A stretch of DNA of 41,283 nucleotides from contig JAAPAA010000285.1 in the NCBI GenBank assembly GCA_012274165.1, positions 1 through 41,283 on the forward strand, in the 5' to 3' direction. Below the pieces are notes generated by a model that was given only the letters and a program-made list of their open reading frames with translations, was not told the DNA's origin and searched no databases. The position numbers and the translations under genes were made by a program. This document shows positions 1-41,283 of the stretch, piece after piece. Within the stretch, counting starts at the first letter, position 1, and every line of letters starts with the position of its first letter. The stretch comes from Thiobacillaceae bacterium (GTDB taxonomy: Bacteria; Pseudomonadota; Gammaproteobacteria; Burkholderiales; Thiobacillaceae).

Positions 1-552
1 CGGTAAGCCGGCGAAAAACAGCAAATAAAATCCCGACGCGCCGATCATCAGCGCCGTACCCAGATCGGGCTGCCGCAGAATCAACGCCAAGGGCACGACC
101 AGCATGGCAGCGCCGATCAGAAAATGTTTGGCGCGCAACACCGCCTCGTTGCGCTGGAAATACCAGGCCAGCATCAATGGCAACGCCAGTTTCAGCAGTT
201 CGGATGGCTGGAACGCAAACCCCAGGTTGAGCCAGCGCCGCGCGCCGTTGCGGATCTCGCCAAACAGCGCCACCCCGATCAGCAGCGCCACCCCGGCCAC
301 ATACAGCGGCGGCCCCACTTTGGCCAGCAGATGCGGTGGCACGTTGGCCACCACCACCATCACCGCCAGCGCCAGGCCGATGTTGATAAGGTGGCCGCTG
401 ATGCGGGCCGGACTTTGCCCGGACGCGCTCGTCACCACCGCCAGGCTGACGCCCAGCAGCACCACCACCAGGGTCAGCAGGATGCCGTCGAGATGGGCCA
501 ACCGGCGCAGGATCCAATGGCTAGTCTGGTGCGGCACCGTCTGCTCCCACAT
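1..552 (-). CDS. rodA: RodA, SEDS peptidoglycan glycosyltransferase (N-terminal part, cut by window edge)
   Basis: RodA polymerises lipid II into glycan strands in the cell-elongation machine, working with PBP2 in the inner membrane. The open frame is missing from the ORF track because it runs off the left edge. It starts at an ATG inside the 3' end of mrdA (overlap 32 nt), reading MWEQTVPHQTSHWILRR, then a first membrane helix (DGILLTLVVVLLGVSLAVV). Further on come the family motifs NGARRWLNLG, FQPSELLKLA and RQPDLGTALM, typical of FtsW/RodA. About 184 codons are present, roughly half of the usual 370. It is the last visible gene of the mre operon, and the overlap with mrdA suggests coupled translation. 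A GTG six codons downstream is an alternative start. Confidence 0.93.
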   Translation of the reverse strand, partial: MWEQTVPHQTSHWILRRLAHLDGILLTLVVVLLGVSLAVVTSASGQSPARISGHLINIGLALAVMVVVANVPPHLLAKVGPPLYVAGVALLIGVALFGEIRNGARRWLNLGFAFQPSELLKLALPLMLAWYFQRNEAVLRAKHFLIGAAMLVVPLALILRQPDLGTALMIGASGFYLLFFAGLP

Positions 553-2416
553 TCATGTTGCCGGGGCGTTTCCCGGTCAGGTAGTAATCGAGCACTGCGC
601 GCGCGATCGGCGCGGCGGTGGAGCCGCCGTGCCCGCCATTCTCGACCATCACTGCGATCGCGATGGTGGGGTTTTCGGCGGGCGCATAGGCAATGAACAG
701 CGCATGGTCACGATTCTTGTGCGACAAACCGCCGGCATCGTAGCGCGCCCCCTGTTTGATGGCCACCACCTGCGCGGTGCCGGTCTTGCCCGCGATCGTG
801 TAGGACGCGCCGGCCGCCGCTGCCGATGCGGTGCCGCCCGGACGCATCACCGCCATCATGCCCTCGCGCACCGCTGCAAGATTGTCGGGATCGAACTTGA
901 GTTGCCCCTTCACCGCAACCGGCTGCCTTTGCCAGACGCGGGTAAGTGGGTCGCGCACCGCCTGCACCAATCTGGGTTCGATGTGCTTGCCACCATTGGC
1001 AAGCATGGCAGTGGCCACCGCCAGTTGCAGCGGCGTGGTCAGGTGAAACCCCTGGCCGATGCCCGCGATCACCGTTTCGCCGGGGTACCAGACTTGCTTG
1101 AAGCGGCGCTGTTTCCAGTCACGCGAGGGCAGCAGTCCGGGCGACTCGCCGTCCAGATCGATGCCGGTAGTCGCGCCGAAGCCGAACTGCGACAGATAGT
1201 CGTGCATGCGGTCGATGCCCATGTCGTTCGCCAGACGGTAATAATAGACATCGCACGACTGCGCGATCGAGTGCCGCAGATCGACCGTGCCGTGGCCGCC
1301 CTTTTTCCAGTCACGGTATTGATGGCTGCTGCGCGGCAGGGTGAAATAACCCGGATCGAATATCGTATCCGAGGGTTTGCGCAGCCCCAGTTCCAGCCCC
1401 GCCATCGCCATGAACGGCTTGATGGTCGAACCCGGCGGATAAATGCCGCGCAGCACCCGGTTGACCATCGGCCGCTCGGGCGATTCGTTGAGCTCTTTCC
1501 AGGTGACCGGGTCGATGCCGTCGACGAACAGGTTGGGGTCGAATCCGGGCTTGCTCACCAGCGCCAGTACGCCGCCGGTGTTGGGGTCGAGCGCCACCAG
1601 TCCGCCCAGATAGTCGCCAAACGCATGCTCGGCCACCGCCTGCAGTTCGCGGTCGAGATACAGCCGTAAATCCTTGCCCGGCACCGGCGGAATGCGCGAC
1701 AACATCCGGACCGCGCGGCCGCTGGCGCCGGTTTCCATCTGGTCAAAGCCGGTGCGGCCGTGCAGCAGGGCTTCGTAGCTCTGCTCCAGCCCGGTCTTGC
1801 CGATGTGCGCACTGCCCTGGTAATCCCGCTCGCGCCCGGCCGCGCGCAACTGCTTCAGATCGTGGTCGTTGATGCGGCCGATAAATCCCACCACGTGCGC
1901 CATCCCGAGCCCGGCCTGATAGTTGCGGAACAGCCGCGCCTTGACTTCGATTCCCGGCAGGCGATAACGGTTGGCCGCCAGAATGGCCACTTCCTCGTCG
2001 CTGAGCTTGCTTTTGAGCGGCACGGTTTCGAATTCGTGTGAATCGGCGAGCAGGCGACGAAACCGCCGCAGCTGTCCCGGCGTAATCTCGACCAGCTTGC
2101 CCACCTCGGCCAGCGTGGTTTCCAGATTCGGGGTATGCCCAGGGGTGATTTCCAGCGTATAGGCGGAATAGTTTTCCGCCAGAATGCGGCCGTTGCGGTC
2201 GAGAATCAGGCCGCGATTGGGCGCAATCGGCACCAGCGAAATGCGGTTGCTTTCGGCGCGCCCGGAGTAGTAATCGTGCTGCGTAATCTGCAAATAATAG
2301 CCGCGTGCCAACAGCGCGGTCGCCAGCAGGGCAACAAAGGCTGCGGCCGCCTTGAGCCGCCCGTGAAAGCGCGCCAGCTCAAGGTCCAGGTTTTTCAGCG
2401 TGGCCGGCCGATTCAT
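521..2416 (-). CDS. mrdA: Penicillin-binding protein 2 (peptidoglycan D,D-transpeptidase MrdA)
   Basis: PBP2 cross-links peptidoglycan during side-wall elongation, with RodA as its glycosyltransferase partner. The protein is 631 aa from the chosen ATG, which overlaps the mreD stop as ATGA; the ORF-track start 20 codons upstream lies inside mreD and is rejected. It has one N-terminal membrane anchor (about residues 22-42), a pedestal/dimerisation region (about 60-230), and a C-terminal transpeptidase domain. The active-site serine is in GSTIKP (S330, K333), the second motif is in SQSCDVYYY, and the third is GKTGTAQV. Length and motifs are normal for the family, and the gene sits in the canonical mreBCD-mrdA-rodA order. 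Confidence 0.97.
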   Translation of the reverse strand: MNRPATLKNLDLELARFHGRLKAAAAFVALLATALLARGYYLQITQHDYYSGRAESNRISLVPIAPNRGLILDRNGRILAENYSAYTLEITPGHTPNLETTLAEVGKLVEITPGQLRRFRRLLADSHEFETVPLKSKLSDEEVAILAANRYRLPGIEVKARLFRNYQAGLGMAHVVGFIGRINDHDLKQLRAAGRERDYQGSAHIGKTGLEQSYEALLHGRTGFDQMETGASGRAVRMLSRIPPVPGKDLRLYLDRELQAVAEHAFGDYLGGLVALDPNTGGVLALVSKPGFDPNLFVDGIDPVTWKELNESPERPMVNRVLRGIYPPGSTIKPFMAMAGLELGLRKPSDTIFDPGYFTLPRSSHQYRDWKKGGHGTVDLRHSIAQSCDVYYYRLANDMGIDRMHDYLSQFGFGATTGIDLDGESPGLLPSRDWKQRRFKQVWYPGETVIAGIGQGFHLTTPLQLAVATAMLANGGKHIEPRLVQAVRDPLTRVWQRQPVAVKGQLKFDPDNLAAVREGMMAVMRPGGTASAAAAGASYTIAGKTGTAQVVAIKQGARYDAGGLSHKNRDHALFIAYAPAENPTIAIAVMVENGGHGGSTAAPIARAVLDYYLTGKRPGNMNVGADGAAPD

Positions 2417-2910
2417 GCCTGGTCCTGCAAACCCTTGCCATGCCACAGCCGCAGCACGCCCACCAGCACCAGCCACATCACGCTATTGCTCGTGACCGGC
2501 AACAGGACGGTCAAATCGGACGGCGGATTGGCCGCCAGCCAGCCAATCAGCACCAGCAGCAACTGCACCAGCAGAAAGATGGGGAACAGCTGCGCCGCCT
2601 GGCGCAGCGGGTCGAACTGCAGCAGCCGCAAGCGCAAAAACAGCACCACGTACACGCCGACCACATAGGCCATGGCGTGCTGGCCGAACACCCCGCCATT
2701 CTGGAAATCCGCCAGCAAGCCGACACAAAACGCCGTGCCGAATCCGATGCGCGCAGGCTGATGCAGCGCCCAGAACAGTACGCCGATCAGCAAAAAATCC
2801 GGCCGCAGCGCCAGCGCCCAGCCCGACCACTGCAGCTGTTCCAGCAACAGCGCCAGGGTCAAACTGCCGAGGATGCGGCGCCAGCCGCCGCTCGATTGCG
2901 TGGGGCTCAT
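2413..2910 (-). CDS. mreD: Rod shape-determining protein MreD
   Basis: MreD is a small integral membrane component of the rod complex that works with MreC to link cytoplasmic MreB filaments to wall synthesis. The 165-aa protein is almost entirely hydrophobic helices (for example FLLIGVLFWALHQPARIGFG and LFPIFLLVQLLLVLIGWL) with the conserved GLLADFQNGGVFGQHAMAY segment typical of MreD. The start overlaps the mreC stop and the stop overlaps the mrdA start, so translation of the three is probably coupled. Length is normal. Confidence 0.95.
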   Translation of the reverse strand: MSPTQSSGGWRRILGSLTLALLLEQLQWSGWALALRPDFLLIGVLFWALHQPARIGFGTAFCVGLLADFQNGGVFGQHAMAYVVGVYVVLFLRLRLLQFDPLRQAAQLFPIFLLVQLLLVLIGWLAANPPSDLTVLLPVTSNSVMWLVLVGVLRLWHGKGLQDQA

Positions 2911-3785
2911 GGCTGCTTGACCGGAGGTGTCGACGGCAGCGGCGCTTGCACCGCGTACGGCGCGGCAACCAGCACCAGCACGGCGCGGGAACGTTCGATG
3001 CCCGCCAGCGGCTCGCCCTCCACCCGCAGATAGGGGCTGGATTCCGAACGCGACACCCGCGTCACGCGCGCCACCGGTATTCCCGCCGGGTACACCCGGT
3101 CGATGCCGGATGTCAGCAGGCGGTCATTCACACGCACATCGATATGGGTCGGCATGTATCTCAGTTCCAGCTGGCCGCGTCCGCTGCCCGCCGCCAGGCC
3201 GCGCTGGCCGGTGCGTTCGACGAACACGGGCGTTAATTGCTCGGGGCTGGTCACCAGCGTGACCTCGCTCGTTCCCGGGTAGACCTGGGTCAGCTGGCCC
3301 ACCAGGCCGCTGGCATCGACCACCGGCAGACCGCTGCGCAGTTTCGCCGCCGCGCCCTGATCCAGCGTCATGCGCTGGGCAAACCAGTCGTGCCCCTGAT
3401 ACAGCAGGGCCGCATACACCACCTGCTGGCCGGGCCGCGATTGCAGCTGCAGCAGGGCGCGCAGCTCGGCGTTTTCGCGGCTGATTTCGCGGGCGGCATT
3501 CAAATTGAGCAACAGTTGCGCCCGCTCGGCAAGCAGGCGATCGCGCTCGTTTTGCAAAAGACGGTGACGGGTAAAGAAGCCACCCAGCTCGGCGGCGACA
3601 TCGGATGGTGTACGCAGAATTTCGCGCACGGGTTGCAGCAGCAGCGAGAAGCCGCTGCGCAAGTTGTCGAGCGCGTGATAACGGGAGTCGGCGATGATGC
3701 ACGCCACCCCCACCGACAGCCAGATCAACAGGCGGGTGGTCGCCCCCAGGCGACGGGTGAACATGAGCTGATCCGACGTCGCCAT
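2907..3785 (-). CDS. mreC: Rod shape-determining protein MreC
   Basis: MreC is a bitopic inner-membrane protein whose periplasmic part organises PBP2 and RodA. The 292-aa product has one membrane helix near the N-terminus (TRLLIWLSVGVACIIA), then a coiled-coil region rich in L, E and R (about residues 70-120: RHRLLQNERDRLLAERAQLL), then the beta-barrel MreC domain (VVDASGLVGQLTQVYPGTSEVTLVTS). I chose the ATG at 3785 over the TTG one codon upstream because AAGGGA lies 6 nt ahead of it. The C-terminal tail is rich in proline and valine. It lies 37 nt downstream of mreB in the same operon. Confidence 0.95.
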   Translation of the reverse strand: MATSDQLMFTRRLGATTRLLIWLSVGVACIIADSRYHALDNLRSGFSLLLQPVREILRTPSDVAAELGGFFTRHRLLQNERDRLLAERAQLLLNLNAAREISRENAELRALLQLQSRPGQQVVYAALLYQGHDWFAQRMTLDQGAAAKLRSGLPVVDASGLVGQLTQVYPGTSEVTLVTSPEQLTPVFVERTGQRGLAAGSGRGQLELRYMPTHIDVRVNDRLLTSGIDRVYPAGIPVARVTRVSRSESSPYLRVEGEPLAGIERSRAVLVLVAAPYAVQAPLPSTPPVKQP

Positions 3786-3822
3786 CAACGTCCCTTGTCA
3801 GCGCAACTGCGCGTTGCTGCGT

Positions 3823-4948
<1,126 letters not shown>

Positions 4949-4964
4949 GCCATCAGGTGTTTTC

Positions 4965-5252
4965 ATGTCCCTTTCAACGGACGACGTCAAGCGCATCGCC
5001 CGCCTCGCCCGCATCGAAACCAGCGATGCCGAAGCGCAGGCCACGCAAACCCAGCTCAACAGCATTTTCGACCTCATCGCCACCATGCAGGCGGTCGACA
5101 CCCGCGGCGTCGCGCCGATGGCGCATGCGCAGGAGGTCTATCAGCGCCTGCGCGCCGACGTCGCCACCGAAACCGACCGCCGCGCCGCTTTCCAGGCCAT
5201 CGCACCCGCCGTCGAAAACGGCTTGTACCTCGTGCCCAGGGTCATCGAGTAA
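4965..5252 (+). CDS. gatC: Aspartyl/glutamyl-tRNA amidotransferase subunit C
   Basis: GatC is the small structural subunit of the GatCAB complex, which converts misacylated Glu-tRNA(Gln) or Asp-tRNA(Asn) to the amidated form. The 95-aa product begins [19 protein letters not shown] and contains [21 protein letters not shown], the usual belt that wraps GatA. AGGTG lies 5 nt before the ATG. gatA follows after 3 nt, so this is the first gene of a gatCAB operon divergent from mreB. Normal length. Confidence 0.96.
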
Positions 5253-5255
5253 GCC

Positions 5256-6713
5256 ATGTCCGACACCACGCTTTCCACACTGGCCGCGCAACTCAAGGCC
5301 CGCCAGATTTCCAGCCGCGAACTCGCCCAGGCATATCTCGACCGCATTGCCGCGCTGAATCCGGCGATCAACGCCTTCATCACGCTGGATGCCGAAAAAA
5401 CGCTGATGGAGGCCGCCGCCGCCGACGCGCTGATTGCCGCCGGCCAGGCCGGCCCGCTCACCGGCGTGCCGATCGCGCACAAGGACATTTTCTGCACCGA
5501 CGGCTGGCTCACCACCTGCGGCTCGAAAATGCTGCACAACTTCGTCGCGCCCTACGACGCGCATGTGATCCAGCAATTCAAGGCCGCCGGCATGCCCTCG
5601 CTGGGCAAGACCAACATGGACGAATTCGCCATGGGATCAAGCAACGAAACGTCTTATTTCGGCGCGGTGAAAAATCCCTGGAATACGGCTTACGTACCCG
5701 GCGGCTCGTCCGGCGGTGCGGCCGCCTGCGTGGCCGCGCGGATGGCGCCCGCCGCCACCGGCACCGACACCGGCGGCTCGATCCGCCAGCCCGCCGCCCT
5801 GTGCAGCATCACCGGCCTCAAGCCGACCTACGGCCTGGTGTCGCGCTACGGCATGATCGCGTTCGCCTCGAGCTTGGACCAGGCCGGGCCGATGGCGCCG
5901 TCGGCCGAAGACTGCGCGCTGCTGTTGAACGTGATGACCGGCTTCGACCCCAAGGACTCGACCTGCCTCGAACGCGCCAAGGAGGACTACACGCGCGATC
6001 TCGACAAGCCCTTGAGCGGCCTGCGCGTCGGCCTGCCGAAGGAATTCTTCGCCGAAGGGCTGAACAACGAAGTCGCCATGGCGGTGGAAGCGGCAGTGGC
6101 CGAACTGAAAAAGCTCGGTGCCACTACGGTCGAAATTTCGCTCGCCAACTCCAAACTCGCGATTCCGGTGTACTACGTGCTGGCCCCGGCCGAAGCCTCA
6201 AGCAACCTGTCGCGCTTCGACGGCGTGCGCTACGGCTACCGCGCGCCGGAATACGGCAACCTCGACGACATGTACTGCAAAACCCGCGCGCAGGGCTTTG
6301 GCGCGGAGGTCAAACGCCGCATCCTGATCGGCGCCTATGTGCTGTCGCACGGCTACTACGATGCCTATTACCTGCAGGCGCAGAAAATCCGCCGCCTGAT
6401 TGCCGACGACTTCAACACCGCTTTCAAGACCTGCGACGTCATCCTCGGCCCCACCGCGCCCGGCACCGCCTTCAAGCTGGGCGAAAAGTCCGACGACCCG
6501 GTGGAAATGTATCTGAACGACCTCTACACCATCCCCGCCAACCTCGCCGGCTTGCCCGGCATGTCGCTGCCGTGCGGCTTCGATAGCAAAGGCCTGCCGA
6601 TCGGCCTGCAACTGGTCGGCGATTATTTCAGCGAGGCGAAAATGCTCAACGTCGCCCACCAATACCAGCGCGTCACCGACTGGCACAGCCGCCAACCGGA
6701 GGGCTTGCCATGA
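5256..6713 (+). CDS. gatA: Aspartyl/glutamyl-tRNA amidotransferase subunit A
   Basis: GatA is the amidase-signature glutaminase of GatCAB and releases ammonia from glutamine for transfer to the tRNA-bound acid. The 485-aa protein has the full Ser-cisSer-Lys triad: K76 in VPIAHKDIF, the cis-serine in [10 protein letters not shown] (about residue 151), and nucleophile S175 in [10 protein letters not shown]. The C-terminal part ([23 protein letters not shown]) is typical. Its stop overlaps the gatB start by 4 nt (ATGA), implying coupled translation. It is distinct from the allophanate hydrolase at 31977, which shares the amidase fold. Confidence 0.97.
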
Positions 6714-8140
6714 AATGGGAGACCGTCATCGGGCTGGAAGTGCATACCCAGCTCGCCACGAAATCGAAGATCTTCTCGGGCAGCAGCACCGCCTTCGGCG
6801 CCGCGCCCAACACCCAGGCGAGCGCGGTCGACATCGCGCTGCCCGGCGTGCTGCCGGTGCTGAACCGCGGTGCGGTGGAATGCGCGATCAAGTTTGCGCT
6901 GGCGATCGACGCCACGCTCAACCGCATCAACGTGTTCGACCGCAAGAACTACTTCTACCCCGACCTGCCCAAGGGCTACCAGATCAGCCAGCTGGCCAAG
7001 CCGATCGTCGAGGGCGGTGCGCTGAAAATCGTGGTGGACGGCGAAGAAAGAATCATCAATCTCACCCGCGCCCACATGGAAGAGGACGCCGGCAAGTCGC
7101 TGCACGAAGATTTTCACGGCATGAGCGGCATCGACCTCAACCGCGCCGGCACGCCGCTGCTGGAAATCGTCTCCGAGCCGGAGATGCGTTCGAGCGCCGA
7201 GGCGGTGGCCTACGCGCGCGCGCTACACACGCTGGTGACCTGGATCGGCATCTGCGACGGCAACATGCAGGAAGGCAGCTTCCGCGTCGACGCCAACGTC
7301 TCGGTGCGCCCGGTCGGGCAAAAGGAATTCGGCACCCGCCGCGAGATCAAGAACCTCAACTCGTTCAAATTCCTGCAGCAGGCCATCGACTACGAGGTGC
7401 GCTGGCAGATCGAGACGCTGGAAGACGGCGGCCGCATCGAACAGGCCACCGTGCTGTTCGACCCCGACACCGGCGAGACGCGCATGATGCGCAGCAAGGA
7501 AGACGCGCACGACTACCGCTACTTCCCCGACCCCGACCTGCTGCCGGTCAAGCACGACGAAGACTGGATTGAGCAGGTACGCGCTACGCTGCCCGAACTG
7601 CCCGCCGCGATGCAGGTGCGTTTTCAGGCCGAATATGGCGTCTCGCCTTACGATGCTGCCGTATTGACCGGCTCGCGCGCGTTGGCGGACTACTTCGAAG
7701 TTGCGGCGAAAGCCTGCGGCCAGGGCAAGCTGGCCGCCAACTGGGTAATGGGCGAACTCTCCGCCGCGCTCAACAAGGCTGATTTGAACATCGAGCAAAG
7801 CCCAGTCTCCGCTGCCCATCTCGGCGCACTGATTTCGCGCATCCAGGACGGCACCTTGTCCGGCAAACTCGCCAAGCAGGTGTTCGAAGGACTATGGGAA
7901 GGCGCGGGCGAAGTCGACGCCATCATCGAGGCGCGCGGCCTCAAGCAGATGTCCGATTCCGGCGAGCTGGAAAAAATCATAGACGAGGTCATGGCGGCCA
8001 ACGCCAAATCGGTCGAGGAATTCCGCGCCGGCAAGGAAAAAGCCTTCAACGCGCTGGTGGGGCAAGTGATGAAAGCCAGCAAGGGCAAGGCCAATCCGGC
8101 ACAGGTCAACGACCTGCTGAAACGCAAACTGCAGGGATGA
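6710..8140 (+). CDS. gatB: Aspartyl/glutamyl-tRNA amidotransferase subunit B
   Basis: GatB binds the misacylated tRNA, phosphorylates the acid and accepts ammonia from GatA. The 476-aa product opens with the family signature [20 protein letters not shown] and has the cradle-domain motifs [19 protein letters not shown] and [11 protein letters not shown]. The helical and YqeY-like tail domain fills about residues 295-476 (ending [13 protein letters not shown]). Normal length. It is the last gene of gatCAB and is followed at once by a strong palindromic terminator. Confidence 0.97.
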
Positions 8141-8141
8141 A

Positions 8142-8177
8142 AAACGAGTTGGCCGGGACATCCCGGCCAACTCGTTT
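8142..8177. terminator. Perfect 17-bp palindromic terminator between gatB and the DUF4124 gene
   Basis: AAACGAGTTGGCCGGGA and its exact reverse complement are separated by only CA, beginning 2 nt after the gatB stop. Read on the minus strand the stem is followed by a run of five T residues, so it should act as an intrinsic terminator for the convergent DUF4124/pyrE transcript. On the plus strand it ends gatCAB with a weaker T tract. Confidence 0.85.
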
Positions 8178-8234
8178 CAACTCATTCCACCGCCGCCACC
8201 AGGCTGTCGGCCTGTGGCACAGAAAACGGCCTGA

Positions 8235-8831
8235 TTATTTACCCGTCAATTCGCGGAAGCGCGCCTTGTCTGCCGCGTATTTCTCACGCACCTGCGTCAT
8301 TGCCTCTTCGTTGGCCTGGATGGTGCGCTTCAACTCCTCGCTTTCATTGAGGGATTGCTCCAGCTGCCGTTGCAAGCCCGAGCCCACTTTCTTCCCCGCT
8401 TTCTGGATCTGGGCAATGCGCGCATTGAAATCAGCCAGATTGGCATCCACCGCCTTGCCACGCACTTCCGCGCCATGAATCGCCAGCATGTGGTGTTCCA
8501 GCGCACGGTCGCGCGCCAGATCGATTTCCGCTTCGGTGGTATAGGTCGAGGTCAGAGCCCGATCAAACTGCACCTGCTTTTGCTGCTCCTGCTGAATCCG
8601 TTTTTGTTCGGCCTGACGTTCCGCTTCGGCTTTGCGCTCCACCTCGGACTGCGTGCGTTTGATGACCTGCCCCTGCTTGTTCATCTCCGCCGCACCGCTT
8701 TGCTGGTAGGTCGGCGGCAGGGTGTCGCTGTATTGCACGCGGCCGCTGCTGTCCACCCAGCGGTACATCGCTGCCTGCGCGCTGCCCGCGCTCAGAAGCA
8801 AGACGACCACCGCCAGCGTGCTACACGCCAT
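8235..8831 (-). CDS. DUF4124-domain periplasmic protein with long coiled coil
   Basis: The function is unknown. The ATG at 8831 is preferred because it gives a clean signal peptide ([21 protein letters not shown]), where the longer ORF-track start does not. After cleavage comes the DUF4124 core [19 protein letters not shown] (about residues 22-45), a motif common in betaproteobacterial exported proteins. From about residue 55 to the end the chain is charged and helical ([20 protein letters not shown]), a probable coiled coil. About 198 aa. The start lies inside the last codons of pyrE, so it is probably co-transcribed with pyrE. Confidence 0.8.
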
Positions 8832-9459
8832 ATTTTGCACGGTAGCCAGCCACGGCCAGTAGTTCAGTTTGTCTGTCTGCATCACGTTCCAAAAACTCTA
8901 CCAGATTATCCAGCGTGACCACCGCCACCACCGGAATGCCATATTGTTCACGCACTTCCTGCACGGCCGACTGCTGGCCTGCGCCACGCTCCATCCGATC
9001 CAGCGCGATCACCACCCCGGCAGGTTCAGCGCCGGATTGACGAATCAGGCTCACCGATTCGCGCACCGAAGTACCGGCCGACATCACATCATCGACAATC
9101 AGTACGCGGCCCTTCAGCTCCGCACCCACCACCGTTCCGCCTTCGCCGTGATCCTTGGCTTCCTTGCGGTTGAACGCAAACGGCAGGTTTCTGCCCATCC
9201 CCGCCAAGGCAATCACAATGCTCGCCGCCAGCGGAATGCCCTTGTAAGCCGGGCCAAACAGCACGTCGAATTCAATCCCCGAGTCGACAATCGCCTTGGC
9301 GTAAAATTCGCCCAGCCGTTTCAGCTTGTCGCCGTCGTTGAACAGGCCCGCATTAAAAAAATAAGGACTCATCCGCCCCGCTTTGGTCTTGAACTCGCCA
9401 AAACACAGCACGTTCGAAGCGATGGCGAATTCCACAAACTCGGCTTTGTAATCGGACAT
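8821..9459 (-). CDS. pyrE: Orotate phosphoribosyltransferase
   Basis: PyrE joins orotate to PRPP to give orotidine 5'-phosphate in pyrimidine synthesis. The 212-aa protein carries the PRPP-binding loop [16 protein letters not shown], the substrate segment [15 protein letters not shown] and the lysine-bearing loop [13 protein letters not shown], all typical of the bacterial enzyme. Length is normal. It is transcribed divergently from xthA across a short AT-rich spacer that probably holds both promoters. Confidence 0.96.
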
Positions 9460-9500
9460 TTTTCTTAACTTCTTGAATCGTTATTTTAATTAAACCCGTG

Positions 9501-10280
9501 ATGCGAATTATATCGGCCAACCTCAACGGCATCCGTTCCGCTTCCACCAAAGGCTTCTTCGACTGGCTGCCCACCCAACATGCCGACATCGTCTGCGTGC
9601 AGGAACTCAAGGCGCAAGCCGCCGATCTCAAACCCGAATTCATCCAGTGCGACGGCCTTTCCGGCGCGTTTCACTACGCCGAGAAAAAAGGCTACAGCGG
9701 CGTCGGCGTCTACACCCGCACGCCACCGCAGCAAATCATCGAAGGCCTTGGCGTGCCCGAATTCGATGCTGAAGGCCGCTACATCGAGGCGGATTACGGG
9801 AATCTGGCCGTCATCTCGCTTTACCAGCCGTCCGGCTCCAGCGGCGAGGAACGCCAGCAGGCCAAGTTCCGCTTCATGGACGTGTTCTTCCCGCACCTCG
9901 AAGCGCTGATCAAATCCGGCCGCGAAATCGTCATCTGCGGCGACTGGAACATCGCGCATAAAGAAGCCGATCTCAAGAACTGGAAATCCAACCAGAAGAA
10001 CTCCGGTGTCCTGCCCGAAGAGCGTGCCTGGATGACACGCCTGTTCGACGAGCTAGGCTGGGTCGACGTCTACCGCCAGCTTTACCCCGAGCACACCGGC
10101 GAGGCCTACACATGGTGGAGCAACCGCGGCCAGGCGTATGCCAAGAACGTCGGCTGGCGCATCGACTACCAAATCGCGACGCCCGGCATCGCCGCCAAGG
10201 CCAAAGCTGCCAGCGTCTACAAGGACCAGCGCTTTTCCGACCACGCGCCGTTGATCGTCGATTACGATTACGTCCCATGA
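9501..10280 (+). CDS. xthA: Exodeoxyribonuclease III / AP endonuclease
   Basis: This is a DNA repair enzyme of the endonuclease/exonuclease/phosphatase family that cuts at abasic sites. The 259-aa product begins MRIISANLNGIRSASTKGF and has the metal-binding glutamate in CVQELKAQ, the GVGVYTRTPP segment, the catalytic CGDWNIAHKEAD, and the terminal RIDYQIATP and SDHAPLIVDYD motifs. The ATG at 9501 is chosen over the GTG one codon upstream. Its stop overlaps the next start by 4 nt, giving an xthA-permease-UreH-like operon. Confidence 0.95.
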   Translation: MRIISANLNGIRSASTKGFFDWLPTQHADIVCVQELKAQAADLKPEFIQCDGLSGAFHYAEKKGYSGVGVYTRTPPQQIIEGLGVPEFDAEGRYIEADYGNLAVISLYQPSGSSGEERQQAKFRFMDVFFPHLEALIKSGREIVICGDWNIAHKEADLKNWKSNQKNSGVLPEERAWMTRLFDELGWVDVYRQLYPEHTGEAYTWWSNRGQAYAKNVGWRIDYQIATPGIAAKAKAASVYKDQRFSDHAPLIVDYDYVP

Positions 10281-11641
10281 CCTTACGCGCCCACCCTTGG
10301 CTTGCCGCCCTCAAGGTCTACACCCACCCCCGCGTCGTCGGCATGCTGTTTCTCGGCTTTTCGGCCGGGCTGCCACTGTTGCTGGTGCTGGGCACACTGT
10401 CGTTCTGGTTGTCGGAGGCGGGCATTGCGCGCGCGACGATCGGGCATCTGAGTTGGGTGGGGCTGGCGTATGGCTTCAAGTTTTTATGGTCGCCACTGGT
10501 GGATCGGTTGCCGCTGCCGTTTCTGACAGCGTGGCTGGGCAAGCGGCGGGCGTGGCTGCTGCTGTCGCAGCTCTGCATCGCCGCTGCACTGCTGGGGATG
10601 GCGAATACCGACCCGGTACTGAATCTGATGCATACGGTGTATTTCGCGCTGGCAGTGGCGTTTGCCTCGGCGACGCAGGACATTGCGCTCGACGCTTACC
10701 GCATCGAGGCGGTGGAGGCGGAAAAACAGGGCGCGATGGCAGCAACCTATCAGGCGGGCTATCGTCTGGCGATGATCACGGCGGGCGCAGGTGCGCTGTG
10801 GATTGCGGCGAGTGTCGACCCCTCCGAGGCGACCTACGACTTCCACCCGTGGCAGGTGGCGTACACGGTGATGGCAGCGCTGATGGGGGTCGGCATTCTC
10901 ACCACGCTGATCATCCGCGAGCCGGTCAAGAAAATCTTCCCCGTCACCACCGAGCGCGAGGCGCACACGCGCGAGAAATTCGCCGCCGCCGGATTACGCG
11001 GCCGGGTGCTAACCGCAACGGCGTGGTTTTACAGCGCGGTGCTGTCGCCCTTCATCGATTTCATCCAGCGCTACAAATGGCAGGCCTTGCTGATGCTGGC
11101 CCTGATTGCGGTCTACCGCATCTCGGACGTGGTGATGGGGGTGATGAGCAATCCCTTCTATCAGGAGCTGGGCTTCACCAAGGACGAGGTGGCGACGGTT
11201 TCCAAGGTCTACGGCGTGATCATGACCATCGTCGGCGCGGGGCTGGGCGGCCTGCTCACCCTGCGCCTCGGCGTGATGCGCACCTTGTTTCTCGGCGCAA
11301 TACTGTCCGCCGCAACCAACCTGCTGTTCGTCTGGCTGGCCGGGCGCGGGCATGACGTGAGCGCGCTGATGGTGACCGTGTCGGCGGACAATCTCGCCGC
11401 CGGAATCGCCTCCTCCGCCTTCGTCGCCTATTTGTCGAGCCTGGTCAACCAGGCCTATTCAGCCACCCAGTACGCGCTGTTCACTTCGGTGATGCTGCTG
11501 CTGCCCAAATTCATCGCGGGCTTTTCCGGCGAATTCGTCGATGCGTATGGCTGGGCGAATTTCTTCACCGGGACGGCGCTGATCGGGGTGCCGGTTCTGC
11601 TGCTGGTGTGGCTGGTGTCCAGAAACCATAAACAGTCATGA
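10277..11641 (+). CDS. ampG: AmpG-like major facilitator permease
   Basis: This is an inner-membrane transporter of the AmpG branch of the MFS, known for importing anhydro-muropeptides for wall recycling. The real start is the ATG overlapping the xthA stop; the ORF-track leader of 55 codons is xthA read in another frame. The 454-aa product has about 12 hydrophobic segments and the AmpG features LGFSAGLPLLLVLGTLSFWL, GFKFLWSPLVDRLPLPF, ATQDIALDAYRIE and YALFTSVMLLLPKFIAGFSG. The family assignment is firm; the muropeptide substrate is inferred. Confidence 0.85.
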   Translation: MTLRAHPWLAALKVYTHPRVVGMLFLGFSAGLPLLLVLGTLSFWLSEAGIARATIGHLSWVGLAYGFKFLWSPLVDRLPLPFLTAWLGKRRAWLLLSQLCIAAALLGMANTDPVLNLMHTVYFALAVAFASATQDIALDAYRIEAVEAEKQGAMAATYQAGYRLAMITAGAGALWIAASVDPSEATYDFHPWQVAYTVMAALMGVGILTTLIIREPVKKIFPVTTEREAHTREKFAAAGLRGRVLTATAWFYSAVLSPFIDFIQRYKWQALLMLALIAVYRISDVVMGVMSNPFYQELGFTKDEVATVSKVYGVIMTIVGAGLGGLLTLRLGVMRTLFLGAILSAATNLLFVWLAGRGHDVSALMVTVSADNLAAGIASSAFVAYLSSLVNQAYSATQYALFTSVMLLLPKFIAGFSGEFVDAYGWANFFTGTALIGVPVLLLVWLVSRNHKQS

Positions 11642-12318
11642 TCGAATTTTCCCTCCTCACCGCCCTGCTCGCCGGCCTGCTGGGCGGCGTGCACTGCGTT
11701 GGCATGTGCGGCGGCATCGTCGCGGCGTTTTCTTTTCGCGCCGACGGCAGCACGCCGCCGTTCCGCCTGCACCTGGCTTACAACCTGGGGCGGGTGACGT
11801 CGTATGTGCTGTTCGGCGCGCTGGCCGGCACGCTTGGCGCGTCGTTGAAGCTGGCCGGGTTCATCCCGGTGCAGACGCTGCTGTATGTGCTGGCGCAGGC
11901 CGTGATGATTCTGCTCGGCCTGTATCTGGCCGGATTCAATCACTGGGTGCTGGTTTTCGAGCGCGCCGGCGGCGCCGTGTGGCGCAGGGTGAAGCCGTTG
12001 TTCCAGAAGCTGCTGCCGGTGAAATCGCTGCCGCAGGCGCTGCTGGCGGGCATGGCCTGGGGCTGGCTGCCGTGCGGGCTGGTGTATTCGGTGCTGGTGT
12101 CGGCGCTGGCGGCGGGCAGCGCCACCTCCGGGGCGGCGCTGATGCTGGCGTTCGGCCTCGGCACGCTGCCGAATCTGCTGGGCATGGGCCTGTTCGCGCG
12201 GCAGATTCAACCCTTCATGCAGCAACTGTGGGTGCGTCGCGCAGCGGGCCTGACGGTGGCGGGCTTCGGCGTGTGGGGACTGCTGAAGCTGGCTTATTCG
12301 GCGTTCCCAGCCAGCTGA
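11638..12318 (+). CDS. Sulfite exporter TauE/SafE-family (UreH-type) membrane protein
   Basis: A 226-aa protein with about six membrane helices. It matches the cytochrome-biogenesis-like/UreH_2 type: the first helix carries GGVHCVGMCGGIVAAF and a mid-protein helix carries WGWLPCGLVYSVLV, two cysteine-bearing motifs placed as in CcdA/DsbD-like and UreH-like proteins. Proteins of this group are linked to metal or redox handling, often for cytochrome oxidase maturation; the substrate cannot be told from sequence. The start overlaps the permease stop (ATGA), so the two are translationally coupled. Confidence 0.75.
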   Translation: MIEFSLLTALLAGLLGGVHCVGMCGGIVAAFSFRADGSTPPFRLHLAYNLGRVTSYVLFGALAGTLGASLKLAGFIPVQTLLYVLAQAVMILLGLYLAGFNHWVLVFERAGGAVWRRVKPLFQKLLPVKSLPQALLAGMAWGWLPCGLVYSVLVSALAAGSATSGAALMLAFGLGTLPNLLGMGLFARQIQPFMQQLWVRRAAGLTVAGFGVWGLLKLAYSAFPAS

Positions 12319-12344
12319 GGACCCGCTCGTTCCCTCTGCAGCAG

Positions 12345-12375
12345 GCAAAAAAACAGCCCCGAATCCGGGGCTGTT
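12345..12375 (-). terminator. Rho-independent terminator of the DUF4426 gene
   Basis: AACAGCCCCG and CGGGGCTGTT form a perfect 10-bp stem with a 4-nt loop. On the minus strand the stem is followed by seven T residues, placed 11 nt after the DUF4426 gene stop. It may also stop the convergent plus-strand operon. Confidence 0.88.
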
Positions 12376-12386
12376 CCGCGTCTGGC

Positions 12387-12815
12387 TTACTTGAAGAATT
12401 GCTGATCGAAGGTCATTTCGTGCTTGGGTTCGCCGGCGACTTCAATGGTGGCAGTGAACTTCAGGGTGTCCGGCGGCGCGACACGGAATTCGCCAAGGTA
12501 GTAAATCGCCGTACCTTCCTTGACTTCGCGCATGTCCACGTTGGCCAGTTGCTGGGTGAGGTTGGTGACATAGAGGGAGAGCTTGGCCGGGACCGGAGTA
12601 AGCGCGCCGACCTTGTTTTTTCTCAGTACCGACAGGGTGACCAGTCCGCGTGTTTTGCTGCGCTCGATCTTGTAGGTGCGCGCAACATCGGGCTGCAGCT
12701 CGTCGGTGGTGAGGGCGTTGTAGTGGACTTCGAGATCGCCGAATTTTTGCGAAATCTCGGCGTGGGCAACGGCGGCAACGGAACACAGGCACAGGGCGGC
12801 AAGCAGGCGTTTCAT
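12387..12815 (-). CDS. DUF4426-type periplasmic protein
   Basis: The function is unknown. The 142-aa protein starts at the ATG preceded by GGAGAG and has a clear signal peptide (MKRLLAALCLCSVAAVAHA). The mature part begins EISQKFGDLEVHYNALTTDELQPDVARTY and ends EMTFDQQFFK, the pattern of the DUF4426 family, predicted to be a beta-sandwich outside the inner membrane. The ORF-track extension of 21 codons upstream lacks a signal and is rejected. It lies 63 nt after the lipoprotein gene with its own RBS and terminator, so it may be a separate unit. Confidence 0.75.
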   Translation of the reverse strand: MKRLLAALCLCSVAAVAHAEISQKFGDLEVHYNALTTDELQPDVARTYKIERSKTRGLVTLSVLRKNKVGALTPVPAKLSLYVTNLTQQLANVDMREVKEGTAIYYLGEFRVAPPDTLKFTATIEVAGEPKHEMTFDQQFFK

Positions 12816-12878
12816 GGTCTCTCTCCAATTGTTTGTGATGCACTCAGACTCAGGTGAGGCTGCCTGAATTGTAGGCAC

Positions 12879-13574
12879 TTATTTGAAACTGGCGAGCCAG
12901 ATGGTCAAATCATCCAGCACGCGGCTGACCGCCAGGCTGGACGCCTGCGCGGCACCGGCCGCGTCGTAGCTCGTGAGCGGCACCTGCTGTTCGAATACGC
13001 GATGCCCCAGCAGTTTGCGCTGCCGGGCATCGACCAGATCGGCGCGCAGCATCAGCCGCACCTGCCCCGGATTGCTGACCGCATCGTGGTAGAACTCGAC
13101 CAGTTTGGTGTCGAGCACCAGATCGTTGCGAACATACCCGCCGCCGGCGCTCACATTCCACGCCCCCTGATGGTCAAGACGGGCGCGCATGAGTTCGGCA
13201 AACCGCTTGCTCGGCCGCTCGGTCCAGCGCGCGAACTGATAAAGGCCGCGGGTATCGGCGCTGCGGCTGAATACCAGCTGGTCGGTGTCGTAGAAATTGC
13301 CGGTGGTGGTGTCGAGCACCCGCAGGGTAGGCGCATACGATTCCACACGCGCTTTAGCACGTAGTGGATCGGAGTACCCCTCAGGGGGGTATTGAGAAGA
13401 ATCCTTTAGGGCGGTAGCGGGCGACGGGGGGACAACGGCGGCCGGGGCGGCATCGTTCAGCACGTAATACACCACGGCCGGGGCTTGGGATGCGTCGCCC
13501 AGGTTGAGACAACCGGCAAGCACCGTAGTCGCCGCCAGCAGGACCAGCCCAATGCGGGCATGTGCGATTTTCAT
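12879..13574 (-). CDS. PqiC-like ABC-transport auxiliary lipoprotein of an MCE system
   Basis: A 231-aa outer-membrane or periplasmic lipoprotein: the signal peptide ends in the lipobox LAGC (C at about residue 21). The body (VVYYVLNDAAPA, LRVLDTTTGNFYDTDQLVFSRS, RFAELMRARLD) is typical of the ABC_trans_aux/PqiC family, which docks MCE lipid-transport complexes at the outer membrane. Its start overlaps the MlaD-like gene stop. One oddity is a hydrophilic stretch at about residues 55-80 (ALKDSSQYPPEGYSDPLRAK) whose DNA is less GC-rich than the flanks and contains a hairpin; it looks inserted. Confidence 0.85.
   Translation of the reverse strand: MKIAHARIGLVLLAATTVLAGCLNLGDASQAPAVVYYVLNDAAPAAVVPPSPATALKDSSQYPPEGYSDPLRAKARVESYAPTLRVLDTTTGNFYDTDQLVFSRSADTRGLYQFARWTERPSKRFAELMRARLDHQGAWNVSAGGGYVRNDLVLDTKLVEFYHDAVSNPGQVRLMLRADLVDARQRKLLGHRVFEQQVPLTSYDAAGAAQASSLAVSRVLDDLTIWLASFK
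13351..13413. repeat. Possible in-frame palindromic insertion within the lipoprotein gene
   Basis: The stretch contains the hairpin ACCCCTCAGGGGGGT and has lower GC content and different codon use from its flanks, yet it keeps the lipoprotein reading frame open. It encodes the proline- and charge-rich linker around YPPEGYSDPLRAK. I see no second copy in the window, so identity as a mobile repeat is a guess. Confidence 0.3.
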
Positions 13575-14515
13575 GGCAGTTTTTCTCCGGGGCCGAGCTG
13601 CTGTTTCGCCGGACCGAACAAGATGGCGCGCGGGTCGGACAGGCGCTGCCCGGTGGTGGTGAGCGTGTCTGTGGTGGTCCGCAGGTCGCCGCTGAGCCGG
13701 GTTATTTCCAGCGTGCCGGTGTCGCTGAGCTGCTGGATATTGACGGCAATCAGGTCGGCGTCGCGCTGGAGTTTTTCCATCGCGACGACCGCCTGTTTCA
13801 GGGCGATGTCGGCGTTGTTGGCGACGCCGACGAAGCTGCCTTCGACCCGGGTGGTCGCCTGACCGATATTGGCGCCGGCAATGCGGAAGGCCTCCGAGGC
13901 GTCGCGTATCCCCACCATCATGTCCTTGAGGCCGTCCTTGTTGGCGGCAAGCTGGCCGGACAGCGTATTCAGATTGGCCAGCGTTTGGCTCAATGCGCGC
14001 TGATTGTCTTCCGACAGCACCTTGTTCATGCTGTCCATGATCTGCGCGCCGCTGTCTGCCAGCTTCGCCACCGTTACGGCTACCTTGTCGATGTCGGAAC
14101 GCCCTTCGGCGATGACGGGATAACGTTCGCCATTGGCAGCGGTCAACACGGGCTCGGTTTTCGGGCCGTTGACGATTTCAATCGAGGCAATGCCGGTGAC
14201 CAGATTGCGCTTGACATAGGCCACCGCGCCACGATGCACGTCGAGGCCGGCGTCGACTCGCGCGATTACCGCAACGGCTTCATCCCTGGTGCTGGCAAAA
14301 TCGTAGCCATCGACGTTGCCGACCATGATGCCGCGCATTTTGACCGGGCCGCCAACGGCCAGTCCATCGAGCGATTGATTCTTGAAATAAATGGTGTAGT
14401 GCTGATAGGCGATGGTGTTGGCTGCGCCTGCCAGCCACACAATGGCCAGCGTCAGCAGCGCGATCACCGCCAGCACCAGCGTGCCAACCAGGGTGTATCG
14501 GCCTTCAGTTTCCAT
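13571..14515 (-). CDS. mlaD: MlaD-like MCE-domain substrate-binding protein
   Basis: This is the periplasmic, membrane-anchored lipid-binding ring subunit of an MCE transporter. The 314-aa product has an N-terminal anchor (YTLVGTLVLAVIALLTLAIVWLAG), one MCE domain (about residues 35-115: YFKNQSLDGLAVGGPVKMRG) and a long helical tail (about 150-290) likely to form a tube or coiled coil. The ATG at 14515 is chosen because GGAG lies about 10 nt upstream; another ATG five codons earlier is possible. It overlaps the ATPase gene upstream and the lipoprotein gene downstream. Confidence 0.9.
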   Translation of the reverse strand: METEGRYTLVGTLVLAVIALLTLAIVWLAGAANTIAYQHYTIYFKNQSLDGLAVGGPVKMRGIMVGNVDGYDFASTRDEAVAVIARVDAGLDVHRGAVAYVKRNLVTGIASIEIVNGPKTEPVLTAANGERYPVIAEGRSDIDKVAVTVAKLADSGAQIMDSMNKVLSEDNQRALSQTLANLNTLSGQLAANKDGLKDMMVGIRDASEAFRIAGANIGQATTRVEGSFVGVANNADIALKQAVVAMEKLQRDADLIAVNIQQLSDTGTLEITRLSGDLRTTTDTLTTTGQRLSDPRAILFGPAKQQLGPGEKLP

Positions 14516-15272
14516 CTGCGGTTTCTCCATTCGCCGTGCGTGCGGCGAAGTAATCGTTCAGCCACGGGTTGCCTAATTGTTTTAGCTCGGCCACCGTGCC
14601 GCTGCCCAGCACGTGGCCGTCCGACAGCACAATGACGCGGTCGATAATTGAAAAGAGTGTATCCAAGTCGTGGGTGACGAGGAATACGGTGAGCCCCAGC
14701 GTGTCGGCCAGCAGGCGGATCAGTTTGTCGAAGGCGCGTGCCGAAATCGGGTCGAGACCGGAGGTCGGCTCGTCGAGAAACAGCAGCTCGGGATCGAGTA
14801 TCAGCGCGCGCGCCAGGGCCACGCGCTTGCGCATGCCGCCGGAGAGTTCGCTCGGGCGCTTGATGCCGACGTCCGCCGGCAAGCCGGCCATCGCCAGTTT
14901 CAGGCGCGCCAGCTGGCGGCAGAGCGGGTGCGGCAGGTCGGTGTGTTCGAACAGTGGGGTGGCGACGTTGTCTTCCACCGACAGCGAAGAAAACAGCGCG
15001 CCATCCTGAAACAGCACGCCAAAGCGTCGCCGCAGCAGGTTCATTTGCTCCGGCGTACTGTCGCACACCGACTGCCCGAACAACTCGATGTGACCCGACT
15101 GCGGTTTCAGCAGGCCGATGATTTCGCGCAGCAACACCGATTTCCCGGTACCGCTGCCGCCGATCAGCGCAATGACTTCGCCGCGCGCGACGGACAGACT
15201 CAGCCCGCCATGAATGCCGTTGCCGCCCAGCGTGGTGTGGACGTCGCGCACGTCGATCACGGTTTCGCTCAT
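14505..15272 (-). CDS. mlaF: MlaF-like ABC transporter ATPase
   Basis: This is the cytoplasmic ATPase that powers the MCE lipid transporter. The 255-aa product carries Walker A (GGSGTGKS, residues 38-45), the ABC signature LSGGMRKRVALARAL, Walker B ELLFLDEP with TSGLDP, and the switch histidine in FLVTHDLDTLF. The signature LSGGMRKR is characteristic of the MlaF/Mkl branch. Its start overlaps the permease stop and its end overlaps the mlaD start. No separate mlaB or mlaC gene is present in the window. Confidence 0.93.
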   Translation of the reverse strand: MSETVIDVRDVHTTLGGNGIHGGLSLSVARGEVIALIGGSGTGKSVLLREIIGLLKPQSGHIELFGQSVCDSTPEQMNLLRRRFGVLFQDGALFSSLSVEDNVATPLFEHTDLPHPLCRQLARLKLAMAGLPADVGIKRPSELSGGMRKRVALARALILDPELLFLDEPTSGLDPISARAFDKLIRLLADTLGLTVFLVTHDLDTLFSIIDRVIVLSDGHVLGSGTVAELKQLGNPWLNDYFAARTANGETADGN

Positions 15273-16366
15273 CAGATTCCCAGCCGCACGAACAGCACGG
15301 CGAAAATGGCGTTGAGGACGATGATGGCGACCAGGCTCTGCACCACAGTGGAGGTGGTGTTGGCGCCCACGCTACTTGCATCACGGCTGGCCGACAAGCC
15401 CATCCTGCACGCAATCAGCGCGATGAAAACCGCAAATACCGGCCCCTTCAAAATTCCCACCAGCAGGGTTTTCAGCCGCAGCACGCTGTCCATCCGGTCG
15501 ATGAACAGATTCGGCGAAATATCCAGTTGCACCTGCGCCACCAGCATGCCGCCGGCGATCCCGGCAATGTCGCCGATGAAGATCAGCAGCGGCAGCGCGA
15601 TCAGCAGGGCGAGCATGCGCGGAATCACCAGCACCGCCAGCGGCGACAGGCCGAGCGTGGTGATGGCGTCGATTTCCTCGGTGACCTTCATGGTGCCGAG
15701 CTGCGCGGTGATCGCCGCACCGGTGCGCCCGGAAATCAGGACGGCGACGATGACCGGCGAAATTTCGCGCAGGATCGCCAGCAGCAGGCCGTCGACGACG
15801 AAGATGCTGGCGCCGTATTGCAGCGCCTGATCGCCGAGCAGGTAGGCGAACACCACGCCGAGCAGGAACATCATGCCGATCACGATGGGAATTGCGCCGG
15901 CAAACACCGTGCTGACTTGCGCACCCAGTTCGCGCCAGCGCCAGTTTTCCGGCTTGCCCATCAGCCGCGCCAGCTCGATGGTCAACTGGCCGATGAAATT
16001 GACCAGGCCGCAGACGTGTCCCCACATGGCAAGGGAGCCGCGCCCGATCGCCGCAAGCAGGCCGGGATGCCGCACCTCGATTTGCGCTGCGGTAGTCGCG
16101 GCATGCTGCGCCACCAGATTCAGCAAAGCCATATGACGCGGCTGGAAACCGCGCAGTTCGGGCATCGGGTCGCTGGGCTGCGGCCGCGCGGCATTGAGCA
16201 GCAACCACGCGCCATTGGTGTCGAGCTGGGTGACGGCCGCGCCTTCAAGCACGCGCACCGCTTTTCCTTCGAGCCGGGGCAACGCCGACGCCGCATCGGC
16301 ATGCCAGTCACCACTGGCGATCAGGGCACCTTGCGCTTCGTCGAAATGCGCGTGGGCTGCCGTCAC
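15272..16366 (-). CDS. mlaE: MlaE-like ABC permease with N-terminal STAS-like domain
   Basis: This is the permease of the MCE lipid transporter. At 364 aa it is about 100 aa longer than classical MlaE (about 260). The extra N-terminal part (about residues 1-95, with AVRVLEGAAVTQLDTNGAWLLLNAA) resembles a STAS domain as in MlaB, suggesting that MlaB is fused to the permease here. The remainder (about 110-364) has the MlaE features FLLGVVFAYLLGDQALQYGA, LREISPVIVAVLISGRTGAAITAQLGTM and VTEEIDAITTLGLSPLAVLVIPR. The start overlaps the metA-like stop by 4 nt. Confidence 0.9.
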   Translation of the reverse strand: MTAAHAHFDEAQGALIASGDWHADAASALPRLEGKAVRVLEGAAVTQLDTNGAWLLLNAARPQPSDPMPELRGFQPRHMALLNLVAQHAATTAAQIEVRHPGLLAAIGRGSLAMWGHVCGLVNFIGQLTIELARLMGKPENWRWRELGAQVSTVFAGAIPIVIGMMFLLGVVFAYLLGDQALQYGASIFVVDGLLLAILREISPVIVAVLISGRTGAAITAQLGTMKVTEEIDAITTLGLSPLAVLVIPRMLALLIALPLLIFIGDIAGIAGGMLVAQVQLDISPNLFIDRMDSVLRLKTLLVGILKGPVFAVFIALIACRMGLSASRDASSVGANTTSTVVQSLVAIIVLNAIFAVLFVRLGI

Positions 16367-17415
16367 GCCAGTCCCAAGGGATTGTTCGGATCGATGCCCG
16401 GCATGAAAGGCAGGCCGCGTTCGCGGTGGGTGACCTGATAAACGCAGCCGATCCAGTTGCCGATCACGCCTTCGGCGGTGTCGTGCCAGGTGTTGTCGAG
16501 CTGCGACAGCAGCAACGCTTCTGGAAAGTCGAGCGCCGCACCCGCCTGCATGCGGCTGCGGTATTCCAGCAACAGCGCCTGCGCCTGCTGGTTGAAGTAA
16601 CGCAGCGGGAAAGACGGCAAGAGCGGTAATTTGCCCGCCACCGCCAACTGCAGGTCGCGTTTGTACTCCTTCAACAGCGACACCGTGTCGTACTCGGGAT
16701 GGCCCTGGAAGAACACCGTACGCAAGCCATCGCCGCTCACCGCCAGATGCACGCCCGCGTCTGCGCTTTCAGCCAGCACCTTGACGCCCGCAGCCTCGAA
16801 CTGCGCGCGCGACACATCGTTCCAGCGCGAATGCGGCACGTCGAAGCGGGTGTTGATGTCGGCCACCAGCGGATGCCCAGCGTCGGTGACGCGGTGCTCG
16901 AACACGCCCCAGATTTTGTGCGGCTGCTTCATCCGCGTCTGGCCATGGCGGAACTGCATCACCGCGTGAGTGGCGAGGCACGAACACAGGGTCGAGGTGA
17001 CGTGGTCCCACGCCCAGTCGATCACCTCGATCAGCGGTTGCCAGAACGCTTCGTCGGCGAGGTTGGGGTGGCTGACGTTGGCGCCGGTGATGATGAGCGC
17101 GTCCAGCCCCTTGTCGCGGATAGCTTCGAAGCTTTCGTAAAACTGCGCGATGTGCGCCTGCGCCGCTGCGCCGCGCGGCAACGCCGGCAGGGTGAACGGG
17201 TGCATGTAGAACTGCGCGATCGGGTTGGATTCGCCGACCAGCCGGTAGAACTGCCGCTCGGTCGCTTCCAGTGCGGCGTCCGGCATCATGTTCAGCAAGC
17301 CGACGTGCAGCTCGCGGATTTCCTGATTGGCCGCGCGCTCGGTCGACAGCACCGTGATGCCGTCGCGGCGCAGGCGGTCGAACGTGGGCAGGGCGTTATG
17401 CGCGACCAGCGGCAT
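16363..17415 (-). CDS. metA: MetA-family homoserine O-acyltransferase (acyl donor uncertain)
   Basis: MetA activates homoserine with a succinyl or acetyl group in methionine synthesis. The 350-aa protein shows the family signatures: QEIRELHVGLLNMMPDAALEATERQF, the catalytic cysteine in TSTLCSCLATHAV (C146, matching E. coli C142) and the His-Glu pair in FFQGHPEYD (H239, E241). The position that separates succinyl (Gly) from acetyl (Glu) donors in this family, in the TGAPLG loop of E. coli, reads TGANVS here, so Ser occupies it and the donor is not predictable. The start follows a short CTGACCC repeat that seems to supply the RBS. Gene ends overlap both neighbours. Confidence 0.85.
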   Translation of the reverse strand: MPLVAHNALPTFDRLRRDGITVLSTERAANQEIRELHVGLLNMMPDAALEATERQFYRLVGESNPIAQFYMHPFTLPALPRGAAAQAHIAQFYESFEAIRDKGLDALIITGANVSHPNLADEAFWQPLIEVIDWAWDHVTSTLCSCLATHAVMQFRHGQTRMKQPHKIWGVFEHRVTDAGHPLVADINTRFDVPHSRWNDVSRAQFEAAGVKVLAESADAGVHLAVSGDGLRTVFFQGHPEYDTVSLLKEYKRDLQLAVAGKLPLLPSFPLRYFNQQAQALLLEYRSRMQAGAALDFPEALLLSQLDNTWHDTAEGVIGNWIGCVYQVTHRERGLPFMPGIDPNNPLGLA

Positions 17416-18295
17416 GCGTTCCCCCTGAATCCTGACCCCTGACCCCTGACCCTTTTCTTGCAATCACGGTTTCCAGCAGGGCCATGAAATCGCGTTCGTC
17501 GCGCACCTGCGCCACTTCCTGCGAGGTCACGGTGTAGCCGTGCGGCTTCGCGATCGCTTCGTAGCGCGGCAGGCGCGAATGAAACAGACGCGGAAACACC
17601 CAGCGCGCGAAATCGTTGGGCTCGATCTGCGCGACGTATTCGAAGCCTTTTTCCTGCAGATATACCGGCAGGGCTTCGGCCAGAAACGCCGGGCGGAAAT
17701 ACAGCGGCTTGGGGTCGGACTGTGCGCGCCTGATCAGCGTGTCTTCTTCTTCGCGGGTGGTGGTCTGGATGTAGAGAATCAGCGTGTGTTCGGCCAGCAG
17801 CTCGACCACGCCGGGCTCGTCCAGCTCGCACAGGCTGCCGCCGACATCGTTCACAAAATGCGGGTAGCCGTAGATTTCCTCGCCCTTGCGGATGAATGCC
17901 GGGACGTCGCGCATCGCCGCAATTTCCGCGTCGCGGTACGCCGCCTGACGCTGCGAAAACTCATCCAGGCTCAATCCGCCCCACTCCGGCCCGCCAAGCT
18001 TGCCGACGAAGGTCAGCACCGGGCCGAGGTCGTGGATCTTGATGTTGTTCTTGATGTCGATCCAGTCGTTGCGCAACAGATCGCGCAGGAACGGCACCTG
18101 CATCGCCTGGTGCTTGATCAGGTCGAGGATCGGTTCATCCAGATAGCGGGTGCCGATGCGGTAGTCACCAGAAAAGTGAAACCAGTCGTGGCCACGCAAC
18201 ATGGAGGAGAGATGCGTCTTGCCGACGCCGGACATGCCGAGCAGGGTGACGCGTTTGGTTGGCCAGGCGCGGAAGGACTCGGGGGTGAAATGCAT
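17396..18295 (-). CDS. P-loop ATPase/kinase-like protein of unknown role
   Basis: A 299-aa soluble protein with a Walker A motif near the N-terminus (TLLGMSGVGKTHLSS, about residues 17-30), followed by HDWFHFSGDYRIGTRYLDEP, which resembles small nucleotide- or shikimate-kinase-like P-loop folds. No second known domain is recognised, and the substrate is unknown. The ATG at 18295 is chosen because the ORF-track extension upstream reads through the divergent promoter region. The last 18 or so residues (KGSGVRGQDSGGTHAAGRA) are encoded by the short repeat preceding metA, so the natural C-terminus may have been altered by it. First gene of the overlapping run down to the lipoprotein. Confidence 0.7.
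   Translation of the reverse strand: MHFTPESFRAWPTKRVTLLGMSGVGKTHLSSMLRGHDWFHFSGDYRIGTRYLDEPILDLIKHQAMQVPFLRDLLRNDWIDIKNNIKIHDLGPVLTFVGKLGGPEWGGLSLDEFSQRQAAYRDAEIAAMRDVPAFIRKGEEIYGYPHFVNDVGGSLCELDEPGVVELLAEHTLILYIQTTTREEEDTLIRRAQSDPKPLYFRPAFLAEALPVYLQEKGFEYVAQIEPNDFARWVFPRLFHSRLPRYEAIAKPHGYTVTSQEVAQVRDERDFMALLETVIARKGSGVRGQDSGGTHAAGRA
17425..17452. repeat. Short tandem CTGACCC repeat at the ATPase/metA junction
   Basis: CCTGAATC is followed by three tandem copies of the 7-mer CTGACCC. The array forms the 3' coding end of the ATPase gene and, on the minus strand, the leader of metA, including GGGGGA just before its ATG. I recognise this as a repeat but not as a named family. Confidence 0.6.
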
Positions 18296-18513
18296 GGGAT
18301 CGGTTTTTGGTGGATTAGCGCGAAGCCTACCGAAAAGCCACCCAATACAAAAGGGCGGCTGCAGAACGGTAGCCCGGTTTGGTGCATGGCAGGCTGCGAT
18401 CCGCACCAATTCTGCCCACGGCCATCCCGTCCGCTGCCGCCGCGTTCGCGCGACTGTATGCCGATCCAAGCATGGGCGCGGGTTTGCAAGCCGTCACCGT
18501 TTTCATGGCGAAC
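18296..18513. other. Spacer upstream of the sigma-54 promoter; possible enhancer site
   Basis: This non-coding stretch separates the minus-strand ATPase gene from the plus-strand guanidine leader. The only structure I see is an inverted repeat TTGGTGC-N17-GCACCAA at 18379-18409, about 130 bp before the sigma-54 element. Its halves resemble NtrC half-sites (GCACCA/TGGTGC) but in divergent order, so binding by NtrC is a weak inference. Confidence 0.3.
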
Positions 18514-18529
18514 TGGCACACGAGTTGCT
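18514..18529 (+). promoter_or_regulatory. Sigma-54 (RpoN) type promoter ahead of the guanidine riboswitch
   Basis: TGGCACACGAGTTGCT matches the -24/-12 consensus TGGCACG-N4-TTGCW at 11 of 12 fixed positions, with correct spacing between GG and GC. Transcription would start near 18540, about 45 nt before the riboswitch aptamer. Sigma-54 control fits a nitrogen-scavenging gene. Confidence 0.7.
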
Positions 18530-18582
18530 GATACAGGCATGTCGGGAAAGACGGCGCACGGGCGTCTGCATTTACCGCGAAT

Positions 18583-18677
18583 GCGCAGCTAGGGTTCCGG
18601 TCCCGCGAGGGATGGCTGGTCCGAGAGCAGCCGGCCCCGAAGGCGGGGCTCCACGGAGGGACAAAAGCCCGGGAGAA
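18583..18677 (+). ncRNA. Guanidine-I riboswitch (ykkC class)
   Basis: All the conserved blocks of the guanidine-I aptamer appear in order: CTAGGGTTCCG, then CTGGTCCGAGAG, then CCACGGAGGGACAAAAGCCCGGGAGA. The linking segments form the expected hairpins (for example GGTCCCGCGAGGGAT and CCGGCCCCGAAGGCGGGGCT). The class binds guanidinium and switches on genes for its export or breakdown. It lies 12 nt or so after an 11-bp direct repeat (GCATTTACCGC) that recurs at 18679-18689, just past the aptamer. The only downstream reading frames are relics, so the switch appears orphaned. Confidence 0.95.
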
Positions 18678-18713
18678 CGCATTTACCGCTGTCCGGGGTT
18701 GATTCATTTTTTT
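18666..18713 (+). terminator. Candidate riboswitch expression-platform terminator
   Basis: AGCCCGGGA (the 3' edge of the aptamer) can pair with TCCGGGGTT at 18692-18700 with one mismatch and one wobble, followed after 6 nt by seven T residues. Sharing of the AGCCCGGGA bases with the aptamer is the usual way guanidine-I switches control termination. The gap before the T run makes it weaker than a textbook terminator. Confidence 0.4.
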
Positions 18714-18727
18714 CCAAGGAGCGCACC

Positions 18728-18974
18728 ATGCATCTGAATGCCGTACTGAAAAAACTGCTGCCGTCGGCGATGGCGGGCAGCGCCATCGACAGCGCGCTGA
18801 TGACCTGCGACCAGGTGGTGGGCGCGACGCCCAGGGGCGCACCTTCAAGGTGGTGATGCCGGTGGATTATTCCTACGGCGGCGACGCGCTGCTGCAGAAA
18901 AATGCCAGGTCAAGCAGGCGGCCGCGATTCCCGCGACGCTCGACGACCGCTATGTGAAAAGCGTGCTGAAATAA
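18728..18974 (+). pseudogene. Relic of a secreted protein gene under the guanidine riboswitch
   Basis: A perfect AAGGAG lies 6 nt before the ATG. The first frame gives a signal-peptide-like start (MHLNAVLKKLLPSAMAGS) but stops after 42 codons. A second frame then reads QGRTFKVVMPVDYSYGGDALLQK, and after a run of A residues a third frame reads KCQVKQAAAIPATLDDRYVKSVLK and ends at TAA. So the beginning and end of a gene remain, joined with two frameshifts and probably a large internal loss. In intact guanidine operons this place is often held by an ABC transporter substrate-binding protein; that identity is inferred from position and the signal peptide, not from a recognised domain. Confidence 0.65.
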
Positions 18975-19020
18975 ACCTCGTCGCCCTTCCCGAAGAGCGG
19001 CATTCGCCAGAAAGCTTCAC

Positions 19021-19293
19021 ATGTCCACCCGATTGTTCCGCCACCCAGACGGCACCCAGCCCGCGGCCAACGCCCGCGGCGGCGTGCTGATGACCTGGCT
19101 TACCGGCAGCTGCTATGCGAACTTGCGGCGCAAGCACATGCGCCACCACATCGACCGCGCCGACGTCATCAGTCTGGATACCAAGGCGCTACTGCTGAAA
19201 CTGTTGGCGCGACAGGAACACGCCGAGCTGTGGCCCAACCACGACATGGCTTTCTGGAAAACCCTGCGGCGCTTCCCCGAATGCCATGAATAG
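19021..19293 (+). pseudogene. Shrunken fatty-acid-desaturase gene relic
   Basis: This 90-codon open frame has the ends and one internal block of a membrane fatty-acid desaturase. The start LFRHPDGTQPA and the block GVLMTWLTGSCYANLRRKHMRHHIDRADVISLD look like the desaturase family, including the second histidine box HxxHH (HMRHH). The first box (HECAH type), the membrane helices and the third box are all missing, and an intact enzyme would be over 300 aa. The last 30 residues ([18 protein letters not shown]) are not recognised. It overlaps the start of the GGDEF-EAL gene by 8 nt, so it may still serve as a translated leader. A functional small protein cannot be excluded. Confidence 0.55.
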
Positions 19294-21451
19294 GCTCTCA
19301 AACGCGCAGCTTGCCGAACTGGCCGGGGCGGAATCCGACGCCCCGCTCGACGTCACGCGCCTGCTCACCACCATCACCGACAACCTGGTCGGCATGATCT
19401 ACCGCTGCCGGGTAGACGCGATCTGGAGCATGGAGTTTGTCAGCGACGGCTGCCACAAGCTCACCGGATACCGGCCCGACGAACTGGTGTTCAACACCCG
19501 GGTCTCCTACGACCAGATCACGCTGCAGGAAGACCGCGCGCACGTCAGCCGCACCATTCACCGCGCACTGGAAAAAAACGAATCCTTCGACATCGAGTAC
19601 CGCATCGAGCGCGCCGACGGCCGGGTATGCTGGGTGCTTGAACGCGGCGTCGGGATACGCGACGCAAGCGGCCGGCTGGCCTGGATCGAGGGATACATCC
19701 AGGACATCTCCGAACGCGTGGCGGCCAACGCCATGCTGCGCGAGACGGTGCGCCGCTACAGCAGCATTTTCGAGCACGCCACCGAAGGCATTTTCCAGAC
19801 CACGCCTGAAGGCCGTTATCTTGACGCCAATCCGGCGCTGGCGCGCATTTACGGCCACGCTTCGCCGGATGCGCTGATCGATCACCTGCACGACATCTCG
19901 CGCCAGCTGTATGTGCAGCCGGAGCGGCGCGCGGCCTTCGTGCGCCTGATGCAGGAACAGGGTGCGGTGCGCAATTTCGAGTCGCAGGTCTACCACCACG
20001 ACGGCCACATCATCTGGATTTCCGAGAACGCGCGCGCCGTCAAAAACGCGGATGGCAGCGTGCAGTTTTTCGAAGGCACCGTGGTTGACATCTCCGAGCG
20101 CCGCCAGCACGAAGCCGAGCTCGAATACCAGGCCAGCCACGACAGCCTGACCGGCCTGCCCAACCGTTCGCTGCTGCGCGACCGCATCGAACAGGCCATC
20201 GCCAAGGCGCGACGCGATGGCAACCGGGTGGGAGTGGTGTTTGTCGACCTTGACCACTTCAAGCTGATCAACGACAGCCTCGGCCACCACGTTGGCGATC
20301 GCCTTCTGCTGGAGGTTGCCGGCCGTCTCAGTTCCTGCATCCGTAGCCACGACAGCGTGGCGCGTCAGGGTGGCGACGAGTTCGTGCTGGTACTCACCGA
20401 GCAGCATGGCGAGGATGACACCCTCGCCATCATCACCCGACTGCTGGAGGTCATCTCCCAGCCATGGGTAGACGATGGCCGGGAATATGGGCTCAGTTGC
20501 AGCGTCGGCATCAGCTGTTATCCGAAGGACGGCGACGACCCCGACGCGCTGCTGCGCTGCGCCGACGCCGCCATGTACCAGGCCAAGGCGTCCGGCCGCA
20601 GCACCTACCATGTCTACACGCCCGAACTGAACCAGGCGATCAGCGCACGCCTTGAACTGGAAAACAGCCTGCGCCATGCGCTTGAACGCGCCGAATTCCG
20701 CGTCTATTACCAGCCGCGCATCGACGTTGCCAGCGGCCGCATCGTCGGCGCCGAAGCGCTGATCCGCTGGGAGTGTCCCGGCAAGGGCCTGATCCCGCCC
20801 GACCATTTCATTTCGATCGCCGAGGAAACCGGACTGATCATCCCCATCGGGCAATGGATCCTGCAGGAAGCCTGCCGCCAGAACCGCGCTTGGCAGCGCG
20901 CCGGGCTGCCACCCATCAGCGTCTCGGTGAATCTGTCGCCGATCCAGTTCCGCCATGCCGGGCTGGTGCAGTCGGTGGCCGCTGCGCTGCAGCAGGCGGA
21001 GCTGGACCCGGCCTGCCTGGAACTGGAACTGACCGAGTCCTTCGTCATGCACGACGCCGAACGCATCAACGTCGCCATGCAATCGCTGAAGGCGCTCGGC
21101 GTCGACATCGCGGTGGACGACTTCGGCACCGGCTATTCGAGCCTGAGCTATCTCAAGCGTTTCCCGGTCGATCGCCTCAAGGTGGACAAGAGCTTCGTGC
21201 GCGACATCGACAGCGACCCCGACGACGCCGCCATCGTGCGCGCCATCATTACCCTCGGCCACGCGCTGGGACTCAAGGTGGTAGCCGAAGGGGTGGAAAC
21301 CATGGCGCATCTGGAATTCCTGCAGCAGCATGGGTGCGACGAACTGCAGGGCTACTACTTCAGCCGTCCGGTTCCCGCTGCGGAAATGGAAGCCTTGCTA
21401 CGCGGCACGGCGGCGAGCGCGAGCTGGTGCGCATCGCAGCGTAGCGCATGA
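19286..21451 (+). CDS. PAS-PAS-GGDEF-EAL cyclic-di-GMP turnover protein
   Basis: A 721-aa soluble protein that probably makes and/or degrades c-di-GMP in response to a signal sensed by its PAS domains. Order: PAS (about residues 25-145, ending in a PAC segment YIQDISERV), PAS (150-275), GGDEF (280-445; intact GGDEF at 362-366 with an upstream RSHD inhibitory site), EAL (460-705; EAL at 490-492, [14 protein letters not shown] and AEGVET intact). Both enzymatic halves look competent. No membrane segment is evident. Its stop overlaps the next gene as ATGA. It starts inside the end of the desaturase relic, so it may be read from the sigma-54/riboswitch leader. Confidence 0.93.
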
Positions 21452-22287
21452 CGGCATCCATTCCATTGCATGCTGGCGAGTGGACGGAACAACCCGCGCC
21501 GGTTCCGGACGCCTACCTCGGCGTCTGGAACCGCACTCTGCTGGAAACCGCGAGCGGGCGTGATGAACGCAGCCAGGTGTGGTGGCTGCAAACCCCGCGC
21601 TGGCACGCCGATCTGCGCATCCCCGCCGGGCGGCCGGATTTTTCCGGCATCACCTGCCTTGCCGAATGCGACGACACGCAACTGGCCTGGCTCGCCACCC
21701 AGCAGGGTTTCTGCGGCGTCACCCAGGTGGAAGGTGAGGTCTGTACCTGGCATCGCCAGCTGGATTTCCAGCCTGCCAATGGCAGTCGCGACATCGGCCG
21801 CATGGTCTTTGACAGCGAGCGCGTGATCGAAACCGGCGTTGAATCCGACTATCAGGAAATCTGGGAACGGCTGCCACACAGCCAGGGCGGCACCGCCGCG
21901 CTCGAACTGCTGGTAGAAGCCGGCGAATTGCCCGTGCGTCCCGCCTGGCTCCTCGTCGCGGGCGACTGTTTCATCCATGTGCGGGGCCGCGCCCATCCCC
22001 TGCCGCATATCGCCAATCAGAAAAGTGTTTCTGACCTGGCCAGCCTCATCGCTCAAACCCGGCCCTCCCGCGCGCAACGGCTCGACTGGCTAAATGTCGA
22101 GATCAGTTTCGGCTATCGCAACGGCCCCGCACCCTGGCGCATCGAGCGTTCCACGCTGCCGTTCCGCGAGGGACAGATCCTCACTCACCCTGGAACCCTC
22201 CAGCGTCGTGGCCATCAGCTTGTCGTCGAAGGCAACAACGAACGGCGCTGGATAATCCTGGACTGGAACTTCGGCGCGATACTCTGA
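21448..22287 (+). CDS. Unknown 279-aa protein, translationally coupled to a GGDEF-EAL gene
   Basis: I do not recognise a named domain. The protein is soluble, lacks a signal peptide, and is rich in Trp and in alternating beta-type segments: [65 protein letters not shown], and the end [21 protein letters not shown]. The layout suggests a two-part beta-barrel (HRI1-like or lipocalin-like is possible, but this is only an impression). Its ATG overlaps the stop of the c-di-GMP gene, so the two are made together. A shortened relic of a second copy lies at 25115. Confidence 0.75.
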
Positions 22288-22429
22288 GCGCTCGGCCGCC
22301 CACCCCGAGCCCTGTCACCCCTGACAGACGCGGCAAGCGCACGTTTCGGGTAACCCTCTACCGGTGAAACGACACGACATGCAGCCTGAGTACGCCGATG
22401 AAACGCTTAAAATCGTCCTGCAACTCGCC

Positions 22430-25000
22430 TTATGCTGCCGCCTGCATCACGGTTTCCGGCATGCACGGCATTTCACCGGCTTCCAGTGCACGATAGATGT
22501 AATCGATATCGAGCACCTGTATCAGCAGCCCATCCTGATTGCCCTTAATGAGCAGCGGCACCAGCGTTTCTCCGGCCTCCAGGGCGAATGGGCTAGGACT
22601 AATCTGCTCGTCGCGGAATTCCGGGACACCATGTAGTTCATCGACCAGCAAACCGATGCTTTGCTGCCCGTTCCAGACCACCACGACCTGACTGCTGTGG
22701 GTGATTTCAGACAGGCTTCCCCGCACCATGTAGCCCAGGTCAAATACCCAGATGAATTTTTTCTCCTCATCTTCGCGTTCGAGCGCAAGCATGCCGATTC
22801 GGCCGGTGAAACCACCCATCGAAACCGGCAGCAAACCCGAGCCTGGCAGGGCTTCCAGCACCTGCTCTGCAGGCATGGCATATAAATCGCCGTCAATGAA
22901 GCATGTTGCGAATTGCCTGCCACCGCTTTCCAGTAAATTGTGATCGATAACGGTGGAGACCCGATTGCCCGATGCGCGACGTTCGCGCACCTCGCCAAAG
23001 GATTCGAACACCACGGCAATGACATCCTCCTGGTAGTCGTCGCTGACCTTGAACTCGCGATAGCCGTTCGAGACGGTGCAGCCCATGCTTGCATAGCGAC
23101 CGTCATGGATCGTGATAATCGAGGTGCTGCAGCCATTTTTCTGCCGCAGGATTGCCGGATCGATATCGAGTTGGCTGCCCACCGGGCGAGCCGGATCGGT
23201 GCTGGCAATGATGAGGCCGCGGCGGTCGATGAAAAATGCCGTGGTGCCGGCCTTGCCATTCAGGCCGCCGTGCAGCATGGCGGAAAACTCCGGCGCGGCG
23301 TCGAACACGATGCCGATCCCGCCGACGACCATTTTTGGCTTGTCCGGATGGCGAATCGCGGCGTGGTAGACATAAGTTGGCAATCCGTCGTACAGCGGTG
23401 TCGCTGCAAATGGACTGACGTGGTAATCCTGCTCGGTCGCCAGCGATAACACCGATGCAAGCGTGTCATGCTCGACCGTGGTGCCGACAATATGCCGGTC
23501 TTCACCCTTCTGCGCCAGACAGGTGCTGGCGATGATCCGCCCACTTTTGTCATACACAAAAATCCGGGTGTAAACGGTATACAGACTGTTGATGTAGGCC
23601 AGGATGCCGGTGATGTTCTTGAGCATGGCCTCGGTCCGCGAAGGAGCAGCCAGCGCAGTGCGCAATGCTGGCGTCAACGCCCACCAGCGGCAATCATTGG
23701 CGCGCTCGTACAAATTGCGGTCGTGCAGGTCGACCAGTAAGTGCGTCATGAATTCCGCCCCGCGCAAACTGGAGCTCAGCACCGTTTCGTACAGGTTGCT
23801 GATGGATCGCGCAAACAGTTCGTTGCTGTGGTTGCCGGTTTCACTGATCTGCTCCAGCACCGATTTAAGCTGAACCTGATTATCGATGTTGCCGGCGGTC
23901 ATGACCTGTCCGTTCCACACGACGCGCTGTATGGTTTCGGCCGCCTTCATGATCTTGTAGAGCGGCGGCGAAAAGGTCTGCGCATGCGACAGCAGGCCGT
24001 CGACGATCGCGGGATCGAGCGATGACAGAGAGCGGTCGCCGTTTTCCAGGAATGCAACCTCGACCGGAACCATGACCTGCCCCTGCCAACCCGGAGGCCC
24101 CATGTAACCCTGATAGCCGTCCGCGCCAAAGGTCTGCACCAGATATTTGCGGCCACCGAACATCATCAGGCGGGCGCTGCCGCTCCGGTTCACCGGAACG
24201 ACCGAACCAACGGGCACCCACAGCGCATCTGCACTGGCAATGACGCGGTTTTCGCTGTCGAGCAACAGCATGTTCGAGCGCTCGTCCGGATCGCGATGCG
24301 ATTTGAAGATGCCCTGCATTTCCTGCTCGAAATCGAAGCAGAGACAGAGGATGCCGACCACCTTGCCGGTTTGCGGATGCAGCATCCGCTGCGAATAAAT
24401 CAGCGCTTTATCCTTGCCCGGGCGAAGGTCAGTCGCGCGGAAACTTTCGACATAGCTGCCTGAAGCCAGCGTTTGTCCGATCAGCGGGTCGATGCTGCCC
24501 TCAACTTCGGAATGCTCGTCGATCTGTACCAATATGTTTCCGTCCCGGTCCAGCAGCATGATTTCGTCGTAAACGGTGTACTTGCTGCGATAGGCCAGCA
24601 GGCGTGCATGAATGGCGTCCGCATTGTTCTGCTCGCCGGCAACGAATTCACAGAGATCGCGGTCAGTGGCGAGAAAGCCGACATCGGCAGTTCGCTCATA
24701 CAGATTGCGCACCACGATATCGATCACGTAGTGCGCCTTGGTGCCGATTTCCATCAGTACGTTCGCACACTTTTCGTGCACCAGGCTCGAAACCAGTTCG
24801 TGTTCCAACTGATCGAATCCGGCCCGCGTTGCCGCCATGGTTTGCAGAATCGATTGGGTCTCGGCCAAATAATTCATCTTGGCCGAGGACTCGATCATGC
24901 GCCACATCATGCTCAGTTCACGCAGGGATTGCTCGCTGCGGACAACGTCGCGCATGTAAGGCAAGAATATGTCGTTCTTCTGGTTGGAGGCATTGCTCAT
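22430..25000 (-). CDS. Soluble double-Cache-like protein with C-terminal CheW domain
   Basis: The 856-aa protein combines sensing-type and chemotaxis-coupling parts. Two similar halves each start with an NLYER motif (NLYERTADVGFLATD and NLYERANDCRWWAL) followed by a Cache-like segment (YTVYDEIMLLDRDGNILVQID; YTVYTRIFVYDKSGRIIAST), then DRRGLIIASTDPARPVG. The last 140 or so residues are CheW-like (CFIDGDLYAMPAEQVLEAL, WNGQQSIGLLVDELHGV). I see no membrane helix, HAMP or methyl-accepting signalling domain, so it is not a chemoreceptor in the usual sense. It may bring a cytoplasmic signal to CheA. The ATG at 25000 is preferred to the ORF-track start 31 codons upstream. Confidence 0.8.
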   Translation of the reverse strand: MSNASNQKNDIFLPYMRDVVRSEQSLRELSMMWRMIESSAKMNYLAETQSILQTMAATRAGFDQLEHELVSSLVHEKCANVLMEIGTKAHYVIDIVVRNLYERTADVGFLATDRDLCEFVAGEQNNADAIHARLLAYRSKYTVYDEIMLLDRDGNILVQIDEHSEVEGSIDPLIGQTLASGSYVESFRATDLRPGKDKALIYSQRMLHPQTGKVVGILCLCFDFEQEMQGIFKSHRDPDERSNMLLLDSENRVIASADALWVPVGSVVPVNRSGSARLMMFGGRKYLVQTFGADGYQGYMGPPGWQGQVMVPVEVAFLENGDRSLSSLDPAIVDGLLSHAQTFSPPLYKIMKAAETIQRVVWNGQVMTAGNIDNQVQLKSVLEQISETGNHSNELFARSISNLYETVLSSSLRGAEFMTHLLVDLHDRNLYERANDCRWWALTPALRTALAAPSRTEAMLKNITGILAYINSLYTVYTRIFVYDKSGRIIASTCLAQKGEDRHIVGTTVEHDTLASVLSLATEQDYHVSPFAATPLYDGLPTYVYHAAIRHPDKPKMVVGGIGIVFDAAPEFSAMLHGGLNGKAGTTAFFIDRRGLIIASTDPARPVGSQLDIDPAILRQKNGCSTSIITIHDGRYASMGCTVSNGYREFKVSDDYQEDVIAVVFESFGEVRERRASGNRVSTVIDHNLLESGGRQFATCFIDGDLYAMPAEQVLEALPGSGLLPVSMGGFTGRIGMLALEREDEEKKFIWVFDLGYMVRGSLSEITHSSQVVVVWNGQQSIGLLVDELHGVPEFRDEQISPSPFALEAGETLVPLLIKGNQDGLLIQVLDIDYIYRALEAGEMPCMPETVMQAAA

Positions 25001-25114
25001 CGGATCGGTTTTGGCATCAAGTTGAAATGCCTGAAAACTAGCAAGTAGCAGACCAGGCCTGCACTTGTGAAACCTCAGAGCGCCTTTATCCACGGTGCAT
25101 CAAGCGGAATCTGA

Positions 25115-25260
25115 ATGACCGCCATTCTGCATTCAGCCTGTTTATGGGAGCACCTCAACCACCGTTTCAAGCCTGGCCGGCGCCATCGCGGCCATCAAGT
25201 CGCGATCGAAGGCAGCAATGAACGACGCAGGATGATTCTGGACTGGAGCCTGGTACCTCA
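25115..25260 (+). pseudogene. Shortened relic of the 279-aa unknown gene
   Basis: The frame starts MTAILHSACLWEH, like the start [12 protein letters not shown] of the gene at 21448. After some 10 codons it jumps to HRGHQVAIEGSNERRRMILDW, closely matching the end [21 protein letters not shown] of that gene. Some 220 codons between are missing and the stop frame is lost. The DNA also aligns over about 80 bases. It lies in the leader region of the CheW-type gene, on the opposite strand, and shows that a second copy once existed here. Confidence 0.75.
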
Positions 25261-25276
25261 CTCTGAAACGCGGCAA

Positions 25277-27487
25277 TCAGCCGCGTGTCTGCCGGCCGGC
25301 GGAAACGAATGCGGCGAAATCCGCTGCCGGTAACGCCTGCGAATGCAGGAAGCCCTGCACCTTGTCGCAGCCGATCCGCGCCAGGTAGTCCTGCTGCTCG
25401 CAGGTTTCGATGCCTTCGGCGATGGCGTCCAGTCCCAGCGTTTTGGCCAGGCCGATGATGGCCGCCGCAATGGCGCAGTCGTTGGCGTCGCCCGGGATGT
25501 CCAGCACAAACGAGCGGTCGATCTTGAGGTTGTCGATCGGCAGCTGCTTCAGATAGGACAGCGAGGAATAACCGGTGCCGAAATCGTCGATGGCGACGCG
25601 GATGCCGTACTCGCGCAACTGCGTGAGCACCCGCGAACACAGTTCGATGTCGCGCATCAGCATGTTCTCGGTCAACTCGATCTGCAGTTGCCGGCCGGGC
25701 ACGCCGCTTTCATGCAACAGATCGATGATGCGGTCGGTGAAATCCGGCTGCGCCAGTTGCACGGCCGAGATATTGACCGAGATGTAGTCGAGCTCAAGTC
25801 CGTCTGCCAGCCATTCATGCATGCGCGTCAGCGCCTCGCGCAGGATCCATTCGCCGAGCGGCACGATCAGGCGCGTTTCCTCGGCAACCGGGATGAAGCT
25901 GCCTGGCGTGCGTGCGTCGGCCGGTCCGTTTGGCCAGCGGATCAGCGCCTCGCAGGCGACGACCTTGCCGCGGGTGATATCCACAATGGGCTGATAGTGC
26001 AGCTCGAAGCCGCCGTCCCGCACTGCGGTGCGCAACGCATGGTCGAGCTCGATTTTGCTGCGCATCACCTCGGACAGTTCCACGCTGTAGCGCACATGGC
26101 CGTCGCGTCCGGCATCCTTGGCGCGGTACATCGCCGTATCAGCGTTCTTCAGCAGGGTGACGGCATCGATGCCGTCTTCAGGATAAAGCGTGACGCCGAT
26201 GCTGCAGCCCACATACAGATCGAGTCCATTGACCACGAACGGCTGCTTGAAAGCCGCCACCACCTTGTCGGCCAGGCTGGTCGCGGCGGCGGGCGAGGTA
26301 TTGCCTTCCATCAACACCACGAACTCGTCACCGCCGAGGCGGGCGACGGTATCGACCTGACGGACCAGGCTCTTGAGCCGGCGCGCAGCTTCAATCAGCA
26401 GCAGGTCGCCGATCTGGTGACCCAGACTGTCATTGATGTTCTTGAAATGGTCGAGGTCGATGAAGAGCAGGGCAACGGTCTGGTCATCGCGCTTGGCGCG
26501 TTCGATGTCATGGTGCAGCCGGTCGCTCAGCAACAGCCGGTTGGGTAGCTCGGTCAGCACATCGTGATGCGCCAGGAAATTGAGCCGGGTCTGGGTTTCC
26601 TTGATCGACGAGATGTCGGTCATGACCGAGATGTAGTGCGTCAGCACGCCCTGAGCATCACGCACTTCGCTGATGGTTTGCAGCAGGGGCAGGATGCGGC
26701 CGTCGCGCGACCGGTCGAGGATCTCGCCATGCCAGTGCCCGGTTGCGCGCAGCGTGTCCCACAACGCTTCATAGAAAGCCGGTTCATGCAGGTCCGACTT
26801 GAGGATGCTCGGCGTCGAGCCGATCAGTTCATCGCGGCCGTAACCCGTGATGCGCGTCACGGCCGCGTTGACTTCGATCACGCGGTTGTCGGTATCGGTA
26901 ATCAGGATGCCTTCGCCGACATGGCTGAAGACCTGGGCATACAGCTGCAGATGGCGCTCGACTTCCATCTGCTGGGTGATGTCGGCAAACAGCATGACCG
27001 TCTTGGCATGCCGGCCGGCCTCGTCGAAAATCTTCGAGGCGACCACCTGCACGTCCTGGCCGTGCAGGTTGACGACATGGCAGGTGCCATCGGCGACCTC
27101 GCGAACATGGGCCAGCGCTTCGGTACAGTCGCACACCTCGTTCGACAGACGACCGATAATCTGCGCCCGTTCGCTGCCGCCGAAAAACCAGTCGAGAGAG
27201 CGCCGGTTGCAGTCCTCGATCCGGTTGTCGTGGTCGAACACGACCACGGCGGCGCCCAGCGTATCGAAAATGGCGCGGATCTCGTCGGTGGCGAGATTGA
27301 GGCGATGGTTGGTCTCGTTGAGATGGGCGACCATCTGCGCGAACGATTCGGCGACGATGCCGATGGGATCCAGCTCGAGCAGGGTGGCGTCGTCGAGCTC
27401 CTCGGGGCGCAGCGGCAAGGTTCCCATCACCGCCAGCAGCTGGTCGAGCTTGGCGCGGATATAGCGAATGGCGTCTGTGCTTGTCAT
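25277..27487 (-). CDS. PAS-GGDEF-EAL cyclic-di-GMP turnover protein downstream of sulfur genes
   Basis: A 736-aa soluble protein. After an N-terminal region (1-65) come two PAS domains (about 68-175 and 183-298), GGDEF (305-470; GGDEF at 385-389, RQVD inhibitory site) and EAL (480-725; EAL at 513-515, [21 protein letters not shown]). All key residues of both enzymes appear present. It begins 30 nt after the tusA-like stop on the same strand, so it is probably co-transcribed with the thiosulfate transporter and TusA genes. That links c-di-GMP output to sulfur supply. The signal bound by the PAS domains cannot be read from sequence. Confidence 0.93.
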   Translation of the reverse strand: MTSTDAIRYIRAKLDQLLAVMGTLPLRPEELDDATLLELDPIGIVAESFAQMVAHLNETNHRLNLATDEIRAIFDTLGAAVVVFDHDNRIEDCNRRSLDWFFGGSERAQIIGRLSNEVCDCTEALAHVREVADGTCHVVNLHGQDVQVVASKIFDEAGRHAKTVMLFADITQQMEVERHLQLYAQVFSHVGEGILITDTDNRVIEVNAAVTRITGYGRDELIGSTPSILKSDLHEPAFYEALWDTLRATGHWHGEILDRSRDGRILPLLQTISEVRDAQGVLTHYISVMTDISSIKETQTRLNFLAHHDVLTELPNRLLLSDRLHHDIERAKRDDQTVALLFIDLDHFKNINDSLGHQIGDLLLIEAARRLKSLVRQVDTVARLGGDEFVVLMEGNTSPAAATSLADKVVAAFKQPFVVNGLDLYVGCSIGVTLYPEDGIDAVTLLKNADTAMYRAKDAGRDGHVRYSVELSEVMRSKIELDHALRTAVRDGGFELHYQPIVDITRGKVVACEALIRWPNGPADARTPGSFIPVAEETRLIVPLGEWILREALTRMHEWLADGLELDYISVNISAVQLAQPDFTDRIIDLLHESGVPGRQLQIELTENMLMRDIELCSRVLTQLREYGIRVAIDDFGTGYSSLSYLKQLPIDNLKIDRSFVLDIPGDANDCAIAAAIIGLAKTLGLDAIAEGIETCEQQDYLARIGCDKVQGFLHSQALPAADFAAFVSAGRQTRG

Positions 27488-27517
27488 GGTGGCAGGGGTC
27501 GGTGCGTGGACTCTGGT

Positions 27518-27760
27518 TCAGGTCGCGCCAAACACCCGGATCCGGTAGCTGCCATCCAGGCGGACGACCTCGGTGCGAAAGCCCATGCGCTCAGCCATGG
27601 CAGGAATGGTGGCGGTGGCCTGGCGGTCATCGGTCAGCACCACAATTTCAGTGCCGCCGCCACGGACCGCAGTGCCATTGCGGTTGAGCTCCTTCAGCGT
27701 CAGCAGCAGGCAGGACGGACATATCTGGCCCCGGATATCGATGTCGATGGTCTGCGTCAT
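27518..27760 (-). CDS. TusA-family sulfur carrier protein
   Basis: A small cytoplasmic sulfur-relay protein of 80 aa. It has the TusA fold signature near the N-terminus: DIRGQICPSCLLLTLKELN. The usual CPxP is CPSC here, giving a second cysteine (C14 and C17) and thus a CxxC pair. The rest (GTEIVVLTDDRQATATIPAMAERMGF) is typical. It is 6 nt downstream of the YeeE/YedE-type transporter gene, matching the known TsuA-TsuB pairing in which the TusA-like protein receives sulfur from imported thiosulfate. Confidence 0.9.
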   Translation of the reverse strand: MTQTIDIDIRGQICPSCLLLTLKELNRNGTAVRGGGTEIVVLTDDRQATATIPAMAERMGFRTEVVRLDGSYRIRVFGAT

Positions 27761-27766
27761 GCGGCG

Positions 27767-28879
27767 TTACCGTACCACGAAACGCGTGAGCAGGCGGGCG
27801 CCGACCCAGGTGCCGGGCAGCAGGCCCGCGAGGAACAGCAGGCTGGGCAGCGCAAGAATCGGCACCCCGCCCCACAGGTGCCAGACGTTGCACGACGGCG
27901 CCATGCGCGCAGCCAGCCCGAGCAGCAGACCGCCGCTCAACGCGGACAGCATCTGGCGACGCGGCAGTCGCCACTGCAAGCGCCACTCGCCTACCCGCAG
28001 CGCCGAGACCATGGCGCCGCCGATGATGCCGAAAATCAATGGGTACTGAATCGCAGCGATGGCATCCAGCCCGGGGCCCGGTCCGCCCTGGATCGCATGC
28101 CCGGAGAAGGGCGGTGTGTAGCTGAGCGGCTGCACCGAAAAGTAGGCCAGGCGCCCGGCATGTGCGGGGGCGATCATCGACTCGATGCCGGCGCCGAGCT
28201 TGGAATAGCTGGTGGTAATCCCCATCGGCATGCCGATCAGCACATACGAGGCAAAGCCGAGCAGCGCCAGAATGACGGCCGCGCGCCACGGCGCAAGATG
28301 GCCGGCGGCGAACCCGGGGCGGTCCATGCGGCCGCTGCGGAATTCGCGCACCAGCCAGAGGCCACCAACAGTGGCGAGCGGCAGCAGCAGGACGGACGGC
28401 GAGACCCCCAGCCATTGCGGCACAGTGATTGCATCCTTCACCAGCACGGTGGATTGGGCGAAAGCGCTCCACTGCGGGTGGATCTCGGCGTAAGCCGCCG
28501 AACCCGCCAGCATGCCGACGAAGGCCAGCGCGCTGGCCAGGCTGCCTGCACCCATCTTGTAGAGACTGCCGACGACGCAGCCGCCGGCCAGCACCATGCC
28601 GATGCCAAACAGAAAGCCGCCGGCAGCGTTGGCCAGCGACGGGGCGCCGAGCAGGGGAAACGGATACAGCGTGATCAGGCCGCTCAGGCGGCCGAATTCG
28701 AACAGCGCCATGCTGACAACGACCAGCAGGATCATCTGGCGCAGCAGGAAAAAATCGCGGAACAGGAACAGGTCGCGGAACGATGCCGTCACGCAGAAAT
28801 CCGCACGATGCATGACAAAGCCTGCCACGAGGCCGATGGCGAGCGAGCTGAGAACAATCAGCAAAATACCCTGTTCCAT
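27767..28879 (-). CDS. YeeE/YedE (TsuA)-family thiosulfate-type transporter
   Basis: An inner-membrane protein of about 370 aa with some nine or more helices. Three conserved cysteines sit in the motifs known for thiosulfate transporter TsuA: HRADFCVTASFRD, LAGGCVVGSLYKMGAGS, and MAPSCNVWHLWGG near the C-terminus. Import of thiosulfate is the known role of characterised members; other sulfur compounds are possible. The start is uncertain: the ATG at 28879 gives the standard beginning MEQGILLIVLSSLAIGLVAGF, and another ATG lies seven codons upstream. It leads the tusA and GGDEF-EAL genes. Confidence 0.88.
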   Translation of the reverse strand: MEQGILLIVLSSLAIGLVAGFVMHRADFCVTASFRDLFLFRDFFLLRQMILLVVVSMALFEFGRLSGLITLYPFPLLGAPSLANAAGGFLFGIGMVLAGGCVVGSLYKMGAGSLASALAFVGMLAGSAAYAEIHPQWSAFAQSTVLVKDAITVPQWLGVSPSVLLLPLATVGGLWLVREFRSGRMDRPGFAAGHLAPWRAAVILALLGFASYVLIGMPMGITTSYSKLGAGIESMIAPAHAGRLAYFSVQPLSYTPPFSGHAIQGGPGPGLDAIAAIQYPLIFGIIGGAMVSALRVGEWRLQWRLPRRQMLSALSGGLLLGLAARMAPSCNVWHLWGGVPILALPSLLFLAGLLPGTWVGARLLTRFVVR

Positions 28880-29064
28880 AGTGAGACATTCCGGGTTCAT
28901 GACAGGCGAAGCCGATGCGGGTGCCCGATAGTGCCCAAGCCCGCGCAAGATCGGCCCAATCATTAACGGCCTGTTTGCGGCAAATCTGAACGCACCGCAA
29001 GGCGGCGCATGTCGCCCTCATGGCAGGGGGCATAATCGCCGCATCGACATCACGAAGCCCTGCC

Positions 29065-29742
29065 ATGAGCGTACCCGCCCTGCCTGTCCTGTCCCTGCTC
29101 GAAACCCGCGTCCTCGGCGTGCTCTTCGAAAAGCAGCACACCGTGCCCGACACCTATCCCTTGTCGCTCAATGCGCTGATGGCCGGCTGCAATCAGAAGA
29201 CCAGCCGTCATCCCATCATCGAGGTGAGCGAGGCCGAGGTGCTGGCCGCCATCGACAGCCTCAGGGGACCTGCCCTGGTCATGGAGTCCAGCGGCGGCCG
29301 CGTGACCCGCTACGCCCACAACATGGGCCGCGTGCTGCACCTGCCCGCCCAATCCATCGCCCTGCTCACCGTGCTGATGCTGCGCGGTCCGCAGACACCA
29401 GGCGAGTTGCGCATCAATTGCGAGCGCCTGCACAAATTCGCCGACATCTCGGCGGTGGAAGGCTTTCTGCAGGAACTGGCCGAACGGCCGGAAGGCGCGA
29501 TGGTGGTCGAACTCCCGCGCCAGCCCGGCGCGCGCGAGAACCGCTGGGCACACCTGCTGGGCGGTGCGCCCATCATTGAAGAACTCGCCGCCGCAGCATC
29601 CGCGTCTGGAGAGCTCGCCGCCGGCGTGACCGTGAGCGAGATCGCCGCGCTCAAGGCCAATGTGGCGCGGCTGGAGGCGGAGCTCAATGCCTTGCAGGGC
29701 GTGGTGGGCAAGCTGTGCGCAGAGCTCGGCGTAGCGGGTTGA
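29065..29742 (+). CDS. yceH: YceH-family (DUF480) protein
   Basis: A 225-aa cytoplasmic protein of the conserved YceH/UPF0502 family, built of two winged-helix-like domains and of unknown function. Family motifs visible: LLETRVLGVLFEKQHTVPDTYPLSLNALMAGCNQKTSR (written here as the opening block, residues about 10-48), VLMLRGPQTPGELR and ENRWAHLLGG. The C-terminus adds a short coiled coil (LKANVARLEAELNALQGVV). The ATG at 29065 is used; the ORF-track start 15 codons upstream gives no homology. It is convergent with the GGDEF-EAL gene at 29782. Confidence 0.92.
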   Translation: MSVPALPVLSLLETRVLGVLFEKQHTVPDTYPLSLNALMAGCNQKTSRHPIIEVSEAEVLAAIDSLRGPALVMESSGGRVTRYAHNMGRVLHLPAQSIALLTVLMLRGPQTPGELRINCERLHKFADISAVEGFLQELAERPEGAMVVELPRQPGARENRWAHLLGGAPIIEELAAAASASGELAAGVTVSEIAALKANVARLEAELNALQGVVGKLCAELGVAG

Positions 29743-29747
29743 TGGGT

Positions 29748-29774
29748 GGAGCCAGCCATCTCGTGACCGGCTCC
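29748..29774. terminator. Weak inverted repeat between convergent genes
   Basis: GGAGCC and GGCTCC form a 6-bp stem with a 15-nt loop in the 39-nt gap between yceH and the convergent GGDEF-EAL gene. No T run follows on either strand, so termination is a weak guess. Confidence 0.2.
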
Positions 29775-29781
29775 GGATCGA

Positions 29782-31887
29782 TCAGGGCGATGCTCGAGTC
29801 GCGGCCAGCATGTATTGCTGGAATTCTTCCGCCAGCAGCGGCCTGGAGAAATAGTTGCCCTGCACTTCATCGCAATGATGCAGGCGAAGATGCTCGACCG
29901 TGTCTTGTGTTTCAATGCCTTCGGCAATGGTTCTGAGGTTGAGCGCACGCGCCATCTGGATGATGGCATGGACGATGGCGGCATCTTCGGGATTGGTGTT
30001 CATGTCCTGAACGAAGGTTTGAGCGATTTTCAGCTTGTCGATGGGGAAACGCTTGAGGTAGGCCAGGCTGGAATAGCCGGTCCCGAAATCGTCGATCGCA
30101 AAGCGGATGCCCAGGCTCCTGAGATTGAGGACGGTTTCCAGTGCGTATTCAGCTTCCACGATCAGGAGGGACTCGGTCAGCTCCAGTTCCAGCCGGGCGG
30201 GCGCAAGTCCGGAGTCGCTCAGGGCCTGCACCACGGATTGCTGCAGGTTGCCGCGACGGAATTGCATCGCCGACAGGTTCACCGCGACGGTCAGTTCGGG
30301 CAACCCGGCCTGTTGCCAGCGGACGGCCTGGCGACAGGCTTCCTGCAGCACCCATTCGCCAATCGGCACAATCAGGCCACAGTCTTCGGCGACGGAAACG
30401 AACGCCTCCGGCAGCACCAGACCGCGCTTGGGCGAGTTCCACCGCAGCAGTGCCTCGACGCCGGTGACCCGCCCGCTGGCAAGATCGATCTGGGGTTGGT
30501 AGTGCAGAACGAACTCGCCGCCAGCCAATGCCTGACGCAATTCGATGCGGATGGCATGGGACAAGGCGACAGCCGCGTTCATCTGCTCGCTGAAAAAGGT
30601 GAAATCGTTTCCGCCCGTGCCTTTGGCATGATACATGGCGGTATCGGCCCGCTGCATCAGCGTGTCCGTATCCTTGGCATCGTTGGGGTAGATCGCGATC
30701 CCGACCGAGGTAGTCACCAGCAGGGAATGGCCCTCGATCTCGCAGGGGGCTGCCAGGGCGGCGACAATCTTGGCGGCGCTACCCGTCACAGCGTCGAGAT
30801 CCTGGATGTGCGTGAGAATGATCAGAAACTCGTCGCCGCCCTGCCGGCTAACGGTGTCTGTTTCCCGCAGGCAGGCTTGCAGGCGTCGCGCAACCTCGAC
30901 CAGCAGCAGATCACCCATGTTGTGGCCGAGGGAATCGTTGATCGCCTTGAATTTGTCCAGATCCAGGAACAGCAGCGCGACGTTTTCATTTGCGCGATCG
31001 GCATAGGCCATGGCCATTTTCAGCCGTTCCGTCGCCACGAAACGGTTAGGCAGCCGGGTTAGATGATCGTGATGGGCCAGAAACTCGATCTGCGCTTCGG
31101 CCAGCTTGCGCGCGGTCGTATCGATGCAGATGCCGGTCATGCGCTGTGCGTTGCCGTCCGCATCATAAGTGGTGTCGCCGAACGCATCGATCCAGCGCAC
31201 CGCCCCGGTCGGCAAAACGATGCGGTATTCGTTGAAGAGGGGCACATGATCGCGGAGGGTTGTGTAGATCGCCTCTTCAGCCCGCTGCAGGTCATCCGGA
31301 TGCACCACGCTGCGCCAGGTATCGAACGTGGCGGCCGTGGCGGCGGGATCCAGTCCGAACAGCTGAAAGAGTTCGTCCGACCAGACAAGCGTCCCGCTGG
31401 GGACGTCCCAGTCCCACACCCCCGCCCCCGCGGTACGTTGCGCCAGCGACAGCCGCTCGTTGGCCCGCAGCAGATCCTGCTCCGCCTGCTTGCGCTCGGT
31501 GATGACGTCGAACATGGCAACGAAGTGTTCGGGTTTGGGACGGTAAACCGTAATCGAGAACCACATGCCGAGTGCGCCGACCCAGGTTTCGAACTTCTCC
31601 GCTTTGCCACCCTGGGCGACCCGGCCGAAAATATCGAACAGCAGGGGATCGGATTCACGGACACCCGGAATGACGTCGGTGATGCGCCGGCCGACTACGC
31701 CCGAGAGGCCGGTCAGCGATTCAAACGCCGGGTTGGTATAAAGACAGATGAAGTCGCAGGGCTGCCCGTCTTCGAACAGCATCTTGCAGTAGGCCATGCC
31801 ATTGAGCATGTGCTCGACGATCGTTCCCGCCTCGCCAGACAGGCGTGCCACTGCAGACGTGCTGTTTACAGAGTCCTTGGGCGGCAT
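29782..31887 (-). CDS. PAS-PAS-GGDEF-EAL cyclic-di-GMP turnover protein
   Basis: A 701-aa soluble protein. PAS (about residues 20-130), PAS of the type with a PAC tail (145-262: AGAGVWDWDVPSGTLVWSDELF), GGDEF (270-435; GGDEF at 350-354, RETD inhibitory site), EAL (445-695; EAL at 478-480, [21 protein letters not shown]). Catalytic residues look intact in both output domains. AAGGAG lies 12 nt before the chosen ATG. It follows the allophanate hydrolase gene on the same strand after about 90 nt, so read-through from the guanidine operon is possible; an own promoter in the gap is equally likely. Confidence 0.92.
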   Translation of the reverse strand: MPPKDSVNSTSAVARLSGEAGTIVEHMLNGMAYCKMLFEDGQPCDFICLYTNPAFESLTGLSGVVGRRITDVIPGVRESDPLLFDIFGRVAQGGKAEKFETWVGALGMWFSITVYRPKPEHFVAMFDVITERKQAEQDLLRANERLSLAQRTAGAGVWDWDVPSGTLVWSDELFQLFGLDPAATAATFDTWRSVVHPDDLQRAEEAIYTTLRDHVPLFNEYRIVLPTGAVRWIDAFGDTTYDADGNAQRMTGICIDTTARKLAEAQIEFLAHHDHLTRLPNRFVATERLKMAMAYADRANENVALLFLDLDKFKAINDSLGHNMGDLLLVEVARRLQACLRETDTVSRQGGDEFLIILTHIQDLDAVTGSAAKIVAALAAPCEIEGHSLLVTTSVGIAIYPNDAKDTDTLMQRADTAMYHAKGTGGNDFTFFSEQMNAAVALSHAIRIELRQALAGGEFVLHYQPQIDLASGRVTGVEALLRWNSPKRGLVLPEAFVSVAEDCGLIVPIGEWVLQEACRQAVRWQQAGLPELTVAVNLSAMQFRRGNLQQSVVQALSDSGLAPARLELELTESLLIVEAEYALETVLNLRSLGIRFAIDDFGTGYSSLAYLKRFPIDKLKIAQTFVQDMNTNPEDAAIVHAIIQMARALNLRTIAEGIETQDTVEHLRLHHCDEVQGNYFSRPLLAEEFQQYMLAATRASP

Positions 31888-31976
31888 CCCATGCTCTCCT
31901 TGATGACCGGCGTGAGCGACTTATTCTGCAGGCTCGCACATATACAGATCTTAGTGCAAATACACAGACATTGAAG

Positions 31977-33770
31977 TCAAGCTGCCCGGCTGGCCAGCCA
32001 CGCCCGCCATCCGCCATAGTCCGTAATGTCCTGCGCATCAGCCACGCCGATGCCTTCGCAGATGAAGCCATTCGCCACGCTGCCGTCGGCCAGTTCCAGT
32101 TTGCCGATGCCGAGCGGCGCCGGGATGCCGGCGACGAAGGAACCGAACTGGCTGGCGGGCATTTCCCAGACTTCGCAGGCGATGGCGGCGCCGCCCTCGT
32201 GCACTTTGATGAGGCCGGGGCGCTTGCCGTCGGGCAGGGCGTAGAAGCGGTATGTCGGCGCGGTCTGCGTCGTGGCCCCCAGACGGGCGTTGCGCTCGGT
32301 AAGTTGATGGTTGAGCGGCAAGCCGCTGAGATGTGCACCGACGACAGCGACCCGGACCTGGCCGCCAGGAAGCAGGTTCAATGTTTCGGCATCAGGCAGA
32401 ACATGCTCGGTGGCGCCCAGCTTGCCGCCGAGCGCCTGCTGCATGCGCGACGCCAGGTGCAGCAGCGGACCATCCTGATGCGGCGGCGCGATAAGGGTGA
32501 CGCCGAACGGCAGGCCATCATTCTGGAACCCGGCTGGCACAGCGGTCGCGGCGAGGTCGAGCAGGTTCATGAAGTTGGTGTAATAGCCGAGATTGGAATT
32601 GAGACGGATGGGGTCGGCTTCCATCTCGTCCACGCGATAGATCGTGCCGGCGGTGGGGGTGAGCATCACGTCGATGTCGTTCCACGCCGCATCGCACACC
32701 CGCCTGAACGCGCGCAGCCTGTAGAGATGGGCGAAGGTATCGGCGGCGCTGATGTCGCGACCGCCGGCGATGATGTCGCGCACCGGCGGAAACACCTTGT
32801 CCGGCTGCGCGTCGAAAAAGTCGCGGATGGCGAGGTAGCGCTCGGCGACCCAGGGGCCGCCGTAGAGCAGGCGCGCGGTGTCGAGGAAGGGGGCGAGATC
32901 GACTGCGACCGGCGTGCCGCCCAGCGCCTGCATGCGTTCCACCGCTTCGCCGAACAACCGCTCTGCCTCGGCGTTGCCGAAGAATTGCAGGTCCTTCTGC
33001 ATCGGCACGCCGAACCTGAAACCGGCGGCGCGGCCGAAGTCGAAGCCGTGCGGCGACAGCGGCCGCGAGTATTCATCGTCGGCGTCGAAACCGGCGGCGA
33101 CCGCCAGCACGCGCTCGGCGTCCTCCGCAGTCAACGCGAAAATCGACACCGCATCGAGCGAGCGGCACGCGGGCACCACACCGTGGGTGGACAGCGCGCC
33201 GCAGCTTGGCTTGTGGCCGACGAGGTGATTGAACGCGGCGGGCACGCGGCCGGATCCGGCGGTGTCGGTGCCGAGCGAGAAGCTCGCCAGACCGAGCGCC
33301 ACCGCGACCGCCGAACCGGAACTGGAGCCGCCGGAAATGAAATCGGGGTTGAAAGCGTTGCGGCAGGCGCCGTAGGGCGAGCGGGTGCCGTTCAAGCCGG
33401 TGGCGAACTGGTCGAGGTTGGTCTTGCCAAGCGGGATGGCACCGGCGTCGATCAGGCGCTGTACGACGGTAGCGTTGCGTTCCGGCGTGTAGGCGTATTC
33501 CGGACAGCCTGCGGTGGTAGGCAGACCGGCGAGATCGATGTTGTCCTTGATGGCGAAGGGGATGCCGTAGAGCGGCAGGCTGGCGATGTCCCTGCCTTCG
33601 AGTTTGCTTGCATAGGCCCGCAGGGCGTCGGCGTCGAGGCGGCTGATCCAGATATGGTGCGTGTCTTCTGCAGCTGTACGGGCGAGCAGGTCTTCCACCA
33701 GTTCAAGCGGGGTGAGTTCGCCGGACTGGTAGCGCTGGCGCAGGGTGGCGATGTCGAGCAATGGTTTCAT
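31977..33770 (-). CDS. atzF: Allophanate hydrolase
   Basis: The enzyme hydrolyses allophanate to ammonia and CO2, the final step after urea or guanidine carboxylation. The 597-aa protein has an amidase-signature domain (about 1-440) with the triad K75 (PFAIKDNID), cis-Ser in SGGSSSGSAVA (about 149-150) and nucleophile S173 (TDTAGSGRVP). It also has the C-terminal allophanate-hydrolase domain (about 475-597: VAVVGAHLSGLPLNHQLTERNA, ASQFGSFVAGIPAPLGIGKLEL). The C-terminal domain and the adjacent carboxylase separate it from generic amidases. It starts 10 nt after the carboxylase stop. Confidence 0.95.
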   Translation of the reverse strand: MKPLLDIATLRQRYQSGELTPLELVEDLLARTAAEDTHHIWISRLDADALRAYASKLEGRDIASLPLYGIPFAIKDNIDLAGLPTTAGCPEYAYTPERNATVVQRLIDAGAIPLGKTNLDQFATGLNGTRSPYGACRNAFNPDFISGGSSSGSAVAVALGLASFSLGTDTAGSGRVPAAFNHLVGHKPSCGALSTHGVVPACRSLDAVSIFALTAEDAERVLAVAAGFDADDEYSRPLSPHGFDFGRAAGFRFGVPMQKDLQFFGNAEAERLFGEAVERMQALGGTPVAVDLAPFLDTARLLYGGPWVAERYLAIRDFFDAQPDKVFPPVRDIIAGGRDISAADTFAHLYRLRAFRRVCDAAWNDIDVMLTPTAGTIYRVDEMEADPIRLNSNLGYYTNFMNLLDLAATAVPAGFQNDGLPFGVTLIAPPHQDGPLLHLASRMQQALGGKLGATEHVLPDAETLNLLPGGQVRVAVVGAHLSGLPLNHQLTERNARLGATTQTAPTYRFYALPDGKRPGLIKVHEGGAAIACEVWEMPASQFGSFVAGIPAPLGIGKLELADGSVANGFICEGIGVADAQDITDYGGWRAWLASRAA

Positions 33771-33780
33771 TTTCTATTCC

Positions 33781-36700
33781 TCACTCGCTCACCAGCACCA
33801 GCAGGTCCTGCCCGGCGGAGACCTGCCCACCTTCGCGGCAGAACACCTTGTGGATGCGGCCGTCGCACGGCGCCATCACGGCGAACTCCATCTTCATCGA
33901 TTCGATGATGACGAGCGGATCGCCCTGCTTCACCTCAGCCCCATCTTCCACTTCCACTTTCCACACGTTGCCGGCGACGTGGCTGGCGATGGCGCGGCCG
34001 TTTTCCGGCAGGTCGAGTTCGCTGTCGGGGGCGGCTTCTGCCACCGTCAGGTCGCTGGCGTAGTCGGCCTGGCCGCTGGCGCGCCAGCGTTCGCGCTCTT
34101 CGTCGAACGAGGCCTGCTGCTGCGTCTTGAAGGCGGTGATGGACGCGCTGTTGTCGCTGAGAAACGTGTTGTAGTCGCGCAGGCTGAAGGTGGTTTCCTC
34201 GATCTTCAGCTGGTAGCGGCCAAGGGGGAAATCCTCGCGGATCTTGAGCAACTCGTCCTCGCTCACCGGGAAGAAGCGCACCTGGTCGAAGAAGCGCAGC
34301 AGCCATGGCTTGCCGTCGGTGAAGTTGGCCGTCTGGCGCCAGCGGTTCCACATCTGCAAGGTGCGGCCGACGAACTGGTAGCCGCCGGGGCCTTCCATGC
34401 CGTAGACGCACATGTAGGCGCCGCCGATGCCGACGGCGTTTTCCGGGGTCCAGGTACGGGCTGGGTTGTACTTGGTGGTGACCATGCGATGGCGCGGATC
34501 GACCGGCGTCGCCACCGGCGCACCGAGGTAGACGTCGCCGAGGCCCATCACCAGGTAGCTGGCATCGAAGACGATGCGCTTCACTTCCTCGATGCTGTCG
34601 AGGCCGTTGATGCGGCGGATGAACTCGATGTTGCTCGGGCACCAGGGCGCATCCTTGCGCACCGACTGCATGTACTTCTCGATTGCGAGTTTGGTCGCGG
34701 CGTCGTCCCACGACAGTGGGATGTGCACGATGCGGGTCGGCACCTGCATGTCCTCGATGGCGGGCAGCGCCTTTTCCGCGGCCAGCAGCAGGTCCATCAG
34801 TTTCGACAGCGGCAGCACGCGCGAGTCGTAGTGCACCTGCAGCGAACGGATGCCGGGCGTGAGATCGAGGATGCCAGGTACGGCGTCGGCCTGCAGCTTG
34901 GTCATCAGCGCGTGCACGCGGAAGCGCAGGTTGAGGTCGAGCACCAGCGGGCCGTATTCGATGAGCAGGTATTTGTCGCCGGCGCGGCGGTAAACCACGG
35001 CAACGGGGTTGTCGGTTTCGGGGGTGCGGTGCAGCACGGGTTCGGCGAGCGGACCGCTATCGGCGACGGGCGCGGCCGGGGCGTCGAGGCTGGCGATGGC
35101 GGCGTCCTGCGCCGCCTCCATCTGCTCGGCCTGCGTCTGGCTCAAGCGCTTGAAGCGCACGGTATCGCCCGGGCGCAGCTGGCCCATTTTCCACAACTCG
35201 GCCTGCACGATGGTGGCCGGGCAGACGAAACCGCCGAGCGAGGGACCGTCCGGCCCGAGGATGACCGGCATGTCACCGGTGAAGTCGACCGCGCCGATGG
35301 CGTAGGCGTTGTCGTGAATGTTGGACGGATGCAGTCCGGCCTCGCCGCCGTCCTTGCGCGCCCACTGCGGGCGCGGACCGATCAGACGGACGCCGGTGCG
35401 GCTGGAGTTGTAGTGCACTTCCCAGTCGGTGGCGAAGAACATCTCGATGTCGGCGTCGGTGAAGAAATCCGGCGCGCCGTGCGGACCGTACAGCACGCCG
35501 ATTTCCCACGCGTGCGTGTAAGTCGGGCGCAACGCGACGGGCAGCGCCTTGTCGATGCTCGCAGATTCCGCTGCCGGGATATGCAGCACGTCGCCGACGC
35601 GTAGCGTACGCCCGGCGTGGCCGCCGAACTGGCCGAGCGTGAACGTCGATTTGCTGCCGAGATAATCCGGCACGTCGAAGCCGCCGCGCACCGTGAGATA
35701 GGCGCGGCAGCCGCTGTCCCTGATCGCGCCGAGCTTGAGCATGCCGCCAGCCTTGACCGCGTGCGCCGCCCAGTTGGCGAGCGGTACGCCATCGAGTTCG
35801 GCGCCCATATCGGCACCAGCGAGCGCGATCACGCTGTCGCAGTTGAAGCGCAGCGTGGGGCCAGCGACGGTGAGTTCGAGCGCGGCCGCGCCCTCCTCGT
35901 TGCCGGCCAGCCTGTTGGCGAGCCGCAGCGCCAGCGCATCCATCGGCCCCGACGGCGGCACGCCGACGTCCCAGTAACCGGTGCGGCCCGGCCAGTCCTG
36001 GATGCTGCTCTGCACGCCGGGTTCGATGACGTCGATCGTTGCCGGGCGGTAGTGGAAGGCGTTGAGATAGCGCGTCGTCTGCCGCCCTTCCATGAACACC
36101 ATGTCGCGCACGATCTGGCCGAGGTAGCCGAGGTTGGTCTCGATGCCGGCAACGCGGGTATTGGCCAGCACCTGCTGCATCTTGCTCAGTGCGTCGACGC
36201 GGTCGATGCCCTTGACGATGATCTTCGCCACCATGGGATCGTAGAACGGCGGCACGTCGGAACCGCGCTCGACCCAGGTCTCGATCCGCGCGTCGGCGGG
36301 AAACACGACTTCGGTCAGCACGCCGGCGGCGGGCTGGAAGTCCTTGCCCGGGTCTTCTGCATACAGGCGCACCTGCATCGAGGCTCCCTGCGGATCGGCC
36401 TTGAAGCCGGACAAATCCAGCTCGCCGGCCGCCTCCTTCACCATCCACTCGACCAGGTCGACGCCGGTGACTTCCTCGGTGACACCGTGCTCGACCTGCA
36501 GGCGGGTGTTCACTTCGAGGAAATAGAATTCGCCACTTTGCGTGTCGTAGACGAATTCGACCGTGCCGGCGGAGCGGTAACCAACCGCCTCGCCGAGGCG
36601 CACCGCGGTGGCCAGCAGGCTGTTTCTTTGAATATCGGTGAGACCCGGCGCCGGGGTTTCCTCGATGACCTTCTGGTTGCGCCGCTGCACCGAGCAATCA

Positions 36701-37377
36701 CGTTCTCCCAGCGCGACGACATGGCCCTTGCCGTCGCCGAAGATCTGCACCTCGATGTGGCGCGCGTGCTCGACATACTTCTCGAGGAAAATGCCGGCCT
36801 CCTTGAAGTTGGCGCGCGCCAGCCGCTCGACCGACTGGAAGGCCTCCACCAGTTCGTCGGCGCTCCAGATCAGGCGCATGCCGATGCCGCCGCCGCCGGC
36901 GGTGCTCTTCAGCATCACCGGGTAGCCGATGCGCGCCGCCTCGGCCTGGGCGTGGCCGGCGTCGGACAGCAGGCCAGAGCCGGGCAGCAACGGCACCTTG
37001 TTGTGCTCGGCGAGATCGCGCGCGGTGTGTTTGAGTCCGAAGGCGCGCATCTGATCCGGACTGGGGCCGATGAAGGCGATGCCGGCAGCAGCGCAGTCCT
37101 CGGCGAAGCCGGGGTTCTCGGACAGGAAACCGTAGCCGGGATGAACGGCCTGCGCGCCTGTAGATTTCGCCGCTTCGAGAATCTTCTCGCCACGCAGGTA
37201 GCTCTGCGCCGCCGGCGCCGGGCCGATCTCAACGGCTTCGTCGGCCAGCCGCACGTGCAGCGAATGGCGGTCTGCCTCCGAATAGACGGCGACAGATTTC
37301 ACCCCCATGGTGCGAAGGGTGCGGATGATGCGGCAAGCGATGGCGCCGCGGTTGGCGATGAGAACCTTGTCGAACAT
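33781..37377 (-). CDS. Biotin-dependent guanidine/urea carboxylase
   Basis: This enzyme carboxylates guanidine or urea using ATP, bicarbonate and biotin. From the ATG at 37377 (GGAG 7 nt upstream) it is 1198 aa. Domain order: biotin carboxylase (1-450: FDKVLIANRGAIACRIIRT, STAGGGGIGMRL, LEVNTRLQVEHGVTEEVTG), a two-part carboxyltransferase (about 465-1065, with PGVQSSIQDWPGRTGYWDVG and TKYNPARTWTPENAVGIGG), and a biotinyl domain (about 1125-1198) with the biotin lysine in ESMKMEF. Presence of both DUF1989 partners next door favours guanidine over urea as the true substrate. The residue reported to separate the two could not be placed here without an alignment. Confidence 0.93.
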   Translation of the reverse strand: MFDKVLIANRGAIACRIIRTLRTMGVKSVAVYSEADRHSLHVRLADEAVEIGPAPAAQSYLRGEKILEAAKSTGAQAVHPGYGFLSENPGFAEDCAAAGIAFIGPSPDQMRAFGLKHTARDLAEHNKVPLLPGSGLLSDAGHAQAEAARIGYPVMLKSTAGGGGIGMRLIWSADELVEAFQSVERLARANFKEAGIFLEKYVEHARHIEVQIFGDGKGHVVALGERDCSVQRRNQKVIEETPAPGLTDIQRNSLLATAVRLGEAVGYRSAGTVEFVYDTQSGEFYFLEVNTRLQVEHGVTEEVTGVDLVEWMVKEAAGELDLSGFKADPQGASMQVRLYAEDPGKDFQPAAGVLTEVVFPADARIETWVERGSDVPPFYDPMVAKIIVKGIDRVDALSKMQQVLANTRVAGIETNLGYLGQIVRDMVFMEGRQTTRYLNAFHYRPATIDVIEPGVQSSIQDWPGRTGYWDVGVPPSGPMDALALRLANRLAGNEEGAAALELTVAGPTLRFNCDSVIALAGADMGAELDGVPLANWAAHAVKAGGMLKLGAIRDSGCRAYLTVRGGFDVPDYLGSKSTFTLGQFGGHAGRTLRVGDVLHIPAAESASIDKALPVALRPTYTHAWEIGVLYGPHGAPDFFTDADIEMFFATDWEVHYNSSRTGVRLIGPRPQWARKDGGEAGLHPSNIHDNAYAIGAVDFTGDMPVILGPDGPSLGGFVCPATIVQAELWKMGQLRPGDTVRFKRLSQTQAEQMEAAQDAAIASLDAPAAPVADSGPLAEPVLHRTPETDNPVAVVYRRAGDKYLLIEYGPLVLDLNLRFRVHALMTKLQADAVPGILDLTPGIRSLQVHYDSRVLPLSKLMDLLLAAEKALPAIEDMQVPTRIVHIPLSWDDAATKLAIEKYMQSVRKDAPWCPSNIEFIRRINGLDSIEEVKRIVFDASYLVMGLGDVYLGAPVATPVDPRHRMVTTKYNPARTWTPENAVGIGGAYMCVYGMEGPGGYQFVGRTLQMWNRWRQTANFTDGKPWLLRFFDQVRFFPVSEDELLKIREDFPLGRYQLKIEETTFSLRDYNTFLSDNSASITAFKTQQQASFDEERERWRASGQADYASDLTVAEAAPDSELDLPENGRAIASHVAGNVWKVEVEDGAEVKQGDPLVIIESMKMEFAVMAPCDGRIHKVFCREGGQVSAGQDLLVLVSE

Positions 37378-37387
37378 GCAATCTCCG

Positions 37388-37428
37388 GCGGGTCGTCCCG
37401 CTTCATTCAATGCAGCGGGGCGTCCCGC
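37388..37428. repeat. Tandem hairpins between DUF1989 and carboxylase genes
   Basis: Two copies of a 14-nt hairpin, GCGGGTCGTCCCGC and GCGGGGCGTCCCGC, each with a 5-bp stem and 4-nt loop, lie 13 nt apart in the 60-nt gap. Read in the direction of transcription they sit just before the carboxylase RBS. They could be an mRNA processing or stability element, or a REP-like repeat. Confidence 0.5.
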
Positions 37429-37437
37429 CGTCAGGTT

Positions 37438-38097
37438 TTATTGTTCAGGCGCGTCCCAGATCAGCACCCGCACCGGCGTCGGGTTGTAGGCGTTGCACGG
37501 GTTGTTGAGCTGCGGGCAATTGGAGATCAGGCACAGCACGTCCATCTCGGCGCGCATCTCGACGTACTTGCCCGGCGCCGACACGCCATCGGCGAAGGTC
37601 AGGCCGCCCTCGGGCGTCACCGGCACGTTCATGAAGAAGTTGATGTTGCTGGTGATGTCGCGCTTGGTCAGGCCACCCTCATAGTGGGCGAGCGCATGCA
37701 GGAAACTGTCGCGGCAGGAATGCATCGGCCGCTTGTCGAGCGCATAGCGCACGGTGTTGCTCTCGCACGAGCAGGCGCCGCCGAGGGTGTCGTGGCGGCC
37801 GCAGGTGTCGGCGGTAATGGTGAGCATCGCCCTGCCTTCGGTCGACATCAGCTGCGTGCCGGCGGTGAGATACAAGGCGCCCTGCGCGCGCACGGTGTCG
37901 GCGGCGCTGTAGCGTTCCTCCGGGTCGCGCGCATTGAAGAACAGGGTGTCGACCGCCTGGTTGCCTTCGAGGTCGAGGATGCGGAAGACCTGACCCTTCT
38001 TGATTTCGTGGATCCACGGATCGCCGGCGTCAACCACGGCATCCACCACAGCGGTCTTGGGATCGAAGGAACTTTCGACGAGGTTAAAACGAGTCAC
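37438..38097 (-). CDS. DUF1989 protein, urea-carboxylase-associated protein 2 (carboxyguanidine deiminase subunit)
   Basis: A 219-aa cytoplasmic protein of the DUF1989 family. Motifs seen: [45 protein letters not shown], and [21 protein letters not shown]. The cysteine-, histidine- and aspartate-rich block suggests a metal or catalytic site. Published work on the homologous pair shows that it forms carboxyguanidine deiminase, turning carboxyguanidine into allophanate plus ammonia; which of the two bears the catalytic site is not decided here. It lies 9 nt after its partner gene and 60 nt before the carboxylase gene. Confidence 0.9.
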
Positions 38098-38106
38098 GGT
38101 GCCACC

Positions 38107-38844
38107 TCAACGGAACAGGATTTCGGTTTGATAGAAGCCGCGCTGGTTTTCCGCGCAGGCGTTGCGGCAGACGTCGTCGGCAGCTGGCGTTCCGCTCTTC
38201 CACGCGGTCAGCATGACGTCGCCCGGCGCGTAGTCGGGGCGCGGATCGAGCGGATGCGGTGCGGCAGACAGCACCACCAGCACGTTCATCTCGAAGCGTA
38301 GATCAACGTAGGCACCAGGGTGCGAATTGGCGGCGTCGAAGTGCAGCCGGCCGGCCTCGTCGGCGACGACCTTGCTGAAGAAGTTGACGTTCGGCACTAC
38401 GTCGCGCTTGCCCAGCCCCCACTTGCCGAGTTCGACCAGCAGGCCATCGCGGCCGTTGCGGTGCATGGCGTTGCGGTGGGTCTGGTAGGTGGCTTCGCCG
38501 TACTTCGCCTTCACCATCTCGGCGTTGCTGGCGCCGCACAGCGGGTCATGCCAGCCGCAGCTGTCATGGATCACCGAGCACAGCACGTGGCCCATGTCGG
38601 AGTAGCAGACGTGGCCCGTCGTCAGGTGCGCGGTGTGCTGCGCCTTGAGGGTGTCGGGCATGTTGTAGCGCTCGAGCTTTTCTTCGGCGTTGTAGAACAG
38701 TGCCGAGACGTTGGCGCGGCCGCTCAGATCGGTGAGCCGCAACGCGTTGCCGCGGCGCAGGATGCCCGACCAATGGCAGCCACCCGGCAGCAGCTCTTCC
38801 CACAGGAACAGCTTCGGGGCAATGGGGTTGAGGTTTTGTGCCAT
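38107..38844 (-). CDS. DUF1989 protein, urea-carboxylase-associated protein 1 (carboxyguanidine deiminase subunit)
   Basis: A 245-aa DUF1989 protein and paralogue of its neighbour. Shared pattern: LRRGNALRLTDLSGRANVSALFYNA, IHDSCGWHDPLCGASNAEM, and NVNFFSKVVADEAGRLHF. It is longer than the partner, with an extra C-terminal tail (CRNACAENQRGFYQTEILF). Together the two are expected to act as a heteromeric carboxyguanidine deiminase between the carboxylase and allophanate hydrolase steps. The ATG at 38844 gives the standard start. Transcribed 36 nt after the NikR-like regulator gene. Confidence 0.9.
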   Translation of the reverse strand: MAQNLNPIAPKLFLWEELLPGGCHWSGILRRGNALRLTDLSGRANVSALFYNAEEKLERYNMPDTLKAQHTAHLTTGHVCYSDMGHVLCSVIHDSCGWHDPLCGASNAEMVKAKYGEATYQTHRNAMHRNGRDGLLVELGKWGLGKRDVVPNVNFFSKVVADEAGRLHFDAANSHPGAYVDLRFEMNVLVVLSAAPHPLDPRPDYAPGDVMLTAWKSGTPAADDVCRNACAENQRGFYQTEILFR

Positions 38845-38880
38845 ATGAAATCCAGTCGATAGGTTGATAGCCGGCTTATC

Positions 38881-39348
38881 TCAGCCGGCGGCCGGCGCGT
38901 GCAGCGGCGGGATGACCGCCGCCAGCAGGTGCAGGCGGCCGGTGATGACGCCGCGCAAGCCGAGCATTTCATGGGTGATGGCCTGGAGCGTGGTCGCCGG
39001 GCCCTGGACCAGAATCACCTCCAGCATCTGGTCCTCGGTCAGGTGTACATGCAGCGAGCTGATGACCTCGGCGACGTACTGATACTGGATGTCCGCCAGC
39101 CGGCCCTGCAGGCTGCGGGTGGCACGGTTGTACAGCAAGGTCAGGGTGCCCGCCATGACCTCGTTGCCGAGGCTGCGCTTATGCTCGGCCAGCTGATAAT
39201 TGACCATTTCGCCGATGGCCTGCGAGCGGCTGTCATAGCCGCGGCTCTCGACCATGCTGTCCAGCCCGGCCAGCAGGTCCGGCGGCAGCGAGACACTGAT
39301 TCGGCTGACCGGGCTGGACACCTTCTCGCTTCCGTTTTTCGTCGTCAT
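38881..39348 (-). CDS. NikR-like ribbon-helix-helix regulator with altered metal site
   Basis: A 155-aa regulator with an N-terminal ribbon-helix-helix DNA-binding part (about residues 15-50: RISVSLPPDLLAGLDSMVESRG) and a C-terminal ACT-like NikR domain. Counting against E. coli NikR, the nickel ligands H87 and H89 are kept (SSLHVHL), but C95 is Met (TEDQMLEV) and H76 is Tyr (IQYQY). High-affinity square-planar nickel binding is therefore unlikely as in true NikR. It sits inside the guanidine/GlnT operon, so it may control it in response to another metal or ligand. Spacing is 20 nt after glnT and 36 nt before the DUF1989 pair. Confidence 0.85.
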   Translation of the reverse strand: MTTKNGSEKVSSPVSRISVSLPPDLLAGLDSMVESRGYDSRSQAIGEMVNYQLAEHKRSLGNEVMAGTLTLLYNRATRSLQGRLADIQYQYVAEVISSLHVHLTEDQMLEVILVQGPATTLQAITHEMLGLRGVITGRLHLLAAVIPPLHAPAAG

Positions 39349-39368
39349 GCTTGGCTCTGTTCAGGCTG

Positions 39369-40730
39369 TCAGAACATGTAGCTGTAGCGTTCGACTTCCC
39401 ACTTGCTGACCGACAGGTGGTAAGCCTCCCACTCCTCGTTCTTGTAGCGGATGAACTCGTCGCGCAGTCCCTTGCCCAGGGTGGCCTCGACCAGCGGGTC
39501 GGCAGCGAAGGCGGCCACGGCCTCCTGCAGGGTCTGCGGCAGGAACTCGATGCCGCGCGCGCGGCGCTCGTCGTCGCCGATGGCATAGAGGTTGTCCTCG
39601 TTCGGGTTGCCCGGACTCAGACCCTCGCGAATGCCTTCCAGGCCAGCGGCCAGGGCCAGGGTGGCGGCCAGGTAAGGGTTGACCGCGCCGTCGGCGTTGC
39701 GCGATTCGCAGCGGCCGCCGCCGGAGGGAATGCGGACCGAGTTGGTGCGGTTGTTGGAGCCCCAGGAGTTGAACACCGGCGCCCAGGAAAAATAGCTCAT
39801 GGCACCGCGCCGCACCAGGCGCTTGTAGCTGTTCACCGTCGGCGCGAACACAGCGCACAGGGCGCGGCCGTGCTTGAGGATGCCGGCGACGAAGCTGTAG
39901 CCGAGCGGGGTCAGGCCGATGCCGTGCGGGTCGTCCTCGGGCGCGCAGGCGAACAGGTTCTTGCCGGTCTCCAAATCGTAGATCGACATGTTGAAGTGGG
40001 CGCCGTTGCCGGTTTTGTCGGCGAAAGGCTTGGGCATCATGGTGGCGAGCAGGCCTTCCTCCTTGGCGTAGTGCTTGGCCATGAAGCGGAAGAATGTGAG
40101 GCGATCGCAGGTGGTCAGCGCATCGGCGTAGTTGAAGTCGAACTCGAACTGGCCGTTGGCATCTTCGTGGTCGAAGGAATACAGGTCCCAGCCGAGGTCG
40201 TTGATGGTTGTGGCCACCTTGTCCAGCCAGGAGAAATTGTCGACAAAGCCGCGCACGTCGTAGCAGGGCTTGGTGAGCTTGTCGTCGGCGACCGGCACCG
40301 ACAGGCTGCCGTCGTCGTTCTGCTTCAACAGGAAGATCTCGCACTCGATGCCCAGGTTCATGCCGTAGCCGAGCTTGGCCGCCTCGGCCAGCTGGTTCTT
40401 CAGGGCGACGCGGGTGTTCAGGGCATAGGGCTTGCCCTGGAAATGGTTGTCAGCCGGAATCCAGGCGATCTTCGGCTCCCACGGCAACTGGATGGCGCGG
40501 TCGAGGTCCGGCACCGAGGTCAGCTCGTCGTCGTTGGGTGCCTGGCCGAGGCCATCCAGGGCGTAGCCAGTATAGCGTTCGGAGCCCTTGGCCATCTGGC
40601 CGAGGTGGCCGATCGGCACGACCTTGGCCTTGGGCACGCCGTGGATGTCGACATAGGCGCCGATGCAATATTTCACGCCCTTGTCGGTCAGGTCTTTTTG
40701 CTGGTTGGCGATCTCTTCGTTCGAATACAT
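39369..40730 (-). CDS. glnT: Type III glutamine synthetase-like protein (GlnT)
   Basis: A 453-aa member of the GlnT branch of the glutamine synthetase family, ligating ammonia (or a small amine) to glutamate with ATP. Landmarks: beta-grasp start ([21 protein letters not shown]), metal-binding glutamates in [49 protein letters not shown] and the [14 protein letters not shown] block. It is close to gamma-glutamylamide synthetases, so the true amine may not be ammonia. In the nitrogen operon it would trap ammonia released by allophanate hydrolysis. AAGGA precedes the ATG by about 7 nt. Confidence 0.9.
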
Positions 40731-40764
40731 GTTGGGTCCTTGGTGCGTGGATAAGCGGGACGGC

Positions 40765-41283
40765 TCAGGCGCCGTCGCCGAAATAGGAATGGGGAAGCGG
40801 GGGGGCCTCGGTACAGCCTTTCACAACCAGCTTGGCAAGGTCGGCCACCAGCCAGTCGAACCAGCGCGCGCCCTTCTCCGCCGTGGCCAGGCTGGGCGTG
40901 CCGGTCACGCCATTGAGGCTGGTGCGATTGACCGGATGGGAAAAGACGCAGCCACAGGTGCGGTCCGGGTCGTCGGCTTCTGCGAACTTGTCCGGACGCA
41001 CCCCCTCGGGGGCGATGGCCAGCATGATCGACGCCTCGGCGTCGTTAGCGTGCCAGTCGTCGGCGTCGGCGCTGTGGAATTCGCGCACCCGTTCGCTGAG
41101 CGTCGCGGTATTAATCACCGCGACCATCAGGTCGTCGTGCTCGGCGCGCAACATCTCCAGGGCGCAGCGCAGCGGCGCAGCGTTGGTGACATGCGCGTTG
41201 ACGATGAACAGGCGGCGGATGCCGCTGTGATACGCCCAGTCGCCGATCTCCTTGACCAGCTGGATCAGCGTGACCGGCTGCAG
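40765..41283 (-). CDS. Creatininase-family amidohydrolase (C-terminal part, cut by window edge)
   Basis: A metal-dependent amidohydrolase of the creatininase family. The open frame continues off the right edge, so the ORF-track start at 41154 is only an internal Met; 172 residues are visible. The visible part has the metal-site neighbourhood [17 protein letters not shown] (usual NGHGGN becomes NAHVTN, with the histidine kept) and [16 protein letters not shown], where the glutamate matches the conserved metal ligand. The family cleaves creatinine and formamide-like amides; this member may feed a nitrogen compound into the operon. The substrate is unknown. Confidence 0.8.

Follow-up and report, generated by a model that had tools for sequence, protein, structure and literature searches.

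Guanidine-I riboswitches (ykkC subtype 1, RF00442) usually stand ahead of a transporter, a carboxylase or an exporter, and transcriptional ON switching is given as their customary mode in PMC12186494. PMC12508155 describes MgdL, a β-barrel 'hypothetical protein' of a guanidine-riboswitch operon, as splitting N-(hydroxymethyl)guanidine and needing D49 and R51 to do so; in Vreelandella boliviensis, mgdH-mgdL accompany a gca/cgdAB/atzF operon. Within the open-licence PMC literature, including PMC12186494, PMC7266159, PMC2211319, PMC11410670 and PMC12508155, we found no pairing of a guanidine-I switch with a c-di-GMP/GGDEF enzyme or with sigma-54 (subscription papers may differ), and nothing on point about riboswitch relics.

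Aptamer, platform and promoter

The locus described here lies in a 41,283-nt stretch of DNA, hereafter the window. Its source, a Thiobacillaceae bacterium, is a sulphur oxidiser of soil and water, and the genome assembly contains a single guanidine-I copy. Searching the window against Rfam (cmscan) returned nothing besides Guanidine-I at the gathering threshold, with 82.4 bits (gathering score 63, E 2.3e-13) at 18578-18677 on the forward strand, where the alignment spans the full model (positions 1-107 of 107). This confirms the observation of a sequence-only reading, which had recognised the aptamer and its intact conserved blocks, and moves the start that it had given from 18583 to 18578. 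All columns invariant across 16 aligned aptamers (15 relatives and the window; the row of genome G050 was left out) are intact here, and 2 of 94 alignable columns carry private changes, compared with 3, 2 and 1 in functional relatives. In these respects, and in having a predicted rival hairpin downstream, the element resembles its class; it differs in that the hairpin is weakened and in that the nearest intact downstream genes encode, in place of the usual partners, a GGDEF-EAL protein and an MgdL homologue.

The anti-aptamer hairpin is predicted at 18666-18700 (+), where GCCCGGGA pairs with UCCGGGGU with one G-G mismatch and one G-U pair, and a run of seven T lies 3' of it at 18707-18713. Its folding energy of -13.6 kcal/mol is the weakest among the intact-aptamer leaders folded: the five closest leaders (G032, G017, G068, G025 and G066) range from -20.9 to -26.0 kcal/mol, and intact ABC-type leaders from -15.1 to -30.5 kcal/mol, several being nearly as weak as the window. 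Private changes affect 4 of 36 hairpin positions, and the 68-nt platform of the window folds no better than its own shuffles. Further downstream are the AAGGAG Shine-Dalgarno sequence (18716-18721) and the ATG (18728) to which the earlier reading had pointed (together 18716-18730, +), formerly those of a substrate-binding-protein gene.

Ahead of the aptamer, TGGCAC-N5-TTGCT at 18514-18529 (+; GG-N10-GC) matches 11 of 12 positions of the sigma-54 consensus (GG-N10-GC, TGGCAC/TTGC), a score equalled by 0 of 300 shuffles, and is a putative sigma-54-type -24/-12 promoter. All 24 leaders tested that have an above-threshold aptamer carry a GG-N10-GC match at 10-12 of 12 positions, 49-74 nt 5' of it, and such matches occur also at 13 of 13 GGDEF-EAL loci without one; per locus, 0 to 14 of 300 first-order shuffles equal the match. 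Such a promoter was thus seen ahead of all beta-proteobacterial guanidine-I leaders tested (the window and 36 others), a regularity that suggests joint control by nitrogen and guanidine. Inverted half-sites 5' of the promoter (TTTGGTGCA...GCACCAATT, 18378-18411), conserved in alignments, are a possible site for an enhancer-binding protein.

The intact operon and its remains

In relatives, where operon members were located by tblastn with the genes of locus L031 and domains were assigned by Pfam, the intact order is aptamer, substrate-binding protein, fatty-acid-desaturase-like protein, EamA protein, (isochorismatase), MBL hydrolase, PAS-GGDEF-EAL protein and a 279-aa MgdL homologue. NCBIfam matches to the operon proteins all fall below cut-offs, the closest being SsuA/urea-type binding proteins, biuret amidohydrolase and AHL lactonase. 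G025, G068 and G008 (whose contig begins within the first gene) each have the whole operon with its genes in this order; it is split over two contigs in G017, and lacks the isochorismatase gene in G032, where the contig ends within the GGDEF-EAL gene and the MgdL homologue is on another contig. RF00442 matched 13 of 60 related genomes, 12 of them above cut-off; a second search, run at a permissive E of up to 1, matched 12 of 21 loci, 8 above cut-off.

The remnants in the window match pieces of this operon in the same order. The coding sequence that the switch should control is, as had been proposed, a frameshifted remnant: at 18728-18974 (+), alignment to relatives identifies what is left of an NMT1/SsuA-type substrate-binding-protein gene, its original TAA retained and pieces of one protein spread in order over three frames. 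Compared with G032, this gene lacks 174 nt (at a TGCT repeat), is frameshifted, and has then had most of its middle deleted, amounting to two large deletions and a frameshift. The next ORF, also rightly taken for a relic, is a 90-codon fusion of N-terminal desaturase pieces to the final 32 MBL codons (19021-19293, +), with its stop 8 nt within the GGDEF-EAL gene. Relative to G032, the desaturase gene is short of 171 nt (at a repeat of about ACCCAGCCC) and of 9 nt, and about 2.26 kb running from this gene to the end of the MBL gene are gone (short repeat CTG). Several deletions, at least three of them at short repeats, have thus occurred in the window, and most of the first five operon genes are missing; what is left is the promoter, the aptamer, the Shine-Dalgarno sequence and start codon, and the last two operon genes, with some 600 nt of RNA, either untranslated or frameshifted, separating the switch from the GGDEF-EAL gene. 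Judging from these alignments, the best explanation of the locus is an eroded guanidine-responsive Thiobacillus operon of which the leader and the tail survive. The idea that selection had kept the deletions in frame for coupling was dropped, as all three frames overlap or fuse with the start ATG (ATGAATAG).

The intact PAS-PAS-GGDEF-EAL gene at 19286-21451 (+; Pfam) is the first full gene in line, in agreement with the earlier reading. Its GGDEF and EAL signatures are intact and an RxxD I-site is present, motifs that would place the product in the bifunctional diguanylate cyclase/phosphodiesterase class, and its dN/dS of 0.16-0.23 against three orthologues indicates purifying selection. Because relatives carry the gene inside an intact riboswitch operon, it belonged to the guanidine operon before the window's deletions. 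The interpretation that the switch is either a fossil or a regulator of a c-di-GMP enzyme is therefore supported in part: both alternatives stand, but such control would not be a new capture brought about by the deletions.

Scanning one genome per species (84,980 species) for the 279-aa family gave 23 loci, in Thiobacillus, Rhodocyclaceae, Comamonadaceae, Oxalobacteraceae, Sphaerotilus and Leptothrix. Among nine of these searched with Rfam, six have Guanidine-I nearby and L125 has none within 9 kb, while L115 and L122 are short contigs. Outside Thiobacillus (L121-L128), the gene follows an MBL, creatininase, desaturase or binding-protein gene, and in none of these loci does GGDEF-EAL precede it; in Thiobacillus L120, the operon has the MBL gene immediately before it. 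As the outgroup operons are without GGDEF-EAL, this gene was probably inserted between the MBL gene and the last gene within Thiobacillus.

That last gene (21448-22287, +) starts in a 4-nt overlap with the GGDEF-EAL stop and is under purifying selection (dN/dS 0.29-0.34); the protein, described earlier as coupled and unknown, is by profile and D-x-R motif an MgdL-type lyase homologue. Its AlphaFold2 model (279 aa) is a barrel with a mean pLDDT of 81, for which yeast YLR301w (3rby, E 1.8e-6) is the best PDB match, followed by lipocalin-like folds. W52, H53, D55 and R57 are invariant in 18 of 18 aligned family members, D55 and R57 forming the D-x-R of the window. Searching 369 genomes of the window's class with profile A4 gave seven matches including the window's own. 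One of them, in L141 (E 4.9e-46), follows 2OG-dioxygenase-like and carboxylase-like ORFs and has D and R at residues 49 and 51 when numbered manually from the likely ATG; a dioxygenase-like neighbour is present in L140 and L142 too, all these neighbours being named by eye. Guanidine-II occurs in L140 and L141, and Guanidine-I in L139 and L143. On the strength of the dioxygenase-adjacent relatives and of the D and R at 49 and 51 in L141, we name 21448-22287 an MgdL homologue by profile-linked gene context and D-x-R, with putative lyase activity.

Compared with the Vreelandella boliviensis operon (PMC12508155), the Thiobacillus one is alike in placing an MgdL-family gene, with D-x-R at the catalytic place, in a guanidine-riboswitch operon; it differs in having no adjoining 2OG dioxygenase, in carrying a fatty-acid-desaturase-type protein when intact, and in the insertion of GGDEF-EAL ahead of the lyase gene. 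Closer parallels are the operons of Sphaerotilus mobilis and Leptothrix discophora (L127, L128), which bring together aptamer, substrate-binding protein, desaturase and MgdL homologue; unlike in Thiobacillus, neither has GGDEF-EAL, and that of L127 continues with ABC permease, ATPase (by eye) and DUF1989 genes. The desaturase-family protein, probably diiron, lies between the binding-protein and downstream genes (L031:3218-4228; L127:7911-8987) in operons that carry MgdL homologues. By analogy, this companion of MgdL homologues is a testable candidate for a guanidino-compound hydroxylase standing in MgdH's place, though unrelated to MgdH.

The window also contains a guanidine-carboxylase pathway, at 31977-38844 on the reverse strand: allophanate hydrolase (31977-33770; TIGR02713, 806.9 bits, cut-off 511.05), urea/guanidine carboxylase (33781-37410; TIGR02712, 1933 bits, cut-off 1303.85) and the DUF1989 proteins UAAP2 (37438-38097) and UAAP1 (38107-38844), carboxyguanidine deiminase-type subunits that match the TIGR03424/TIGR03425 pair above cut-off. 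The statement that no intact gene is left behind the switch thus applies to the five adjoining genes, which are lost, and not to the guanidine genes of the window as a whole. By analogy with relatives, the carboxylase operon's own leader would lie past the contig end; we accordingly rejected the notion that a sole guanidine-I copy means a lost pathway. In the same operon (31977-41283, -), beyond UAAP1 towards the contig end, lie genes for a NikR-like regulator, a glutamine-synthetase-family protein and a creatininase-family protein, the last cut by the contig end.

Repeated erosion in Thiobacillus

A GGDEF-EAL orthologue at ≥77% identity is present in 23 of 56 genus genomes (G000 included). 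Two were left outside the state calls, G012 for its short or uninformative upstream sequence and G026, which has a GGDEF-EAL fragment with one stop at a contig start and was also excluded from the tree. Among the others, five have the whole operon (G025, G068, G017, G008, G032); three have an above-cut-off aptamer with most upstream genes gone (the window, 82.4 bits; G066, 78.5; G077, 65.6); three have a degenerate aptamer that still scores (G005, 36.5; G060, 24.3; G019, 21.2); three have degenerate remains recognised by alignment alone (G016, G079, G020); one keeps only the final MBL codons (G031); and six (G067, G018, G021, G062, G064, G034) show no operon trace on inspection, the upstream sequence of G021 being short or uninformative. 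In G066, which has kept the MBL gene and lost four others, neither aptamer nor hairpin shows any damage. The G077 element (L086) has altered conserved blocks and a deleted platform and is fused to an internal MBL codon, so that its match is likely a threshold-passing pseudo-riboswitch; passing the Rfam threshold was for this reason rejected as proof of function.

The GGDEF-EAL protein tree places G066 beside G017 (99/98) and G077 beside G008 (100/100); as these partners are different genomes that have the whole operon, the two losses are separate events. Only the starred pairs of this tree were used, since it is midpoint-rooted, its outgroup aligned poorly (branch length 10) and 10 of its 20 inner branches are open. 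In G005, G060, G016, G079, G019 and G020, GGDEF-EAL was kept as the aptamer decayed after gene loss; guanidine control is thus dispensable for retention of this gene, which outlasted the aptamer in all six. In G079, which matches the isolate Thiobacillus thioparus DSM 505, a break near residue 505 interrupts the GGDEF-EAL reading frame, and the MgdL homologue is open (L097); GGDEF-EAL has a stop or gap in G062 and G008.

A live switch or a recent fossil

On balance, we lean towards an eroded leader that is probably still guanidine-responsive and controls the c-di-GMP enzyme and the MgdL homologue. Sigma-54 polymerase would start about 10 nt past 18529; in the absence of guanidine, the last helix of the aptamer would give up its 3' strand to downstream pairing (18666-18700) and transcription would be attenuated, and guanidine would stabilise the aptamer and let the polymerase read through. 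Translation of the fusion ORF, with its stop inside the GGDEF-EAL gene, would then feed GGDEF-EAL by coupling, and this in turn the lyase homologue, so that both products would be guanidine-responsive in a cell that has kept the guanidine-carboxylase pathway, under control that is probably leakier than in relatives. We count in favour, as far as sequence can speak, the intact aptamer, the start signals, the promoter at constant distance, the few private changes, the operon history, the purifying selection on both genes, the carboxylase pathway in the window and the customary ON mode of the class; the weak hairpin and the six relatives that keep GGDEF-EAL after aptamer decay count against it, as does polarity, which could uncouple the switch from the enzyme over the roughly 600 nt of intervening RNA.

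A close rival, to which we attach serious though smaller weight, holds that the genes were lost so recently that the aptamer has yet to mutate, and that the leader is in effect constitutive, both genes simply following the sigma-54-type promoter. The remnant codons carry private changes at 14 of 301 first and second positions and 14 of 100 third positions, the corresponding figures for four functional relatives being about 2% and 10%, so that the loss looks late; on a rough estimate, the catabolic genes would have been lost within the final fifth of the branch. Roughly 2 neutral changes are then expected in the aptamer, as many as are seen, so that a live switch and a young fossil look alike in sequence; as upstream gene loss appears this recent, a young fossil would be equally undecayed, and we rejected aptamer conservation as proof of function. 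The low stability and private changes of the hairpin also fit a fossil, as do the six decayed-aptamer relatives, which retain the promoter match along with GGDEF-EAL. It is opposed by the integrity of all invariant aptamer columns, by the fully intact aptamer and hairpin of the similarly eroded G066, and by the intact ABC-type operons whose hairpins are nearly as weak (-15.1 kcal/mol). We consider it very improbable that the deletions are mis-joins in a metagenome-assembled contig whose true genome has the whole operon: the assembly is indeed fragmented (407 contigs; completeness 83.6%, contamination 5.3%), but the pieces have diverged separately from every relative and are joined at different short repeats, and like erosion in other genomes, the isolate-matching G079 among them, shows it to be not merely a metagenome artefact.

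Returning to the live switch, a wider scenario is offered only tentatively, and we think it rather doubtful: a PAS-GGDEF-EAL gene inserted into a sigma-54-promoted, guanidine-I-switched operon, some lineages keeping the switch as a stand-alone sensor after repeated independent gene loss, with guanidine and a sigma-54 signal setting c-di-GMP. Should such wiring be functional, guanidine would serve as a lifestyle signal as well as a nitrogen source or a poison. Thiobacillus provides a natural series of riboswitches outliving their genes, from intact through weakened and decayed to gone, and this series makes it possible to test what becomes of a regulatory RNA once its genes are lost. Adjoining the eroded operon in the window, on the opposite strand (22430-25093, -), is a gene for an 887-aa protein with dCache and CheW-like domains.

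Follow-up and report, generated by a model that had tools for sequence, protein, structure and literature searches.

A predicted soluble protein joining two dCache domains to a divergent CheW domain in Thiobacillaceae and its possible role as an in-cell chemotaxis sensor

Gene, domains and predicted fold

The window, the whole 41,283-nucleotide stretch of Thiobacillaceae DNA that we analysed, carries the gene for an 856-residue protein, P0001 (Table 1). In a scan of genome contigs, the alignments of its relatives begin at residues 1-13. Three PAS-GGDEF-EAL c-di-GMP proteins are encoded within 13 kb around the gene, at 19286-21451 (+), 25277-27487 (-) and 29782-31887 (-), and are not conserved near its relatives. 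The segment 31977-40730 (-) encodes allophanate hydrolase-like, urea carboxylase-like, DUF1989 and glutamine synthetase-like proteins, likely for urea use.

Table 1. Positions of P0001 and its features in the window
Feature	Position	Strand	Basis or remark
CDS P0001, dCache-dCache-CheW, 856 aa, predicted soluble	22430..25000	-	ATG at 25000; alternative in-frame GTG upstream at 25093
Predicted helical hairpin A (aa 17-95: helix 17-43, turn 44, helix 45-110 into Cache)	24716..24952	-	AlphaFold
dCache A (aa 72-319)	24044..24787	-	Pfam dCache_1; VIA-align Z 17.2 to 3lid_A, 235 residues, rmsd 3.4 (half folded alone)
RNLYER motif, module A (aa 98-103)	24692..24709	-	Family conservation
Predicted helical hairpin B (aa 345-425: helix 345-368, turn, helix 376-440)	23726..23968	-	AlphaFold
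dCache B (aa 404-671)	22988..23791	-	Pfam; VIA-align Z 16.4 to 3lie_B, 240 residues, rmsd 3.1
RNLYERANDCRWWA motif, module B (aa 428-441)	23678..23719	-	Nearly every position invariant in 47 sequences, including Cys437
CheW domain (aa 693-843)	22472..22924	-	Pfam; VIA-align Z 15.9 to 2ch4_W, 138 residues, rmsd 2.3; profile E = 3e-13 to 2qdl
CheW loop replacing the NLRG / Arg62 motif (aa 736-754)	22739..22795	-	Alignment

We searched P0001 against Pfam and found dCache_1 in two stretches (50.2 bits; cut-off 45) and CheW at residues 697-837 (38.8 bits; cut-off 23.5), with no match to MCPsignal (PF00015), HAMP or a receiver domain. The CheW domain is C-terminal, and the CheV arrangement of CheW followed by a receiver is not present. 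An NCBIfam scan gave nothing above cut-off. An earlier, sequence-only reading of this DNA had proposed that the protein consists of two similar halves, and this was borne out: residues ~70-326 and ~400-682 align with 24% identity (E = 3e-13), and profile-profile comparison placed their similarity far above chance (E = 1e-24 to 6e-25). Among the motifs that it took to be repeated, NLYER (residues 99-103 and 429-433) and YTVY (141-144 and 474-477) do recur, but "DRDG" belongs to the first half only and reads "DKSG" in the second.

Hydropathy revealed no clear membrane helix in P0001 or its 46 aligned relatives, the maximum Kyte-Doolittle 19-residue mean being 1.46 for P0001 and at most 2.0 across 47 relatives. 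The absence of a membrane helix and of HAMP had been correctly read from the letters, and the absence of a membrane segment suggests that P0001 is cytosolic. Extracytoplasmic placement is typical of Cache domains, though not obligatory (78%), and only Diacid_rec and YkuI_C are named as mainly intracellular families (PMC4822843); with no membrane helix by hydropathy, P0001 would depart from the placement typical of dCache.

We built an AlphaFold model of P0001 on a 47-sequence family alignment, with a pLDDT of 82.7 and a pTM of 0.74 for the full protein and a pLDDT of 87.1 for the first half alone. Searching the models against known structures with Foldseek and VIA-align recovered a dCache fold in each half (Z ~16-17) and a CheW fold at the C-terminus, and the Cache-like and CheW domains that had been proposed from the letters thus both stand. 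Each sensor region has the long N-terminal helix and two PAS-like subdomains of dCache_1 (PF02743), and the C-terminal region combines the CheW fold with a PF01584 match. A sequence search of the PDB with the NLYER-Cache profile found nothing at E 0.01. The protein had also been said to lack a methyl-accepting hairpin. As far as sequence goes this is right, but in the AlphaFold prediction two helices form a hairpin ahead of each Cache, and "WR.IESSAK" in the hairpin A region is strongly conserved.

Relatives, genomic company and duplication

The contig scan confirmed at least 561 relatives, so the architecture is no one-off. It had been described as unusual, but hundreds of loci, mostly beta-proteobacterial, conserve it, and CheW-fused sensors have been published (CheWS, CheW-CZB). 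Among the 80 relatives listed, most were beta-proteobacterial (Thiobacillus, Comamonas, Acidovorax, Duganella, Massilia, Herbaspirillum, Azospira) and a few came from MAGs labelled otherwise. Divergent members (33-41% identity) retain a CheW-like C-terminus. We considered whether CheW is lost where alignments stop near residue 727 and ruled this out: a CheW-like C-terminus was found in all six members checked, and Pfam confirmed it in both of those scanned (L181 and L184). In some Thiobacillus-group MAGs, copies of the gene (L007/L088, L008/L089) are broken by stops or frameshifts; the gene may be decaying in places, or these may be assembly errors.

P0001-type genes were found in 22 of 117 genomes of the window's own taxonomic family and in 32 of 298 Burkholderiales genomes (~11%), a sample from which the window's own genome was set aside and whose order we took from the named relatives. 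CheA was present in every one of the 32 carriers, compared with 216/298 in the background (Fisher p = 3e-5), and flagellin in 31 (p = 4e-5). Species are not independent, and the genus-level values of 0.004 for CheA and 0.016 for flagellin are therefore safer. The gene is an orphan: its neighbours vary, which rules out a conserved operon, and only 5 of 119 neighbours contained MCPsignal; this counts against the reading of P0001 as an array-docked sensor set out below. The window's genome encodes MCPs, CheW, a CheV-like protein, a CheA fragment adjoining CheW and a Pil-Chp-like cluster.

To trace the single module, we ran its profile (A2) on 299 genomes of the phylum and obtained matches in 23. 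With the CheW-type proteins set aside, almost all matches were short soluble proteins in which an MCP tip at the N-terminus precedes a single Cache; we refer to them as mini-receptors. These proteins (among them L121 2827-3867, L122 2845-3870, L123 2827-3861 and L157-L174) are 340-400 residues long, soluble, and composed of a tip hairpin and a C-terminal NLYER dCache; they carry the Cache motif RNL[YF]ER[ST][CA]DVRWWATD, score 57-65 bits to Pfam MCPsignal and, where annotated, are called only "methyl-accepting chemotaxis protein". They are located on plasmids of Burkholderia, Caballeronia and Methylobacterium and in other Pseudomonadota. They share with P0001 the Cache family (RNL[YF]ER..D), solubility and a hairpin ahead of the Cache, but have a single module, a real MCP tip and no CheW. 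The cytosolic formaldehyde-taxis MCP of Methylobacterium is MtpA (PMC10613068), and a link to it is only a lead. A cysteine is near-invariant in the mini-receptors (RNLYER[ST]CDVRWWATD); the invariant Cys437 of module B (ANDCRWWA) occupies a different site and is a possible redox or metal site.

In a tree of modules, the A modules, B modules and mini-receptors formed three clean groups (support 100/99, 100/100 and 92/74). Because the tree separates them, the duplication occurred once, before the family spread, and the fact that A and B have been kept apart since then suggests distinct jobs. One locus, L125 1462-3588 (-), encodes a 708-residue protein that has both hairpin-plus-Cache modules but lacks CheW; a histidine kinase-like gene lies convergent to it.

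The CheW domain and possible modes of action

CheW is the least conserved part of the protein, with 3 of 151 positions invariant versus 32 of 247 and 38 of 230 in the Caches. Such low conservation could mean relaxed function, and it counts against reading P0001 as an array-docked sensor. Within P0001's clade, the equivalent of Glu38 is kept in 43 of 47 members, but the NLRG motif with Arg62 occurs in none of the 47, usually with an insertion in its place; [ND][LI]RG is present in the same genome's own CheW, CheV-like and PilI-like proteins. The clade thus lacks the Glu38-Arg62 pair, which is near-absolute in class F7 only (PMC3828127). Loss of NLRG across the whole family was ruled out, as distant members vary and several retain the arginine (L092-L095, L100, L181, L184). 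In E. coli, CheW with R62A binds CheA and receptors about normally, and chemotaxis is impaired (PMC3828127).

We moderately favour the reading of P0001 as a cytosolic sensor docked into chemotaxis arrays through CheW. Modules A and B, each a diverged hairpin and dCache, would sense one or more small molecules, or a metabolic or redox state, in the cytosol, and through its CheW domain the protein would take a place in a chemosensory array, within the CheA/CheW baseplate. Movement of the modules upon ligand binding would then change CheA activity without a classical receptor. In the weakest step, P0001 would bind the array yet couple receptor and kinase only loosely, making it a ligand-controlled modulator rather than a plain CheW; this would be expected because its clade has kept the Glu38 equivalent and lost Arg62. 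The co-occurrence with CheA in 32/32 carriers and the CheW fold lend indirect support to putative docking; ligand sensing and the direction of response are likewise putative. The sister users of the NLYER Cache are MCP-tip proteins, that is, chemotaxis inputs too, which counts for the array-docked sensor.

The hairpins allow other readings. Because the nearest outside relatives of the Cache are the mini-receptors, in which a single NLYER-type Cache comes after a true MCP tip, the modelled hairpins of P0001 may be worn-down tips. That P0001 is two fused mini-receptors with their own CheW, whose worn tips still contact CheW/CheA, nevertheless seems unlikely to us. In its favour, AlphaFold places a hairpin at the equivalent position in both modules, the match continued into the tip's C-terminal arm when module B and the mini-receptors were aligned by profile, and the second hairpin of L125 matched the MCP-tip profile above all shuffles (E = 4.8e-5). 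Against this, the family's own hairpins, compared with MCP-tip profiles by hhalign (family-only and broadened), performed no better than column-shuffled controls, and their EAARAG-type tip residues are gone; we make no claim of MCP-tip homology for them, as only the second hairpin of L125 passes. A related scheme, in which the tips of two soluble mini-receptors degenerated after CheW was gained in cis and two functionally distinct dCaches read cytosolic ligands and drive CheA without a separate chemoreceptor, is possible but doubtful.

Docking could instead be into the type IV pilus (Pil-Chp) system rather than the flagellar one, as the Pil-Chp-like cluster of the genome includes a 2021-residue ORF with a CheW domain. 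One carrier, G615 (99% complete), encodes a P0001-type protein and, like G000, only a weak CheA match, in G615 of the size of pilus-type CheA; this counts for pilus docking and against the favoured reading. With flagellin in nearly all carriers, and with most of them also encoding a CheA that matches strongly and has ordinary length, we consider pilus docking quite unlikely. The CheW domain might also act as a decoy or insulator that damps signalling by competing against ordinary CheW for CheA or receptors, the Caches merely setting its folding or abundance. The loss of NLRG/Arg62 alongside a retained Glu38 equivalent, and the unimpaired affinities of R62A CheW, would suit such a role, but the arginine persists in the distant members named above and the strong conservation of the sensor part suggests real sensing, so we regard it as very improbable.

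Comparison with known sensors and CheW fusions

An array-docked P0001 is best read as a putative CheW-fused sensor of a known but little-studied kind (CheWS, CheW-CZB). Chemoreceptor inventories count MCPsignal domains, so the family falls outside them, and P0001 is probably an in-cell sensor overlooked by standard receptor searches. If docking is true, P0001 would follow CheWS as a further example of sensing via the coupling protein and not a receptor. The family would also form a sizeable predicted branch of cytosolic dCaches in a domain family that is treated as extracytoplasmic with hardly an exception, and a natural CheW without Arg62 offers a way into the role of that residue. Our search of the open-access literature, which misses most subscription journals, turned up no paper on a Cache-CheW protein; 30 undescribed CheW architectures were reported in Pfam 35, of which 12 include domains linked to the input of signals (PMC10653840), and Pfam's list may already contain dCache-CheW.

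The classical dCache sensors DctB, vpHK1S-Z8, PctA and Tlp3 share the dCache fold with the Caches of P0001 (Z ~14-17), but at 10-15% identity and as extracytoplasmic domains of membrane proteins. Other CheW fusions, including CheV and CheW-CZB, likewise join CheW to an extra signalling domain, which is a receiver in CheV and a CZB sensor in CheW-CZB, where P0001 has a pair of dCaches. CheWS of Treponema denticola, in which CheW is fused to a SAM-binding CheR-like sensor, is cytosolic and array-anchored and, according to its authors, the first characterised CheW-fused chemotaxis sensor (PMC10653840). It is the precedent for our favoured reading. P0001 has the CheW fusion and predicted solubility of this kind, with array anchoring and ligand sensing putative. 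Both are soluble, couple CheW to a small-molecule sensor (cytosolic in CheWS, putative in P0001) and have no MCP domain of their own; CheWS, however, has one CheR-like sensor C-terminal to CheW, whereas P0001 has two dCaches N-terminal to it.
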